Below, in pieces: positions 1-64,000 of a stretch of DNA of 64,000 nucleotides. The stretch lies in assembly GCA_020062665.1 (NCBI GenBank), contig JAGUVW010000043.1, positions 1 through 64,000 of the forward strand, given 5' to 3'. Numbering within the stretch: the first letter of the stretch is position 1; each line of letters starts with the position of its first letter. The position numbers were made by a program, and so were the translations under genes. Source of the stretch: Pseudomonadales bacterium (GTDB lineage: Bacteria; Pseudomonadota; Gammaproteobacteria; Pseudomonadales; Ketobacteraceae). The notes beneath the pieces were generated by a model. The model saw only the letters and a list, made by a program, of their open reading frames with translations. It made no database searches and was not told the origin of the DNA.

Positions 1-33
1 AAGCCGATGCGGGTTAAACTGGAAATTGAATAA
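1..33 (+). CDS. possible 3' end of an upstream gene
   Basis: Frame 1 reads ten residues (KPMRVKLEIE) and stops at TAA 31-33. The rest of the gene would lie outside the window, so the family cannot be named. Such a short open stretch may be chance; the other two forward frames also stop within 50 bases. Confidence 0.25.
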   Translation, partial: KPMRVKLEIE

Positions 34-63
34 AGCTAGCTATTTCATATAGTTAAGAGCGAA

Positions 64-263
64 GTGGCTAAATCTAACACTTTTACCGGCCGGACCTCAT
101 CAAGCGGGATTATGGCAATGGCCTGGATGCGGATTTCGAGGAGCAGGCACAGCAGCTGGAAAACGCCGAGGTGCTGGCGGAAATCAGCCGTGTCACCCAC
201 GAAGAACTGCAGAAAGTGACCACTGCGCTGGAGCGCATCGAAAAGGAACTGGCGCGCGGCTAG
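64..263 (+). pseudogene. TraR/DksA-like coiled-coil fragment, probably broken
   Basis: The frame ending at TAG 261-263 is open back to a TAA at 75-77 and has no ATG or GTG start. It reads like the coiled-coil part of TraR/DksA-family proteins: an acidic D-x-DFEEQA segment, then LENAEVLAEI, then ELQKVTTALERIEKELARG. Family members normally continue into a C4 zinc finger (CxxC...CxxC) just after the ALxRIE stretch; here the protein stops instead. A GTG at 64 in another frame (MAKSNTFTG) could be the original start if one base was lost or gained near the CCGGCCGG run at 87-94. The reading is therefore a gene damaged at its start and lacking its zinc finger. A short zinc-finger-less protein, or a sequencing error, are alternatives. 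The stop overlaps the end of the convergent cyclase gene. Family recognition is from memory of the motif only. Confidence 0.4.
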
Positions 264-1174
264 TAGATTTCGAATTCCACCTGGCACACCTCGATGGCAG
301 ATTCCACGGGTGTGCCGATACTGATCTTGCCCTTCCCTTTCAGCGGCATGTCCCGCCGGTGCAGGCGCGCGGAAATGCCATCGGACTCCCGTTTGCCCAC
401 TTCTGTACGCACGTAAGTGCCGTTGGTGCTGTGATCCACCAGGTAAACCTCACCCCAGCGGAATTCCAGCCGGCAATGCTTGCGGGATGCGAGGGCGCTT
501 TCGATGATCAGGTCGCAGTCGGTACCGCGTCCGATCACGTAAGTAGGCCGCTCGGTGGTCAGGCTCACACGGTTGCCCATGTAACTCAGATCCATCATCA
601 GGCCGGCAGCCTTGATCATAGTGTTCTGGGTGAAATTGAACAGCGAGGTGGCGTCCTCGTTGTCCCAGACGATTTCTTCCAGCACCAGGGGTTCTGATTT
701 GCCCTTCACGCGGGTGCGCTGGTAAGGCCGCAACTGGTACTCGTCGCTGCGCGGGCACTCGGTCAGACTGTTCTGGGTGGCGATGATGCGGCCGGCCTCG
801 CACAGGGCAGCTACCCTTGCCGCCACGTTGACAGTGTCACCGAACGGATGGCCATCGTCATACTCGATGGGGCCGAAATGAAAACCGATGCGCACTTTGA
901 CATAATGCTGTCCCTGCACCGGTTCGCGGGCAAAGTGGCGCTGGATTTCGCAGGCCGCATGCACTGCATCGGCCGGACGCGCAAAGGTTATCATGGCTTC
1001 ATCGCCAATGGTTTCGATCAAACGTCCATGGTGCTGGGTGGCGTGCTGGATGATGCGTTGCAGGCTGCGGGAAATACAATCGTGGGCCGTGGTGTCACCC
1101 AGGCGCTCATACATTTGCGTGCTGCCGGAGACATCCGCGAAAAATATGACGATGTGATCAGGTAAGGTCGACAA
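260..1174 (-). CDS. class III nucleotide cyclase with C-terminal FHA domain
   Basis: 304 residues. The class III cyclase catalytic domain occupies about 5-170: FADVSGST carries the first metal Asp (D14), IGDEAM the second (D58), and FGDTVNVAARV supplies the base-contacting D113 and the transition-state N116 and R120. The position usually held by the adenine-specifying Lys (in KTIGDE) is Glu54 here, so ATP specificity is not certain. A forkhead-associated domain follows at about 205-300, with GR at 215-216, SRKH at 230-233 and NGT at 251-253, the standard phosphothreonine-binding signature. No membrane segment is visible, so it should be a soluble signalling enzyme making cAMP or possibly another cyclic nucleotide, targeted by binding a phosphorylated partner. 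The start is TTG at 1174, with AGGA about 8 bases upstream. It diverges from hisI. Confidence 0.85.
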   Translation of the reverse strand: MSTLPDHIVIFFADVSGSTQMYERLGDTTAHDCISRSLQRIIQHATQHHGRLIETIGDEAMITFARPADAVHAACEIQRHFAREPVQGQHYVKVRIGFHFGPIEYDDGHPFGDTVNVAARVAALCEAGRIIATQNSLTECPRSDEYQLRPYQRTRVKGKSEPLVLEEIVWDNEDATSLFNFTQNTMIKAAGLMMDLSYMGNRVSLTTERPTYVIGRGTDCDLIIESALASRKHCRLEFRWGEVYLVDHSTNGTYVRTEVGKRESDGISARLHRRDMPLKGKGKISIGTPVESAIEVCQVEFEIY

Positions 1175-1266
1175 AGGAAATATCCTGTTTATGTCTGGCG
1201 CTGTATGCTGTCGTCCACGTGTTAAAAGTATACAAAACTTATTATAGGAATGAAGTTTTAATCATC

Positions 1267-1701
1267 ATGAGCATTTTCAAGGACAATGAAGGCAGGCCCC
1301 AGGGCGCCAAGCTCGACAAGGCGGCCATTCTGGCAGCGGTGAAATTCAATCAGGAAGGTCTGGTACCGGTGATCGCGCAGCAGTTCGATACGCTGGAGGT
1401 GCTGATGCTGGCCTGGATGAATGCCGAGGCGCTGGCCGAAACGCTGAATACCGGTCGGGTCTGTTACTGGTCGCGCTCCCGCAAGGCGTTGTGGCGCAAG
1501 GGTGAAAGCAGTGGTCAGGTACAGTTGCTGAAAAGCGCGCGGATCGATTGCGACGGTGACACCCTGTTGCTGGCGGTGGATCAGACCGGCCCGGCCTGCC
1601 ATACCGGCCGACGTCACTGTTTCTTCTACAAATTCGAGCCGGATGCGGTGGTCATTGATGGTGAGGTCATGATTTCACCGGACGAACTGTACAAGAAGTA
1701 A
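1267..1701 (+). CDS. hisI: phosphoribosyl-AMP cyclohydrolase
   Basis: 144 residues, single domain, without the HisE fusion found in enterobacteria. It opens the adenine ring of phosphoribosyl-AMP in the third step of histidine synthesis. The hallmark segments are RVCYWSRSRKALWRKGESSG (64-83), the magnesium Asp cluster DCDGD (D94, D96, D98) and the zinc cysteines C95, C111 (in CHTG) and C118. ATG 1267 was chosen because the protein then begins about 25 residues before the conserved core; an in-frame ATG at 1219 would add a lysine/tyrosine-rich tail unlike the family. The gene stands alone, with no other his gene next to it, between the cyclase gene and ppsA. Confidence 0.93.
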   Translation: MSIFKDNEGRPQGAKLDKAAILAAVKFNQEGLVPVIAQQFDTLEVLMLAWMNAEALAETLNTGRVCYWSRSRKALWRKGESSGQVQLLKSARIDCDGDTLLLAVDQTGPACHTGRRHCFFYKFEPDAVVIDGEVMISPDELYKK

Positions 1702-1712
1702 TTCCCAGCCAA

Positions 1713-1735
1713 GAAAAAGGGGGCCGCAGCCCCCT
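1713..1735 (-). terminator. rho-independent terminator of ppsA
   Basis: A GGGGGC/GCCCCC stem with loop CGCA at 1718-1735 is followed on the minus strand by TTTTTCTT. On the plus strand the tract after the stem is poor in T, so it serves ppsA better than hisI. Confidence 0.8.
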
Positions 1736-1753
1736 CTCCTTTCGCATCCCTGA

Positions 1754-4120
1754 TCAGGCGTGGTTTTCCGCCAGATAGAACCAGGTGTCCAGCACGGAAT
1801 CCGGGTTCAGCGAGATGCTGTCGATGCCGATTTCCATCAGCCACTTGGCCAGATCCGGGTGATCCGACGGCCCCTGGCCGCAGATGCCCACGTACTTGCC
1901 GGCCTTGTTGCAGGCTTCGATGGCGCGCTTGAGCAGGGCTTTCACCGCCGGATCGCGCTCGTCGAACAGGTGCGACACAATGCCGGAATCCCGATCCAGG
2001 CCCAGGGTCAGCTGGGTCAGGTCGTTCGAACCAATGGAGAAGCCATCGAAGTGCTGCAGGAAGTCTTCCGCCAGCAACGCGTTGGTGGGCAGCTCGCACA
2101 TCATAATGACGCGCAAGCCGTTGTCGCCGCGCTTCAGGCCATTCGCTTCCAGCAGCTTGATCACCTGCTCTGCCTCGCCCACGGTACGCACAAACGGCAC
2201 CATGATCTCGACGTTGTCCAGGCCCATTTCCTCGCGCACTTTCTTCAGCGCCCGGCATTCCAGCTCGAAGCAGTCGCGGAAGGCTTCGCTGATGTAACGG
2301 GAGGCACCGCGGAAACCCAGCATCGGGTTTTCTTCTTCCGGCTCATACAGCTTGCCGCCAATCAGGTTGGCATACTCGTTGGATTTGAAGTCGGACAGGC
2401 GCACGATCACCTTCTTGGGATAGAAGGAGGCCGCCAGGGTGGAAATACCTTCCACCAGCTTCTCGATATAGAACTCCACCGGGCCGGCGTAACCGGAAAT
2501 GCGGCGCTGCACGCTCTGCTTGATGTCTTTTGGCAGCGTTTCGTAATTGAGCAACGCTTTGGGGTGCACACCGATCATGCGGTTGATGATGAATTCAAGG
2601 CGGGCCAGACCAATGCCCTCGTTCGGCAGCGCCTGGAAGTCGAAAGCACGATCCGGATTGCCCACGTTCATCATGATCTTGAACGGCAGCTTGGGCATGG
2701 AGTCGATGGAGTTGGTCTGGATGTCGAAGCCGAGTTTGCCTTCATACACCAGGCCGGTGTCGCCTTCGGCACAGGACACAGTGACGGGCTGACCTTCCTG
2801 CAGGATGTCGGTGGCATCACCACAGCCCACCACGGCGGGAATGCCCAGCTCGCGTGCGATGATGGCAGCGTGGCAGGTGCGGCCGCCACGATTGGTGACG
2901 ATGGCCGAGGCGCGCTTCATGATCGGTTCCCAGTCCGGGTCGGTCATGTCGGTGACGAGCACATCGCCCACCTGCACCTTGTCCATTTCCCGCAGATTGG
3001 TAACGAGTTTCACCGCGCCGCTGCCGATGCGATGGCCAATGCTGCGGCCTTCCACCAGCACCTTGCCTTTTTCCTTCAGCAGGTAGCGTTCCATTACATT
3101 GGTCTGGCGGCTGCGCACGGTTTCCGGACGGGCCTGCACGATGTACAGCTTGCCATCGTCGCCGTCGCGCGCCCACTCGACGTCCACGGGATGCTGGTAG
3201 TGATCTTCAATGATCATGCACTGGCGGGCCAGGGACTGCACTTCATCATCGGTAATGGAGAACTTCGCTCGATCGTCCTTGTCGACGTCCACGGTCTCGA
3301 CCGATTTGCCGGCGCTGGTGCCTTTGGCGTAGACCATCTTGATGGCCTTGCTGCCCAGATTGCGACGCAGGATGGAGGGACGGCCTGCGCTGAGTGTGGG
3401 TTTGTGCACGTAGAATTCGTCCGGGTTCACCTGGCCCTGTACCACGGTTTCACCCAGGCCATAGGCGGCGGTGATGAACACCACGTCGCGGAAGCCGGAC
3501 TCAGTGTCCAGCGAGAACATCACACCGCTGGAGCCGGTTTCGCTGCGCACCATCTGCTGGATACCGGCGGACAGCGCGACAGAATGATGATCGAAGCCTT
3601 GGTGTACTCGATAGGCAATGGCACGATCATTATAGAGAGAGGCGAAAACTTCCTTCACTGCATGCAGCACGTTGTCGATGCCACTGATATTGAGGAAGGT
3701 TTCCTGCTGGCCGGCGAACGAGGCATCGGGCAGGTCTTCGGCGGTGGCGGATGAGCGCACGGCCACTGCCATGTGAGTATTGCTGCCCTGCATCTTGGCA
3801 AAGGCATCGCGAATCGCTTTTTCCAGTGGCGCCTGCAATTTGGCATTGCCGACCCATTCCCGAATCTGCTTGCCGGTTTCCGCCAGCGCCACTACGTCGT
3901 TGACATCCAGCTTGTTCAGCGCGTCGTTGATTTTCTTGTTAAGACCGCTTTGTTCCAGGAACTCACGATAGGCATGGGCGGTGGTGGCAAAGCCACCGGG
4001 TACCGATACTCCCTTGCTGGAAAGTTTGCTGATCATCTCGCCCAACGAAGCATTCTTACCGCCGACTTTCTCGATGTCGTGCTTGGACAATTCCTGGAAA
4101 AAAATGACGTACTCGTTCAA
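1754..4120 (-). CDS. ppsA: phosphoenolpyruvate synthase
   Basis: Converts pyruvate and ATP to phosphoenolpyruvate, AMP and phosphate, the entry to gluconeogenesis from three-carbon compounds. 788 residues from the TTG start at 4120, close to the 792 of the E. coli enzyme. That start has a good GGGAGAG ribosome site 6 bases upstream and begins [20 protein letters not shown]; a longer frame to 4210 would add 30 residues with no family match. Domains: N-terminal ATP-grasp-like nucleotide domain, the swivelling phosphohistidine domain with [15 protein letters not shown] (catalytic His near residue 417), and the C-terminal PEP barrel with [17 protein letters not shown] and the CGQGPSDHP motif holding the catalytic Cys near 744. 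It diverges from ppsR, which encodes its phosphorylation regulator, across a 273-base gap. Confidence 0.97.
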
Positions 4121-4393
4121 GGTGACTCTCCCTACCTTGTAAATTGGAAAAAACAAGGCACTTGTGGTGCCCGGCCTGGGGCGGTGATGTGATTCACCAC
4201 CCGGTTGCATGACCAGACGTCCACACTGATGGTCCGTGTAGATAACAGGATGAGGGGTTCCCTCGACCGGTTAGCTGGCATGCGGCATAAGTCGCAAGAC
4301 GCCCGATTCTACTAAAACAGTCAATAAATTACTCGTTATAAATAGGAATTCACGCTAAATTATTGATACCGTTTGACTTGTCTGGATTTGATC
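4121..4393. promoter_or_regulatory. divergent ppsA/ppsR control region
   Basis: 273 bases between two opposite starts, AT-rich near 4310-4370. A TAGAAT-like -10 for ppsA may lie at 4306-4311 (reverse strand) and a TATAAA for ppsR near 4335-4345, but neither has a convincing -35. I see no TGAANCGNTTCA Cra-type site. Confidence 0.35.
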
Positions 4394-5212
4394 ATGAAGC
4401 GAACCGTTTTCTTCATCTCTGATGGTACCGGCATTACGGCGGAAACCCTGGGGCATTCGCTTCTGGCACAGTTCGATGCGATCGAGTTCGAGCAGATCAC
4501 CATTCCCTACGTGAACAGCGAATCCCGCGCTCGCGACGCCGTCACCCGCATCAACAAGGCTGCGGCGGCTGATGGTCATCCTCCCATTATTTTCGACACC
4601 ATTGTGAATGAAGATGTGCGCCGCGAGCTGGCCAAAAGCGATGGCTTCATGATCGATATTTTCTCCAGCTTTCTGAAGCCGCTGGAAAAGGCTCTGGGAT
4701 CTTCGTCCTCCTACTCGGTGGGGAAATCCCATTCCATTGTGAACAACCAGAGTTACAACCTGCGCATCGATTCGGTGCACTTTGCGCTGGACAACGATGA
4801 CGGCGCCCGCACCCGTCATTACGATCAGGCAGATGTCATCCTGGTAGGCGTGTCCCGCAGCGGCAAGACGCCCACCTGCCTGTATCTGGCGCTGCAGTTC
4901 GGCGTGAAGGCAGCCAACTACCCGCTGACGGAAGACGATCTGGATGACCTGGATCTGCCCCGCGCGCTCAAGGAGCACCGCAACAAGCTGTTCGGCCTCA
5001 GCATCGAGCCCGAGCGCCTGGCCGCCATCCGCACCGAGCGCAAGCCCAACAGCAAGTACGCGTCCATTCAGCAGTGCGAAAGCGAGGTGCGCGGCGCCGA
5101 AGCTATCTTCAATCGCTACGGCATCCCCTTCATCAACAGTACCCATGCTTCGATTGAGGAAATCTCGACCATGATCATCGAAGCCGCAGGCCTCAAGCGT
5201 CGTTTGGCTTGA
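4394..5212 (+). CDS. ppsR: PEP synthase kinase/phosphatase (pyruvate, water dikinase regulatory protein)
   Basis: 272 residues of the DUF299 family. By family knowledge it inactivates PEP synthase by ADP-dependent phosphorylation of a Thr next to the catalytic His, and restores it by Pi-dependent dephosphorylation. The N-terminus [20 protein letters not shown] and the P-loop-like [15 protein letters not shown] near residue 152 are diagnostic, as is the C-terminal [14 protein letters not shown] 4394 was preferred to ATG 4373 because [13 protein letters not shown] is the usual beginning. Its position back to back with ppsA fits the assignment. Confidence 0.95.
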
Positions 5213-5259
5213 AAATCATAGCTTTATCAAATTAACTTCATGTTGCTTTTGAGCTGCAG

Positions 5260-6588
5260 ATGAACGGATACCGGTGCCGGGAACTCCCTCTGCCGGCGGA
5301 TGCGCTGGCATTGTTTGCCCGTCTGCGATCCCTGCCGGGAAGTTTTCTGTTGTATTCGGGCAACGGATTTCCCGATCAACGTTTTGATGTGTTTTCTGCC
5401 TGGCCGGATGAACGGGTGCGCCTGGATTCCGGCAATGCTTCTTCGCGCCTCGATGGTTGCGTTGCGGACATGATTGCCCGGCTGGCAGCTTCGCGCTGTG
5501 CCGCTGCTGATTTTCCCCTGCCCGGCTGGTTTGGTCTTGCCTCCTATGACGTGAAGAATGAGCCGCGGGTCGGTGCGTCAGCCGCACTGCCTGAGCTTGA
5601 GGCCGGCTTTTATCCCGCCATTTTCCTGGTAGATCGTGAACGGCAGGCGGTGAGCTGTGTCTGGCTGGATGGATTCGAAACGGTTGCGGAACGGTTGATG
5701 GCGTATCTGGAGCCATCAGCCTCCCTAACCGGCGAATTCCGGTTACTGGAGCGATTCGCAGCCAACATGACACCAGCAGAATATGCGGAGCACTTTCAGC
5801 GCGTGCAGGAATACCTTCACGCCGGTGACTGTTATCAGGTGAATCTGGCCCAGCGCTTTGCGGCCCACTGTCAGGGCGATCCCTGGCCGGCTTACGCGCA
5901 GCTGGCGCGCGCCCTTCCCGCGCCCATGGGTGGCTATTTCAATTGCGGGGATTTCCAGGTGTTGAGCCTGTCGCCGGAGCGTTTTCTGTCGGTGCGCGAA
6001 GGTCGCATTACCACCCATCCCATCAAGGGCACCCGCCCCCGCCATCCTGATCCGCACATCGACCGGCAAAGCGCCGAAGCATTGCGAACCAGCGAGAAAG
6101 ACCGTGCCGAAAACCTGATGATCGTGGATCTGCTGCGCAACGATCTGGGCCTGAGCTGCGTACCCGGCAGCATTCGGGTGACGGATCTGTTCGCTATCGA
6201 ATCCTTTGCCAACGTCCACCATCTGGTGAGCCATATCGAAGGCACGCTGCGCCCGAACATTCACCCACTGCAGGCGTTCCTGGCGGCTTTCCCCGGCGGT
6301 TCCATCACCGGCGCTCCCAAAAAGCGCGCCATGGAAATCATCACCGAACTGGAGCCCCATTCCCGACGCTTCTATTGCGGCAGTGCGTTTTACTGTGATG
6401 TGAGTGGCCGGCTGGATTCCAGCATCCTGATCCGCTCGCTGCTATGCGAAGGTGGTGAACTGTATTGCTGGGGCGGCGGCGGCGTCGTGGTGGACTCCAC
6501 AGCAGAGGCCGAATACCAGGAAACCCTGGACAAGGTGGGCGTGATTCTGAGGACGCTGGAACGGATGTCGGGGGTTGAAGAAAGCTAG
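5260..6588 (+). CDS. pabB: aminodeoxychorismate synthase component I
   Basis: 442 residues. With the glutaminase PabA it aminates chorismate to 4-amino-4-deoxychorismate for p-aminobenzoate and folate. The chorismate-binding fold shows PIKGTRPR (the Lys near residue 256 is the nucleophile typical of PabB, whereas anthranilate synthase has PIAGT), ENLMIVDLLRNDLG, SFANVHHLVSHIEG and FPGGSITGAPKKRAMEII. No glutaminase domain is fused and no pabA is in the window. The start is 47 bases after ppsR, so read-through from ppsR is possible. Convergent with thrH. Confidence 0.95.
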   Translation: MNGYRCRELPLPADALALFARLRSLPGSFLLYSGNGFPDQRFDVFSAWPDERVRLDSGNASSRLDGCVADMIARLAASRCAAADFPLPGWFGLASYDVKNEPRVGASAALPELEAGFYPAIFLVDRERQAVSCVWLDGFETVAERLMAYLEPSASLTGEFRLLERFAANMTPAEYAEHFQRVQEYLHAGDCYQVNLAQRFAAHCQGDPWPAYAQLARALPAPMGGYFNCGDFQVLSLSPERFLSVREGRITTHPIKGTRPRHPDPHIDRQSAEALRTSEKDRAENLMIVDLLRNDLGLSCVPGSIRVTDLFAIESFANVHHLVSHIEGTLRPNIHPLQAFLAAFPGGSITGAPKKRAMEIITELEPHSRRFYCGSAFYCDVSGRLDSSILIRSLLCEGGELYCWGGGGVVVDSTAEAEYQETLDKVGVILRTLERMSGVEES

Positions 6589-6612
6589 GGTACCACTTTA
6601 GAAAGGCACCCT
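6587..6612. terminator. weak hairpin between pabB and thrH
   Basis: AGGGTACC pairs with GGCACCCT with one mismatch across a 10-base loop, overlapping the pabB stop. No clear T tract follows on either strand, so the terminator role is tentative. Confidence 0.3.
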
Positions 6613-6627
6613 AACTAATTGATTAAT

Positions 6628-7245
6628 TTATATGACCAGCTGTCGATTTGAGGCCTTGAGGAACTCCTTCTTGAGCTCTTCATAGGTATTCACAGAGGGG
6701 AACTGCGGGAACTCGGCGATGACGTTCTGGGGCGCCTTGAACAGGATGCCCGCTTCGGCCTGCGCCAGCATCGTGGTGTCGTTATAGGAATCACCGGCGG
6801 CGATACAGCGATACTGCAGCGACTGCAGCGCAATCACGGCCTGGCGCTTGGGATCTTTCTGGCGCAGTTTGTAATCGGTGATGCGGCCACTCGGGCCCAC
6901 TTCCAGCTTGTGGCAGAACAGGGTTGGCCAGCGCAGCTGACGCATCAGCGGTTGGGCAAATTCGTAGAAAGTATCGGACAGAATCACTACCTGGAAGCGC
7001 TCCCGCAGCCAGTCCACAAATTCCAGCGCGCCCTCCATCGGGCCCATATCGGCAATCACTTCCTGGATCTCGTTCAGGCCCAGCTTGTGCTCGTCCAGTA
7101 TGCGCAGGCGCTGCTTCATCAGCACATCGTAATCGGGAATATCGCGCGTGGTGGCCTTCAGGGCGTCGATACCGGTCTTTTTGGCGAAGTTGATCCAGAT
7201 TTCCGGAACGAGGACACCTTCAAGATCAAGGCAGGCAATTTCCAC
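6628..7245 (-). CDS. thrH: bifunctional phosphoserine phosphatase/homoserine phosphotransferase
   Basis: 205 residues, HAD superfamily. In P. aeruginosa ThrH moves phosphate from phosphoserine to homoserine and also works as phosphoserine phosphatase, linking serine and threonine synthesis. Motif I is CLDLEGVLVPE, with D7 as nucleophile and Glu9 in place of the second Asp usual in phosphatases, a ThrH trait. Motif II is ILSDTFYEF and motif III/IV is AAGDSYNDTTML. Length and sequence follow the Pseudomonas protein closely. The start is GTG at 7245, with AGGAGA six bases upstream. It is read from the promoter marked at 7300-7328. Confidence 0.94.
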   Translation of the reverse strand: MEIACLDLEGVLVPEIWINFAKKTGIDALKATTRDIPDYDVLMKQRLRILDEHKLGLNEIQEVIADMGPMEGALEFVDWLRERFQVVILSDTFYEFAQPLMRQLRWPTLFCHKLEVGPSGRITDYKLRQKDPKRQAVIALQSLQYRCIAAGDSYNDTTMLAQAEAGILFKAPQNVIAEFPQFPSVNTYEELKKEFLKASNRQLVI

Positions 7246-7299
7246 GAGATTCTCCTGTTGTTGGGTCGGCGGGCGGATTTGGGGAGGATTCGGGCACGC

Positions 7300-7328
7300 A
7301 CTCTAGCGATTCTCGCTACTTTATGCAA
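7300..7328 (-). promoter_or_regulatory. probable thrH promoter
   Basis: On the minus strand TTGCAT (7328-7323), 17 bases, then TAGAGT (7305-7300): moderate sigma-70 match. The palindrome TAGCGA-ttc-TCGCTA (7304-7318) begins inside the -10 box and fills most of the spacer, where a repressor would block polymerase. Confidence 0.5.
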
Positions 7329-7462
7329 TTCCAGGCCCGCCCGGAGTGTCCCCGTTGCAGATCGACGCCTCATAGCAATTAGCACTGAAAAAGCGCCTCA
7401 TTTATAGCCTGCAGACATAAATCTAGAGGATTCCATTATTTCGAGCCCCCCACCTTCTTTGT

Positions 7463-7499
7463 TAGAATGCACGCCCATTTCGTTGACGATAGCCGTCAA
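7463..7499 (+). promoter_or_regulatory. possible cysH -10 and leader inverted repeat
   Basis: TAGAAT at 7463-7468 is a fair -10. The -35 region (TTCGAG, 7440-7445) is weak, as expected if an activator such as CysB is needed. TTGACG-atagc-CGTCAA at 7483-7499 is a perfect inverted repeat just downstream of the likely transcript start. Confidence 0.35.
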
Positions 7500-7564
7500 T
7501 GCCCTGATCGGCGCTTGCCGCACCGAATCACTGTGTAGAGAGCAGAGAGAGTAGAGAGGAACCC

Positions 7565-8296
7565 ATGAGCCTGACCCAAGCTGATGTACAAGCCTGGAAC
7601 ACCGAGCTGGAATCCAGCAGTCCCCAGGAAATCCTGGCCGCCGCCCTGGATCGTTTCGACAATATTGCGATTTCCTTCAGCGGTGCCGAGGATGTGGTGC
7701 TGGTGGACATGGCGGCCAAGCTGGGCAAACCCTTCCGTGTGTTCACCCTGGACACCGGCCGCCTGCACACAGAAACCTACCGTTTTCTGGAAAAGGTCCG
7801 CACCCATTACGGCATCAAGCTGGAAGTGACCTTCCCCGATGCGGCCGCCACTGAAAAACTGGCTTCCGAGAAAGGCCTGTTCAGCTTCTATGTGGATGAC
7901 CATAAAGAATGCTGCGCAATTCGCAAAGTTGGCCCACTGCGCCGCAAGCTGTCCACCCTGAGTGCCTGGGTGACCGGTCAGCGCAAGGACCAAAGCCCTG
8001 GCACCCGCGTGGAAATCCCTGTGGTGCAGATCGACGGCGCGTTCTCCACGCCCACCAACCAGTTGATCAAGTTCAACCCGCTGGCCAGCTGGAGTTCCGC
8101 CCAGGTATGGCAGTATATTCGTGCCAACAACGTTCCCTATAACGAGCTGCATGAAAAAGGCTTCATCAGTATCGGTTGCGACCCCTGCACCCGCCCCGTC
8201 CTGCCCGGCCAGCATGAACGCGAAGGCCGCTGGTGGTGGGAAGAAGCAACCGCCAAAGAGTGCGGTCTGCACGCCATTAACGTGGACAAGAAATAA
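7565..8296 (+). CDS. cysH: assimilatory APS reductase (adenylyl-sulfate reductase, thioredoxin-dependent)
   Basis: 243 residues of the PAPS/APS reductase family; reduces activated sulfate to sulfite in the cytoplasm. Beyond the shared [10 protein letters not shown] nucleotide loop and the catalytic Cys in KECGLH (about residue 232), it has the paired cysteines ECCAIRKV (about 116-117) and CDPC (about 205-208). Those four cysteines bind a [4Fe-4S] cluster and mark enzymes that use APS rather than PAPS; the E. coli-type enzyme lacks them. The ribosome site GAGAGGAACCC precedes the ATG. It is followed after 12 bases by a thioredoxin-fold gene and then the convergent regulator gene cysB. Confidence 0.95.
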
Positions 8297-8308
8297 CAGG
8301 ACATCGAC

Positions 8309-8644
8309 ATGAAGATTACGCTGGTGAAAAAGATCCTGGCCGACGGCTCGCCCTGCAAGAAGTGCGGTGACGTGCTGACACGACTGGAAGACTCCGGCCA
8401 GATCAAGCGCATCGACGAAATTCTGGTGGCCGACGAACGCGATCCCACCAGTGCCGGTATGCTGCTGGCGGCCGAGCTGAATGTGGATCGCGCGCCCTTC
8501 TTCGTCGTGCAGCACGATGATGGCCGGGTCGATGTTTACACCGTGTACTTCAAGTTCGTGAAGGACGTGCTGGAGCAGGAAACCGAAGAAAAAGATGAGC
8601 TGAAGGAAATCCTGCACAATAATCCTGATCTGGATTTTCTGTAA
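8309..8644 (+). CDS. thioredoxin-fold protein with CxxC, partner candidate of APS reductase
   Basis: 111 residues. The N-terminus is a beta strand (KITLVKKIL) followed by the redox motif SPCKKCGDV (C16 and C19), the usual start of a glutaredoxin/thioredoxin fold, and a cis-Pro-like RAPFFVV segment lies near residue 61-67. The C-terminal third is acidic and helical (EQETEEKDELKEIL). It is only 12 bases after cysH, so the two are surely co-transcribed. By context it may deliver electrons to the APS reductase or guard its cluster; this is inference, as I know no characterised member. Confidence 0.75.
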   Translation: MKITLVKKILADGSPCKKCGDVLTRLEDSGQIKRIDEILVADERDPTSAGMLLAAELNVDRAPFFVVQHDDGRVDVYTVYFKFVKDVLEQETEEKDELKEILHNNPDLDFL

Positions 8645-8645
8645 T

Positions 8646-8684
8646 AAAAAAGGCCACACTACCCGAAAGTAGCGTGGCCTTTTC
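8646..8684. terminator. bidirectional terminator between the cysH operon and cysB
   Basis: GGCCACACTAC (8652-8662) pairs with GTAGCGTGGCC (8669-8679) with one mismatch across a six-base loop (CCGAAA). The stem has an A run before it and TTTTCTTTT after it, so it works on both strands. Confidence 0.85.
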
Positions 8685-8717
8685 TTTTCGCTGAGGAACT
8701 TTTTTCTTGCTGAAACC

Positions 8718-9725
<1,008 letters not shown>

Positions 9726-9755
9726 TTATAAAAAAAAGAATGAATATACGTTTCC

Positions 9756-9784
9756 AGAATAGGCCAGTTGTCCGGAATGTCCAA
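9756..9784 (-). promoter_or_regulatory. probable cysB promoter
   Basis: On the minus strand TTGGAC (9784-9779), exactly 17 bases, then TATTCT (9761-9756), about 65 bases before the cysB start. The surrounding sequence is AT-rich. Confidence 0.55.
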
Positions 9785-9873
9785 CCACTAAACCGGTGAT
9801 TGTTAAATTTTTTTCCGTTATGCCTTTTTAACTTAGAGGATAAATGGCGTTTCGTCCATGGCAAGGGCGGACG

Positions 9874-10377
9874 CTAGATATGGGACAGCGAAAGTTGCAC
9901 GGGCACCGTGGGTACCAGGTAGATGGGGATGCGGGAGAGCTGCAGTACCTTGGAGGCCACCGAGCCGATGGCGGTTCGACTGCCGGAACGGCCGCCATGG
10001 GTGCCCATGACGATCAAATCAGCATTCACTACGTCCGCTTGATCAAGGATGACCTGAGCGGGTTCGCCACCGATCACCTGCACGTCCCTGAGCCAGTCCG
10101 TTGCACCTTTATAGTCGATGCAGTCGTCGGCGAACGCCTGGCGCACCCGCGCCCGGATGGTGGTAAGCACCGCCTCATAACCGTGGAGCTTGAGGGCGTG
10201 CATGGAGGCTTCGGGCACATAGGTGGAGAGCAACGCGTCGGCGAGCACGCTGACCGGCTCTACCGCATGAACGACTGTCACCTGTGCGCCATGCCGGTTC
10301 GCCAGCTCGCCCACGTGTTCGAGAATAAAGGGGCCATAGATCCCCAGATCTGCGGCATAAAGAATATTTTTTAACAT
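9874..10377 (-). CDS. universal stress protein family protein
   Basis: 167 residues, one UspA domain. It begins MLKNILYAADLG, the usual first strand, and near residue 125-140 carries MGTHGGRSGSRTAIGSVA, which fits the ATP-binding G-2x-G-9x-G-S/T pattern, so it is probably an ATP-binding UspFG-type member. HAVEPVSV near residue 37 is the second strand. The role is unspecified stress adaptation; no neighbour narrows it. It is flanked by cysB, transcribed from the same strand, and a secreted unknown. Confidence 0.85.
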   Translation of the reverse strand: MLKNILYAADLGIYGPFILEHVGELANRHGAQVTVVHAVEPVSVLADALLSTYVPEASMHALKLHGYEAVLTTIRARVRQAFADDCIDYKGATDWLRDVQVIGGEPAQVILDQADVVNADLIVMGTHGGRSGSRTAIGSVASKVLQLSRIPIYLVPTVPVQLSLSHI

Positions 10378-10664
10378 TAGATTACGTCTATTGACGGAAA
10401 ATTGAGCAGACCTTGACCATGCTTTGAGAATAGCAGGAAAGTTCCGGATTGCTTGGCGGGTCTATAAGGAGGGATTTTTCAGACAGGGAGAGGCGCTTTC
10501 AGCCCGTCAAGTATAGCAAGTCCCATGCCACCGAAAACAATAAGGATAAAAAGCGGGAATGCTGCCGCAAACCGAAAAGTCCAACATGGTTTAGGTGCAG
10601 ACCCACTACTACGCTTCCAGCATAAAGAAAAAATAATCGTCCATTCACGCTGTTTGGTAGTTGT

Positions 10665-11096
10665 ATGAACGCACGCGCCCTGGTTTCGAAAGCTGTCTTG
10701 ACCGTCGCAGGATGCCTTTTGATGTTGCCGTCAGTGACGGCGGTTGCGGATTTCAATAGCGGTGTCAACGGCACTGTTGGTCACTACAATCCGCACGGTC
10801 TGGGTGACTTCCCCGAGAGCGCCATTCCCCTGTTTTCGATTCGCGTCAGCGCCAGCACCGACCTGATGAAAGGCAATGCGCTGGATGTAGTCGCTTCTTA
10901 CCGCAGTGTGGGCTTGAATCAGAACAGCGCCAATCTGCAATACAACGAGCTTTCCACCGAATTTTCAGTGTCGGCTCCCCGCATCAAGAGCCTGGATTTT
11001 TCCCAGGCTATCCGCGAGAAAGTGGAAATCTGCCCCGAAAAGCTGATCGACAAGATGATCATCGACGGTGCGGTGGGTTTCAATTATCAGTGGTAA
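10665..11096 (+). CDS. small secreted protein of unknown function
   Basis: 143 residues. A clear Sec signal peptide spans 1-28, with a hydrophobic core around 10-22 and a signal peptidase site after VTAVA. The mature part (about 12 kDa) is rich in Ser, Asn and Val, has no internal repeats and ends in GAVGFNYQW. The alternating polar/non-polar pattern and aromatic end suggest beta structure in the periplasm or outer membrane. Two cysteines exist, but only one (in EICPEKL) remains after cleavage, so no disulfide. I do not recognise the family. Its TAA directly abuts the stop of the convergent nucleotidase gene, with no terminator between them. Confidence 0.65.
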   Translation: MNARALVSKAVLTVAGCLLMLPSVTAVADFNSGVNGTVGHYNPHGLGDFPESAIPLFSIRVSASTDLMKGNALDVVASYRSVGLNQNSANLQYNELSTEFSVSAPRIKSLDFSQAIREKVEICPEKLIDKMIIDGAVGFNYQW

Positions 11097-12002
11097 TCAA
11101 CTGTTGACCACGCCGTGAGGAACATGGCCCGCCGCCACATGATGGCTGGCAGACAGGCAATGGCCTTCCTGATCATCGAAAAACACGTCTGCGCCGAACG
11201 CCTTCAAAAACACGCCTTTATCCAGCCCGCCCAGAAACAGTGATTCATCGATGCGGATGTTCCAGTCGCGCAGTGTGCGCACCACCCTTTCGTGGGCCGG
11301 TGCCGAGCGTGCGGTAACCAATGCCGTGCGGATGGGGCAACTGTCCTCGGAAAACTGGGCCTGCAGATTGTGCAATGCTTGCAGAAACGGTTTGAACGGC
11401 CCGCCTCGCATTGGCGTTTTCGCGGCGGCCCGTTCTGATTCTGCAAACGCGGCAAGCCCCTGGGTTTGATAGACACGCTCGGATTCGTCGGAAAACAGCA
11501 CGGCATCTCCGTCGAACGCAATTTTCAGTTCGGCGCTTTCGTTGGTGGGATGCACTCGTGCCGGCGCGATGATGCTGGCAGCGGCATAGCCCAGTTCCAG
11601 TGCGGCGCGAACATCATCCGGATTGGTGGAGATGAACAGGTGTGCGCCGAAGGCTTCCACGTAGCGATAAGGACTCTTGCCACCGGAAAAAGCGGCGCGG
11701 GTGATGGGCAGCTGCCAGTGTTCGATGGAGTTGAACACCCGCAGCCCGGTGTCGGCGGAATTGCGCGACAGCAGAATGACTTCCACCCGTGCATCGCCTT
11801 CCAGCATTTCATTGATGGCGAGAAATTTTTTCACGAGCGGAAAGGCTTCGCCTGGTTGCAGCGGCACGTCTTCGTGATCGATCTGGTACTGGCGATAGGC
11901 TTCCAGTCCCTGGCTGTTGTAAATGGCGTGGCTCTCGCTCAGGTCGAACAAGGCCCGCGACGAGGTGGCTACCACCAGTTTTCCTTCAAATGAAATGGGC
12001 AT
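11097..12002 (-). CDS. 5'-nucleotidase (cytosolic NT5C1-like family)
   Basis: 301 residues of the family resembling animal cytosolic 5'-nucleotidase I (PF06189 type), which hydrolyses nucleoside monophosphates. Recognisable segments are the start VVATSSRALFDL, LLSRNSADTGLRVFNSI, TRAAFSGGKSPY and IAFDGDAVLFSDESERVY in the centre, then FLGGLDKGVFLKAF and ADVFFDDQ. It starts 1 base after the stop of the AddA-like helicase gene, so it is the last gene of that operon. Translational coupling is likely, raising a possible link to nucleotide release during DNA degradation. Confidence 0.85.
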   Translation of the reverse strand: MPISFEGKLVVATSSRALFDLSESHAIYNSQGLEAYRQYQIDHEDVPLQPGEAFPLVKKFLAINEMLEGDARVEVILLSRNSADTGLRVFNSIEHWQLPITRAAFSGGKSPYRYVEAFGAHLFISTNPDDVRAALELGYAAASIIAPARVHPTNESAELKIAFDGDAVLFSDESERVYQTQGLAAFAESERAAAKTPMRGGPFKPFLQALHNLQAQFSEDSCPIRTALVTARSAPAHERVVRTLRDWNIRIDESLFLGGLDKGVFLKAFGADVFFDDQEGHCLSASHHVAAGHVPHGVVNS

Positions 12003-12003
12003 G

Positions 12004-15000
12004 TCAGGTCTCCACTTCCTGCAAATGATCGATCAGGGGGAAATATAGATAGGTGCGACAGGGGATGCCATCCTGCGCAGTCAGAATGTCGCGGTAATTT
12101 TTCAGCTGGGGGCGATAGCGTTCGGTTTCCTCGGCCAGAAATTCGGTCAGATCGCCGCTGGGCTCTGCCAGCTTGTAGTCGACGATGTGACGAATGCCAT
12201 CTTCGATAAAGGTGCGATCGATGATCCAGTGCTGCAGGCCGTCCTGATTGCTGGCGGAGACGGCGTATTCCACCTGTGCATCCTGATGGGGAAGCTCCAG
12301 CAACCAGCGCCGGCGTGATGGATTGACCAGCAGATTGTCGAGGGCGCGGCGAATCCACTGGGCGCCCTGTGTGCACGCGGCTTCGTCATGGCCCTGGCTC
12401 TGCAGCTGTCGCTGCCATTGCTGTTGCAGTGCGCCTGAAATCGATGGTGGAATGCAGTGCGGATACCGGGCCCACATTTCCAGCATTCTGTGCAGGATGA
12501 TACCGGCGGCACGGTGAATGTCCGGCTGGGTTGATTCGCCGTCGGCTGCGTCGGGCGTGGCAACGGGCCGAGCTGGCACGGATTCGACGTGCAATTGTTG
12601 GGCTGGAATGCGGGTCGGTCGGCGGAAAAACCGCGGCGCCGGCACCGCTTCCAGCACCGGAACGTCGTGGGGTTTTGCCTGATCCGCTATCACCGGATAG
12701 ACAGAGGCCAGCAGACTGGCGGAATCCGGATTGCGCGTCTTGTCATCCTGACGGACGATGCAGCCCGACAGATAAAGCTGTTGCCGCGCGCGCGTACTCG
12801 CGACGTAGAGCAGGCGCACTGATTCGTTGGCGGCGCGTTGCTGGCGGATTTTCCACAAATATTCGTACACGCTGTTGCTGTCCGCTGCACCGGGCGTTGC
12901 AGGGGCGATAAACAGTTCCTGGCGCTGATCGAGCAGCGCGGTCTGTTTGTCCACCAGAATCAAGGGTCGGTCGTCGCGGCGCCCTTTGCGGTGTAGCTGG
13001 GGCAGAAACACCACGTCGAACTCGAGCCCTTTGGATTTGTGCATCGTCATGATCTGTACGCGGACGTTAGCGTCGGGCAACGGTTCGGGCGGCACGAACA
13101 GCTTGGCCAGCTTTTTCTGCAGTGCCTTTGCGTCGGGCAGGCCTCCCACGGATTCCACGTTTCCGAGCAGCTCAAAAAACAGTTCCATCGCCTCCACTTC
13201 GGCCTGATTGTGAGCCGTTGCGGCCATACCCAATTGCAGCGCCAACTCCCGCAGTGCTTCGGCAAACGGTCGTTGCAATCGCCGCAGGTAGAAATCGCCG
13301 ACAGCACTGCGCAGATGTTGCAGACGCAGGCGTGTAAAAGCGTCCAGATTGGAAGAGCTTTCACATAGCGTTTGCAATGCCAACCACGGATGAGGATCCG
13401 CTCGGGCCACTTGCTCCAGCTCCACCAGCGACAGTCCGCACCATGGGCCGCGCAGCAAGGCAAACCAGGCGGTTTTGTTACCCGGTGCCACGCACACCTG
13501 GTACAGGGACATCAGATCGAGAATCACCTGGCTTTCGGCCAGACTTTCAATGTCCACGGCTTGATAGGGGATGGCTTTTTTTCGCAGTGCCTCAGCAATG
13601 TGCACGATATGGGACTTGCCTTTCACCAGAATGGCAACACTGATTTTTCTGTCTTGCTTATGCAGCTGTTCGATCTGCTGTGCGATCCAGTCGGCTTCTG
13701 CGTGTGCCAGTTGCTGAAGATCGGCGCCGTAGAAAAAATGCGTTTCGGCGGCATCGCCTTCTGCGCAGACACGAGCGGCTTGGGACAGTGCGTACTGCAC
13801 GGCGCCAGTGCGAGTGTCATCCCGTTTCGGAAACGCTGCACCGAAGCTGGTGTTCACCCAATCCAGCACCCGCGCCGACGAACGGAAGTTCATGCACAGC
13901 TGCAGCGGTTCCAGTGCCACCTGACCTAGCTGCTTTTCGTGCCATAGTTTGAGGAACAGCCCAACATCGGCTTTGCGGAAAGCATAGATGGACTGCATGG
14001 GATCACCCACCAGAAAGAGGGTGCGGCCATCGCCGGGCACCCAGCCCTGGGCGAGTTTTTCCAGCAGATCGATCTGGATGAAGGAAGTGTCCTGAAATTC
14101 ATCCACCAGAATGTGCGCGATCTTCTCATCCATCGCCAGCATGGCATCGGTGGGTTTTTCTTCGCTGCCGAGCGCCTGCAGCGCCGCCAGTGCCACCTCG
14201 CTGAAATCCACACTGTGACGTTGCTGGAACACCAGCTTTAGATGCGCTGCGGCGTAGCGCACGATCAGCACCAGATCTTCCAGCAGGCTCCACTCGTCTG
14301 CCGTCAGTTCCGGGTTGGGCGCATTGATGAAAGCGGTGACCCGTGTCAGCAGCGGCTGCGCCAGCGCGTCGAAACGATCCAGCATGGCTTTGGCCCGTGC
14401 CTTGAATTCGTCCTCCGGTTTTGGGCCTTTGCCTTTGCTGGCGGGAGGGAATCCCATATTTTTATCCAGCCGACTGCGCCACTTGTAGCCCTTGGTTTCC
14501 TGATCGCGGGTGAGAAACAGCTGCCACTGTTGCTTGCGGAATGCCAGGCTGTCCGATTCACACTGCAATAGCGGATGATCGGATTTTTCCAGCTGCAGAT
14601 TGTTGATCGCATAGGTGGTCAGCGCATCCAGCTCCTGACGGATGCCGGGTGGCAGCTGATCCAGCAGATGCGTTTCTGCCTCCTGATTGATGGTTTGCAG
14701 GGAGCTGGTCAGCAGCTGCTGGAACGCATGCCAGTCCTGCTGGGTTTGTGTCACGTCGTGCAGCCAGTGGTCGCGCTGTTCCAGCATCTGCACGATGAGC
14801 CCCTGCAACTTGCTGAAGCGGTTTTCGAACTGGTGCAACACGCGAAACAGCGCTTTGGCCACGTCGCTGTCTTCGTCGAGGGATGCCAGCAGATTGCGGG
14901 TTGCTTCCAGATAGAGTTCGGCCGCGTCGTCTTCCACGCCGAACTGTGCGCCCAATCCTGCGGTCAGCAGATTTTCTTTCACCAGCGAGCTGCACAGACT

Positions 15001-15357
15001 GTCGATGGTCTGCAGTCGCAGGCGGCCCAGGTTCTGCAGCAGGTTCCAGCCTTTTTCGCGGTCGCGCACCAGCGCTGCGGACGCCAGATTGAAATAGGTC
15101 TGCTCGTGGGCATCCTGTGGTGACTCGCCCTGCATTGCGCGTTGCAGCGCTTCGGCCACTCGCGTGCGCATTTCCGCCGCCGCTTTTTTGGTGAAGGTGA
15201 TCGCCAGAATCTGCTCCGGCCGCTCTACCTGTGCCAGCAGTTTCAGAATGCGCTGGGTAAGCACACCGGTTTTGCCGGAACCCGCCGGTGCCTGCACGAT
15301 GAAGCTGCGCGATGTGTCGAGGGCCTGCTGTCGCTGCTGGGCGTCAATCACGGTCAT
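12004..15357 (-). CDS. AddA-like UvrD-family helicase with C-terminal nuclease domain
   Basis: 1117 residues. Superfamily 1A helicase motifs in order: Walker A APAGSGKT (23-30), motif Ia AITFTKKAAAEMR, motif II DEFQDTSF (about 421), motif III VGDPMQSIYAFRKADV, motif V TMHKSKGLEFDVVFLP and motif VI LYVASTRARQQLYL. The C-terminal RecB-family nuclease core includes HWIIDRTF and the D-x-K motif IVDYK (about 1059). With the upstream gene it forms a double-strand-end processing helicase/nuclease of the AddAB/RecBCD class. The start ATG 15357 overlaps the upstream gene by 14 bases; the frame is open further upstream, but that part lies entirely inside the neighbour. Confidence 0.88.
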   Translation of the reverse strand: MTVIDAQQRQQALDTSRSFIVQAPAGSGKTGVLTQRILKLLAQVERPEQILAITFTKKAAAEMRTRVAEALQRAMQGESPQDAHEQTYFNLASAALVRDREKGWNLLQNLGRLRLQTIDSLCSSLVKENLLTAGLGAQFGVEDDAAELYLEATRNLLASLDEDSDVAKALFRVLHQFENRFSKLQGLIVQMLEQRDHWLHDVTQTQQDWHAFQQLLTSSLQTINQEAETHLLDQLPPGIRQELDALTTYAINNLQLEKSDHPLLQCESDSLAFRKQQWQLFLTRDQETKGYKWRSRLDKNMGFPPASKGKGPKPEDEFKARAKAMLDRFDALAQPLLTRVTAFINAPNPELTADEWSLLEDLVLIVRYAAAHLKLVFQQRHSVDFSEVALAALQALGSEEKPTDAMLAMDEKIAHILVDEFQDTSFIQIDLLEKLAQGWVPGDGRTLFLVGDPMQSIYAFRKADVGLFLKLWHEKQLGQVALEPLQLCMNFRSSARVLDWVNTSFGAAFPKRDDTRTGAVQYALSQAARVCAEGDAAETHFFYGADLQQLAHAEADWIAQQIEQLHKQDRKISVAILVKGKSHIVHIAEALRKKAIPYQAVDIESLAESQVILDLMSLYQVCVAPGNKTAWFALLRGPWCGLSLVELEQVARADPHPWLALQTLCESSSNLDAFTRLRLQHLRSAVGDFYLRRLQRPFAEALRELALQLGMAATAHNQAEVEAMELFFELLGNVESVGGLPDAKALQKKLAKLFVPPEPLPDANVRVQIMTMHKSKGLEFDVVFLPQLHRKGRRDDRPLILVDKQTALLDQRQELFIAPATPGAADSNSVYEYLWKIRQQRAANESVRLLYVASTRARQQLYLSGCIVRQDDKTRNPDSASLLASVYPVIADQAKPHDVPVLEAVPAPRFFRRPTRIPAQQLHVESVPARPVATPDAADGESTQPDIHRAAGIILHRMLEMWARYPHCIPPSISGALQQQWQRQLQSQGHDEAACTQGAQWIRRALDNLLVNPSRRRWLLELPHQDAQVEYAVSASNQDGLQHWIIDRTFIEDGIRHIVDYKLAEPSGDLTEFLAEETERYRPQLKNYRDILTAQDGIPCRTYLYFPLIDHLQEVET

Positions 15358-17995
15358 GGGCCACCTCATTAACACGGCACACCGCGGCCAGATGACAGAA
15401 AGTGCAGGTGTTGTCATTCAGCGGCGATACTTCTGCCCTGCCCTGGCGATATTCTTCTGCAAGCCGCTCCAGCGTTTTCTGCCAGTCCTGCATCTGCTGG
15501 TGCCAGTCGTCTGCCTGTTTGAGGGCGCTGTTCTTGCCCAGAGCAAACAGGTCACGCTGCTGCAACAATCCCTTGTACGTCAGCGCATCGGGTTTGAGTA
15601 CGCCGAACAGCACGCCCTTGGTTTTGTCCGGTTCCAGCAGCGTGTAGAGCGGCAATTGTGGTTCTTCGGGCCGCTCGCCGATCCAGGCTTTGTGATCCTT
15701 GTCGCCACTTTTGTAATCCACGATCACATAATCGCCGCTCTGCAGCTGGTCGATGCGATCCACTGCAAGATCCAGCTGCAGCCCACCGATCTGCAGTGCG
15801 CGCCGTTTTTCCACCTGCACGATGTTGAAGGGCTCGCGCTGGCCGTCACACTCCTGCAGCCAGCGCCGGACGATGTTGAACGTGCGCAGCCGTTCCAGAT
15901 CGTACAGCGCCTGCGGTTCCAGAAACACCTGCTGGCGAAAGCCCTGCATTTCACGCTCGATAATGTTATTCAGCCAAGTGTCCAGTTTCGGCTCATCCTG
16001 CAGCAGCGCAGCCAGTGCGGCTGAATCCTGCAGCTCGCGCCAGATCATTTCCATGACTTTGTGCAGCAGCGAGCCGCGATCGGAGGCCTTGATGCCGTCG
16101 GCCAGCTCATCTTCCGCCCGCAGATTCAGCCGGTATTCTGCAAATGCCTTGAACGGACACAGTGACTGGGACTTGATGATGCCGCTGCCACCTTTGGCAT
16201 GTTGATCCGCCACCGGCGTTCCCAGCACATCCGCCGGCAGCACCTCGATTGAATCATGAAGTTGCTCGAATTGAATCTGTTCGGCGGACGCCACGTCAGC
16301 AATCTGAAATGGGGAGGCCACCAGTGTATTCAGCAACGCGGAGCAGGTGTGTTCGGTCTCGCCCTGCATCTCGCCCCAGCTGAACATCACGTGATCGGCA
16401 GCGGTCTGAAATCCCGCCAGCAAACGTGTGGCATATTGCAGCTCCCGCTCCGGACTGGCGCCGGGCATGTTCATCGCGCGCTGCAGCGGCCGCGACAGCA
16501 GTGGATTGGGATTGACGGACTGCGGCCAGTTCACTGCTTCCATTTCGCACACCCACAGGCGATCGAACGCGAGCCCCGCCGCTTCCAGCACGCCCATGAT
16601 CTGGATCGGCGCCGTTTCGGTCTGTGGTTGAAACTGCACATTTTTCAGCGCTTCTTCCAGCGTACGGCGAAAGCGGTCGAAATCGATGTCACCCAGCCAG
16701 TCATGCAGCTCCTGCAGCTGGCCCAGCGTTTCCAGCAAGCGTTGCTGCAGCTGGAACTCCTCGCTGTCCAGACTGCGACCCTGACGACTCATCACAAGCG
16801 CCATGAAGCGGTTGAACCACTGAATCCAGCGCACAATCGGTTGCCGGCCACGACTCTGCAGCGACTGGAGTTGGCCAAGCCAGGTAGAAGTTTCGTCGTC
16901 GCCACAACGCTGCAACCAGCGTTCCCGCACGGCAGACAGCCGCAATGCTTTCAGGTTCTGAGCCCGCAGCCACTGGAAAAAACCATCGCGCCGCAACCAC
17001 TCCGACTCGCCGGCACAACTATAGGGACTGGTGAGCAGCAGATTCCATTCCTGCAACGACAATTCACCCGCCAGCCCCCGCAGCCACAGTAGCAGTTGCG
17101 ACACCAGCGGATAATCGCCCAGGGTTTGCGCTGCCGTAATATTGATGATGGTCGACCAATGTTGATCCGCTGCATCCGGCTGCAACGACCAGAGATGCCG
17201 GCACAGCGTCCGCACCCGATTGCGTTGCGCCTGCAGATTGGGAATCACCACGCCGATGCGCGCGGCGTTTGTACGTTGCTGCAGCGCCCAGTGAATGGCC
17301 TGTGCAAACTGATCGTCCACCTGCGGCAGCGTGACAATCTCGCACCGCGACTGTTTGGGCGGAATGGCCGACGCGTGCACCCGAATGCCATCCTGCTCCA
17401 GCCATTGCATGAACTGACGCAGCTGCGGTTCATCGGGATCGTTGAATCCATGCAGATATATGTTGCGCGGCAAACCGGCGCGCAGAACGCTTCCCTGCTC
17501 CATCACCCATTGCGCCAGCGCAGGCTGATCCAGACAACGCTGACTGCGCAGCAACTGGGAATAGGCCTGATGCCAGCGGGCAAACTCGATCTGCTCCAGC
17601 TTGTCACCGGCCTGCCACTGCGCCGGTTGCCAGCGCCAGCGACACAGCAGCGCGCGCGCTTGCTGTGCCAGCGCCACCAGTCCGTCGATATCCTGACCGT
17701 TCTCCCAGTGCTGCTCCAGCACCTGACGCCACAGCAACGCACTCTGCGCACTCGACAGCAACCGGGGATGGCCGTGCTCCGGTGCCGGCACCAGCAGGCA
17801 AATCTCGGCGTACCACTGCTGCAGCCACTGCTCGAGCGGCACTGCATTCAGGCGCGCCCAGCTGCGCGTACCGCAGGACAGCTGCCAACTGTCGTAATCG
17901 CGATCAAGCCACGCAGCCAGGCGGCGGTTGGGTGTCAGCACCAGCAGGTCGGCGGGGAGCGCAGTGATGTCGAGATAAACGGAATCTATCGTCAT
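15344..17995 (-). CDS. AddB-like PD-(D/E)XK nuclease with iron-sulfur staple
   Basis: 883 residues, resembling the family listed as probable DNA repair protein that is paired with a UvrD-type helicase. The N-terminal helicase-like region lacks a Walker A motif (LLVLTPNRRLAAWLD in its place), so its ATPase is dead, as in AddB/RecC-like scaffolds. The C-terminal nuclease has ALQIGGLQLDLAVDRID and the D-x-K segment DYVIVDYKSGD (about 760). Four cysteines, one in SLCPFKAF (about 612) and three in CTFCHLAAVC near the end, match the [4Fe-4S] staple of AddB nucleases. First gene of a three-gene operon; divergent from the DAHP synthase gene. Confidence 0.85.
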   Translation of the reverse strand: MTIDSVYLDITALPADLLVLTPNRRLAAWLDRDYDSWQLSCGTRSWARLNAVPLEQWLQQWYAEICLLVPAPEHGHPRLLSSAQSALLWRQVLEQHWENGQDIDGLVALAQQARALLCRWRWQPAQWQAGDKLEQIEFARWHQAYSQLLRSQRCLDQPALAQWVMEQGSVLRAGLPRNIYLHGFNDPDEPQLRQFMQWLEQDGIRVHASAIPPKQSRCEIVTLPQVDDQFAQAIHWALQQRTNAARIGVVIPNLQAQRNRVRTLCRHLWSLQPDAADQHWSTIINITAAQTLGDYPLVSQLLLWLRGLAGELSLQEWNLLLTSPYSCAGESEWLRRDGFFQWLRAQNLKALRLSAVRERWLQRCGDDETSTWLGQLQSLQSRGRQPIVRWIQWFNRFMALVMSRQGRSLDSEEFQLQQRLLETLGQLQELHDWLGDIDFDRFRRTLEEALKNVQFQPQTETAPIQIMGVLEAAGLAFDRLWVCEMEAVNWPQSVNPNPLLSRPLQRAMNMPGASPERELQYATRLLAGFQTAADHVMFSWGEMQGETEHTCSALLNTLVASPFQIADVASAEQIQFEQLHDSIEVLPADVLGTPVADQHAKGGSGIIKSQSLCPFKAFAEYRLNLRAEDELADGIKASDRGSLLHKVMEMIWRELQDSAALAALLQDEPKLDTWLNNIIEREMQGFRQQVFLEPQALYDLERLRTFNIVRRWLQECDGQREPFNIVQVEKRRALQIGGLQLDLAVDRIDQLQSGDYVIVDYKSGDKDHKAWIGERPEEPQLPLYTLLEPDKTKGVLFGVLKPDALTYKGLLQQRDLFALGKNSALKQADDWHQQMQDWQKTLERLAEEYRQGRAEVSPLNDNTCTFCHLAAVCRVNEVAHDRD

Positions 17996-18063
17996 GGTTG
18001 GGAAAAATGCTGCCCCGAGTCAGTCCACCGAAGGGAAAATCGCCTTATTATTCTTGGCTCAAA

Positions 18064-18093
18064 CTGTCATAGGATTTCTGATTAGGCTAGAAT
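18064..18093 (+). promoter_or_regulatory. possible promoter of the DAHP synthase gene
   Basis: CTGTCA (18064-18069), 18 bases, TAGAAT (18088-18093), 49 bases before the start codon. Moderate match on both boxes. Confidence 0.45.
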
Positions 18094-18142
18094 CCGTCGA
18101 TCGAGTTTACCTGAAAGCTAGTTCAAATAGGATCGGTTCACA

Positions 18143-19216
18143 ATGTCACAAAACAGCATCGATGATGTCAACGTGGTGTCACAACGAGTCCTCATCACAC
18201 CTCACCAGCTGAAACAGGAAATGCCTCTGTCCGAGGCTGCGCGGACCACCGTAATCAACGGCCGTCAGGCTGTGCGCAACATCCTGGATCGCAAGGATCA
18301 CCGTCTGTTTCTGGTGATCGGTCCCTGCTCCATCCATGACATCGAAGCTGCCAAGGACTATGCCCGCCGTCTGAAAGCGCTGTCCGACAAAGTTTCCGAC
18401 ACCCTGCTGCTGGTGATGCGCGTCTATTTCGAGAAGCCCCGCACCACCGTGGGCTGGAAGGGCCTGATCAACGATCCGTACATGAATGACAGCTTCAAGA
18501 TCGAGGATGGCCTGCATATCTCCCGCCGTCTGCTGCTGGATCTTGCGGAAATGGGCCTGCCCACTGCCACCGAAGCGCTCGACCCGATTTCGCCGCAGTA
18601 TTTGCAGGATCTGATCAGTTGGTCTGCCATCGGCGCCCGCACCACGGAATCCCAGACCCACCGGGAAATGTCCAGCGGCCTGTCATCTGCTGTTGGCTTC
18701 AAGAACGGCACCGATGGCAGCCTCACCGTGGCGGTGAACGCCCTGCACTCAGTATCCAGTCCCCACAGTTTTCTGGGCATCAACGACAAGGGCCAGGTAT
18801 CCGTGATCAATACCCGTGGCAATGCCTATGCCCACGTCGTGCTGCGCGGCGGTGGCGGCAAGCCCAACTACGATTCCGTGAGTGTCGCGCTGGCGGAAAA
18901 GGAACTGGAAGCGGCGAAAGTCTCCAAGAACATCATGGTGGACTGCAGCCACGCCAACTCCAACAAGGATCCCGGCCTGCAGCCGCTGGTGATGGAAAAC
19001 GTCACCAACCAGATTCTGGAAGGCAACAAATCCATTATCGGCCTGATGGTGGAGAGCCATATCAACTGGGGCGCCCAGAAGATTCCGGCGGATCTGAAGG
19101 AACTGAAGTACGGCGTTTCCGTAACCGACGCCTGCATCGACTGGCCCACCACCGAGACCGCCGTGCTGAAAATGGCGGAAAAGCTGCGGGATGTGCTGCC
19201 GTCGCGGAAAGGTTGA
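18143..19216 (+). CDS. 3-deoxy-7-phosphoheptulonate synthase, class I (AroF/AroG type)
   Basis: 357 residues. Condenses PEP and erythrose 4-phosphate in the first step of the shikimate pathway. Signature segments: LVIGPCSIHD (metal-binding Cys near residue 61), YFEKPRTTVGWKGLINDP, IGARTTESQTHREMSSGLS, GFKNGTDG, RGGGGKPNYD and MVDCSHANSNKD. The length and N-terminal arm are those of the feedback-controlled class Ia enzymes. Which aromatic amino acid inhibits it cannot be told with confidence, so no single gene name is given. It has its own terminator immediately downstream. Confidence 0.95.
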   Translation: MSQNSIDDVNVVSQRVLITPHQLKQEMPLSEAARTTVINGRQAVRNILDRKDHRLFLVIGPCSIHDIEAAKDYARRLKALSDKVSDTLLLVMRVYFEKPRTTVGWKGLINDPYMNDSFKIEDGLHISRRLLLDLAEMGLPTATEALDPISPQYLQDLISWSAIGARTTESQTHREMSSGLSSAVGFKNGTDGSLTVAVNALHSVSSPHSFLGINDKGQVSVINTRGNAYAHVVLRGGGGKPNYDSVSVALAEKELEAAKVSKNIMVDCSHANSNKDPGLQPLVMENVTNQILEGNKSIIGLMVESHINWGAQKIPADLKELKYGVSVTDACIDWPTTETAVLKMAEKLRDVLPSRKG

Positions 19217-19233
19217 ACCGTCAGGGTGAAAAC

Positions 19234-19262
19234 AAAAAAGGGCCAGAAAATGGCCCTTTTTT
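19234..19262. terminator. bidirectional terminator between DAHP synthase and nfuA
   Basis: AAAAAAGGGCCA / TGGCCCTTTTTT with a five-base GAAAA loop: a textbook stem with T runs on both strands, serving both convergent genes. Confidence 0.9.
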
Positions 19263-19282
19263 ATTGCTTGCCGATTTGGTTG

Positions 19283-19879
19283 TTACTTGAAATAGGCGTT
19301 TTCGCGCACCGTGTGGTCGGTGGTGTCTGTCACCCGCTTCAGTTGCGGCACCTTTTCCAGCAAGGTCTTCTCTATACCCTGCTTCAGCGTCACATCCACC
19401 ATGCCACAGCCCTGGCAGCCGCCGCCGAATTTCAGCACCGCCAGCGTCTCGTCTTCCAGCAATTCCACCAGTTGCACGTTACCGCCGTGGGATGCCAGTT
19501 GCGGGTTGATCTCGCTGTACAGGATATAGTTGATCTTCTGCTCGACAGACGCATTGTCATCGATCTGCGGCACCTTGGACTTGGGCGCGCGGAATGTGAG
19601 CTGGCCACCCATGCGATCCTTGGCATAGTCGATCACGGCGTCCTGCAGATAGGGCACGCTGGGGCCATCGATATAGGCATTGAAACCTTCCAGCTCGATT
19701 TTTTCGTCGGTGGGCTCGGCCTCACCCGCCGCGCAATAGGCCATGCAACACTCAGCGTGGGGAGTCCCCGGCCGCTCAACAAAGATCCGCACACCCATAC
19801 CGGCACTGTCCTGCTTGGCCAGCAATCCGAGCAGATATTCCTGGGCCGACTCCGTCACTTTGATGAAACCTTGCGTCAT
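19283..19879 (-). CDS. nfuA: iron-sulfur cluster carrier protein
   Basis: 198 residues. The N-terminal A-type-carrier-like domain lacks the usual three-Cys set, and the C-terminal Nfu domain carries the cluster-binding CxxC in GGCQGCGMVD (about 150). It delivers [4Fe-4S] clusters to apoproteins, especially under oxidative stress or iron shortage. The ATG at 19879 gives MTQGFIKVTESAQEYL, close to the family start. Possible clients in this window are the APS reductase, the sulfite reductase and aconitase B (inference). Confidence 0.95.
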   Translation of the reverse strand: MTQGFIKVTESAQEYLLGLLAKQDSAGMGVRIFVERPGTPHAECCMAYCAAGEAEPTDEKIELEGFNAYIDGPSVPYLQDAVIDYAKDRMGGQLTFRAPKSKVPQIDDNASVEQKINYILYSEINPQLASHGGNVQLVELLEDETLAVLKFGGGCQGCGMVDVTLKQGIEKTLLEKVPQLKRVTDTTDHTVRENAYFK

Positions 19880-20044
19880 AGCTCACCTGATACTGTTGAC
19901 CGTACAACCAATAAGGCTACGGGAAAGAATAACGTCTCGCGCGGGAAAAACCAAGCGCAGCACTCAAGTATTATCCGGTTGAAGAAAATCGTTCCGGCCA
20001 TGAAAAAAACTCAGTGGCGGTACGGCAATGGCCCCTGTTCAGTC

Positions 20045-20053
20045 TGATACAAT
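20045..20053 (+). promoter_or_regulatory. possible extended -10 promoter of metH
   Basis: TGATACAAT contains an extended TGN element and TACAAT (20048-20053), 45 bases before metH. No good -35 is present, which is common with extended -10 elements. No B12-box or SAM-riboswitch pattern was found between 19,880 and 20,097. Confidence 0.45.
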
Positions 20054-20097
20054 AGCCCACTTATTTGCCCTATCACAATAACAGACTGATTTTACAG

Positions 20098-23000
20098 ATG
20101 AATTCTTACGAGCAGCGCACCCGGTTACTGACACAGGCACTCCAGCAACGCATCCTGATCCTGGATGGCGCCATGGGCACCATGATCCAGCGTTACAAGT
20201 TGACCGAAGCGGATTACCGGGGCGAGCGTTTTGCCGACCATCCCCATGATCTGAAAGGCAACAACGACCTGCTGCTGCTGACCAAACCCCAGGTGATCCG
20301 CGAGATTCACAGCGCCTACCTGGACGCCGGCGCGGATATTATCGAAACCAACACCTTCAACTCAACCGCCGTTTCTCAGGCCGATTATCGCCTGGAAGCC
20401 GTGGTGTATGAGTTGAACAAGGTCGGCGCAGCCCTGGCACGGGAAGTCTGCGATGCCGCCACCGCAAAAAACCCGGCCAAGCCCCGCTTCGTCGCCGGCG
20501 TGCTGGGCCCCACCAGCCGCACCTGCTCCATCTCGCCGGACGTGAACCGGCCGGATTACCGCAACATCAGCTTCGACGAGTTGGTCGAGAACTACACCGA
20601 GGCCACCCGGGGCCTGATCGACGGCGGCGCCGACATCATTCTGATCGAAACCGTGTTCGACACACTGAACTGCCGCGCCGCCATCTTCGCCGTGCGCAAG
20701 TTCTTCCGCGAACACAACATCGAACTGCCGCTGATGATTTCCGGCACCATCACCGACGAGAGCGGCCGCACTCTATCCGGACAGACAGCCGAAGCGTTCT
20801 ACAACTCGGTGTCCCATGGCCGCCTGCTCAGCATCGGTTTGAACTGCGCGCTGGGCGCCGACAAACTGCGCCCCTACGTGGAAGAACTGTCCCGCGTCGC
20901 GAGCTGCTATGTGAGCGCGCACCCCAACGCCGGCCTGCCCAACGAATTCGGCGAGTACGATCAGACGCCGGAAGAAATGGCCGAGATCGTGAAGGAGTTC
21001 GCCACCAGCGGCTTCATCAATATTATTGGTGGCTGCTGCGGCTCCACACCGGATCACATCGCTGCCATTGCCAACGCCGTGGCCAGCGTGGCGCCCCGCA
21101 CTCGGCCCCAACTGAAACCCGTACTGAAACTTTCAGGTCTGGAACCCTTCAGCGTCGATGAAAACTCGCTGTTCGTGAATGTGGGCGAACGCACCAACGT
21201 CACCGGCTCGGCCCGTTTCCGCCGCCTGATTACCGAAGGCAATTTCGAGGAAGCATTGCAGATTGCCCGCGACCAGGTGGAAAGTGGTGCCCAGGTCATC
21301 GACATCAACATGGACGAAGGCATGCTGGATTCCCAGGGCGCGATGGTGAAGTTCCTGAACCTGATCGCATCGGAGCCGGAAATCAGCAAGGTGCCGATCA
21401 TGATCGACTCCTCCAAGTGGGAGATCATCGAGGCGGGCCTGAAATGCATCCAGGGCAAAGGCATCGTCAATTCCATCAGTCTGAAGGAAGGCGAAGAAGC
21501 CTTCCTTCATCACGCCCGCCTGTGTCGCGAATACGGCGCTGCCGTGGTGGTGATGGCGTTTGACGAAAAAGGCCAGGCGGACACCGTTGCCCGCAAGAAG
21601 GAAATCTGCAAGCGTTCCTACGATTTGCTGGTGGGCATTGGTTTTCCGCCGGAAGATATTATTTTCGATCCCAACGTGTTCGCAGTCGCGACAGGCATCG
21701 AGGAACACAACAACTACGCGGTGGATTTCATCGAGGCCTGCGCCTACATCAAGCAGAATCTGCCTTACGCGAAATCCTCCGGCGGCATCAGCAACGTGTC
21801 GTTCTCGTTCCGTGGCAATGATCCGGTGCGCGAGGCGATTCACGCGGTGTTCCTGTACCACGCCATCAAGGCGGGCCTGACCATGGGCATCGTCAACGCC
21901 GGTCAGCTGGCGATTTATGAAGAAATTCCCGCCGAGCTGCGCGAGCGCGTGGAAGACGTGATCCTGAACCGCCGCCCAGACGGCACCGACCGCCTGCTGG
22001 AAATTGCCGAGCAGTACAAAGGCGCCGGCGCCACCAAACAGGTAGAAGACAATGCCTGGCGCCAGTGGCCAGTGACCAAGCGTCTTGAGCACGCGCTGGT
22101 GAAAGGCATCACGACTTTCATTATAGAAGACACCGAGGAAGCGCGGCAGCAGGCGAAGCGCCCGATCGAAGTAATCGAAGGCCCGCTGATGGACGGCATG
22201 AACGTGGTGGGTGACCTGTTCGGTCAGGGCAAGATGTTCCTGCCGCAGGTGGTGAAAAGCGCCCGCGTGATGAAGCAGTCTGTCGCACACCTGATTCCCT
22301 TCATCGAAGCCGAGAAGGATGCCGGCACCCAGGCGAAAGGCAAGATCCTGATGGCCACGGTGAAAGGCGACGTACACGATATCGGCAAGAATATCGTAGG
22401 CGTGGTGCTGCAGTGCAACAACTACGAGGTGATCGACCTGGGCGTGATGGTGTCCTGCGAAAACATTCTGCAGGCGGCCAATGATCACAACGTCGACGTG
22501 ATCGGTCTGAGCGGCCTGATCACGCCGTCGCTGGATGAAATGGTGCACGTGGCGAAGGAAATGCAGCGCAAGGGCTTCAACAAGCCGCTGCTGATCGGTG
22601 GCGCCACCACGTCCAAAGCCCACACAGCGGTAAAAATTGATCCGCAATATGACAAGGCGCCGGTGGTGTATGTGCCGGATGCGTCGCGCAGTGTGGGCGT
22701 CGTGTCAGCCCTGATGAATCCCGAGCAGCGCGTCGTGCTGTTCAACAAGATGCAGGAAGAATACAACGCGGCCCGTGAACGCAACGCCAATCGCGGAAAT
22801 CGTACGCATCTGTTGAGCCATGAACAGGCTGCGCAGAATGCCTTCCCGTGGGACTGGGCGAATTACACGCCGCCCGCGCCCACCTTTACGGGCACCAAGG
22901 TGCTGGAAGATTACCCGCTGCAGGAACTGGTGGATCGCATCGACTGGACACCGTACTTCATCTCCTGGGAGCTGGCGGGCAAATATCCCACCATTCTGGA

Positions 23001-23793
23001 AGACAAGGTGGTAGGCGAAACCGCCCGCAACCTGTTCAACGATGCGCAAGCGATGCTGAAAAAAATCGTCGCGGAAAAATGGTTGCAGGCAAACGGTATC
23101 ATCGGCTTCTGGCCGGCGCAGCGCAGCGGCTCAGACGACATCCAGCTGCAGGATGACAACGGCAATCCGCTCGCCACCTTGCACCACCTGCGCCAGCAAA
23201 CCGCCAAGGCCAACGACCAGCCCAATTTCTCGCTGGCGGATTATGTGGCGCCTGCTGGCACTCACCAGGATTACGTCGGCGGCTTCGTTGTCACCGCGGG
23301 CATCGGTCTGGATAAAAAGGTTGTCGAGTTCGAAGCGAAGCACGATGACTACAGCGCGATTCTGCTCAAAGCGCTGGCGGATCGTCTGGCGGAGGCGTTC
23401 GCAGAACGTCTGCACGAGCGGGTGCGCAAGGAGTTCTGGGGCTATCAACCGCAGGAAAATCTCTCCAACGAGGAACTGATCAAGGAAAAATACGTGGGCA
23501 TCCGCCCTGCCCCCGGCTACCCCGCCTGCCCGGATCACACCGAAAAGGGCACGCTGTTCCGCTTGCTGGACGCAGAAAACAAAACCGGCGTGAAACTCAC
23601 CGAGCACTTCGCCATGTATCCCACTGCAGCGGTCAGCGGCTGGTATTTCTCGCACCCGGAATCCCGTTATTTCGCCATCGGCAAGATCGGCAAGGATCAG
23701 GTGGAGGATTACGCCAGGCGCAAAGGTATGACACTGGCGCAGGCCGAGCGCTGGCTGAGCCCGGCTCTGGCCTATGATCCGGATGCACGCTGA
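20098..23793 (+). CDS. metH: cobalamin-dependent methionine synthase
   Basis: 1231 residues (E. coli 1227), full-length. Transfers methyl from methyltetrahydrofolate to homocysteine through enzyme-bound cobalamin. Four modules: homocysteine domain with the zinc cysteines in [10 protein letters not shown] (about 311-314), the pterin domain (about 350-620) with [11 protein letters not shown] at its start, the cobalamin domain with VHDIGKNIV (axial His about 760) and GLSGLITPS, and the C-terminal S-adenosylmethionine reactivation domain ending in the [12 protein letters not shown] and [12 protein letters not shown] segments. ATG 20098 matches the family start; an in-frame ATG at 20065 adds only 11 residues. 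The MATE gene follows after 17 bases. Confidence 0.97.
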
Positions 23794-23810
23794 ATGAAAG
23801 GATTCCCGCG

Positions 23811-25148
23811 ATGAAGGGCTACTGGCCCACCGGTGAACGCATGCGCCAGATACTCACGCTGGCGCTGCCGATCATCGCGGGCATGACTTCGCAAAGCCTG
23901 CTCAATCTGGTGGACGCCTGGATGGTAGGACATCTGGGTGCCGACGCTCTCGCCGCCGTGGGCATGGCATCCAACACCAACTACCTGGCGTCTGCTGCGG
24001 TGATCGGGCTGGGTTCTGGCGTGCAGGCCATGGTGGCGCGACGCAAGGGCGCCAATAGCGTCGATGACATGGCGACGCCGCTGAATGCCGGTTTGCTGAT
24101 TGCACTGGTGATGGCGTTGCCACTGTTCCTGCTGTTCTTCTTCGGTTCCCACACCTTCATGTCACTGCTGATCGACGATGAAAACGTGGTACCGCTGGCG
24201 GACGACTATTTCGCCGTGCGGGTAGCCGGCATTTTCGCCCTGGGCATGAATTTCAGTTTTCGCGGCTTCTGGAACGGCATCAATCATTCCATGGTGTACA
24301 TGCGCACCCTGATCATCATGCACGTGGCCAATGTGGTGTTCAGCTATGGTCTGATCTTCGGTCATTGGGGGCTGCCGGAGCTGGGTGTATTCGGCGCCGG
24401 CCTCGGCACCACTCTCGCCCTGTATCTGGCCAGCATCCTTTATTTCGTCCAATGCTGGCTGAAGACCCGTCACCACGGCTTCATGATCGCCCGCCCGAGC
24501 CGGGAGCTGCTCACCAGCACGCTGAAGCTGTCTCTGCCCAACTCCATTCAGCAGGTATTTTTTGCCGGCGGTATCACAGCGCTGTTCTGGATCATCGGCC
24601 AGGTGGGCACGGCAGAGCTGGCGGTGGGTCATGTGCTGATCACACTGATTCTGTTCCTGATCCTGCCCGCCATGGGGCTGGGCATGGCTGCCACCTCGCT
24701 GGTGAGTCAGGCGCTGGGCCGACGCGAGCCGGAAGATGCGCTGCGCTGGGGCGTCAACATCACCCTGCTGGGCATGATCATGCTGTGGGGCATCGCCATG
24801 CCGCTGCTGCTTTTCCCGGACTGGGTGCTGGGCCTGTTCCTGCAGGAACCTGAGTTGATCGAACTGGGCCGCATTCCGCTGCGTATCACCGCCATCTTCA
24901 TCGGCATCGACGCCGCCGGCATCATTCTGACCCAGGCCCTGCTGGGCGCCGGTGCCAGCAAGCTGGTGATGAAAATCAGCATCTCACTGCAGTGGGGTTT
25001 CTTTCTCCCGGCGGCCTGGCTGATCGGTCCGGCCCTGGGTTACGGCCTCACCGCAATCTGGGCTTTCCAGATGCTGCAGCGCCTGTTGCTGGCCCTGACC
25101 ATGGCCTATCATTGGCGGGCGCGGCAATGGGCCACCATTCATATCTGA
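23811..25148 (+). CDS. MATE family efflux transporter
   Basis: 445 residues with about 12 membrane segments in two similar halves, the MATE layout. Typical segments are LALPIIAGMTSQSLLNLVDAW in the first helix and GHLGADALAAVGMA after it, with the matching second-half start LKLSLPNSIQQVFFAGGI. It probably exports cationic or aromatic compounds by Na+ or H+ antiport; the substrate cannot be read from sequence. It lies 17 bases after metH with AGGA before its ATG, so it is co-transcribed, and a small DUF2970 gene follows. Confidence 0.88.
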   Translation: MKGYWPTGERMRQILTLALPIIAGMTSQSLLNLVDAWMVGHLGADALAAVGMASNTNYLASAAVIGLGSGVQAMVARRKGANSVDDMATPLNAGLLIALVMALPLFLLFFFGSHTFMSLLIDDENVVPLADDYFAVRVAGIFALGMNFSFRGFWNGINHSMVYMRTLIIMHVANVVFSYGLIFGHWGLPELGVFGAGLGTTLALYLASILYFVQCWLKTRHHGFMIARPSRELLTSTLKLSLPNSIQQVFFAGGITALFWIIGQVGTAELAVGHVLITLILFLILPAMGLGMAATSLVSQALGRREPEDALRWGVNITLLGMIMLWGIAMPLLLFPDWVLGLFLQEPELIELGRIPLRITAIFIGIDAAGIILTQALLGAGASKLVMKISISLQWGFFLPAAWLIGPALGYGLTAIWAFQMLQRLLLALTMAYHWRARQWATIHI

Positions 25149-25165
25149 TCCTTTGGGACATTCAC

Positions 25166-25402
25166 ATGACTGAAGACAACCGGGACACTGGACAGAGTTC
25201 AAAAGACAAGGGCGGCATACTGGGTACCCTGCAGACCATCCTCGGCGCTGTTTTCGGCGTGCAGAGCGACAAGAAGCGCCAGGAAGACTTCGCCAAAGCC
25301 GATCCGGGCAAGCTCATTGCCCTGGGCATTATCACCGTTATTGTGATCATGGTGGCCATGGCGATCACCGTGAATACGGTGCTGGACTCTGCAGGCCGAT
25401 GA
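25166..25402 (+). CDS. DUF2970 small membrane protein
   Basis: 78 residues. The segment ILGTLQTILGAVFGVQSDKK followed by RQEDFAKADPGK is the DUF2970 signature (usually FFGVQS-x-K-x-R-x-x-DF). A single hydrophobic helix (LIALGIITVIVIMVAMAITV) forms the C-terminal half, giving a one-pass inner membrane protein with a short cytoplasmic arm. Function unknown. It starts 17 bases after the MATE gene and is probably the last gene of the metH unit. A longer in-frame reading from 24992 merely overlaps the MATE gene and was not used. Confidence 0.75.
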   Translation: MTEDNRDTGQSSKDKGGILGTLQTILGAVFGVQSDKKRQEDFAKADPGKLIALGIITVIVIMVAMAITVNTVLDSAGR

Positions 25403-25444
25403 TTTTCCTGGCAGATTTTTATTCATAGAACGGCATATCCATAT

Positions 25445-25470
25445 TTCAAAATATTACTTTTCTGTATAAA
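25445..25470 (+). promoter_or_regulatory. possible activator-dependent promoter of the sulfite reductase gene
   Basis: TGTATAAAGG gives a good -10 (TATAAA 25465-25470). The -35 area is poor and the upstream 40 bases are AT-rich, which would suit CysB-dependent activation. No CysB site can be defined by eye. Confidence 0.35.
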
Positions 25471-25571
25471 GGCGGGCTGGTAACCTTCCGGCCTCGAAAA
25501 CCCGGCCCAGGGGGCCTTCGCGCCAAAAACCATATTTTTCATGTGGTTACGAGTTGTAAACGAGTGTAAGC

Positions 25572-27227
25572 ATGTACGTCTATACCGAATATGATCAGCA
25601 ACTGCTCAACGAGCGCGTGGCCCAGTTTCGCGGCCAGACCGAACGCTTTTTGAAGGGCGAACTCACCAACGAAGAATTCCTGCCGCTGCGTCTGCAGAAT
25701 GGCCTGTACGTGCAGCGCCACGCGCCCATGCTGCGGATCGCCGTTCCCTACGGCCTGCTCAGCAGCGCTCAGTTGCGGGTATTGGGGGAAATCGCCCGGG
25801 ATTTCGACAAGGGCTACGCCCATGTGAGCACCCGTCAGAACGTCCAGTTCAACTGGCCGGCGCTGCCCCAGGTGCCAGACATTCTTGCCAAGCTCGCTAC
25901 GGTTCAGATGCACGGCATCCAGACCAGCGGCAACTGCATCCGCAACGTCACCACCGACCAGTTTGCCGGCGTCGCCCGCGATGAACTGACCGACCCCCGT
26001 CCCTGGTGCGAAATCATCCGCCAGTGGAGTACTTTCCATCCGGAATTCGCCTTTTTGCCGCGCAAGTTCAAGATCGCGGTAAATGCTTCTGCCGACGACC
26101 GCGCCGCCATGAAATTCCACGACATCGGCGTGCAGATCGTGAAGAACGCGCAAGGTCAGCTGGGCTTCTCAATCTGGGTGGGCGGCGGTCTGGGTCGCAC
26201 GCCCATCGTGGCGGAAGAAATCATTTCCTTCCTGGAACCGAAATACCTGCTGTCCTATCTGGAAGCCATTCTGCGTGTCTACAACCGCTATGGCCGCCGC
26301 GACAACAAGTACAAGGCCCGCATCAAGATCCTGGTGAAAGCGCTGGGTATCGATGCCTTCCGCGAAAAGGTGGAAGCGGAATGGCAGCACATGAAAGACA
26401 CCGACATGGATCTACCGGAATCCGAGATCGAGCTGATGCACGGATACTTCAAAGATCCCGCCTATGCCACGTTGCAGGACAATCCTGCCGTGCTGCAGCA
26501 AGCCCGCGCGGCGTCACCGGGTTTCGACAACTGGATCAAGCGCAATTGCACGGCGCACAAAAAGCCGGGCTACATGGCGGTGACGCTGTCCCTGAAAGCC
26601 ACTGCAGTGGCACCGGGTGATGTCAGCACCGAGGATCTGTTCGCCATTGCCGATCTGGCAGATCGCTACAGCTTTGGCGAAGCCCGCAGCACCCACAACC
26701 AGAACATGGTGCTGGCAGACGTGCGTCAGGATCAACTGTTCGATCTTTGGCAGGAATTGAAGGCGCTAGGCTTTGCCACCGCCAATATCGGCTACCTGAC
26801 CGACATCACCTGCTGCCCCGGCGGCGATTTCTGCTCCCTGGCCAACGCCAAATCCATCCCCATTGCCGAACAGATCCAGCGCAAGTTCGACGACCTGGAT
26901 TACCTGTACGACCTGGGCGAAATCGAGCTGAACATTTCCGGCTGCATGAACGCCTGCGGTCACCACCACATCGGCAACATCGGCATTCTGGGTGTGGACA
27001 AGAAAGGCGAGGAGTTCTATCAGATCTCCCTGGGTGGCAATTCCGGCACCGATGCCAAGATCGGCCAGATCATCGGACCCTCTTTCGGTGAAGCTGAAGT
27101 GGCAGACGTGATCAGCAAAATTATCGATGTATTTGTAGAAAAGCGTATTGAGGGCGAATCCTTCCTGATGACGTTCGATCGCATCGGCATGGCCCCCTTC
27201 AAGGAGAAAGTCTATGCAGCCGCGTAA
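25572..27227 (+). CDS. cysI: siroheme sulfite reductase (nitrite/sulfite reductase family)
   Basis: 551 residues. Six-electron reduction of sulfite to sulfide. Two ferredoxin-like halves and two siroheme/[4Fe-4S] halves: HVSTRQNVQFNW and TSGNCIRNVT in the first repeat, then the cluster cysteines CCPGGDFCSLA (about 413-421) and SGCMNACGHHH (about 456-463). It is the compact single-polypeptide type common in pseudomonads. No CysJ flavoprotein is in the window, so electrons probably come from ferredoxin or another donor. The last 14 bases overlap the DUF934 gene, so translation is coupled. It works downstream of the APS reductase at 7565. Confidence 0.92.
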   Translation: MYVYTEYDQQLLNERVAQFRGQTERFLKGELTNEEFLPLRLQNGLYVQRHAPMLRIAVPYGLLSSAQLRVLGEIARDFDKGYAHVSTRQNVQFNWPALPQVPDILAKLATVQMHGIQTSGNCIRNVTTDQFAGVARDELTDPRPWCEIIRQWSTFHPEFAFLPRKFKIAVNASADDRAAMKFHDIGVQIVKNAQGQLGFSIWVGGGLGRTPIVAEEIISFLEPKYLLSYLEAILRVYNRYGRRDNKYKARIKILVKALGIDAFREKVEAEWQHMKDTDMDLPESEIELMHGYFKDPAYATLQDNPAVLQQARAASPGFDNWIKRNCTAHKKPGYMAVTLSLKATAVAPGDVSTEDLFAIADLADRYSFGEARSTHNQNMVLADVRQDQLFDLWQELKALGFATANIGYLTDITCCPGGDFCSLANAKSIPIAEQIQRKFDDLDYLYDLGEIELNISGCMNACGHHHIGNIGILGVDKKGEEFYQISLGGNSGTDAKIGQIIGPSFGEAEVADVISKIIDVFVEKRIEGESFLMTFDRIGMAPFKEKVYAAA

Positions 27228-27711
27228 GATCATCCGCAACCGTGCGATCGTCGATGACAGCTTCCGCTATGTGACCCATGCAGACGATCTGGCCGCCGGT
27301 GGTGACATCATCGTGGATCTGGCGTTATGGCTTGCGCACAAGTCCGATCTGAAAAATCATCGCGGCAAAGTCGGCGTGCAGCTGCCTGGCGACGCCGAAC
27401 CTGATGTCATCGCCGATGACCTGTCGCAGCTGGCAGTGATTGCGATTCACTTCCCGGTGTTTCGCGATGGCCGTGGTTTTTCCCTTGCCCGCATTCTGCG
27501 CGGCCGTTTTGGTTACCAGGGTGAATTGCGCGCCACCGGCGATGTGTTGCGGGATCAGTTGTTCTTCATGCAGCGCTGTGGTTTCAATGCCTTCGATCCC
27601 CGTGCCGATCGCAGCATCGAGGACGCGCTCAAAGGCCTGAACGATTTCAGCGTCATCTATCAGGCGGACGCCCACGAGAAGCGGCCGATCTACCGCCGGC
27701 GCGTGTCCTGA
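27214..27711 (+). CDS. DUF934 protein, sulfite reductase partner
   Basis: 165 residues of the DUF934 family, found almost always right after this type of sulfite reductase gene. Conserved features visible: DLALWL near residue 32-37, AIHFPVFRDGRGFSLARILR near 74-93 and RCGFNAFD near 121. No cysteine cluster or known cofactor motif. A strong AAGGAG ribosome site precedes the ATG inside the end of cysI. Its biochemical task is not established; an accessory role in sulfite reductase function or assembly is inferred from linkage. Confidence 0.88.
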   Translation: MQPRKIIRNRAIVDDSFRYVTHADDLAAGGDIIVDLALWLAHKSDLKNHRGKVGVQLPGDAEPDVIADDLSQLAVIAIHFPVFRDGRGFSLARILRGRFGYQGELRATGDVLRDQLFFMQRCGFNAFDPRADRSIEDALKGLNDFSVIYQADAHEKRPIYRRRVS

Positions 27712-27731
27712 TCTTTACTCCAGTGTTGCTG

Positions 27732-27761
27732 AAAAGGGTTGCCGATGTGCAACCCTTTTTT
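27732..27761. terminator. bidirectional terminator after the cysI operon
   Basis: GGGTTGC/GCAACCC stem flanked by AAAA and TTTTTT; it serves cysI-DUF934 on the plus strand and the convergent unknown gene on the minus strand. Confidence 0.88.
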
Positions 27762-27789
27762 GTTGCCCGCGTCGCAGCAAATTCGCCAT

Positions 27790-28368
27790 TCAGTTCGCCG
27801 TCGACGCTACTCGCTTGCCGGCTCCGTCCAACAGCTTCAAGCTCTCTCGCGTCAGCAAACGGCTGAATCCTTTGGCGAACGTCCAGGCCGTTCCGTAATA
27901 CACAATCCAGTTCCCGCTGGCAATGGCGTTTTCCGTTTCCCCTTCGAACAGCGTAAAGGGCAAACACAAACGCTGCATGTCCGATACCGCCGCAATGCGG
28001 GTGCCACCGATGATGAAACGCTTGCGCTGCTTGAATGTGTGGTAAAGACAAGATGAATAAAAGCGCAAACGCAGGGGAAAGCTGCGTACCTCCGGCTCCA
28101 TCCACATGCAGGTGATTTCAACGAAATCCTGCTGTGCTCCCGGCAATGGCGCGATGCGCTCGAAGCCGATCTGTCCCATCAGATCGAAAAACCGATGCTG
28201 GCTGGCACCATGAATCACATACCCGGCCTGCAATCCGTTGCTGTCGCGATACGCATACACATCGCTGGCGGCAAGATATTCCAGACTCACATGATTCCCT
28301 GCCCTACGCTCGAAATGCTGTTTGAACGCTGCCAGATCCGTTTGCTGTGTGAGTTTGATTCTTTTCAT
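27790..28368 (-). CDS. conserved-looking protein of unknown function
   Basis: 192 residues, no signal peptide or membrane helix. Mixed alpha/beta composition with several Tyr, Phe and Arg; five cysteines scattered without a motif. The order of a strand (SDVYAYRDSNGLQAGYVIHG), an exposed loop and later FIIGGTRIAAVSD vaguely recalls acyltransferase (GNAT/AHL-synthase-like) folds, but no acyl-CoA loop is evident, so this is only a guess. It diverges from the ArsM-like methyltransferase gene across 162 bases, and the two may share control. Good coding character: open for 192 codons, ATG start and shared terminator. Confidence 0.65.
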   Translation of the reverse strand: MKRIKLTQQTDLAAFKQHFERRAGNHVSLEYLAASDVYAYRDSNGLQAGYVIHGASQHRFFDLMGQIGFERIAPLPGAQQDFVEITCMWMEPEVRSFPLRLRFYSSCLYHTFKQRKRFIIGGTRIAAVSDMQRLCLPFTLFEGETENAIASGNWIVYYGTAWTFAKGFSRLLTRESLKLLDGAGKRVASTAN

Positions 28369-28530
28369 GACATCCTCTTCGTTTTAGGTCATCCCGACAC
28401 CATGCTATCCGACACGGCAGAGAAAAAGCAGTTGGAATTTGCGCAGCGATTGTAAGCAATTGACAATGGCAGCCTGGCTTGGCACCTTTGCTCAAACCCA
28501 CCCGCAGGATGCTGCAACAGGAGAGACCCC

Positions 28531-29583
28531 GTGCACGAACAGGTGAAAGAGTATTACGGCAAAACCCTGCAAGGTTCGCAGGATCTGCAAACCAATGCCT
28601 GCTGCACAGACACCGACCTGCCGGCGTACCTGAAGCCTGTTCTGGCCAGCATTCATGACGATGTCATGACACGCTATTACGGTTGCGGGTTGATTGCGCC
28701 CGCTGCGCTGCGAGGCATGCGCATTCTGGATCTGGGCTGCGGTGCCGGCCGCGATGTCTACGCGCTGTCTGCACTGGTGGGCGAATCCGGCTCTGTGGTG
28801 GGCGTGGACATGACCGAAGAACAGCTGGCCGTTGCAAACCAGCACCTTGACTATCACGCCCAGCGTTTCGGTTTCGCGCAATCCAACGTTACCTTCCTGC
28901 ACGGTTACATCGAAAAGCTGGATCTGCTGAATCTGCCCGAAAACAGTTTCGACATCATCGTGTCCAACTGTGTCATCAATCTGTCACCAGACAAGGCTGC
29001 CGTATTGAAGCAGGCGCACCGTTTGCTCAAGCCCGGTGGCGAGCTGTATTTTTCCGATGTGTACGCCGATAAACGCGTGCCGGCCCAGCTGGTGGATGAT
29101 CCCCTGCTCTACGGTGAATGCCTGAGTGGCGCGCTGTACTGGAATGATTTTGTGAATCTGGCCAAGCGTTGCGGATTCGCCGATCCGCGTCTGGTGGAGG
29201 ATCGCCCGATCACCGTCAGCAACGCTGCCATTCAGGAAAAGCTGGGTAATCTGCGTTTCTTCAGCGCCACCTATCGGCTGTTCAAGATTGATGGCCTGGA
29301 ACCGGCCTGCGAGGATTACGGGCAGGCAGTGATTTACAAAGGTACGATTCCCCATCATCCGGATGTAATCGTGCTGGACAAGCATCATGTGATCCAGCGT
29401 GGCAAGGTGTTCCCGGTGTGCGGCAACACCTACCGGATGCTGAACGAGACCCGCTTCAAAGCGCACTTCGACTTCATCGGCACCTGGGACAACCATTACG
29501 GGATTTTTGAAGGTTGTGGCACCAGCCTGCCGTTTGATACAGCCGTCACAGGCAGCACGTCGTCCGGTGGCGGATGTTGCTGA
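28531..29583 (+). CDS. arsM: ArsM-like arsenite S-adenosylmethionine methyltransferase
   Basis: 350 residues, class I methyltransferase with motif I ILDLGCGAGRDVYAL (about 68-82) and GVDMTEEQL as motif II. The N-terminus VKEYYGKTLQGSQDLQTNAC matches long-type ArsM proteins that methylate arsenite. Cysteines in the places expected for arsenic binding: the N-terminal CC pair (24-25), Cys in SNCVINL and Cys in YGECLSG. The protein ends in Ser/Gly residues and a CC pair, a tail that could bind thiophilic metals. The start is GTG 28531 with AGGAGAG upstream. No arsR, arsB, arsC or radical-SAM arsS gene is nearby, so arsenic function rests on homology alone. Confidence 0.82.
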   Translation: MHEQVKEYYGKTLQGSQDLQTNACCTDTDLPAYLKPVLASIHDDVMTRYYGCGLIAPAALRGMRILDLGCGAGRDVYALSALVGESGSVVGVDMTEEQLAVANQHLDYHAQRFGFAQSNVTFLHGYIEKLDLLNLPENSFDIIVSNCVINLSPDKAAVLKQAHRLLKPGGELYFSDVYADKRVPAQLVDDPLLYGECLSGALYWNDFVNLAKRCGFADPRLVEDRPITVSNAAIQEKLGNLRFFSATYRLFKIDGLEPACEDYGQAVIYKGTIPHHPDVIVLDKHHVIQRGKVFPVCGNTYRMLNETRFKAHFDFIGTWDNHYGIFEGCGTSLPFDTAVTGSTSSGGGCC

Positions 29584-29589
29584 TTAAGC

Positions 29590-30594
29590 TCAGCTGACTT
29601 TCACCACATAACGCCCGACGTGACGGCCGTTGTGGACAGCCTCCAGTGCTTCAGGCAATTGCGCCAGGTCGACGGTGCGGGATACCTGCTGTTTGAACGT
29701 CGCGAAACCATCGAACAGCCATTTGCCGCCCAGCAGATTCCAGATGTCCTGCTTCACGTCCAGCGGCAATTCCACTGAATCCACACCCAGCAAATTCACG
29801 CCACGCAGGATGAAGGGAAACACGCTGGTGGTGAAATTCGGCCCCGCCACCATGCCACAACAGGCCACGCTGCCGCCGTAGCGGATGGATTTGAGGACAT
29901 TGCCCAGCACATCGCCGCCCACGGTATCCACGGCAGCGGCCCACTGGGGCTTGTTCATGGGGCGATTGGCGTTTTCCAGCAGTGATTCGCGGCTGACACA
30001 GCTGCTGGCGCCGACGGATTTCAGCAATGCATGCTGATCGGCCTTGCCGGTGGCCGCCACCACCTCGAAACCCTGATTATGCAGCAGCCAGACCGCGATG
30101 ATGCCCACGCCACCGGTCGCGCCAGTCACCAGCACCGGACCCTGATCCGGCGAGATGCCCACCTGCAGCAACGTATCCACGCTCATGGCGGCGGTGAAGC
30201 CGGCAGTGCCAAACACCATCGCGTCTTCCGGCGACAGTGACTCCGGCTTGCGAATCACCCAGGCCGCCGGCACGCGAATGTACTGGCCGTAGCCACCCGC
30301 CGTGTTCATGCCCAGGTCGTATCCCATCACAATGACCTGATCACCGATTCGCACCGCAGGATCGCTGGAGCTTTCCACCACGCCCACTGCATCGATGCCC
30401 GGCGTGTGGGGGTAGGAACGGGTCACACCCTTGTTGCCGAAAGCAGACAGCGCGTCCTTGTAGTTGATGGACGAATGGCTGACCCGGATCAGCACATCCC
30501 CTGCGGGCAGATCGTCGATGGAACGCTCGACGATGCGTTGTTCGAATCCATTTGCGCCTTCACTGGCCTGCAGGGCCTTGAATGTGCCACTCAT
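29590..30594 (-). CDS. acrylyl-CoA reductase-like quinone oxidoreductase (YhdH/AcuI)
   Basis: 334 residues, medium-chain dehydrogenase/reductase without zinc ligands. The GroES-like half begins with FKALQASEGANG and has SSINYKDALS; the Rossmann half has VTGATGGVGIIAVWLLHNQG for NADPH. YhdH/AcuI members reduce acrylyl-CoA to propionyl-CoA, protecting against this reactive intermediate (for example from DMSP or 3-hydroxypropionate). ATG at 30594. It follows sohB by 28 bases and ends 6 bases from the convergent arsM stop. Confidence 0.87.
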   Translation of the reverse strand: MSGTFKALQASEGANGFEQRIVERSIDDLPAGDVLIRVSHSSINYKDALSAFGNKGVTRSYPHTPGIDAVGVVESSSDPAVRIGDQVIVMGYDLGMNTAGGYGQYIRVPAAWVIRKPESLSPEDAMVFGTAGFTAAMSVDTLLQVGISPDQGPVLVTGATGGVGIIAVWLLHNQGFEVVAATGKADQHALLKSVGASSCVSRESLLENANRPMNKPQWAAAVDTVGGDVLGNVLKSIRYGGSVACCGMVAGPNFTTSVFPFILRGVNLLGVDSVELPLDVKQDIWNLLGGKWLFDGFATFKQQVSRTVDLAQLPEALEAVHNGRHVGRYVVKVS

Positions 30595-30622
30595 GCCGGA
30601 TGTCCCTCGAAAATAATGGCGA

Positions 30623-31675
30623 TCAGATCAGTTGTTTGCCGCGCCCCGACAACAGTTCCACCACGCGCAGCAGGCTGCGGGTCAGCGCGCCTTCGGTGGC
30701 CAGCCCCAGGCGGTCGGCCATGGTCTTTTTCACTTCGTAGGCCACTTCGAACACGTCGGCATTCTGGCTGGCTTCGTACAGGTAGTCGTCACTGGTCTGG
30801 ATGCTGTCAATCAGTTTCAGATCAACGCACTGGGAGCCATACCAGTGTTCGCCGGTGGCAATCTTTTCCATTTCGAGCTGCGGCCGGTTCCGACTCACCA
30901 TGGCTTTGAACAGGCCGTGGGTGTCTTCGATTTCCTCGATGAATTTCTTTTTACCTTCAGGCGTGTTTTCGCCCAGTATGGTCACGGTGCGCTTGTATTG
31001 GCCGGCGGTATAGACGTCGTAATCCACGTCGAACTTCTTCAGCACCCGGTTGAAGTTGGGCAACTCTGCCACCACGCCGATGGAGCCGAGGATGGCAAAA
31101 GGGGCTGCGAGTATCTTGTTGGCGACGCAGGCCATCATGTAGCCACCGCTGGCCGCCACCTTGTCCACGCACACCGTGAGGGGAATTTCTTTTTGGCGGA
31201 AACGTTCCAGCTGCGAGGATGCCAGGCCATAGGCATGCACCTGGCCACCAGGACTTTCCAGACGCAGTACCACTTCATCATCCTTGCCCGCCATGGTGAG
31301 TACGGCGGTGATCTCGTTGGCCAGGTTTTCCACCCCGCTGGCCGCCACGTCACCATCGAAATCCAGCACGAATACCCGCCTGCGCTCGGCGGCCTCGGGA
31401 TGCTTCTTGCGCTCCTTGGCTTTTTGCTTTTCTTCTTTCTTCAGGCGTTTTTCTTCCGCTTTCCACTCATCCTTGGTGAGGATGCTGTGCTGCAGCGCAG
31501 CTTTCAGATCGTCATAGAAATCATTGAGGGGCGTAACACGGATCTCGCCTTTGTGACCGTGATGGGCGCGGGACTGGGCGGTGGCCGCAATGGCGGAAAT
31601 GACCAGAAGAATGGCAACGACGACGGTTACGGCCTTTGCCAGAAACAGGCCGTACTCGAGGAAAAACTCAACCAC
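30623..31675 (-). CDS. sohB: inner-membrane serine protease SohB
   Basis: 350 residues, S49 signal-peptide-peptidase family (E. coli SohB 349). One N-terminal membrane helix (about 8-30), then a charged EEKRLKKEEKQKAKERKK stretch near residue 75-90, followed by the protease domain facing the periplasm. The nucleophile Ser is in VDKVAASGGYMMACVA and the general-base Lys in AGQYKRTVTILGENTPEGKK. The start is GTG 31675 with GAGG upstream. It sits in a minus-strand run below fimL, nudC and a membrane protein gene. Confidence 0.92.
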   Translation of the reverse strand: MVEFFLEYGLFLAKAVTVVVAILLVISAIAATAQSRAHHGHKGEIRVTPLNDFYDDLKAALQHSILTKDEWKAEEKRLKKEEKQKAKERKKHPEAAERRRVFVLDFDGDVAASGVENLANEITAVLTMAGKDDEVVLRLESPGGQVHAYGLASSQLERFRQKEIPLTVCVDKVAASGGYMMACVANKILAAPFAILGSIGVVAELPNFNRVLKKFDVDYDVYTAGQYKRTVTILGENTPEGKKKFIEEIEDTHGLFKAMVSRNRPQLEMEKIATGEHWYGSQCVDLKLIDSIQTSDDYLYEASQNADVFEVAYEVKKTMADRLGLATEGALTRSLLRVVELLSGRGKQLI

Positions 31676-31762
31676 TGAAAAACCTCATGGGGAATGGAAA
31701 AGCGGCGCTCCGGGCGCACGCGAGGGCCTTAAGATACCGCAAAGGTTGCGGCGGGACTACCG

Positions 31763-32419
31763 CTAATCCCATTCCTTGACGGCCATTTCTGCCCGGTCGT
31801 TTTCCGGTCGCGCGATCATGCCGGCAAAGGTCAGGCGCACGCTGAACAGGGCGCCGTCGGCCATGGGCAGGTAGGTGGCGCTGCCGTATTCCGCATCAAA
31901 CCAGGGGAAATGACGGGACAGGGTTTTGAAGGAGGTCCACAGGTCGAAACCCACATCGGGATTGCTGACGGCATAGACGCTGCGGGCGCGAATCCGTTCG
32001 TCCTCCAGGGCATAGTAGCGACCCTGCAGACGATCCAGCTTATAGAGCGGCGTTCCCCCCAAGGCGGCAAAGGGCCCTTTCCACTTGATGATACGGGCAT
32101 CCATCTGCCACAGGTCGCCGGCGATTTCGAAGGGCATCTCCACCGCATTGCCCTGCAGCACGACATTGGCCTTATAGAGCTGCTTGTCGATCTTGTCGAA
32201 GCTGATGGTAGCGACGGTCACTTCTTCATTCAGCAACTTGTAGCCGTTCAGGTTCAGCGCGGTGAGCCCCAGCACCACCGACGCCACCAGCGCCAGCATG
32301 CCGATCATGCCTTTGAGCCAGCCGGCAAACCAGTTGCGCCGCAACAGCATGAACAGCGCGATCAGCAGGGTAATCAGACTGCACAGTGCGAATATTCCGG
32401 CGACCCATTGAAATTGCAT
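31763..32419 (-). CDS. conserved membrane-anchored protein of unknown function
   Basis: 218 residues. Two hydrophobic helices at the N-terminus (about 5-25 and 35-57) and a soluble C-terminal domain of about 150 residues containing MPFEIAGDLWQMDARIIKW and YALEDERIRARSVY. Similar proteins follow nudC in pseudomonads, where I recall them annotated loosely as efflux-pump-like; nothing here supports a transport role. The soluble part most likely lies in the periplasm. It begins 14 bases after nudC, so it is in the same operon. Confidence 0.7.
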   Translation of the reverse strand: MQFQWVAGIFALCSLITLLIALFMLLRRNWFAGWLKGMIGMLALVASVVLGLTALNLNGYKLLNEEVTVATISFDKIDKQLYKANVVLQGNAVEMPFEIAGDLWQMDARIIKWKGPFAALGGTPLYKLDRLQGRYYALEDERIRARSVYAVSNPDVGFDLWTSFKTLSRHFPWFDAEYGSATYLPMADGALFSVRLTFAGMIARPENDRAEMAVKEWD

Positions 32420-32433
32420 AAGGCGATTCCGCG

Positions 32434-33261
32434 TTATCTTCTCGGTGAATTGAACTGTTCGATGTACTGGTCAATCAGGAACCGGGATATGGAACCTGGT
32501 GGCGGCACATTCGGCAGTGAATTGATGGCCCACCAATCCGCATGCTCGATTTCGACACCGTCCACCTGAATGTCACCGCCAGCGTAATCCGCGTGGAATC
32601 CGATCATCAGCGAATGGGGAAACGGCCACGGCTGGCTATCAAGATAGCGCAGGTTGGTGACCTGGATGCCGGTTTCCTCGAACACTTCCCGGTGAATCGC
32701 CATTTCCAGCGTTTCGCCAGGCTCGACAAAGCCCGCCAGCGTGGAATACATGCCTGCGGGGAAATGCGGTGCCCGCGCCAGCAGCACTTCGTAGCCCCGG
32801 GTCACCAGCACGATGATGCAGGGGGAAATACGCGGATATTGCGTGTAGCCACATTCGGGGCAGGTCTTGGCGCGATCAGTGGCGTGGGGTTCAGTGGGCG
32901 CGCCGCAACGGCTGCAGTACTGGTGGTTGATGTCCCATTCGACAATCTGGCGGGCGCGGCCAGCCAGCATGAACAGATGGGGATCCACCTCCATGGCCAG
33001 CTTGCGCAGATCCTGCAGGTAAAAGCCCTGGGGGATGTCAGCATCCTGTTCGATCATCACGGTGAAACAGTGCTGGCCTTCCAGCCGGCCCAGATAATGG
33101 GGCTGGCGATGCGCTATACCCAGGTCAGAAAAGCGCTGCGCCTGCGGAATCATGGCGCCGTATTCGTCCCGAAACATCAGCAGGCGCCCCTCATGGAACG
33201 CGAACCAGATGCTGTCGTCCTGAATGTCCCCCGGTGGAACAACTTCGGGTATGAACTCCAT
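32434..33261 (-). CDS. nudC: NADH pyrophosphatase / RNA decapping Nudix hydrolase
   Basis: 275 residues. Cleaves NADH to NMNH and AMP and, in E. coli, removes the NAD cap from RNA. The zinc ribbon is CSRCGAPT...CPECGYTQYP, followed by the Nudix box GFVEPGETLEMAIHREVFEE and the SQPWPFPHSLM motif that marks NADH specificity. ATG 33261 (MEFIPEVVPP) was chosen over GTG 33267 because AGGAG sits 5 bases before the ATG and overlaps the GTG. It lies 15 bases after fimL. Confidence 0.94.
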   Translation of the reverse strand: MEFIPEVVPPGDIQDDSIWFAFHEGRLLMFRDEYGAMIPQAQRFSDLGIAHRQPHYLGRLEGQHCFTVMIEQDADIPQGFYLQDLRKLAMEVDPHLFMLAGRARQIVEWDINHQYCSRCGAPTEPHATDRAKTCPECGYTQYPRISPCIIVLVTRGYEVLLARAPHFPAGMYSTLAGFVEPGETLEMAIHREVFEETGIQVTNLRYLDSQPWPFPHSLMIGFHADYAGGDIQVDGVEIEHADWWAINSLPNVPPPGSISRFLIDQYIEQFNSPRR

Positions 33262-33276
33262 CCCCACTCCTGTCCG

Positions 33277-34989
33277 TTACGCGGCTTTGACCGGGAATCC
33301 CAGTTCCCGCATGCTGTCTTCGGCCACGTCGAGCACGCCGTCGCCGATGGGTTTGTTGTCTTCCATGCCTTCCAGGAAATAGTCGATGCTGGTGATGGCA
33401 TCGGCCAGGGTTTCCATGGTGCTCAAGCTGGGCTTGTCGGTGCGATCCCGGATCAGCTTCTGCTCGATGAACTGCTCACACACCCGCACCACTTCCGCCG
33501 CTCGCGGCAATTGCAAAAAGATCAGGCCACCCCAGACAGATTTCAGGGTCACGGGCACGTTGGTCAGGTGCATACCGTCCCAGTTGGAATCCATGAAGGA
33601 GGTGATTGCGCGCTTGGCCAGTGACAGTCCCGCCCGCGCTTCCGCCACCACGACGCGGCGCGCATCGTCCAGCTGGGTAACGGACATGTTGGAATTGATG
33701 GCGTCTTCGGCTTTCTGTTCAAAGTTGGAGGCATCGGGGCCGCGGCGCGGCAATAGCGTGGCGATGCTGTTTTCCACGTACAGCAGTGCATCCGCCACCT
33801 TGTTGAATTCTTCGGATTCGCCATCCACGTTACCCACCGACCAGCCGCGCACGATATGAGCTTGTTCCTTGAACAGGCCAGCAGGCTTGCTAAGGCCCAG
33901 CATGATCAGGGTATTGGCCACCTTCATCATCGCATCGGCGGTGGTGTTGAAACCTTCGGTGTCTGCCGACGCACCGCGCGCGCCCAGATCCAGCGCGTCC
34001 TTGATGTGGGTAAGTTCTTCATTCAACGCTTCGGCCACCGAGCGAATCACCGAACCTCCGGGGCCGCGCATGACGTCGCGCTCGGAACGCAGGGTGGCAT
34101 CAGTAAGGCCGCCCATGTCCAGCTTGTAGGTTTCGCAGATGGATTTGAGGGTCGGTGTCGCCGGCCCCGCCAGCGAGGCGATGTACACGCACTCTTTCAC
34201 CAGCGGAAACGGCGGATCTTTCTTCATCACGCTGTCGCCCTGGAACACCATCCCCTTGATCTGGCGATCGATCATGCCCAGCAGGGATTTGCGTGCGGTA
34301 TTGAGCTCCACCCGGTCGCTGCCGATGGCATCCACCACGCCCATCCCGAGCCACAGCAGCTTGGCCATGGGTGTGTTGCCGGCCATGCTGTCGAGCCGCT
34401 GCAGCGCGCGCGCCATCAGCTTGGCATTGGTCGCGACGTTCACGTGCTTGAAGATACCCAGCATGCCGACCTGGTACATGTGGCGCAGGCGGCGGCCGGT
34501 CTGTTCGATTTCGGCGCGATTGGGCTCGTTCGATCCTGGCTTGGCGGGGCGCGCAGGATTGTCGTTGATTTCGAAAAAGACGCTTTCAGTGATCAGGGAT
34601 TTGCCGAGCAGTGCCCGCACTTCGTTGATGATGGGAATCAGCAGCACCGGCAAGGCCCGCTTCTTTACTTCGACATATTCCAGGTAGTGCATCAGCAGCA
34701 TGATGGAACCACTGATGGTGGCCAGTTCGCGCTCGTTGTTCTGCTGGCGCCGGCTGATGATGCGCTGACCCAGCTGCTCGAGTTCTTCGCAGAGCATCGC
34801 CGCACCGGGCAGGTTGATCAGCTTGAACACGCCCTTGATCTGAGAAAACTGTTCGATGGATGTGCGCAGCCGACTGTCGTTATCCGGCTCCTCGACATAC
34901 TGCTCCAGATTGGATTCGGCGATGGAGAGCGATTCGTCGATCTGCTCTTTGACCAGGTTGAGGGATGCAGAACCTTCGATTGTTAGCAT
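33277..34989 (-). CDS. fimL: FimL, type IV pilus/twitching signalling scaffold
   Basis: 570 residues. Related to the N-terminal part of the ChpA chemosensory kinase: several HPt-like helical bundles without phospho-accepting His motifs. In P. aeruginosa FimL interacts with FimV and the pilus regulator PilG, and its loss lowers cAMP and twitching. The start MLTIEGSASLNLVKEQIDES and the IEQFSQIKGVFKLINLPGAA segment match that protein. First gene of the run fimL-nudC-membrane protein(-sohB-yhdH), read from the promoter at 35079-35109. No pilus structural gene is in the window, but the cyclase at 260 is a possible functional relative. Confidence 0.88.
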   Translation of the reverse strand: MLTIEGSASLNLVKEQIDESLSIAESNLEQYVEEPDNDSRLRTSIEQFSQIKGVFKLINLPGAAMLCEELEQLGQRIISRRQQNNERELATISGSIMLLMHYLEYVEVKKRALPVLLIPIINEVRALLGKSLITESVFFEINDNPARPAKPGSNEPNRAEIEQTGRRLRHMYQVGMLGIFKHVNVATNAKLMARALQRLDSMAGNTPMAKLLWLGMGVVDAIGSDRVELNTARKSLLGMIDRQIKGMVFQGDSVMKKDPPFPLVKECVYIASLAGPATPTLKSICETYKLDMGGLTDATLRSERDVMRGPGGSVIRSVAEALNEELTHIKDALDLGARGASADTEGFNTTADAMMKVANTLIMLGLSKPAGLFKEQAHIVRGWSVGNVDGESEEFNKVADALLYVENSIATLLPRRGPDASNFEQKAEDAINSNMSVTQLDDARRVVVAEARAGLSLAKRAITSFMDSNWDGMHLTNVPVTLKSVWGGLIFLQLPRAAEVVRVCEQFIEQKLIRDRTDKPSLSTMETLADAITSIDYFLEGMEDNKPIGDGVLDVAEDSMRELGFPVKAA

Positions 34990-35078
34990 GTAGACACCGT
35001 CGTTTGAATCCAGGCCGAACCGGGGCCGGCCTGCGGGAAAAATCAGTTGTGCACGCTGGAGATACTGCTGCCTGATTG

Positions 35079-35109
35079 AGTATAGATTCTTTTTCTTGTT
35101 TTACTTCAA
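35079..35109 (-). promoter_or_regulatory. probable fimL promoter
   Basis: On the minus strand TTGAAG (35109-35104), 19 bases rich in A, then TATACT (35084-35079), about 90 bases before the fimL start. The spacer is 2 bases longer than ideal. Confidence 0.5.
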
Positions 35110-35264
35110 GCACATATGTGAGCCATTTCCCGATTTTGCCGGGTGATGTTCAGGCTGGCCCGAGGTTATTTATCTAACTGACTGTTCTACTTTATCTTTT
35201 TATTGCAGGGGCAACAATCCCGGGCGACAGAAACGGAGTGATTCAACCGCCCGACGACCCGATT

Positions 35265-36002
35265 TCATGCCGGCTTGCCCTCAGGGGGCGTCGGCTCCTT
35301 CAGCCAGATGCAGTTGCCGCCGCTGGCCTTGTTGATGCCGTTCAGCCGGGTTTCGTGGGCTTCCAGCTCGGCGGCGGAGGCACGAATCACCTTCAGCCGA
35401 GGTTTGTCAGCACCGAAGCGTTTGATGGTGGCTCCCGTCACCGTATTGCCGCCCTCACCTTCTCCACCCAGGATCAGCGCTGTCTGGCCGCCGGTCATGG
35501 CCAGGTAGACATCGCCCAGGATCTCGGCGTCCAGCAACGCGCCGTGCAGTTCCCGATGGGAGTTGTCGATCTCATAGCGCTTGCAGAGAGCATCCAGGCT
35601 GTTGCGCTGGCCGGGGTGCATCTTGCGCGCCATGATCAGGGTATCAAGCACCGAGCAGTGATCCTCGATGCGCCCCAGGGCCGGATTCACTTTCTGCAGC
35701 TCGTGATTGATGAAGCCCACGTCGAACGCGGCGTTGTGGATGATCAGCTCGGCGCCTTTCACAAAGGCGAGAAACTCATCCACCACCTCGGCGAAGCGTG
35801 GCTTGTCGGCCAGGAATTCGTTGGTGATGCCGTGCACTTCGATGGCGCCGTTGTCGATCTCGCGATCGGGTTGCAGATAACGGTGGAAATTGTTGCCGGT
35901 GAGACGGCGGTTGACCATTTCCACGCAGCCGATTTCGATGATGCGGTGGCCTTCGGACGGCTCCAGGCCGGTGGTTTCAGTATCGAGAATAATTTGGCGC
36001 AT
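35265..36002 (-). CDS. dnaQ: DNA polymerase III epsilon subunit (proofreading exonuclease)
   Basis: 245 residues. 3'-5' exonuclease of the replicative polymerase core. DnaQ-type motifs: Exo I ILDTETTG (7-14), Exo II HNAAFDVGF and Exo III HGALLDAEIL. The C-terminal tail that binds the alpha subunit follows, ending WLKEPTPPEGKPA. It begins 5 bases after rnhA on the same strand. In E. coli these two genes diverge; here they are one operon with the upstream yafS-like gene, as in pseudomonads. Confidence 0.95.
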   Translation of the reverse strand: MRQIILDTETTGLEPSEGHRIIEIGCVEMVNRRLTGNNFHRYLQPDREIDNGAIEVHGITNEFLADKPRFAEVVDEFLAFVKGAELIIHNAAFDVGFINHELQKVNPALGRIEDHCSVLDTLIMARKMHPGQRNSLDALCKRYEIDNSHRELHGALLDAEILGDVYLAMTGGQTALILGGEGEGGNTVTGATIKRFGADKPRLKVIRASAAELEAHETRLNGINKASGGNCIWLKEPTPPEGKPA

Positions 36003-36007
36003 ATTGT

Positions 36008-36448
36008 TTATCGTCCCAGCATGGCGTCGATGGCCTGATTGGCCAGCTCATCCGCCAGTTCGTTTTCGGGGTGGCCGCTGTGTCCCTTGACCCAGTGCCA
36101 TTCAATCTCGTGACGCCGCACGGCTTCGTCCAGTGCCTGCCACAGATCAGCGTTTTTGACCGGCTGCTTGCTGGCAGTGCGCCAGCCTTTCTGCTTCCAG
36201 CCGTGAATCCACTCGGTGATGCCCTTGCGCAGGTACTCCGAATCGGTGGTCAATTTCACCCGGCAAGGCCGTTTCAGCGTATTCAGCGCCATCAGGGCGG
36301 CGGTGAGTTCCATCCGATTGTTGGTGGTGTCCGCCTCGGCGCCGTTGAGGTTTTTCTGGGTACCTTTGTAACGCAGAATGGCGCCCCAGCCGCCGGGCCC
36401 GGGATTACCTTTACAGGCGCCGTCGGTAAAGATTTCTACTTCCTGCAT
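36008..36448 (-). CDS. rnhA: ribonuclease HI
   Basis: 146 residues. Cuts the RNA strand of RNA-DNA hybrids. Catalytic residues are all visible: D10 in [18 protein letters not shown], the Glu in [10 protein letters not shown], the Asp in [12 protein letters not shown], and the final Asp in [10 protein letters not shown]. The basic protrusion region [20 protein letters not shown] is present. It lies 27 bases downstream of the yafS-like methyltransferase gene and 5 bases before dnaQ. Confidence 0.96.
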
Positions 36449-36475
36449 GAAGATTCCTTGCTGAGAATGTTTGTA

Positions 36476-37294
36476 TCAGGGCCTGGATTTCCCGTCCAGA
36501 TACCAGCGCCGGCGGGTGGAGGGGTTGGCGATGCCGGCGATGGGGATATGTACCAGGGATTCCCGCACCGTGCGGAAGGCAGGCTTGATGGGGGTCAGGG
36601 TGGAAACCTGCTTGGTGGCGGCCAGCACATAGACTGCACCCCGCTGGCTCCAGAAGCGCTGCCCCAGATAAGACAGCCAGCCGAAGAAGCGGTTGGTCTT
36701 GCCGTGGGCGGTGGGCAGGCCGTGTACCGTGCTTTCGCAGCCTTCCACATGAAAATCGAGCACCTTCAGCCAATCCGACAAACGGAACGGACTGATGAAA
36801 TTGCCGCTCCAGGGTACCCGGTTGCCCTGCTTCACAAACAGGCGCCAGAAGCCCCACAGACTCCAGGGGTTGAAGCCGACAATCAGAATCTTGCCACCGG
36901 GAATCACCGTGCGGGCGATTTCCCGCAGGGCGCGGTGGGGATCGCTTTCGAAGTCCAGACTGTGATGCAGGATGGCCACGTCTACACTTTCGGTGGCTAC
37001 AGCGATCTCGTCCGGACGGCTGACAACGCATTGATATTGCGTGGATTGATAGTGTCCCTGGCAGATATAAAGCTTGCGGTGAATGGTGCTGGCATCCGCC
37101 AGTGACTGCGGTGCGCCCACGCCGATCTGCACCAGGTAATAGCCGAACATCGACGGCAGCAGACGATCCAGCATGGCCTTCTCGGTTTGCAGCACCTGAC
37201 CACCCAGATCGCTCTGGAACCACTCCGTCAGCAGCCGATGCACATCGATGCCGTGAACCTGCTGAAACGGTTTGAACAGCCGGGGCAAAGTCAT
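36476..37294 (-). CDS. YafS-like SAM-dependent methyltransferase
   Basis: 272 residues, class I methyltransferase of the YafS group. The SAM motif I is poorly kept (YYLVQIGVG), but ESVDVAILHHSLDFESDPH and VIPGGKILIVGFNPWSLWG fit post I and III of the fold. It lacks an obvious membrane helix. The substrate is unknown. As in E. coli, it is divergent from gloB and adjacent to rnhA, so the neighbourhood itself supports the name. Confidence 0.82.
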   Translation of the reverse strand: MTLPRLFKPFQQVHGIDVHRLLTEWFQSDLGGQVLQTEKAMLDRLLPSMFGYYLVQIGVGAPQSLADASTIHRKLYICQGHYQSTQYQCVVSRPDEIAVATESVDVAILHHSLDFESDPHRALREIARTVIPGGKILIVGFNPWSLWGFWRLFVKQGNRVPWSGNFISPFRLSDWLKVLDFHVEGCESTVHGLPTAHGKTNRFFGWLSYLGQRFWSQRGAVYVLAATKQVSTLTPIKPAFRTVRESLVHIPIAGIANPSTRRRWYLDGKSRP

Positions 37295-37320
37295 GGTGGG
37301 TTGCGCTTCCTTCCAATCGG

Positions 37321-37338
37321 GTTAAAGTTCAATTTAAC
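37321..37338. promoter_or_regulatory. inverted repeat between the yafS-like gene and gloB
   Basis: GTTAAA-gttcaa-TTTAAC, perfect 6-base arms around a 6-base spacer, in the centre of the 90-base divergent gap. Operator or overlapping promoter elements are possible; no regulator is known. Confidence 0.35.
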
Positions 37339-37384
37339 AAAAGCTGACACCCTTTGTGAAAACTTTTTCCGCCGAGGACGCCCC

Positions 37385-38173
37385 ATGCATTCCCTTGCGA
37401 TCACACCCATTCCCGCCTTTGTCGACAACTATATATGGGCGCTGCACGACCAGCGTGTGGCGGTGGTGGTAGATCCAGGCGACGCAAAACCGGTGCAAGC
37501 GTTTCTGGAACAGCACAACCTGGCGCTGGCGGGCATTCTGGTGACGCACCATCACTGGGATCACATCAATGGCATCCTCGCGTTGACGGAGGAGTGGCCC
37601 GGCATTCCGGTGTGGGGCCCCGCCCGCGAGAACATCCCCGGCCGTACCCACGCATTGCAGCAGGACGACGTTATTACCCTGCCCATCGGCGTGCGCCTGA
37701 ATGTGCTGGATCTGCCCGGCCATACCCTGGGACACATCGGCTATTACTGCGCAGATTACGATGGCTCGGGCCCGCTGGTGTTGTGCGGCGACACCCTGTT
37801 TTCATCCGGCTGCGGCCGCCTGTTCGAAGGCACGCCGGAACAAATGCACGCCAGCCTGGGTCTATTGGCCCGTCTGCCAGCCGAGACACGGATCTGTTGC
37901 ACCCACGAATACACGCTGTCGAATCTGAAATTTGCCGCGGCGGTGGAGCCTGGCAACCGCGCCGTTACGGAACGGATCAGACAGGTGGAAGCACTGCGGG
38001 CATCGGCCCAGCCCTCCCTACCATCGACCCTGGCACTGGAGCGGCAGGTCAATCCGTTCCTGCGAACCGACGAGCCGGCGGTGATCCAGGCCGTGACTCA
38101 GAATTGTGGCCTGAGTCCCGCAGGCAGCGCTGACACCTTTGCTAAACTGAGGTCATGGAAGGATCGCTTCTGA
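37385..38173 (+). CDS. gloB: hydroxyacylglutathione hydrolase (glyoxalase II)
   Basis: 262 residues. Hydrolyses S-lactoylglutathione to lactate and glutathione in methylglyoxal detoxification. Metallo-beta-lactamase fold with the metal motif THHHWDH near residue 55-61, LPGHTLGHIGYY, CGDTLFSSGCGRLFEG and CTHEYTLSNLKFA, then a C-terminal substrate domain. ATG 37385 gives MHSLAITPIPAFVDNYIW, the family start; a longer frame from 37187 runs back across the gap into the divergent gene. mltD follows. Confidence 0.95.
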   Translation: MHSLAITPIPAFVDNYIWALHDQRVAVVVDPGDAKPVQAFLEQHNLALAGILVTHHHWDHINGILALTEEWPGIPVWGPARENIPGRTHALQQDDVITLPIGVRLNVLDLPGHTLGHIGYYCADYDGSGPLVLCGDTLFSSGCGRLFEGTPEQMHASLGLLARLPAETRICCTHEYTLSNLKFAAAVEPGNRAVTERIRQVEALRASAQPSLPSTLALERQVNPFLRTDEPAVIQAVTQNCGLSPAGSADTFAKLRSWKDRF

Positions 38174-38255
38174 GATCCAGCCACACTTAAACGAACTCTT
38201 TTAGGTGGCGCCACGACGTCACTGCCCCGTTAATCCGATCAGCAGGTTTACGTTC

Positions 38256-39884
38256 GTGCAGAAGTTGATGTTCCGGCTAGCGCCGCTTTCCGTTGCTGCG
38301 ATGTTGCTGGCCGCCTGTGCCACCCAGCCGGCGGTTGAGCCCGAGACCGCCCCCGCCCCCGCCCCCAAAATCCAGAAAACCGTGCTGGGTCAGCGTTCGA
38401 TCGCCAGCGTGACACCCGAGGAAGAACCCAGCGCTCACCCCAACCTGCCGCTGCAGGACGACGAAGTGCTGGCCCCGTCGGTGTGGGAGCGTTTCCGCCA
38501 GCACGCGAAACTCGATCTTAGCCTGGACAATGCCGCCATCCGCGCTGAACGCAATTTCTACCAGAACAATCCCGATTACATCGAGCGTGTGCTCACCCGC
38601 GCCGAGCCCTACCTGCACTACGTACAGAGTGAAATCGAAAAGCGTGGCATGCCCAGCGAGTTGCTGCTGCTGCCAATTGTGGAAAGCGCCTATGATCCCT
38701 TTGCCTATTCCCACGGTCGCGCAGCCGGGTTGTGGCAATTCATTCCCGGCACTGCCCGCAATTTCGGCCTGAAGCAGACCTGGTGGTACGAAGGCCGTCG
38801 CGACGTGGTGGCGTCCACCGAGGCAGCGCTGCGTTACCTGGATATTCTGCAGAAGCAGTTCGACGGCGACTGGCTGTTGGCGCTGGCCGCCTACAATGCC
38901 GGCGAAGGCACGGTGGGACGCGCAGTGGCAGCCAACAAGCGCCAGGGCAAGCCTGCAGATTTCTGGTCGCTGAAATTGCGTAACGAAACCAGCGCCTATG
39001 TGCCCAAGCTGATCGCCATCAGCCAGATTTTCATGGAGCCGGAACGCTACAACATCACGCTGCGGGAAGTACCGTTCGAACCTTACTTTGCGGCCGTGGA
39101 CATCAAATCGCAGCTGGATCTGGCGCAGGCGGCGACCATGGCCGGCATTTCCATCGAAGAACTCTACAAGCTGAACCCGGCGTTCAATCGCTGGGCCACC
39201 GATCCCGCCGGGCCGCACCGCTTGCTGGTGCCGGTTGCCCAGGCGGAGCAGTTTCAGCTGGAACTGGACAACATTCCCGCCGGCCAGCGCGTGCAATGGG
39301 ATCGCTACACCATTCGTTCCGGTGACACGGTCAGCACCATCGCGCGCAAATTTCACATCACGCCGGAGCTGCTCAAAAGCGTGAACGGCATGACCAACAA
39401 CAATCTCCGTGCCGGCGCCACCCTGATGATTCCCCAGTCCAACCAGCCGCTGCAGCACTATGCATTGAGTGCCGATCAGCGCCTGCAGACCAAGCAGAAT
39501 CGCCCGGTGAGCGGCAGACAAAAAATCATGCACACCGTCGGCGCAGGCGAAACCCTGTGGAGCATCTCGCGTAAATACAAAGTGGACATGAAACAGCTGG
39601 CGGGCTGGAATGGCATGGCGCCGCGGGATTCACTGGCGCAAGGCAAACAACTGGTGGTGTGGACGAACGGCGCAGCGGTGGCAAAAACCATTTCACCCCT
39701 GGAAAGCAACCGGATGCGCAAGATCAAATACCGCGCTCGCTCCGGTGATTCCTACGCTGGCATCGCCAGCAAATTCAAAGTCAGCCTGAACGAACTCAAG
39801 CGCTGGAACAATGTTGATCTGAAGAAATATCTGCAGCCGGGCGACATGCTGACGCTTTACGTGGATGTGGCGAACGCGCCGTAG
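38256..39884 (+). CDS. mltD: membrane-bound lytic murein transglycosylase D with three LysM repeats
   Basis: 542 residues from GTG 38256. An outer-membrane lipoprotein: signal with lipobox LAAC (Cys21), then a Pro/Ala-rich linker. The lysozyme-like domain (about 110-290) has the catalytic Glu in PIVESAYDPFAYSHGRAAG and QFIPGTARNFGL. Three LysM modules follow (YTIRSGDTVSTIARKF, HTVGAGETLWSISRKY, YRARSGDSYAGIASKF); E. coli MltD (452 residues) has two. It cleaves peptidoglycan glycan chains to 1,6-anhydro ends. The GTG start was chosen for the AGCAGG site 9 bases upstream; ATG 38268 is the alternative. The gene sits behind gloB, as in E. coli. Confidence 0.93.
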   Translation: MQKLMFRLAPLSVAAMLLAACATQPAVEPETAPAPAPKIQKTVLGQRSIASVTPEEEPSAHPNLPLQDDEVLAPSVWERFRQHAKLDLSLDNAAIRAERNFYQNNPDYIERVLTRAEPYLHYVQSEIEKRGMPSELLLLPIVESAYDPFAYSHGRAAGLWQFIPGTARNFGLKQTWWYEGRRDVVASTEAALRYLDILQKQFDGDWLLALAAYNAGEGTVGRAVAANKRQGKPADFWSLKLRNETSAYVPKLIAISQIFMEPERYNITLREVPFEPYFAAVDIKSQLDLAQAATMAGISIEELYKLNPAFNRWATDPAGPHRLLVPVAQAEQFQLELDNIPAGQRVQWDRYTIRSGDTVSTIARKFHITPELLKSVNGMTNNNLRAGATLMIPQSNQPLQHYALSADQRLQTKQNRPVSGRQKIMHTVGAGETLWSISRKYKVDMKQLAGWNGMAPRDSLAQGKQLVVWTNGAAVAKTISPLESNRMRKIKYRARSGDSYAGIASKFKVSLNELKRWNNVDLKKYLQPGDMLTLYVDVANAP

Positions 39885-39892
39885 GCGTGTCG

Positions 39893-41536
39893 TTACATTT
39901 TGGTGGCCGACAGCGCCAGACCTGCCTGCTGCGCCAGCATGTTGAAGCCGGCATATTGCTGATCGTTCAGCGGCCGCTTCGAGATCGCGCAGTCCGCATA
40001 AAATGCACCGATGGGCTTGCGTGCGACGATGATGGGCGCCACAAAATACTCTTTGTAACCCAGCGATTTTTGCAGCTGTGCCGTATGCAGGTAGGCCCGC
40101 CCCGCCATCAGCTTTGATCCCATCCACAGCTGCTGCGACTGCAGCACCGAAATCGCAAAAGCATTTTCTTCGTCCAGACGAATCTGGAATGCATTCTTGA
40201 ATTCCAGATCCACTTCGCCCTTGAAGAACTTGGGCACCAGGCTCTTACGATCCCGCGATGTCAGCGACATCACCACCCGATCCAGGCCAATGGCGGTGTG
40301 CATGCCGTCCAGCACCAGATCCAGCATCTTGTTCACGTCCATGCGCTTTTCGGCGATCAGGCGGCTGATCTCCTGCATGATATTGAACTGCAATTCGGCA
40401 TTCACGACACCCTGCGTGACAGCCTCCTTGGGCTTGCCCTGCTTGCGCGCGTATTCGGTGGCGGAATCGGGATACTCGGCTTTGCCGCCACCCAGCGCCA
40501 GCTCGATCATGTCCTCGATGCCTTCGTCTTCTGCCACAGGTGATGCTGCAGGACGCGCCGAAGCCGGCACGGCGATGGACTCGGTTTTTTCCGGCGGTCG
40601 GGCTGTCTTCTTCACGCCAGTGATAAACGAGGCCCCGGTCGACTCCAGCTGATCTGCCGGCGCATCGGGATGGGGAATCAGGTGACGCACCTTGGCTGCG
40701 CCGTAGTGCACCGCCATTTCGTGAGCCAGAGCGGCGGTCTGTTTCACGTCCTCCTGGGCATCCTTGAATGACACGTTGCGATACTTTGCAATCTTGGTGA
40801 TCACCGCCTTGACAGGATCTGCACTCCAGCCCAGCGGTGCAACCTGACTCAACTCGTCACCCAGCAATACCGCCTGCACGGGAACCGACGGCACGTCCGG
40901 ACGGGCAAGCGCCTGCAACAGCACATCACCGAGCTCCCACTGCTTGGCCAGCGCGAGAGACACCTCATCAAAGCGGCAGCCCAACACCTGCAACGCGGCC
41001 TCGTTCGGCAACACCTGATCCTGCTCGATCAGATAATTCAGCTTGCGACTGACTTCATCATCCCGCGACAACATGGACATTTCAGCAAAATGCAGCAGCA
41101 GTGTAGAGATGAAAACCTCTTCCTGCTGATTGGCTTTCGACTGTGGCAACATGCCGCGCGCCTGCATGGCCGCGTGAAACGAATTGGCGATCTGTGCCAT
41201 CAGGTGGTGGGAAGGGTTGTGCTTGAGAATATTGTCGAGAATCTGCATCGACAGCGAAATATCGCGGATGGTGGTAAATCCCAGCATCACGATCGCGCGG
41301 GTGATGGTTTTGATGCTGCCACCCACGCCCTTGTACATCACGCAGTTCGATACCTGCAAAACCCGGGACGTCAGGCTGGGGTCCTTGAGAATCTGCTCGG
41401 TGAGCTGGGACACACGGGAATCGTCGTCGGTCGTCAGGCGATTCAGTTTCTGCACGGTCTCCGCCAGGGCTGGCATTTGCTCCCTGCTGAGAAATTGCAC
41501 CCAGTCCTCTAACGAATGCTTCTGTTCCACCAACAT
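39893..41536 (-). CDS. HDOD domain protein with C-terminal GAF-like domain
   Basis: 547 residues. The HDOD domain (about 15-220), a metal-free relative of HD phosphohydrolases used in signalling, has LTEQILKDPSLTSRVLQVSN and ITRAIVMLGFTTIRDISLS. A Pro/Ala/Glu-rich linker (about 290-350) follows, then a GAF-like sensory domain (about 365-547) with NIMQEISRLIAEKRMDVNKM and PIIVARKPIGAFYADC. No enzymatic output or DNA-binding domain is visible. Such proteins are found in motility, biofilm and virulence circuits, but the target here is unknown. Its stop lies 8 bases beyond the convergent mltD stop. Confidence 0.83.
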   Translation of the reverse strand: MLVEQKHSLEDWVQFLSREQMPALAETVQKLNRLTTDDDSRVSQLTEQILKDPSLTSRVLQVSNCVMYKGVGGSIKTITRAIVMLGFTTIRDISLSMQILDNILKHNPSHHLMAQIANSFHAAMQARGMLPQSKANQQEEVFISTLLLHFAEMSMLSRDDEVSRKLNYLIEQDQVLPNEAALQVLGCRFDEVSLALAKQWELGDVLLQALARPDVPSVPVQAVLLGDELSQVAPLGWSADPVKAVITKIAKYRNVSFKDAQEDVKQTAALAHEMAVHYGAAKVRHLIPHPDAPADQLESTGASFITGVKKTARPPEKTESIAVPASARPAASPVAEDEGIEDMIELALGGGKAEYPDSATEYARKQGKPKEAVTQGVVNAELQFNIMQEISRLIAEKRMDVNKMLDLVLDGMHTAIGLDRVVMSLTSRDRKSLVPKFFKGEVDLEFKNAFQIRLDEENAFAISVLQSQQLWMGSKLMAGRAYLHTAQLQKSLGYKEYFVAPIIVARKPIGAFYADCAISKRPLNDQQYAGFNMLAQQAGLALSATKM

Positions 41537-41605
41537 CCTGCTCGCTCAAATGAACCCCTCATTCTTATTGATATTAGCCAACTTTATGGGATGTGGTTGT
41601 TTTGT

Positions 41606-41634
41606 TTGAAGTTATTGTGAAGACCGGTTATAAA
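41606..41634 (+). promoter_or_regulatory. probable promoter of the yej operon
   Basis: TTGAAG (41606-41611), exactly 17 bases, TATAAA (41629-41634), about 87 bases before the first binding-protein gene. Confidence 0.62.
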
Positions 41635-41720
41635 GCGCGTTGGCCTGCTTCCATTTCGGCAGCAGCAGGCAGAACGCCATTCCGGACACAGCACGCACTG
41701 CAGTTGACCCCGTAGCACTT

Positions 41721-43589
41721 ATGCCAACCAAATCAGGCGCTTATAGAAAACACTCCTGGCTTCTTCAGGGGCTGGCAGGGTTGCTGATCCTGATCGCGGC
41801 AGTCGGCGCCAATCCCATGTCTGCACAAACGGTCATCACCCGCACCAGCGCCCTGAGTCTCTACGATTCCCCCAAGTACCGGCCCGGCTTTCGCCACTTC
41901 GATTATGTGAACCCTGATGCACCGAAAGGCGGCAAGATCACCCTGCCCGCCCTAGGCAGTTTCGATACCCTGAATCCCTATCTGCTGAAAGGCGTCAGCG
42001 CGATGGAAAGCATCGCGGTTTACGGCATCAGCGAGATGAACGAGCCGCTGATGATCGGCACCAGCTGGTATCAGAAATCCGGCGACGAACCACAGTCCGC
42101 CTATTGCCTGATCTGCAGCGAACTGGAATTTCCCGACGATTTCACCTGGGTGATCTTCCATATCAATCCCCAGGCCCGTTTTCACAATGGCGAGCAGATC
42201 ACCGCTCATGACGTGGCCCGCAGCTTTGAACTGCTGCAAAGCGACGCCGCCAATCCCCTCTACAAGAATCTCTACGGCAACGTGCGTGCCGCCGAAGTGC
42301 TGGACAACCGGCGCGTGAAATTCCATTTCCGCCAGCCCGACAACCGCTCGCTGATCCTGCGTCTGGGCGAGCTGCCGGTGATGTCGAAAAAACACTGGGA
42401 CAATCACGACTTCGGCAATTCCTCCGGCACGCGCCAACCGCTGAGCGGCCCATACCGCATCAAGGATTTCAAGCTGGGCAGTTATCTGGTGCTGGAGCGC
42501 GTCACAGATTTCTGGGCAAAAGATCATCCGCTCTATCGCGGCCAGCACAATTTCAATGAAGTGAAGTTTGAATTTTTCCGCGACCGCACCGTGGCGTTCG
42601 AGGCGTTCAAGTCCGGGCGCCTGGATTTCTGGATTGAATATGTGGCGAAGAACTGGGCCTACGCCTACGATTTTCCGGCGGTTAACAGCGGACTTGTCGT
42701 CAAGCGTGCCATTCCCCACCAGATTCCCTCGGGCACACAGGCCTTCTTCATCAACAACCGGCGCGACAAGTTCAAGGATGTCCGCACCCGCAAGGCCATT
42801 TCAATCCTGTTCGATTTTGCCTGGATCAATCGCAATATTTTCGCTGGCGCCTACCGCCGCTCACAGACTCACTACCCCAACTCCGTGATGGGTGCCCAGG
42901 GATTGCCGGGCGAAGCGGAACTGAAACTGCTGGAGCCCTGGCGCTCGCGTCTGCCAGCCGAACTGTTCGAAACGCCGTTCAGTTTTCCGGAATACGACGG
43001 CAGCGGCAACGTGCGACCGGGCCTGAAACAGGCCTTCGCGCTGCTGAAGCAAGCCGGCTGGGAATTCCGGCAGAAAAAACTGGTCAATAGCAGCAGCGGG
43101 CAGCCGTTTTCGCTGGAATTGATGATCGATTCTCCGTCCTTCCAGCGAGTGCTGCTGCCTTATGTGAAGAACCTGCAGAAGGTTGGCATCGATGCCAGTA
43201 TCCGGATCGTCGATTCCACCCAGCTGAAAGCGCGGCTGGATGTGTTCGACTTCGATATGGCGGTCTATGTGTTGCCGCAAACGGCCACGCCCGGCCAGGA
43301 GCAGCGCCTGTATTTCCACTCGTCGCAGGCGAAGGTGAAAGGATCGCGCAATCTGTCGGGCATCGAAGATCCGGTGGTGGATGCCATGCTGGACAAGATC
43401 GGCCAGGCCGGTTCGCTGCATGAACTGATTACTGCCAGCCGGGCGCTGGATCGTGTATTGTTATGGAACTACTACACGATTCCGCAGTGGTATCTGGACT
43501 ATCACCGGATCGCCTACTGGAATCATTTCGGGCAACCCGAACAACCAGCGCGCCTGAACCTGGCGTTTCAAACCTGGTGGAAACAATAA
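41721..43589 (+). CDS. peptide ABC transporter substrate-binding protein (YejA-like), first copy
   Basis: 622 residues, family 5 extracellular solute-binding protein. The N-terminal segment (about 1-36, hydrophobic core LLQGLAGLLILIAAVGA) is a Sec signal with a likely cut at MSAQ. Family features: FDYVNPDAPKGGKI, FDTLNPYLLKG, FHINPQARFHNGEQITAHDV and the C-terminal YYTIPQWYLDYHRIAYWN. ATG 41721 was preferred to 41640 because it starts the signal directly. The next gene encodes a close paralogue, and permease and ATPase genes follow, so this is one of two binding proteins for the importer; in E. coli YejABEF takes up peptides such as microcin C. Confidence 0.9.
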   Translation: MPTKSGAYRKHSWLLQGLAGLLILIAAVGANPMSAQTVITRTSALSLYDSPKYRPGFRHFDYVNPDAPKGGKITLPALGSFDTLNPYLLKGVSAMESIAVYGISEMNEPLMIGTSWYQKSGDEPQSAYCLICSELEFPDDFTWVIFHINPQARFHNGEQITAHDVARSFELLQSDAANPLYKNLYGNVRAAEVLDNRRVKFHFRQPDNRSLILRLGELPVMSKKHWDNHDFGNSSGTRQPLSGPYRIKDFKLGSYLVLERVTDFWAKDHPLYRGQHNFNEVKFEFFRDRTVAFEAFKSGRLDFWIEYVAKNWAYAYDFPAVNSGLVVKRAIPHQIPSGTQAFFINNRRDKFKDVRTRKAISILFDFAWINRNIFAGAYRRSQTHYPNSVMGAQGLPGEAELKLLEPWRSRLPAELFETPFSFPEYDGSGNVRPGLKQAFALLKQAGWEFRQKKLVNSSSGQPFSLELMIDSPSFQRVLLPYVKNLQKVGIDASIRIVDSTQLKARLDVFDFDMAVYVLPQTATPGQEQRLYFHSSQAKVKGSRNLSGIEDPVVDAMLDKIGQAGSLHELITASRALDRVLLWNYYTIPQWYLDYHRIAYWNHFGQPEQPARLNLAFQTWWKQ

Positions 43590-43604
43590 GAAATGAGGAA
43601 CCCT

Positions 43605-45458
43605 ATGGTGTTGCGGCCCCATCTGAACCGGCTCGTTATTCTGTTGCTCTCGGCGATCGTCGCCAGTTACAGCACAGTGTCCCAGGCAGAAGAAAATCCG
43701 GTCACCGTTGCCCACGGCATTGCCATGCATGGTGATCTGAAATACCCGGCCAACTTCACTCACTTTGAATACGCCAGCCCGGACGCGCCCAAGGGCGGCA
43801 ACATCGTGCTGTCGGGTTATGGCACCTTCGATTCGTTCAATCCGTTTGTACCCAAGGGCGATGCTGACAGCAACATCATGCTGATCTATGACACGCTGCT
43901 CGCCAACTCCGCCGACGAACCCTTTTCGGAATACGGCCTGGTCGCCGAAAAGCTCGAGTATCCGGAAGATCGCAGCTGGGTTATCTTCCACCTCCGCCCC
44001 AGTGCTCGCTTCCATGATGGCACGCCAATTTCTGCTGATGATGTCGTCTTCAGTTTCAACACCTTCATGGAGAAAGGCCAGCCCTATTATCGCGCCTACT
44101 ATGCAGATGTCGCAAAGGTCGAAGCGCTGGACGCGCGCCGGGTGAAATTTACATCGCGTACCAGCAAAAATCGCGAGCTGGTGTTGATTCTCGGACAACT
44201 GCAGGTGCTGCCCAAGCACTTCTGGCAGGACAAGGAATTCGCCGCCAATCTGATTCAGCCCTTAGGCAGCGGTCCCTATCGCCTCAAGTCCTTCGATCAG
44301 GGCAAAACGGTGGTGTACGAACGGGTCAAGGACTATTGGGCGGCGGACCTGCCTGTGCGCAAGGGTCACTTCAACTTCGATCAGGTGGCGGTGGAATACT
44401 ATCGCGATGACACCGTGCTGCTGGAAGCGTTCAAGAATGGCCGCTACGATTTTCGCCTGGAGAATCAGGCCAAGCGCTGGGCAACCGAATACTCGGGTGA
44501 AGCATTCGATCGCCAGCGCGTCATCCGCGAAGAGCTGACGCACCAGAATCCCACCGGGATGCAGGCGTTCATCATGAATATTCGCCGCGAACCGTTCCAG
44601 GATGCCCGCGTGCGCGAGGCACTTGATCTGGCGTTCGACTTCGAGTGGACCAACAAGCATCTGTTCTTCGGCGCCTACAAGCGCACCAACAGCTTTTTCT
44701 CCAACTCCGATCTGGCGGCCACGGGCATTCCGCAAGGCAAGGAACTTGCGCTGCTGGAACCTTACCGGGATGAACTGCCTGCCGAACTGTTTACCCAGCC
44801 TTATCAATCTCCCGTCACCGATGGCAGCGGCCGCAACCGCGACAACATCCGCAAGGCAATCGAATTGCTGAAAGCAGCCGGCTGGGACTACAAGGGCACC
44901 TCGCTCGTCAACAGTACCACCGGCAAACCGTTCAAGTTCGAGATCCTCCTTTACAGCAAGGATTTCGAACGCATCGCCCTACCCTTCATCAAGAATCTGA
45001 ACCGCCTCGGCATCGACGCCACCGTGCGCAACGTAGACACCACCAACTACATTCGCATACTGCGCGAGTTCGATTACGACATGATCGTCGGCGGCTTTGG
45101 CCAGAGCAATTCACCCGGCAACGAGCAGCGGGATTACTGGTTTTCAAAATATGCCGATCAGACCGCCAGCAAGAACTACATTGGCATCAAGGATCCCATC
45201 GTGGATGCACTGGTGGAAAAAATCATCGCCGCACACAGTCGTGACGACCTGATCGCCGCCTGCCGGGCGCTGGATCGTGTGCTGCTGTGGAATCACTACG
45301 TGATTCCACAATGGCATATCAACACCCACCGCATCGCCTACTGGAACAAATTCTCGCGTCCCGCCATCGCACCGCTCTATGGCGCCGACCCTGGCTTCTG
45401 GACCTGGTGGTACGACGACGCCAAGGCCGCCCAACTGACTGCGCCCGCGAAGCCCTGA
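43605..45458 (+). CDS. yejA: peptide ABC transporter substrate-binding protein (YejA), second copy
   Basis: 617 residues with a Sec signal of about 30 residues ([20 protein letters not shown]). It shares the paralogue's plan: [38 protein letters not shown]-like [16 protein letters not shown] and [21 protein letters not shown] 43605 was preferred to ATG 43593 because GAGGAA lies 5 bases before it. It starts 15 bases after the first copy, and yejB follows after 1 base. Two tandem copies with one permease set may widen the range of peptides taken up (inference). Confidence 0.92.
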
Positions 45459-45459
45459 C

Positions 45460-46536
45460 ATGCTGTCTTACATCATCCGCCGCCTGCTGCTGATCGTCCC
45501 GACTCTGCTGGGCATTCTCACGCTGAATTTCTTTATCATCCAGGCGGCGCCCGGCGGCCCGGTGGAACAGATGATCGCCAAGCTGGAAGGCATTGAAAGC
45601 GGAAGTGCCACCCGTGTCGGCGGCGGCACCCAGTCAGAAATCCGGCAGAACAATTCCAACTATCGCGGCAGCCAGGGGCTCGATCCCGATCTGGTGGCGA
45701 AAATCGAAAAGATGTACGGCTTCGACAAACCCATCTGGGAACGCTTCCTGATCATGCTGAAAAACTACGCCACCCTCGACTTCGGCAGCAGCTTTTTCCG
45801 CGACAAGAAAGTCACCGAACTCATCATCGAAAAGCTGCCGGTATCCATATCGCTGGGATTGTGGTCCACATTGCTGATCTACCTGATCTCGATACCCATG
45901 GGCATCAAAAAGGCGGTGCGCAACGGCAGTACATTCGACATCTGGACCAGCTCAGTGGTGATCGTGGGCAACGCCATACCCTCCTTCCTGCTGGCCATCC
46001 TGCTGATCGTGCTGTTCGCCGGTGGCAGCTATCTGCAACTGTTTCCCCTGCGTGGGCTCACCTCATCCAATTTTGACGAACTCAGTCTGGCCGGAAAAAT
46101 ACTCGACTACTTCTGGCACCTGGCATTGCCGATCACCGCGCTGGTCATCGGGGGATTTGCCACGCTCACCATGCTGACCAAAAATTCCTTTCTGGATGAA
46201 ATCAGCAAGCAATACGTCACCACCGCCCGGGCCAAGGGCCTTACCGAAACCAAAGTGCTTTACGGCCACGTGTTTCGCAACGCCATGCTGATCATCATCG
46301 CCGGCATACCGGCCGCCATCGTGGGCATCTTTTTCACGGGCGCCTTTCTCACCGAGATCATATTTTCGCTCGACGGCATCGGCCTGCTGGGCTTTGAATC
46401 CATTCTGTCCCGCGACTATCCCGTGATTTTCGGCACACTGTTTATCTTCACGCTGATTTCGCTTCTCGTGAGCCTGATCAGCGACATCACCTACACCCTG
46501 GTCGATCCGCGCATCGACTTTGAATCACGAGGCTGA
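45460..46536 (+). CDS. yejB: peptide ABC transporter permease
   Basis: 358 residues, inner membrane, six predicted helices starting with [21 protein letters not shown] long periplasmic loop after helix 1 holds [20 protein letters not shown]. The EAA coupling loop, which contacts the ATPase, is [20 protein letters not shown] near residue 256-275. It starts 1 base after yejA and ends 3 bases before yejE. Confidence 0.94.
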
Positions 46537-46539
46537 TCC

Positions 46540-47574
46540 ATGCTGTTCGGTCTGATAAAGGACACACCGATCAACCAGCGCAGAATTCAACGCTTCCGCG
46601 CCAACAAGCGGGGCTGGTATTCGCTGTGGATCTTTCTGTCGCTGTTCGTGCTCAGCCTGGGTGCCGAGCTGCTGGCCAACGACAAACCGTTGCTGGTGTC
46701 CTACAAGAACCAGTTCTACTACCCGGTGCTGTTCAGTTATTCGGAAGAAACCTTCGGCGGTGAACTGCCAACCGAAGCCGATTACCGCGATGACTATGTG
46801 CTGGAGCTGATCGAACAGGATGGCTGGCTGATTTATCCACCCATCCGTTTCAGTTACAACACCATCAACTATGATTTGCCGATGCCGGCCCCCTCTGCTC
46901 CCGACAGTGTCAACCTGCTGGGCACTGATGATCAGGGGCGCGACGTGCTGGCCCGCGTCATTTATGGCTTTCGTATTTCGGTGCTGTTCGGTCTCACCCT
47001 GACCATCATCAGTTCCGTCGTCGGTGTCATCGCGGGTGCGGTGCAAGGCTACTATGGCGGCTGGGTGGATCTGGCTGGCCAACGCTTCATCGAAGTGTGG
47101 AGCTCCCTGCCTATCCTGTTTCTGCTGATCATTCTGTCGAGCATCATCAAACCCAATTTCTGGTGGCTGTTGGGCATCATGTTGCTGTTCAGCTGGATGG
47201 CGCTTGTACCGGTGGTGCGGGCAGAATTTCTGCGTGGCCGCAATCTGGAATATGTGAAAGCCGCCAAGGCGATGGGGCTGCACGACACCGGCATCATGTT
47301 CAAGCACATATTACCGAACGCCATGGTGGCCACCATCACCTATATGCCGTTCATCCTGACGGGCGCCATCACCACGCTGACGTCGCTGGATTTTCTCAGT
47401 TTTGGTCTGCCGCCCGGAGAACCTTCGCTGGGCGAGCTCGTTTCCCAGGGCAAATCCAACCTGCAGGCACCCTGGCTGGCCATCACGGCATTCACGGTAT
47501 TGGCTGTCATGCTGACGCTGCTGGTGTTCATCGGCGAAGCCTTCCGCGACGCCTTTGACCCGCGCAATCAATAG
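46540..47574 (+). CDS. yejE: peptide ABC transporter permease
   Basis: 344 residues. An N-terminal helix (LWIFLSLFVLSLGAELLAND), a periplasmic segment with DSVNLLGTDDQGRDVLARVI, then the five-helix permease core. The EAA loop is VKAAKAMGLHDTGIMFKHIL, near residue 240-259. It pairs with YejB as the second half of the channel. yejF begins 8 bases later. Confidence 0.94.
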   Translation: MLFGLIKDTPINQRRIQRFRANKRGWYSLWIFLSLFVLSLGAELLANDKPLLVSYKNQFYYPVLFSYSEETFGGELPTEADYRDDYVLELIEQDGWLIYPPIRFSYNTINYDLPMPAPSAPDSVNLLGTDDQGRDVLARVIYGFRISVLFGLTLTIISSVVGVIAGAVQGYYGGWVDLAGQRFIEVWSSLPILFLLIILSSIIKPNFWWLLGIMLLFSWMALVPVVRAEFLRGRNLEYVKAAKAMGLHDTGIMFKHILPNAMVATITYMPFILTGAITTLTSLDFLSFGLPPGEPSLGELVSQGKSNLQAPWLAITAFTVLAVMLTLLVFIGEAFRDAFDPRNQ

Positions 47575-47582
47575 GAGCAACC

Positions 47583-49178
47583 ATGCAGAATCCGGTTCTC
47601 GACATCCAGCAGCTATCGATTGCATTCCAGCAGGGAAGTCAGCGCACGCTGGCGCTGAAAGACGTCAACCTCACGCTTTATCCTGGCGAAACCTTTGCTC
47701 TCGTGGGCGAAAGCGGCTCGGGTAAATCCGTCACCGCTCAGGCCATTCTGCGGCTGCTGCCTCGCACCATCACCGATTACCAGAGCGGTCGCATCCTGTT
47801 CGATGGCAAGGATCTGCTGAAGTGCACCGAAGCCGAACTGCGGACCATTCGCGGCAACAAGATCGGCATGATTTTTCAGGAACCGCTGACCGCCCTGAAC
47901 CCCCTTCACACGGTAGAGCAGCAGATTGGCGAAGTACTGGCGCTGCACAAAGGGCTGAGCGGCAAAGAGGCCCGCCGTCGCATCATCGAACTGCTGCATC
48001 TGGTGGGAATCCCCTCACCCGAAACACGACTCAACAGTTATCCGCATCAACTGTCCGGCGGACAACGCCAGCGTGTCATGATCGCCATGGCGCTCGCCAA
48101 TGATCCTGCCATTCTGATCGCCGACGAACCGACTACGGCGCTTGATGTCACCATCCAGAGACAGGTCATGGAACTGCTGAAGGAACTGCAGCAAAAACTG
48201 GGCATGACCATTCTGATCATCACTCACGACCTCAGCGTAGTGCGTCGCTTTGCCCATCGCGTCGGCGTAATGACACAAGGCAGGATCGTCGAAACCAATG
48301 CCACCGAACTGCTGTTCAAACAGCCTGCCCACCCCTACACCCAGATGTTGCTGGAGGCAGAACCCAAGGGTGATCCAAACCCGTTCGACCCAACATCGCC
48401 AACCGTCATGGAAGCAAAATCGTTGCGGGTATGGTTTCCCATCAAGCGCGGCATCTTCAAACGCACAGTGGGACACATCAAGGCCGTGGACGACATCAGC
48501 TTCCGCATCACGCGGGGTTCCACGCTCGGAGTGGTTGGCGAAAGCGGATCAGGTAAAACCACCCTGGTGCAGGCTTTGTTGAAGCTGGTAAACGCCGAAG
48601 GAGAAATCATATTCCAGGACACCAATCTGGTGCCGCTCAAGAACCATGACGTCCGCCCTCTGCGACGCAAGATGCAGATCGTGTTCCAGGATCCATTCTC
48701 GAGCCTCAGTCCGCGCATGAGTGTTGAAGAAATCATTCGCGAAGGTCTGGACATCCATCAAATGGGTGATCGTTCCGCGCGGGAACAAATGGTGATCCAG
48801 GCGATGAAGGAAGTCGGACTGGATCCCGATACCCGCCACCGTTTCCCTCATGAGTTTTCCGGCGGACAGCGTCAACGGATCGCGATCGCCCGCGCGCTGA
48901 TCATGGAGCCTGAACTGATCGTGCTGGACGAGCCAACCTCCGCGCTGGATCGCAGCATTCAGGCGCAGGTGATCGAACTGTTGCGGCACTTACAGCGCAA
49001 GCATGGCTTCTCGTATATCTTCATCAGCCACGATCTGAAAGTGGTAAAAGCGCTTGCGCACCACGTAATGGTTTTGAAGGACGGCCGAACCGTTGAACAG
49101 GGCGATGCCGCCACGATCTTCAGTGCACCCCAGGCCGAATACACGCGGGAATTGCTTAATTCCGCTTTCAACTTCTAG
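47583..49178 (+). CDS. yejF: peptide ABC transporter, fused dual ATPase
   Basis: 531 residues, two complete ABC ATPase domains. First: Walker [11 protein letters not shown] (about 45), signature [15 protein letters not shown], Walker B ILIADEPT. Second: [12 protein letters not shown], signature [15 protein letters not shown], Walker [13 protein letters not shown]. Each has the oligopeptide/nickel-family C-terminal segment, such as [15 protein letters not shown] after the first. Both sites look catalytically intact. GGAGCAACC precedes the ATG. Last gene of the five-gene operon, with a terminator 70 bases downstream. Confidence 0.95.
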
Positions 49179-49245
49179 ATCCACGGGCACGCTCGCCAAC
49201 CACTCGAAATCCTGCACGCAAGCGATGCTGACAAACTGCCAGAAA

Positions 49246-49275
49246 CAAAAAAGGCTCCCTTGGGAGCCCTTTTTG
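49246..49275. terminator. bidirectional terminator between yejF and ppiD
   Basis: A GGCTCC/GGAGCC stem with flanking C-G pairs and a short CTTG loop, A run before and T run after; functional for both convergent genes. Confidence 0.88.
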
Positions 49276-49291
49276 TTTCACCGCTTAACTG

Positions 49292-51181
49292 TCACTTCTG
49301 GACGATGGTAGCGCGGGATTTCAGCGTGGCGATGTAACTATCAAAATCCAGCTGACCCTGATGATTGGCGGTGGACAGCAGAGCCTGCAGGGTTTCGTCC
49401 TCGCTCAACTTGAACTCACCTTCAGTCACCTTGGTCAGCACCACGATCTCCTGGTCACCGGAAGGCAGCCCAACCTTGTCCACCGACGCAACGTTCTCGG
49501 CTGGTGCAGGGAGTTCAAACAACTTGGTCACGATCGTACGCGACACATCCGCCGACTGGCGACCAACGCCTGCTTGATGAACCCAGGTAACTTCGAACTC
49601 ATCCGCCAGCGCTTCCAGCGTGGCACCTGCCTTCAGCTTATCCACGAGCTGTTGCGCTGTTTCGCTGGTCTTGTCGCGGGCTTTCTGCATCTTCAGCGCT
49701 GTAACCACCTGATCGCGCACTTCATCCAGTGTACGGTCCCGGGCCGGCTCATGCAGCGACACGCGCATCACCACCACGCTGCCATCAGCCAGCTCAATCG
49801 CGCTGCTGTTCATGCCTTCCTTCAGCAGATTCTCAGAAAAAGCCGCCTCAATAACCTTCGCATCTGCCGTAATACCACTGCCACCACGACGGGAGAAGGG
49901 TTCTGATTCCTGAACCGGTTTGCCAAACTTTTCGGCAACCGCGCTCAAATCACCCGCCGCGTAGGTCAGTTCGTTCATCTGATCGATGGCCTGACTCAGC
50001 TGCTCCGCAGATCGGGTATCGCGAACACTTTGCGTCAGCTCCTCGCGTTTTTCTTCTAGCGATGCCACAGGCACTGACTCAATGCCAGTCAGCTTGATGA
50101 GATGGTAGCCAAACTCGGTCTTGACGATATCGGATGTCGCGCCCTCCTTCAGAGAAAACAGTGCGCTGTCAAAAGCCGGGTCATAGATGCCACGGCCAGC
50201 AAAATCCAGATCTCCACCGGTAGATGCAGTGGCCACGTCATCGGAGTAATGCTTGGCAACACTTGCGAAATCCTCACCGCCATCCAGCTTGGCCTTGGCT
50301 TCCTGAATCCGGCTCAGCGCCTCTGCATCATCACGATCATCATTGATTTCAACCAGAATATGCGACGCGCGCCGGCGCTCCTGGCCTTCCTGGCTGTGAA
50401 CATAATCAGCATATTCCTTCTGCAAGTCCTCATCGCTCACTGCCACATCAGCAGCGAAATCGCTGGCCTTGAAGGAAAGGTATTGAATGCGAACGCGCTC
50501 TTCTGTGCGGTATTGCTCGCGATTGGCTTCAAAATAGGACTTGATGTCATCTTCTCCCACTTCGACGCCCTGCTGGAACCTGTCCAGCTTCAAGGTCGCA
50601 TAGGACAGATCACGCTTCTGGCCATCCAGCTGCACCAGCGTTTTCAGTTCCTGCTCGGTGGCAAACGCACTCAGACCGATCGCCTGCTGCAACTGCTCGG
50701 TAACCATGCCGCTGCTCAGCTCATCATAAAAGCGCAACGGCGTATAACCGGCGCGGGCCAGAACAGTTTCGAGTTTTTCCTGCGAGAACGCGCCTGTGGA
50801 CTCATCACGGAACTGCGGCATGTTGCGCACGTAGCTCTTGATCGCTTCGTTTGCGACGTAGAGCCCCTCGTCCTTCACAGCCTGGGACAGCAATTCGCGC
50901 TGGATCAACGACTCAATCACGCGCGGACGCAGCATATCATCGGTAAAGAAACTGCCATCGATGTTACCGCCCATGCGTTGCACCATGGCCTCGCGTTGGG
51001 CGCTGATGGCACGATCCACCTCGGGTTTTGAAATCTCAACATCGTTCACAACGATCGCCACATCGCTGCGTCCGCTGTTCATGAAAATTCCTTCGATCCC
51101 GAAAAAGGCGAAAGGCAAAATGAAAATGGCCAGCAGTACCTTGCCGAACCAGCCTTTCAATAGATTACGAAATTGTTGCAT
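49292..51181 (-). CDS. ppiD: periplasmic folding chaperone/peptidyl-prolyl isomerase D
   Basis: 629 residues. One N-terminal membrane anchor (about 12-34, LLAIFILPFAFFGIEGIF) holds a periplasmic part with a SurA-like chaperone domain (IVVNDVEISKPEVDRAI near residue 42-58) and one parvulin domain around 270-360 (HILVEINDDRDDAE and EFGYHLIKLTGI). It assists proteins leaving the Sec translocon. ATG 51181 (MQQFRNLLKGW) is the family start, with GGAG 8 bases upstream; a longer frame reaches through the promoter. In many Proteobacteria it follows lon and hupB, as here. Confidence 0.93.
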   Translation of the reverse strand: MQQFRNLLKGWFGKVLLAIFILPFAFFGIEGIFMNSGRSDVAIVVNDVEISKPEVDRAISAQREAMVQRMGGNIDGSFFTDDMLRPRVIESLIQRELLSQAVKDEGLYVANEAIKSYVRNMPQFRDESTGAFSQEKLETVLARAGYTPLRFYDELSSGMVTEQLQQAIGLSAFATEQELKTLVQLDGQKRDLSYATLKLDRFQQGVEVGEDDIKSYFEANREQYRTEERVRIQYLSFKASDFAADVAVSDEDLQKEYADYVHSQEGQERRRASHILVEINDDRDDAEALSRIQEAKAKLDGGEDFASVAKHYSDDVATASTGGDLDFAGRGIYDPAFDSALFSLKEGATSDIVKTEFGYHLIKLTGIESVPVASLEEKREELTQSVRDTRSAEQLSQAIDQMNELTYAAGDLSAVAEKFGKPVQESEPFSRRGGSGITADAKVIEAAFSENLLKEGMNSSAIELADGSVVVMRVSLHEPARDRTLDEVRDQVVTALKMQKARDKTSETAQQLVDKLKAGATLEALADEFEVTWVHQAGVGRQSADVSRTIVTKLFELPAPAENVASVDKVGLPSGDQEIVVLTKVTEGEFKLSEDETLQALLSTANHQGQLDFDSYIATLKSRATIVQK

Positions 51182-51230
51182 GCTCAAAGCTCCGATTAGG
51201 GCTGCATTTTTTGGGTATTCAAGGGGTTGG

Positions 51231-51236
51231 ATTATA
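51231..51236 (-). promoter_or_regulatory. ppiD -10 element
   Basis: Perfect TATAAT on the minus strand, 50 bases before the ppiD start, downstream of the hairpin at 51268-51302. The best -35 (TTCAAA) is poor and spaced 15 bases. Confidence 0.5.
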
Positions 51237-51267
51237 AACGAAAAATGCCGGTTTGAACCCCAAAGCA

Positions 51268-51302
51268 AAAAGAGAAGCGCATCTTCGACACGCTTCTCTT
51301 TC
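51268..51302 (-). terminator. strong terminator-like hairpin upstream of ppiD
   Basis: AGAGAAGCG (51271-51279) pairs with CGCTTCTCT (51291-51299) across 11 bases; on the minus strand TTTTTGC follows. It insulates ppiD from hupB transcription. Confidence 0.75.
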
Positions 51303-51426
51303 TGTTGATCCGTCAATTCTGAATACCGCTTGATGTCATCCGCTGAAGAAACGACTTCACGTTTTCAACGACTACCCTACAAGGCTGCCAGACCCGCCCC
51401 AGCGCTCTGACAAAACCGATTAGAGC

Positions 51427-51447
51427 AAAAAACAATCAGTTGATTGT
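51427..51447 (-). terminator. AT-rich terminator candidate close to hupB
   Basis: ACAATC-aact-GATTGT followed on the minus strand by TTTTTT, 69 bases after the hupB stop. The stem is short and weak but the T run is perfect. Confidence 0.5.
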
Positions 51448-51515
51448 CGGGGAGCTTTGCGTCCGTTAGGGGTAGAGCCTGAATCAAGTTGCTTTCAGTT
51501 CTGCTTTGAGCGTTA

Positions 51516-51791
51516 TCAGTCGTTGCAAGCGTCCTTCAACGCCTTGCCCGGCTTAAAGGTTGGGATTTTGGCGGCAGGAATTTCGATTGGCTGACCAGTC
51601 TGAGGATTGCGGCCTGAACGGGCAGTACGCTCTTTCACACTGAAAGTACCGAAGCCAACCAGCACTACCTGATCATTTTGCTTCAATGCATTGGTAACGG
51701 AATCAATCACAGCATCAAGCGCGCGGCTTGCTTGTGCTTTGGGAATGTCAGCTGATGCAGCAATGGCATCGATCAATTCGGATTTATTCAC
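51516..51791 (-). CDS. hupB: DNA-binding protein HU, beta type
   Basis: 91 residues. Nucleoid protein that bends DNA as a dimer. [20 protein letters not shown] is the usual first helix; [20 protein letters not shown] leads into the DNA-binding arm, with the intercalating Pro in [12 protein letters not shown]. The start is GTG 51791, with AAGGGGAG 6 bases upstream. It sits between lon and ppiD, the standard place of hupB in gammaproteobacteria, and has its own strong promoter and a 107-base leader. Confidence 0.97.
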
Positions 51792-51825
51792 AAGACTCCC
51801 CTTTTAAGAATTTTGTCTGCGGATT

Positions 51826-51842
51826 CACCTGGGTACCAGGTG
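51826..51842 (-). promoter_or_regulatory. hairpin in the hupB leader
   Basis: CACCTGG-GTA-CCAGGTG in top-strand sense: perfect 7-base arms with a 3-base loop, about 35 bases before the hupB start. A role in translation control or mRNA stability is only inferred. Confidence 0.45.
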
Positions 51843-51904
51843 TAAATTGGGTGAAATGTAGCTTGGATGTCTACTGGAGTACCCGTCCCTTGCGGCGGAG
51901 CAAC

Positions 51905-51934
51905 TTTATACCAACTGCAAAAAAGGCCTGTCAA
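51905..51934 (-). promoter_or_regulatory. hupB sigma-70 promoter
   Basis: Perfect TTGACA (51934-51929), 18 bases, TATAAA (51910-51905) on the minus strand, with an AT-rich stretch upstream. The predicted leader is about 107 bases. Confidence 0.8.
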
Positions 51935-52050
51935 GCGCACCTTTTGAGCGGCGTATATTTATTTTTTTTCAAGTGCTTTTTGTCGAATCGTTATTTGATT
52001 TTGGGTGCAAATCTGCAGAATTTGATAACCAATAATGCAAATTAGAAGAC

Positions 52051-52083
52051 AAAAAAAGCGCCACAGTTGGGCGCTCTTTTTTT
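52051..52083. terminator. lon terminator
   Basis: AGCGCC (52057-52062) pairs with GGCGCT (52070-52075), flanked by a run of seven A and a run of seven T; on the minus strand it ends lon transcription. Confidence 0.85.
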
Positions 52084-52095
52084 GTATCGTTCGCA

Positions 52096-54519
52096 TTAGT
52101 GGGTGCTAACGCGATCCCCTTCTTCGTCTTCGTTTTCATCCCGGTTGGGAATTTCCACCGCAACGGTTTCCGGCAATGGTTCCGGCATGCGCGTCAACGC
52201 CAGCTCCAGCACTTCGTCAATCCATTTAACGCAGTGAATGACCAGATCTACCTTGATGTTCTCGGGAATTTCCTTCAGATCCCGCTCGTTTTCCTTGGGA
52301 ATGATCACATGCTTGATACCGCCGCGGTGGGCAGCGAGCAATTTCTCTTTCAGTCCACCAATGGGCAGCACCTGACCACGCAACGTGATCTCGCCGGTCA
52401 TCGCCACATCCGCTTTCACCGGAATATTGGTCAGCACGGACACCAAAGCGGTGCACATGCCTATACCGGCACTGGGACCATCCTTGGGTGTCGCACCTTC
52501 CGGCACGTGAATGTGAATATCCAGCTTCTCGTGAAATTCCGGCGAAATACCCAGCAGGCGCGAACGGCTGCGCACGACGGTCAGCGCGGCCTGAATAGAC
52601 TCCTGCATCACATCACCGAGTGACCCGGTACGAATCTGACGCCCTTTACCGGTCACTGCAGCAGCTTCGATAGTCAGCAGTTCGCCACCTACCGATGTCC
52701 ATGCCAGCCCGGTCACCTGACCGATACGATCCTGTTCTTCCTTCTTGCCGTAGCTGAACTTGCGCACGCCGTTGTAGTGCTCCACCAGTTCCGGCGTAAC
52801 CGTTGCTGCTTCGTGCTTATTACCCAGCACGTTTTCTTTAACATGCTTGCGGCAGATCTTGGCAATCTCACGCTCAAGTCCGCGCACGCCGGACTCGCGG
52901 GTGTAGTAGCGAATGATATGGCGAATGGCATCGTCACCCACTGCCAGCTCGCTATCCTCCAAGCCGTTCATCTTGCGCTGCTTGGGCACCAGATACTGCT
53001 GGGCAATGTTGAGTTTTTCGTCCTCGGTGTAGCCAGGAATCCGGATAACCTCCATGCGGTCCAGCAACGGCGCCGGAATGTTCATGGAGTTGGACGTGCA
53101 GATGAACAGCACATCCGACAGATCGTAATCCACTTCCAGATAATGGTCGTTAAAGGTGCTGTTCTGCTCTGGATCGAGCACTTCCAGCAACGCAGACGCT
53201 GGATCGCCGCGCATATCGACACCCATCTTGTCGATTTCGTCGAGCAGGAACAGCGGGTTTTTCACGCCAACCTTGGAAATTTTCTGGATCAGCTTGCCGG
53301 GCATGGAGCCAATGTAGGTACGACGATGTCCGCGAATCTCGGCTTCATCGCGCACACCACCCAGCGCCATCCGCACGAATTTGCGATTGGTGGCCTTGGC
53401 GATGGACTGGCCCAGGGATGTTTTGCCCACACCCGGCGGCCCCACCAGACACAATACGGGGCCACGAATCTTGTCGACGCGGGACTGGACTGCCAGATAT
53501 TCCAGAATGCGGTCTTTCACCTCCGCCAGACCATAATGATCTTCGTCCAGAATTTCCTTGGCCTTCTTCAGATCGTGACGCACCTTGCTCTTTTTGCGCC
53601 AGGGCAGATTCACCATCCAGTCCAGATAGCTGCGCACCACCGTGGCTTCCGCCGACATGGGTGACATCATCTTCAATTTGTTAAGCTCCGCCTTGGCTTT
53701 TTCGCGGGCTTCCTTGGACATGCCAGCGGACTGGATCTTCTTCTCGAACTCTTCCAGCTCGTTGCCGCCCTCTTCCAGATCGCCCAGTTCCTTCTGGATG
53801 GCCTTCATCTGCTCATTCAGATAGTACTCACGCTGGCTTTTTTCCATCTGCTTCTTGACACGGCCACGGATGCGCTTTTCCACCTGCAGCAGGTCGATTT
53901 CACTTTCCATCAACGCCATCAGGTGTTCGATGCGCTCGCGCAGGTCGAATACTTCCAGAATTTTCTGCTTCTCGTGAATCTTTAATGCCAGATGAGCGGC
54001 AATGGTATCGGACAGACGCCCTGGCTCTTCGATGGTGGATACGGACGTCAGAATCTCGGTAGCAACCTTCTTGCTGAGTTTGACGTACTGATCGAACTGC
54101 GACAGCAGTGAACGGGCAAGCACTTCGCCTTCCCGTTGATCTATCACAGCCTGGGGCGCTTCTTTCACAACGGCAGACAGGTAGCCTCTGTCCGTATTGA
54201 TGCTGAGCGTGTTGGCTCGAAACGCGCCTTCTACCAGCACCTTGACAGTGCCGTCGGGCAGTTTCAGTAACTGCAGTATGGTGGCGACGGTGCCAACCTC
54301 GTACAAATCCTTGGGCGCCGGATCATCATCGGAAGCATTAACCTGAGCAACCAGCACGATCTGCTTGTCATCATCCATGGCCTCTTCAAGCGCACGAATG
54401 GATTTGCTGCGCCCGACAAAAAGCGGAATAACCATGTGGGGATACACCACCACGTCACGCAGCGCGAGCAACGGCAGCTCTTTGTTCCCTTTCATCATTT
54501 TGTGATCTGACGTCTGCAT
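52096..54519 (-). CDS. lon: ATP-dependent protease La
   Basis: 807 residues. Degrades misfolded and regulatory proteins. The N-terminal substrate domain starts [20 protein letters not shown]; Walker A is [11 protein letters not shown] (about 363) and Walker [11 protein letters not shown]. The protease domain has the catalytic Ser in [11 protein letters not shown] and Lys in [10 protein letters not shown]. The acidic end [13 protein letters not shown] is variable in the family. ATG 54519 was used; ATGs at 54498 and 54495 (MMKGNKELP) are possible alternatives. A heat-shock type promoter lies just upstream. It follows clpX on the same strand. Confidence 0.97.
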
Positions 54520-54559
54520 AGATTGAACCCTTTGTGTGGGTTTCTGACTGGAAGTTGCT

Positions 54560-54588
54560 TTATGGGGTCACTTCCACCGTTTTTCAAT
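54560..54588 (-). promoter_or_regulatory. sigma-32 heat-shock promoter of lon
   Basis: On the minus strand ATTGAAA (54588-54582), 14 bases, then CCCCATAA (54567-54560): six of seven -35 bases and the full CCCCAT core of the sigma-32 consensus, about 40 bases before the lon ATG. Confidence 0.8.
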
Positions 54589-54614
54589 ATCGAACCGTGA
54601 CAAACCAATCATCG

Positions 54615-54643
54615 CGGAATAAAAAAGGGCCTTGCGGCCCTTC
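54615..54643 (-). terminator. clpX terminator
   Basis: AAGGGCC/GGCCCTT stem with a TTGC loop, followed on the minus strand by TTTTTTATT. It separates clpX from lon. Confidence 0.85.
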
Positions 54644-54660
54644 TTCCAAGACGGTTCCGA

Positions 54661-55956
54661 CTACTCGGAGGCGCGTGCCTGTTCGTTGTTCTCGTAAATC
54701 ATCAACGGTTCCGACTCGCCTTTTATAACCGCCCCGTCGATGACGACCTTCACCACATTACGAGTGGACGGCACGGAGTACATGGTATCCAGCAGCACAG
54801 ACTCGAGTATGGAACGTAGACCACGGGCACCGGTCTTGCGTTCCATGGCTTTCTTGGCCACTGACACCAGAGCATCCTCGCGGAAATCCAGATCGACGCC
54901 ATCCATTTCGAACAGCTTCTGGTATTGCTTGGTGAGGGAGTTCTTGGGCTCGGTCAGGATCTGTACCAACGCTTCCTCATCCAGCTCTGCCAGGGTTGCC
55001 ACGATGGGCAGACGACCGACAAATTCGGGAATCAGGCCATACTTCACTAGATCTTCCGGCGCGACTTCCTTCAGCACATCGCTGACGTTCTTGGAGTCTT
55101 CCTTGCTCTTGACCGTGGCGGAGAAACCAATACCACTCTTTTCGGAGCGATCGCGAATGACTTTTTCCAGGCCGGCAAATGCACCACCGCAGATAAACAG
55201 AATATTGGACGTATCAACTTGCAGGAACTCCTGCTGCGGATGCTTGCGTCCACCCTGCGGTGGAACCGATGCAACGGTACCTTCGATCAGCTTCAGCAGC
55301 GCCTGCTGCACACCTTCACCGGACACATCGCGGGTGATGGACGGATTGTCGGATTTGCGGGAAATCTTGTCGATTTCGTCGATGTAGACGATACCCATCT
55401 GGGCTTTTTCCACATCGTAGTCGCATTTCTGCAACAGCTTCTGAATAATATTCTCGACATCCTCACCGACATAACCTGCTTCGGTGAGTGTCGTTGCATC
55501 TGCGATGGTGAACGGCACGTTGAGCAGACGCGCCAGTGTCTCCGCCAACAAGGTTTTTCCGCTACCGGTGGGACCAATCAGCAAGATGTTGCTCTTGCCC
55601 AGCTCAACATCGACACTGGATCCTTTCGCTGTCTTCGCAGAGCCAGAGCGCAATCGCTTGTAATGGTTGTACACCGCAACCGCCAGAACCTTTTTGGCCC
55701 GATCCTGGCCAATCACGTAATCATCGAGGATATCTTTGATTTCGATGGGTGTTGGCAGTTTGTCGGAGTTCTTGTCGCTGCTTTCTTCCTGAACCTCTTC
55801 ACGAATAATGTCGTTGCAGAGATCCACGCATTCGTCGCAGATGAACACAGAGGGACCGGCGATCAGTTTGCGCACCTCATGCTGGCTTTTGCCGCAGAAG
55901 GAGCAGTACAACAGCTTGCCGCTGTCTTCGCCTTTTCCGTCACGATCGTCAGTCAT
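54661..55956 (-). CDS. clpX: ClpXP protease ATPase subunit
   Basis: 431 residues. AAA+ unfoldase that feeds ClpP. The N-terminal zinc domain is [13 protein letters not shown]...[10 protein letters not shown]; Walker A is [15 protein letters not shown], Walker [13 protein letters not shown], and the sensor-2 region [13 protein letters not shown] is near residue 380. [13 protein letters not shown] is also typical. It lies 127 bases after clpP on the same strand, with its own probable start region in the gap, and is ended by a terminator before lon. Confidence 0.97.
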
Positions 55957-56083
55957 CTAATTTCCTCTTCAAGCCTGCATCGGCATATAGAAAGATGCAG
56001 CGAAAACCTCATTTTTGCAAGTACGAGATTCCCAAATTGTTCAGATTGATTCTAGCTAATAGAGTTAACTTATTGATTTTAAA

Positions 56084-56713
56084 TTAGCGCTTTTCGAGCA
56101 CTTCGTCGACCAAGCCGTAAGCCTTGGCATCATAGGCGCTCATGAAGTTGTCGCGATCGGTATCCCGGTCAATGGTCTCGTAGGGCTGGCCTGTGTGATG
56201 AGCCAGGATCTCGTTGAGACGACGCTTCATCTGCAGGATCTCGCGGGCGTGGATCTCGATGTCAGAGGCTTGGCCCTGGAATCCACCCAAGGGCTGGTGA
56301 ATCATCACACGGGAGTTGGGCAGGCAGAACCGCTTACCTTTAGCCCCAGCCGTGAGCAGGAAAGCCCCCATGGAACAGGCCTGCCCCACACACATGGTGG
56401 ATACGTTGGGCTTCACGAACTGCATGGTGTCGTAAATCGCCATGCCGGCCGTTACGGAGCCACCAGGTGAGTTGATGTACAGATGGATGTCCTTATCCGG
56501 ATTCTCAGATTCCAGGAACAGCAACTGGGCGACGATCAGATTGGCCATATGGTCTTCCACCTGACCCACCATGAAGATCACACGCTCTTTCAGCAGGCGC
56601 GAATAGATGTCGAAGGAACGCTCCCCACGCGCCGTTTGCTCAATGACCATGGGAATCAGGCCGGTGTTGAGAATGGTGTTGCGCTCGGCAAGTTCATGCA
56701 GACGGTCAAACAT
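56084..56713 (-). CDS. clpP: ClpP protease proteolytic subunit
   Basis: 209 residues. Serine peptidase that assembles into two heptameric rings. Catalytic Ser114 in [11 protein letters not shown] and His139 in MIHQPLGG; the Asp is in the [14 protein letters not shown] region. [17 protein letters not shown] forms the oxyanion loop. The first residues before [20 protein letters not shown] may be removed as a propeptide, as in E. coli. It stands between tig and clpX, in the classic order, and has a heat-shock promoter match upstream. Confidence 0.97.
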
Positions 56714-56774
56714 GTGGACTTCCTTCTAGGTCGGTAAATGAGCAACGGGTGTAAGGTCACGCCATAACTTGAGG

Positions 56775-56802
56775 ATATGCGGTCTTTTCAAGAAGTTTCA
56801 AG
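56775..56802 (-). promoter_or_regulatory. sigma-32 heat-shock promoter of clpP
   Basis: On the minus strand a perfect CTTGAAA (56802-56796), 13 bases, then CCGCATAT (56782-56775), one mismatch from CCCCATNT, about 60 bases before the clpP ATG. Confidence 0.8.
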
Positions 56803-56863
56803 ACCTTGGGTGCGATTATTTTAACTATAGCCCCGAACTTTACTGGCGTCCGGTAGACGGGCG

Positions 56864-56898
56864 AAAAAAAAAGCGCGATCGGGTGAGCGCGCTTTTTT
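56864..56898 (-). terminator. tig terminator
   Basis: AAGCGCG (56871-56877) pairs with CGCGCTT (56888-56894), flanked by a long A run on one side and T6 on the other; on the minus strand a long T run follows. clpP therefore needs its own promoter. Confidence 0.85.
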
Positions 56899-56919
56899 GT
56901 ACCCCGGGACTAAGACGGA

Positions 56920-58245
56920 TCAGGCGTCGTCTTCTTCCTGGCCGGCAGGTTGACGTACGGCTTCCTCGTAAGGCATCACCTGGTCAGACAGCTGGGCCTG
57001 CTCCAGGATGATATCCACCACCTGGTCTTCCAGCACCATGGCTTCTACCTGTTGCAGCACTTGCTGGTTCTCGTAATACCAGCTGACGACCTGCTGCGGA
57101 TTTTCGTAGGGCTGGGCCAGCTCTTCGATAGCTGCGCGTACGCGCGTTGCATCGGATTTGATCTGGCGCTCCTTGATGACTTCACCCAGCAGCAGAGCCA
57201 GTTTCACGGCGCGAGTGGCCTGCTTTTCAAACAATTCTGCAGGCAGTGAGCGGAAGTCAAAGTTCGCGCCGCCGCCGAACTGCTGAACCATCTGCTTGCG
57301 CTGACGGTCGATTTCGGAATCGATCAGCGCCTTCGGCACCGCGACTTCGTCGTTTTTCGCCAGCACACCATCCATCACCTGCTTCTTGACGCGGTTCTTG
57401 ACGGCATTCTTCAGTTCGCGCTCCATGTTGACGCGGATTTCAGCGCGGAAATTTTCCAGGCTGGGATCCTTGGCAACGAACGCCTTGATGAATTCCTCGT
57501 TCACTTCCGGCAGTTTTTTCTCCTGCACGGCCTTCACGGTCACTGCAAATTGAACAGCCTGACCTTTCAGCTCTTCAGAGTGATAGTCCGCCGGGAAAGT
57601 CAGCGCCAGTAAGCGCTCTTCGCCCTTGGTGGCACCGACCAAGCCGTCTTCGAAACCGGGAATCATCTGCCCGGAGCCCAGCACCAGCTTGGTGTTTTCG
57701 GCGCTGCCGCCCTGGAATGGTTCACCGTCTTTGGTGCCAACGAAGTCGATGATGACCTGATCGCCATTCTGCGCCGGACGCTCAACATCGGTGAAGCTGG
57801 CGCGCTGCTCGCGCAGGCGTTCGATCATGGCGTCGATATCGGATTCCTGAATGTCGGCCACCGGGCGCACAACGGAGATTTCCGCCAGGCCCTGCACCTT
57901 GATTTCGGGGTAAACCTCGAAGGTGGCAACGAATTCGAAATCCTCGCCAGGAGCATCCTTGGTGCGCTCGATGGAAGGATAGCCGGCGGGATTGAGGGAT
58001 TCCTTGGTCATGGCTTCGTAGAAGGAGTTGCTGACCAGTTCGCCGATCACTTCTTCACGAATGGCTTTGGCGAAGCGGCGACGCACTTCACGGAGGGGTA
58101 CCTTGCCAGGACGGAAACCATCAATGCGCACGCGCTTGGCTGTCTCGGCCAGTTTGCTTTCGACTGCAGTATCGATTTTCTCGGCAGGAATGCCGACCGT
58201 CATGCGACGCTCGAGTGCAGAGGTGGTTTCCACGGAAACTTGCAT
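56920..58245 (-). CDS. tig: trigger factor
   Basis: 441 residues. Ribosome-bound chaperone and prolyl isomerase. The ribosome-docking motif is GFRPGKVPLREV (about 43-54); the FKBP-type domain has NGDQVIIDFVGTKDGEPFQG (about 155-175), and the helical chaperone arms follow, ending in an acidic tail. ATG 58245 (MQVSVETTSALE) is the family start, with GAGG 6 bases before it; a longer frame adds 13 unrelated residues. It lies downstream of the tRNA-His gene on the same strand. Confidence 0.96.
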   Translation of the reverse strand: MQVSVETTSALERRMTVGIPAEKIDTAVESKLAETAKRVRIDGFRPGKVPLREVRRRFAKAIREEVIGELVSNSFYEAMTKESLNPAGYPSIERTKDAPGEDFEFVATFEVYPEIKVQGLAEISVVRPVADIQESDIDAMIERLREQRASFTDVERPAQNGDQVIIDFVGTKDGEPFQGGSAENTKLVLGSGQMIPGFEDGLVGATKGEERLLALTFPADYHSEELKGQAVQFAVTVKAVQEKKLPEVNEEFIKAFVAKDPSLENFRAEIRVNMERELKNAVKNRVKKQVMDGVLAKNDEVAVPKALIDSEIDRQRKQMVQQFGGGANFDFRSLPAELFEKQATRAVKLALLLGEVIKERQIKSDATRVRAAIEELAQPYENPQQVVSWYYENQQVLQQVEAMVLEDQVVDIILEQAQLSDQVMPYEEAVRQPAGQEEDDA

Positions 58246-58304
58246 ATCAACCTCGGGTGGTTCTTTCGTTGAGTCTATTCCCATACCGACGCATCAAAGC
58301 AGAA

Positions 58305-58334
58305 ACCGGTAATATCCTTTTGGACATTACCGGT
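58305..58334 (-). terminator. stem-loop between the tRNA operon and tig
   Basis: ACCGGTAAT(G/A)TCC arms of 13 base pairs, with one wobble pair and a four-base AAAA loop on the minus strand. The following tract (TTCTGCTTTG) is only partly T-rich, so it may terminate the tRNA transcript partially or act as a processing signal before tig. Confidence 0.55.
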
Positions 58335-58369
58335 CTCGTGTCTGCCTGATTGGGTCGGCAATCCAAAAA

Positions 58370-58445
58370 TGGGGTGGACGATGGGGCTCGAACCCACGAC
58401 AACCGGAATCACAATCCGGGGCTCTACCAACTGAGCTACGCCCAC
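58370..58445 (-). tRNA. tRNA-His (GTG)
   Basis: Cloverleaf read on the minus strand, starting GTGGGCGTAGC and ending with encoded CCA. The anticodon GTG is at 58412-58410. The extra G-1 typical of tRNA-His is present at 58446, opposite discriminator C73. Confidence 0.96.
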
Positions 58446-58484
58446 CATTGTTACTACTGAAACTGTCTGTCAGATGCCGAGAAC

Positions 58485-58561
58485 TGGCGCGCCCGGCAGG
58501 ACTCGAACCTGCGACCCTCGGCTTAGAAGGCCGATGCTCTATCCAGTTGAGCTACGGGCGC
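58485..58561 (-). tRNA. tRNA-Arg (TCT)
   Basis: 77-base cloverleaf from GCGCCCGTAGC to encoded CCA. The anticodon TCT is at 58527-58525. Second gene of the tRNA operon. Confidence 0.96.
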
Positions 58562-58605
58562 TTGACTCGAGAGATGCCGCCAAGCATCTGATTTAAAGAA
58601 CATTC

Positions 58606-58682
58606 TGGTCGGGGTAGAGGGATTTGAACCCCCGACATCCTGCTCCCAAAGCAGGCGCGCTACCAGACTGCGCTATACCCCG
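58606..58682 (-). tRNA. tRNA-Pro (TGG)
   Basis: 77-base cloverleaf from CGGGGTATAGC to encoded CCA. The anticodon TGG is at 58648-58646. First gene of the tRNA operon Pro-Arg-His. Confidence 0.96.
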
Positions 58683-58712
58683 TTTCGATACCGTACTGGT
58701 AGCGAGGGCAGC

Positions 58713-58741
58713 ATCATATACATCCGTCTTTTGCTCGTCAA
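58713..58741 (-). promoter_or_regulatory. tRNA operon promoter
   Basis: TTGACG (58741-58736), exactly 17 bases, TATGAT (58718-58713) on the minus strand, followed by a GC-rich discriminator (GCTGCCC), the layout of stringently controlled stable-RNA promoters. Confidence 0.82.
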
Positions 58742-58906
58742 ACATTTTCATAAATATCAATGGGATCAGGGGATTGCGCTGTTTTCTTTGCCTGCCCCTG
58801 GCTTTAGTGCGAAAATAGGCGCCCTTCGCGACGGGCAAAACGAATGCCCTCGGGCTCTTCCTTACGATTTTTCCTGCTTCATTGGTTCCAGGATTGCGCC
58901 TCATTT

Positions 58907-59761
58907 ATGACAGCCAAGATCATCGACGGTAACAGCATTGCCAAGCATATAAAGGAAGATGTCAAAATCCGCGTTCAGCGTCGAATTGAACAGGGATTGC
59001 GCCAGCCTGGTCTGGCCGTGATTCTGGTGGGTGGCGATCCTGCGTCGAAGGTCTATGTGCAGAAGAAGCGCCAATCCTGCGAGGAAGTGGGCTTTGTGTC
59101 CCGCGCTTATGATCTGCCCGACACCACCAGCCAGGCTGATCTTCTGGCTCTGGTGGAGACACTCAATCTCGATCCCGGCATCGACGGCATTCTGGTTCAG
59201 CTTCCCCTGCCCGCCCATATCGACGACAAGACGGTAATCAACGCCATTCGCCCGGACAAGGATGTGGACGGCTTCCACCCCTATAACATGGGGCGACTGG
59301 CGCAACGCATTCCCCTGCTCCGCCCCTGCACGCCCCGAGGCATCATGACGCTGATTGAAAGCACCGGTGTCGATGTGCTGGGGCTGGAGGCTGTGGTAGT
59401 GGGCGCGTCCAATATCGTGGGCCGTCCGATGTCGCTGGAATTGCTGTTGGCAGGCTGCACGGTGACGACCTGCCATCGTTTTACAAAGAATCTTCGCGCC
59501 CATGTCGAGCGGGCAGAATTGCTGGTGGTGGCCGTAGGCAAACCGGAATTTCTGCCTGGCGAATGGGTCAAACCCGGCGCCATTGTGATCGACGTGGGCA
59601 TCAACCGTTGCGCAGACGGCAAGCTGCGGGGCGATGTACAGTATGCCGCTGCCGCTGAGCGTGCCAGCTGGATTACACCGGTGCCCGGCGGTGTGGGCCC
59701 GATGACCGTGGCAACACTGCTGGACAACACATTGATCGCTGCAGAACAGTACCATCAATAA
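58907..59761 (+). CDS. folD: bifunctional methylenetetrahydrofolate dehydrogenase/cyclohydrolase
   Basis: 284 residues (E. coli 288). Interconverts methylene-, methenyl- and formyl-tetrahydrofolate. The catalytic Lys lies in [16 protein letters not shown] (about 42-57); [25 protein letters not shown] and the NADP loop [17 protein letters not shown] are diagnostic, as is [15 protein letters not shown] at the end. ATG 58907 (MTAKIIDG) is the family start; an open frame back to 58844 was not used. It diverges from the tRNA operon, and ppiB follows after 38 bases. Confidence 0.96.
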
Positions 59762-59799
59762 ACCAAGCAACCTGTTACCAAACAGAAAGGGATCCTGAC

Positions 59800-60312
59800 A
59801 TGCAAGCACTTCTCGTCATTCTTCACACCAACATGGGCGACATCAAGCTGGAGCTGGACAAGGCCAAGGCGCCCGTTACCGTGGAAAATTTTGTGCAGTA
59901 TGTGAAAGACGGCCACTACGACGGCACCATTTTCCACCGCGTGATTGGCAACTTCATGATTCAGGGCGGCGGCTTCGACAAGGACATGAAACAGAAGCCC
60001 ACCAATGCACCGATCAAGAACGAGGCCAACAATGGCCTGAAAAACGAAGTGGGCACCATCGCCATGGCGCGCACGCAGGATCCTCACTCCGCTTCCTCGC
60101 AGTTTTTCATCAACGTTGCAGACAACAGCTTCCTGAACTTCTCCTCCGAGAGCCGCCAGGGCTGGGGTTACGCAGTATTCGGCAAAGTGGTCGACGGCAT
60201 GGACGTGGTGAATAACATCAAGAACGTGAAAACCACCAACAGTGGCTTCCATGAAAACGTGCCGGTGAACCCTGTGATCATCGAAAAAGCGGAACTGGTT
60301 GAAGCCAAGTAA
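59800..60312 (+). CDS. ppiB: cytoplasmic peptidyl-prolyl cis-trans isomerase B (cyclophilin)
   Basis: 170 residues, one cyclophilin domain and no signal peptide, so cytoplasmic. Active-site segments: [15 protein letters not shown] (catalytic Arg), [20 protein letters not shown] and [15 protein letters not shown]. Its TAA overlaps the lpxH ATG in TAATG, so translation is coupled. Confidence 0.95.
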
Positions 60313-61046
60313 TGGCTCAGCTGTTCGTTTCCGATCTGCATCTGGAAGACACGCGCCCGGACATCACCCGGGCGTTTTTTCATCTGCTGGACTCACTGCA
60401 GGGACAGTTCGATACGCTGTATCTGCTGGGTGATATTTTTGAAGTCTGGCTGGGTGATGATACGCCGTCGCACTGCGCGGATCAGCTGGCAGACCGGCTC
60501 CGCGCAATGGCCGATACGGGGATTCGGGTTTTTCTGCTGCATGGCAACCGGGATTTTTTAGTTGGCTCGCACTATGCGGCCCGTTGCGGCGCGCAGCTCG
60601 TTGAGGAACCCGTTTTACTGCGAGTCGCCGGTCAGAATGCGTTGCTGATGCACGGCGATGTGCTTTGCACCCAGGATACGGATTATCAGGCGTTTCGAAA
60701 CATGGTGCGCGATCCCACATGGCAACAGGCTTTTCTGGCCAAATCACTGGACGAGCGCATCGCCATCGGCCGGCATCTGCGGGATAAGAGCCAGCAGAGC
60801 GCAAAGGAGAAAGCCGACTACATCATGGATGTGACGCAGGCGGAAGTCGTCGCAGTGATGGCGCAATATCAGGTGAATCTGCTGATTCATGGCCACACGC
60901 ACCGGCCTGCCACTCACTCCGTTCAATTGAATTCAGGCGCGGGCACCCGCATGGTGCTGGGCGACTGGTATCAGCAGGGCTGGTACATTCTGGCAGACGA
61001 TCACGCCGCTGAGCTGAAGCCGTTTCCCTTTACTGCCGCGATTTGA
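60312..61046 (+). CDS. lpxH: UDP-2,3-diacylglucosamine diphosphatase
   Basis: 244 residues. Hydrolyses UDP-diacylglucosamine to lipid X in lipid A synthesis. Calcineurin-type metallophosphatase motifs in order: FVSDLHLED, GDIFEVWLGDD, HGNRDFL, HGDVLCTQD and HGHTHRP. It overlaps ppiB by one base. Its last 17 bases overlap the end of the convergent miaE gene. The acyltransferase gene at 61,780 acts later in the same pathway. Confidence 0.96.
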   Translation: MAQLFVSDLHLEDTRPDITRAFFHLLDSLQGQFDTLYLLGDIFEVWLGDDTPSHCADQLADRLRAMADTGIRVFLLHGNRDFLVGSHYAARCGAQLVEEPVLLRVAGQNALLMHGDVLCTQDTDYQAFRNMVRDPTWQQAFLAKSLDERIAIGRHLRDKSQQSAKEKADYIMDVTQAEVVAVMAQYQVNLLIHGHTHRPATHSVQLNSGAGTRMVLGDWYQQGWYILADDHAAELKPFPFTAAI

Positions 61047-61668
61047 GGACTCCCGCCGGCACGCCGCTATGGAAGCGGAAGTCGGTATCCGGTGACTCGA
61101 TCAGCTCACGCTCGATCTGCCGGAAAAATTCGATCCGGTCTTCGATTGATACCGAAGAATATTCCCGCGCCAGTTCAAGATAGTCCTCATAATGGCGGCT
61201 CTCGGATTTCAGCAGAAACACGTAGTAGCGACCGATGTCGGCAGTATCGGGATTGGCAATCAGCAACGGTGCCAGCGCATCAAAACGCTCGCACGAACGC
61301 GCCTCGATAAACGCGCCGATGATCAGGGTGTCCACCAGTTTTTCCGGCTCCTGCTGACGGATGTGCTGACGCAGGCCCTGGGCATAACGGGCAGGCGTCA
61401 GGTGCGCGTAGGTCACACCGTGCTGCTCCATCAACTCCAGCACTTGCTCGAAATGCAGCATTTCTTCCCGCGCCAGCTGGGACAGTTTGAACAGCAGATT
61501 GCGCTTATCCACGTAGCGGAACAGCAGATTCAGCGCGGTGGATGCTGCTTTTTTTTCGCAGTGAGCGTGATCCACCAGCAGAATGTCCAGATGCGCCAGT
61601 GCCTGATCGAGCCAGGCCTGTGGCGTGGGACAACCGAGGAATGCTTTGACCTGATCCAGTTCTGCCAT
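61030..61668 (-). CDS. miaE: tRNA-(ms2io6A)-hydroxylase
   Basis: 212 residues, ferritin-like diiron monooxygenase that hydroxylates the isopentenyl group of ms2i6A37 in tRNA. The iron ligands fall in AREEMLHFEQVLELM, IGAFIEARSCERFDALAP and KSESRHYEDYLELA. ATG 61668 (MAELDQVKAFLG) was chosen because a -10 box lies 35 bases upstream; an ATG at 61704 would begin inside that box. The 3' end overlaps lpxH by 17 bases. Confidence 0.92.
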   Translation of the reverse strand: MAELDQVKAFLGCPTPQAWLDQALAHLDILLVDHAHCEKKAASTALNLLFRYVDKRNLLFKLSQLAREEMLHFEQVLELMEQHGVTYAHLTPARYAQGLRQHIRQQEPEKLVDTLIIGAFIEARSCERFDALAPLLIANPDTADIGRYYVFLLKSESRHYEDYLELAREYSSVSIEDRIEFFRQIERELIESPDTDFRFHSGVPAGVLKSRQ

Positions 61669-61702
61669 GGGTTTACCAACGTTTACGAATTCAGCCGGGC
61701 GC

Positions 61703-61708
61703 ATTATA
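61703..61708 (-). promoter_or_regulatory. miaE -10 element
   Basis: Perfect TATAAT on the minus strand, placing the transcript start about 25-30 bases before ATG 61668. The -35 is not convincing. Confidence 0.45.
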
Positions 61709-61779
61709 GGGTTTTCGTAGAGGGATGGCGATTTTTGCCCTATTCTTTGGCGTCGGGTTTGTTTGCTGGGACACTGCTT

Positions 61780-62670
61780 GTGGATGTGAAAGGTTCCGTC
61801 ATCGTTGCTGCGTTTAAATTGCTGGGATTGATGCCTCTGCCGGTGGTTACGCGCGCTGGCGCCATGCTGGGCCGCCTGACCTGGCACCTTGCTCGGGACA
61901 TGCGTCGCGTTACGCTGATCAATCTGCAAATCTGCTTTCCTGAAATGCCGCTGAAGGAACGCAAGCGACTGGCGCGGGTATCCGTGATCGAAACAGTGAT
62001 GACGGTGTGCGAATCCGGCGCGGTGTGGACACGCAAACCAGCTGAAATCACGCCGTATATCACGTCCACCCAGGGCGAGGAATTGATCCAGCAAGCGCTG
62101 GACTCCGGGCGCGGCGTGATCCTGATTGTGCCGCATCTGGGTAACTGGGAGATTGCCAATTACCACGTCTCGTCCAAGTATCCCTTCATGGCGATGTACG
62201 CGCCGGTTCCACTGCCGGCGCTCGACCGGCTGATCTTCAATGCGCGTAGCCAGATGGATGCCGAATTTGTCCCGGCTGACCGGTCTGGCGTGGTCTCACT
62301 CGTGAGTTTTCTGAGCAAGGGAGGTCTGACCGGTGTTCTGCCGGATCAGCAACCCAGCCAGAAGAGCGGTGTGTTCGTGCCCTTCTTCAACAAGGATGCA
62401 CTGACGCCCGTCCTGATCGCCAAGCTGCTGCAACGCACCGGCTCGCTAGCCTTCGGCTATACCTGCCTGCGCAATTCCGACAACAAATCCTTCCGCACCG
62501 TGTGCATTCCCGCTGATGCCGAGATTTACAGCCAGGATGATCGGGTATCTGCCACCGCCATGAACCGCACCATCGAGCAACTGATCCGCATGGCGCCCGA
62601 GCAATATCAGTGGGAGTACAAACGCTTCAACAAGCGCCCCTCCAAGGACGAGCCTCGCCCCTACAACTGA
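61780..62670 (+). CDS. lysophospholipid acyltransferase (LpxL/HtrB-type lipid A acyltransferase family)
   Basis: 296 residues from GTG 61780. An N-terminal membrane-associated helix (about 5-30), then the acyltransferase core with the catalytic HxxxxxE motif in VPHLGNWEIANYH, a GVLPDQQPSQKSGVFVPFF segment and FGYTCLRN. Adds a secondary acyl chain to lipid A or a similar glycerolipid. No earlier ATG exists in frame without running into miaE; GTG 61780 has GGGA 9 bases upstream, and GTG 61786 is an alternative. It diverges from miaE. Whether it adds lauroyl, myristoyl or another chain cannot be told. Confidence 0.87.
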   Translation: MDVKGSVIVAAFKLLGLMPLPVVTRAGAMLGRLTWHLARDMRRVTLINLQICFPEMPLKERKRLARVSVIETVMTVCESGAVWTRKPAEITPYITSTQGEELIQQALDSGRGVILIVPHLGNWEIANYHVSSKYPFMAMYAPVPLPALDRLIFNARSQMDAEFVPADRSGVVSLVSFLSKGGLTGVLPDQQPSQKSGVFVPFFNKDALTPVLIAKLLQRTGSLAFGYTCLRNSDNKSFRTVCIPADAEIYSQDDRVSATAMNRTIEQLIRMAPEQYQWEYKRFNKRPSKDEPRPYN

Positions 62671-62779
62671 CGGTTCCCGCCCCCTTCCGGTGCACATAAA
62701 ACCGGTTGATTCTGCAGGCAATTCGCCGGATTGTTCAGAAACGCCGAGCGACTGCGCTACTGTAATGGTGGCCCAGTTC

Positions 62780-62788
62780 TGGTATACT
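62780..62788 (+). promoter_or_regulatory. possible extended -10 promoter of acnB
   Basis: TGG followed by TATACT (62783-62788), 107 bases before the acnB start. The -35 is unclear. The gap 62671-62894 holds nothing else recognisable. Confidence 0.5.
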
Positions 62789-62894
62789 TTTGCGCGCCCA
62801 AATTTCGGTATCGCCGCTGTCGGCTGTCTTCTCAAGGACCTGGGCCCTGATTCAGTCACCGCAACCCGAACACACTGTGTAGAGAGGTCATATC

Positions 62895-64000
62895 GTGCTC
62901 GAAGCCTATCGTAACCATGTCGCTGAACGTGCCGCTCAAGGCATCCCCCCCAAACCCCTGGACGAGAAACAGACCGCCGCACTGGTCGAGTTGCTGAAGA
63001 ATCCTCCCAAAGGCGAAGAGCAATTTCTGGTTGAGCTGCTGACCTACCGCGTTCCCGCCGGTGTGGATCAGGCCGCCTATGTGAAGGCTGGCTTTCTGGC
63101 CGCAGTGGCTAAGGGCGAAACCAAATCCCCGCTGATCAGCCGCGAGAAAGCCACCGAACTGCTGGGCACCATGCTGGGCGGCTACAACGTCGATCCGCTG
63201 ATCGATCTGCTGGATGACGCCGCCGTTGGCAAGATCGCCGCCAAGGGCCTGTCCCACACCCTGCTGATTTTCGATTCCTTCCACGATGTGGTGGAAAAGG
63301 CCAAGACCAACGCCAACGCGAAAGCGGTGCTGGAGTCCTGGGCCAATGCCGAGTGGTTCACCAGCCAGCCGGAAGTGGCGAAGAAAATCACCGTCACTGT
63401 GTTCAAGGTGACGGGTGAAACCAACACCGACGACCTGTCCCCCGCCCAGGATGCCTGGAGCCGCCCCGACATCCCGCTGCACGCCAACGCCATGCTGAAA
63501 AACGCCCGCGAAGGCATCAACCCGGACAAGCCGGGCGAAATCGGCCCCATCAAGCAGCTGGAAGCACTGAAAGCCAAAGGCCACACCGTTGCTTATGTGG
63601 GCGACGTAGTGGGCACCGGTTCTTCCCGTAAGTCCGCTACCAACTCGGTATTGTGGTTCACCGGCGACGACATCCCCTTCGTGCCGAACAAGCGCCAGGG
63701 CGGCATCTGCATCGGCGGCAAGATCGCTCCCATCTTCTACAACACCATGGAAGACGCCGGCGCTCTGCCGTTTGAAACCGACGTGTCGAACCTGAACATG
63801 GGCGACGTGGTCGATATCTACCCGTACGAAGGCAAGATCTGCAAGCACGGCACCGACCAGGTGATTTCCACCTTCGAACTCAAGTCCGACGTAATTCTGG
63901 ATGAAGTGCGCGCCGGTGGCCGTATCAATCTGATCATCGGCCGTGGCCTGACTGGCAAGGCCCGTGAAGCACTGGGTCTGCCCGCTTCCACCCTGTTCCG
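62895..64000 (+). CDS. acnB: aconitate hydratase B, 5' part (cut by window end)
   Basis: 368 codons of a protein that is normally about 860 residues. Starts at GTG 62895 with GAGAGG 8 bases upstream, giving MLEAYRNHVAERAAQGIPPK, the AcnB start. The visible part is the HEAT-like domain (about 1-160) and the swivelling domain with DVVGTGSSRKSATNSVLWF near residue 236-254 and KRQGGICIGGKIAPIF. The [4Fe-4S]-binding cysteines lie beyond the window. Interconverts citrate and isocitrate, and often 2-methylcitrate intermediates; the apo form can bind RNA. Confidence 0.96.
   Translation, partial: MLEAYRNHVAERAAQGIPPKPLDEKQTAALVELLKNPPKGEEQFLVELLTYRVPAGVDQAAYVKAGFLAAVAKGETKSPLISREKATELLGTMLGGYNVDPLIDLLDDAAVGKIAAKGLSHTLLIFDSFHDVVEKAKTNANAKAVLESWANAEWFTSQPEVAKKITVTVFKVTGETNTDDLSPAQDAWSRPDIPLHANAMLKNAREGINPDKPGEIGPIKQLEALKAKGHTVAYVGDVVGTGSSRKSATNSVLWFTGDDIPFVPNKRQGGICIGGKIAPIFYNTMEDAGALPFETDVSNLNMGDVVDIYPYEGKICKHGTDQVISTFELKSDVILDEVRAGGRINLIIGRGLTGKAREALGLPASTLF

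Follow-up and report, generated by a model that had tools for sequence, protein, structure and literature searches.

An AddAB-type operon in a Pseudomonadales bacterium carries a predicted HAD nucleotidase gene whose relatives also adjoin recBCD and sbcCD

The window analyzed here is a stretch of 64,000 nucleotides from a Pseudomonadales bacterium. Its minus strand carries three genes that an earlier note had described as tightly packed, and the ORF list of the window upheld both the three-gene operon and its coordinates. The operon consists of an addB-like gene (15344..17995; 883 aa), an addA-like gene (12004..15417; 1137 aa as listed), and a gene for a PF06189/NT5C1-like HAD nucleotidase (11097..12002; 301 aa). 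The addB and addA ORFs overlap by 74 nt as listed and by 14 nt if addA begins at the ATG at 15357. Because the 14-nt overlap recurs in three relatives (L129, L130, and L133), this ATG is probably the true start of addA. A single base lies between the addA stop codon and the nucleotidase ATG, and from this spacing the nucleotidase gene is presumed to be co-transcribed with addA. Upstream of addB, an intergenic region of 147 bp (17996..18142) leads to a divergent aroG-type DAHP synthase gene. No minus-strand sigma-70-like site was scored in this region, so we only infer that it holds the operon promoter. The locus is flanked by aroG and usp/cysB, and defence genes are not among its neighbours.

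In profile searches, the AddB-like protein matched TIGR03623, a family named as a probable DNA repair protein, over residues 18-875 with 626.5 bits (cut-off, 299.6) and also matched PDDEXK_1, and the AddA-like protein showed the UvrD N and UvrD C domains of a helicase together with C-terminal RecB-type nuclease motifs. The AddAB-like identity proposed in the earlier note is thus borne out by profile matches as well as by motor and nuclease motifs. The AddA Walker A motif and DExx box are kept in at least 51 of 52 aligned rows, and the SF1A motor motifs are intact; the AddA nuclease residues are kept in 47 to 48 of these rows, with gaps in the rest. In AddB, the residues of the C-terminal PD-(D/E)XK nuclease are kept in all 57 aligned rows and the four cysteines of the putative Fe-S type motif in 56 to 57 of them; a motif check found no Walker A in the helicase-like N half of the window's AddB. 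The previous description of an “Fe-S nuclease with a dead helicase-like half” therefore stands at the level of these motifs only.

The curated equivalog cut-offs were missed by far (AddA, 237.7 of 860.75 bits; AddB, 67.1 of 486.5 bits). Because both scores fall below them, we file the enzyme, on sequence grounds, as an AddAB type of the TIGR03623 lineage, outside the existing AddA/AddB equivalogs. Plain phmmer of AddB against the PDB gave nothing useful; the AddB family profile found AddB 3u44_B (E 6e-10). With the AddAB (RexAB) enzymes of the Gram-positive and alphaproteobacterial types, the window's enzyme has in common the adjacent addB-addA genes, an AddA whose motor and nuclease motifs are intact, and an AddB with nuclease and four-cysteine motifs, here lacking Walker A. 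It differs from them in its scores far under the equivalog cut-offs, in belonging to an uncharacterised lineage (the identifier TIGR03623 had no match in our literature search), and in the added nucleotidase.

A check for recBCD elsewhere in the genome found no RecC (PF04257), with the E. coli positive control detected, and no second UvrD-type frame longer than 800 aa. The UvrD-type frames of the genome measure 786, 683, 671, and 1137 aa, and a further frame of 399 aa gave two partial matches; the only RecB-sized protein among them is AddA, and PDDEXK_1 has a single match in the genome. Since neither RecC nor a second RecB-sized UvrD-type protein was found, AddAB is probably the only enzyme of the RecBCD/AddAB type in this genome. 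The expectation that Gammaproteobacteria usually rely on RecBCD did not hold in our sample of the class, in which TIGR03623 AddB scored over its cut-off in 61 of 143 genomes and RecC in 44 of 143. No genome of the 143 had both (18.8 expected; hypergeometric p 2e-14, not corrected for phylogeny), nor did any of 28 relatives. AddA is a homologue of RecB, and the complementary distribution suggests that the enzyme fills the same role as RecBCD (exonuclease V), although it has no RecC and combines two nuclease domains with one motor. By these sequence counts, the TIGR03623 lineage is a major alternative to RecBCD in the class, and the AddAB part of the operon alone is ordinary for it.

The third protein is indeed NT5C1-like, as had been proposed: it gives a full-length match to PF06189 with 443.3 bits (cut-off, 28.2). 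It is built of two tandem HAD-like halves, and the catalytic residues are retained in the C half alone. HAD motifs I-IV are present, and D164, D166, T230, K262, and D277 are kept in 63 of 63 aligned rows. Human NT5C1A, of the same sequence family, is listed as a 5'-nucleotidase in an excerpt of one paper (PMC5098729). The full-length family match and the HAD catalytic residues are common to the window's protein and this cytosolic 5'-nucleotidase I, whereas the window's protein is bacterial, adjoins DNA-end nuclease genes, and has a nucleotidase activity that is predicted.

The linkage of this gene is less ordinary than the AddAB part. Among 43 examined nucleotidase loci of the class, the gene directly follows AddA on the same strand in 13, and all 13 of these tight cases have short gaps. 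Within four genes of the nucleotidase, AddA was found at 15 of the 43 loci and AddB at 11, and the next families at 5 each; chance adjacency was dropped on these counts. The nucleotidase is also commoner in genomes with TIGR03623, which account for 28 of the 44 genomes that carry it (p 7e-4, uncorrected). Of the class genomes that carry both genes, 28 in all, 12 show tight linkage, and the other 16 (G092 included, its locus unread) are not tightly linked. All linkage searches covered genome samples only, and gene calls in the fetched loci were six-frame ORFs picked greedily.

Linkage is nevertheless the minority state, and most nucleotidase genes are unlinked. An adjacent AddAB was seen in 2 of the best 80 of at least 586 named relatives and was absent in 78, some on short contigs; these 80 are rich in Pseudomonas, and 2 of 80 is no survey of the family. 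In two further named loci (L262 and L272), the fetched stretch has an AddA-profile match at its far end. At 60 of the same 80 loci the stretch includes a cysB relative, which is a steadier neighbour there than AddAB. The nucleotidase also stands alone at its usual place in three close relatives, two of which have AddAB elsewhere (G152 and G156) and one of which has RecBCD in its place (G144). These lone copies, the mostly unlinked genes, and the lack of a nucleotidase in 33 of 61 TIGR03623 genomes are evidence against a strict nucleotidase-AddAB partnership. The concern of the earlier note, that the genes might rarely be linked in other genomes, is answered both ways: the tight linkage in 12 of 28 class genomes speaks against it, but linkage is rare among the best 80 named relatives, and of 11 class genomes with RecC a single one has the gene beside recC.

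Linkage to RecBCD and SbcCD was found in other families. In the family of G111, the nucleotidase gene lies directly upstream of recC(-recB) in six of the six genomes that bear it, among 17 genomes. In another class, one genome (G260) has the order recC-recB-recD-nucleotidase-sbcD-sbcC and three (G208, G236, and G240) have nucleotidase-sbcD-sbcC. The RecBCD and SbcCD labels come from one-sequence profiles and were checked with NCBIfam for L097 and, save an SbcC fragment, for L319. A further search covered 60 nucleotidase genomes, 29 of them outside the class, and stretches were read from 20 of these 29. An independent origin of the RecBCD-linked groups is not supported, as an AU test did not reject a single clade of them (p 0.237; p 0.122 with the recBCD/sbcCD family included); parsimony counts of linkage changes did not distinguish gain from loss. 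The recurrence of the linkage with AddAB, RecBCD, and SbcCD hints that DNA-end processing and phosphate removal belong together. The earlier proposal that the nucleotidase is tied to DNA degradation is favoured by this recurrence in other families, in which RecBCD and SbcCD were unexpected partners.

We give an even chance to the reading that AddAB is the RecBCD equivalent of this organism and is co-expressed with a HAD nucleotidase that dephosphorylates products of DNA breakdown. By analogy to known AddAB, the enzyme, with two nucleases and one motor, would bind double-strand DNA ends, unwind and degrade them, and hand resected 3' tails to RecA; its activity and any Chi control are likewise putative. 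The most likely substrates of the nucleotidase would be deoxynucleoside monophosphates, or short fragments that would lose their terminal phosphates, both arising when foreign DNA or broken chromosomes are degraded by machines of the AddAB type and by other exonucleases. Because the output of known AddAB/RecBCD enzymes consists mainly of oligonucleotides, a supply of mononucleotides would need other exonucleases. The dephosphorylated products would leave the dNTP pool, which may be the purpose of the step.

A wider version of this idea is more tentative, and we would lean against it: that DNA double-strand-end processing in bacteria has an unrecognised accessory factor in the PF06189 HAD protein, recruited to AddAB, RecBCD, and SbcCD operons and, in mobile form, to islands with restriction or RecB-like nuclease genes, where it takes phosphates off nuclease products and thereby either keeps degraded DNA from being reused or heals its ends. 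Should the coupling prove functional, what happens to the nucleotides or fragments from RecBCD-class enzymes could be tested as a step with its own genetic marker, and there would be a specific hypothesis for a bacterial nucleotidase family that is widespread but little studied and is also an unvalidated phage-defence candidate. Our literature search found no paper joining AddAB with a nucleotidase in titles and abstract openings, and a search on nucleotidase, RecBCD, phage, and dNMP gave none on such a link by title among the matches listed.

There are three alternatives. The operon may simply be one for AddAB with a housekeeping nucleotidase as its neighbour, in an old gene order that chanced to survive in some lineages and brings no coupling beyond shared transcription, a possibility that we find doubtful but still serious. 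Many genomes have the nucleotidase but no AddAB, or AddAB but no nucleotidase, and the lone copies in the three close relatives indicate that the nucleotidase can work without an adjacent nuclease. The frequent cysB relative, the failure to reject a single origin of the RecBCD-linked copies, and the AddA tree, in which 17 of the 19 tightly linked rows share one part, also fit an inherited order. However, the differing arrangements (AddA upstream; recC downstream; recD upstream with sbcD downstream) are hard to derive from one ancestral order, and the uniform strand and short gaps of the tight AddA cases also speak against it.

Less likely, the nucleotidase is a defence effector that depletes nucleotides phage needs, with AddAB supplying or accompanying DNA degradation in a core-genome defence module. 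Support for the phage-defence role raised in the earlier note is indirect. The protein matches the PADLOC candidate PDC-S08 with 449 bits and is of the same family. Its relatives lie near type I restriction systems in four of the four E. coli chromosomes read, on plasmids of E. coli and Arcobacter, and beside Hhe/AbiH and SIR2 genes and a RecB-like nuclease; these plasmid and E. coli contexts were hand-picked from listings, not random. By contrast, the window's copy is chromosomal, in an AddAB operon, and outside any defence island, and 16 of the 18 copies from plasmids or islands fall outside its clade in a quick tree. In addition, 9 of the 15 plasmid contexts read lack any named defence, restriction, SIR2, or RecB-like-nuclease gene. 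An excerpt of one paper describes PADLOC PDC entries as lacking experimental validation and reports PDC-S08 strains of a single P. aeruginosa panel as 50/50 resistant and susceptible (PMC10855318).

The least probable alternative rests on structure. Plain phmmer of the nucleotidase against the PDB gave nothing useful, and its family profile found no relative there. The predicted fold is confident and has HAD phosphatase matches; in Foldseek, whole-length TM-scores were low, and HAD phosphatases matched about half of the model. Structurally, the model scored highest against Pnkp1 (Z 11.6 with the C half and 11.2 with the N half) and against T4 polynucleotide kinase-phosphatase (Z 11.2). These scores, and the DNA-end machinery next to the gene in operons, would suit a phosphatase that is no mononucleotidase and performs PNKP-like end healing, taking 3'- or 5'-phosphates off DNA ends or fragments to make the products of AddAB, RecBCD, or SbcCD fit for resection, extension, or ligation. 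We consider this improbable, since the AphA acid phosphatase scores level with these enzymes (Z 10.9; the mononucleotidase cdN, 9.1), a fold in common reveals no substrate, and the family includes NT5C1A with its listed 5'-nucleotidase activity. Universal stress proteins also aligned over the whole model, which we read as a common Rossmann arrangement.

Three minus-strand genes with no real gaps between them run from 17995 to 11097, and the operon described in the earlier note is borne out by ORF coordinates and family matches. The AddB-like gene (17995-15344, 883 aa) matches TIGR03623, "probable DNA repair protein", over residues 18-875 (626.5 bits; cut-off 299.6) and carries a PDDEXK_1 nuclease domain. 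The AddA-like gene (15417-12004) encodes both UvrD helicase domains; the likelier true start is the ATG at 15357, which would leave a 14-nt overlap with addB, because loci L129, L130 and L133 have the identical overlap. One base separates the AddA stop from the ATG of the nucleotidase gene (12002-11097, 301 aa), a PF06189 5'-nucleotidase (443.3 bits). Upstream, 147 bp lie between addB and a divergent DAHP synthase gene. Downstream, a convergent 143-aa plus-strand ORF (10665-11096) without a Pfam or NCBIfam match abuts the nucleotidase stop; its start is signal-peptide-like, and relatives occupy the matching place in 7 other loci.

Judged by its motifs and profile matches, the pair is AddAB in kind, and this part of the operon is of a known kind. 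The AddB nuclease residues are kept in 57 of 57 family rows and its four cysteines in 56-57 of 57; a motif check found no Walker A in the window's AddB. Across 52 AddA rows, the Walker A, DExx box and nuclease residues are intact, bar isolated exceptions and 4-5 rows with gaps. The best PDB match of a 21-row AddB profile is AddB (3u44_B, E 6e-10) and that of AddA is the AddA of the same structure (3u44_A), that of B. subtilis AddAB. The pair scores well under the cut-offs of both curated AddA/AddB equivalogs, and we therefore assign it to the TIGR03623 lineage as an enzyme of AddAB type.

The earlier note had raised the question of recBCD elsewhere in the genome. RecC is absent from the window's own genome (97.7% complete; the E. 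coli control was positive), which has a single PDDEXK_1 match. Its UvrD-type frames measure 786, 683, 671 and 1137 aa, with one further frame of 399 aa that has two partial matches, and only AddA is RecB-sized. The accompanying premise that Gammaproteobacteria usually rely on RecBCD fails in our sample of the class (143 genomes, by tally 143 genera), where TIGR03623 passes its cut-off in 61 and RecC is found in 44; a 45th, sub-threshold RecC match lies within the AddB gene of genome G027. The two never occur together (0/143 against an expected 18.8; p 2e-14 with no correction for phylogeny). Thirty further genomes have only a weak TIGR03623 match and no RecC, and presumably carry another AddB type; eight have neither. 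Among 28 relatives, TIGR03623 is present in 18, RecC in 8 and both in none. Such near-exclusion of AddAB and RecBCD is already known: PMC6452273 reports both enzymes in only 16 of 5563 genomes analysed.

Of the 143 class genomes, 44 carry PF06189. TIGR03623 passes its cut-off in 28 of these 44 (p 7e-4, uncorrected), and RecC is present in 11. Loci were fetched for 43, G092 (a 3.3-kb contig) being omitted, and in 13 of these the nucleotidase is the next same-strand gene after AddA, -71 to 280 bp away from the nearest AddA piece. The linkage to the pair proposed in the earlier note thus recurs, but as a minority arrangement. Twelve of the 28 genomes in which both families occur have it; the thirteenth locus, G100, has no TIGR03623 match over the cut-off. 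The 13 include one AddA split into two frames (G065), two that run past a contig end (G100, G088) and one AddB on a separate contig (G037). In G027 the nucleotidase is broken by stops or frame changes and still lies immediately after addA. Elsewhere the nucleotidase is near AddA and out of line with it, at 1.6 kb in G095 and about 7-10 kb in G063 and G014, or convergent (G115). Among families lying up to four genes away from the nucleotidase, AddA leads with 15 of 43 loci, ahead of AddB (11) and the next two (5 each). Only one of the 11 genomes with RecC, G111, has the nucleotidase next to recC. A nucleotidase gene broken by stops or frame changes was also seen at L125 (G121), with intact copies in other genomes.

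In the window's own family, addA and the nucleotidase are adjacent in ten of 15 genomes, the window's included; AddA of G153 is cut by a contig end. The nucleotidase of G143 lies at a contig end, and G145 (54% complete) has AddAB and no nucleotidase match. G152 and G156 carry their AddAB operon at another place (best matches among survey proteins 42% for AddA and 37% for AddB), and the nucleotidase remains between an aroG-type gene and usp/cysB. G144 has RecBCD instead of AddAB and keeps the nucleotidase at the usual place. The end-processing enzyme has been exchanged within one family (L293 in G152, L294 in G156, L296 in G144), the first two genomes having a distant AddAB.

Two other machines also have the nucleotidase as a neighbour. 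In the family of G111, 6 of 17 genomes have it, in all six as the gene immediately 5' of recC and in the same orientation (4-nt overlap to 396-bp gap), with recB following; recD is labelled in three, and the other three end, by stretch or contig, soon after recB. Seven of the 18 genomes in a family of a different class have it. There G260 reads recC-recB-recD-nucleotidase-sbcD-sbcC, with a 4-nt nucleotidase/sbcD overlap; G208 and G236 have nucleotidase-sbcD-sbcC separated from recD by two and four ORFs, and G240 has nucleotidase-sbcD-sbcC. The arrangement with recD or sbcD-sbcC is absent from G248, G279 (a short contig), G343 and a second copy in G240. NCBIfam checks confirmed RecB, RecC and RecD at L097, and RecB, RecD and SbcD, with a partial RecC, at L319. 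None of the out-of-class genomes read, 20 of the 29 with the nucleotidase, had an AddAB neighbour, bar a 38-bit AddA-profile match in G256. A single origin of the copies linked to RecBCD is compatible with an AU test (p 0.237), and independent events were therefore not counted. Each partner machine, though, comes with its own gene order, which a single frozen order does not explain; neutral gene order is one rival to a functional coupling. The link is recurrent and spans three different end-processing machines; its function is putative, and we did not find it in the literature searched. At L305, a gene for a TrlF-family ATPase related to anti-phage Ppl (3777-6608) lies between recD and the nucleotidase-sbcD-sbcC group.

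The window's nucleotidase (P0003) has two tandem HAD-like halves in both alignment and model (mean pLDDT 88.4), and profile comparison relates the halves (probability 98.7, E 3e-16). The catalytic set lies in the C half only, in 63 of 63 rows, with one motif-IV residue in 62 of 63. Opposite its motif-I aspartates, 164 and 166, the N half has Ser14 (58/63) and Arg16 in an alignment extended without gaps. PF06189 proteins, a family that includes human NT5C1A (PMC5098729), look like a tandem HAD-like duplication whose N-terminal half has lost the catalytic aspartates. A sequence search of the PDB found no PF06189 structure. The predicted model matches HAD phosphatases, namely Pnkp1 (Z 11.6, rmsd 2.8 over 129 residues), T4 polynucleotide kinase-phosphatase (Z 11.2), AphA (10.9) and mouse cdN (9.1). 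The two leading matches would suit PNKP-like healing of DNA ends; they are tied with AphA, so the substrate cannot be read from them. For the genes, motifs, distribution and linkage observed, the most likely reading is AddAB degradation coupled to dephosphorylation of its products, with co-transcription, substrate and purpose putative. AddAB would degrade and resect DNA ends, and the nucleotidase would strip phosphate from the breakdown products, which could then not be recycled into dNTPs.

A nucleotide-depleting defence is the remaining alternative. The nucleotidase matches PADLOC PDC-S08 (449 bits), a phage-defence candidate; PMC10855318 describes PDC entries as "guilt-by-embedding" candidates and, for PDC-S08, an even split of resistant and susceptible strains in one P. 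aeruginosa panel. Among 72,556 plasmid records, 46 contain related genes, and a DNA-level comparison with one plasmid copy picks them out in 96 of 5426 E. coli genomes. In contexts chosen from listings rather than randomly, 6 of 15 plasmid copies lie within 6-7 kb of a named gene for defence, restriction, SIR2 or a RecB-like nuclease, five have only another helicase, nuclease or DUF262 gene, and four have none; all four E. coli chromosomes read have a type I restriction system nearby, and in three of them an integrase and a tRNA gene mark the edge. In a quick tree, 16 of 18 plasmid and E. coli copies fall outside the clade in which the window's copy and every nuclease-linked one are placed, and a defence function is therefore not simply transferable; the L277 and L284 copies lie inside that clade. 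On Zymomonas plasmid pZMOB01 (L288), genes for SIR2, adenosine deaminase and a non-canonical NTP pyrophosphatase lie next to that of the nucleotidase; we take this set to resemble the Kongming defence system.
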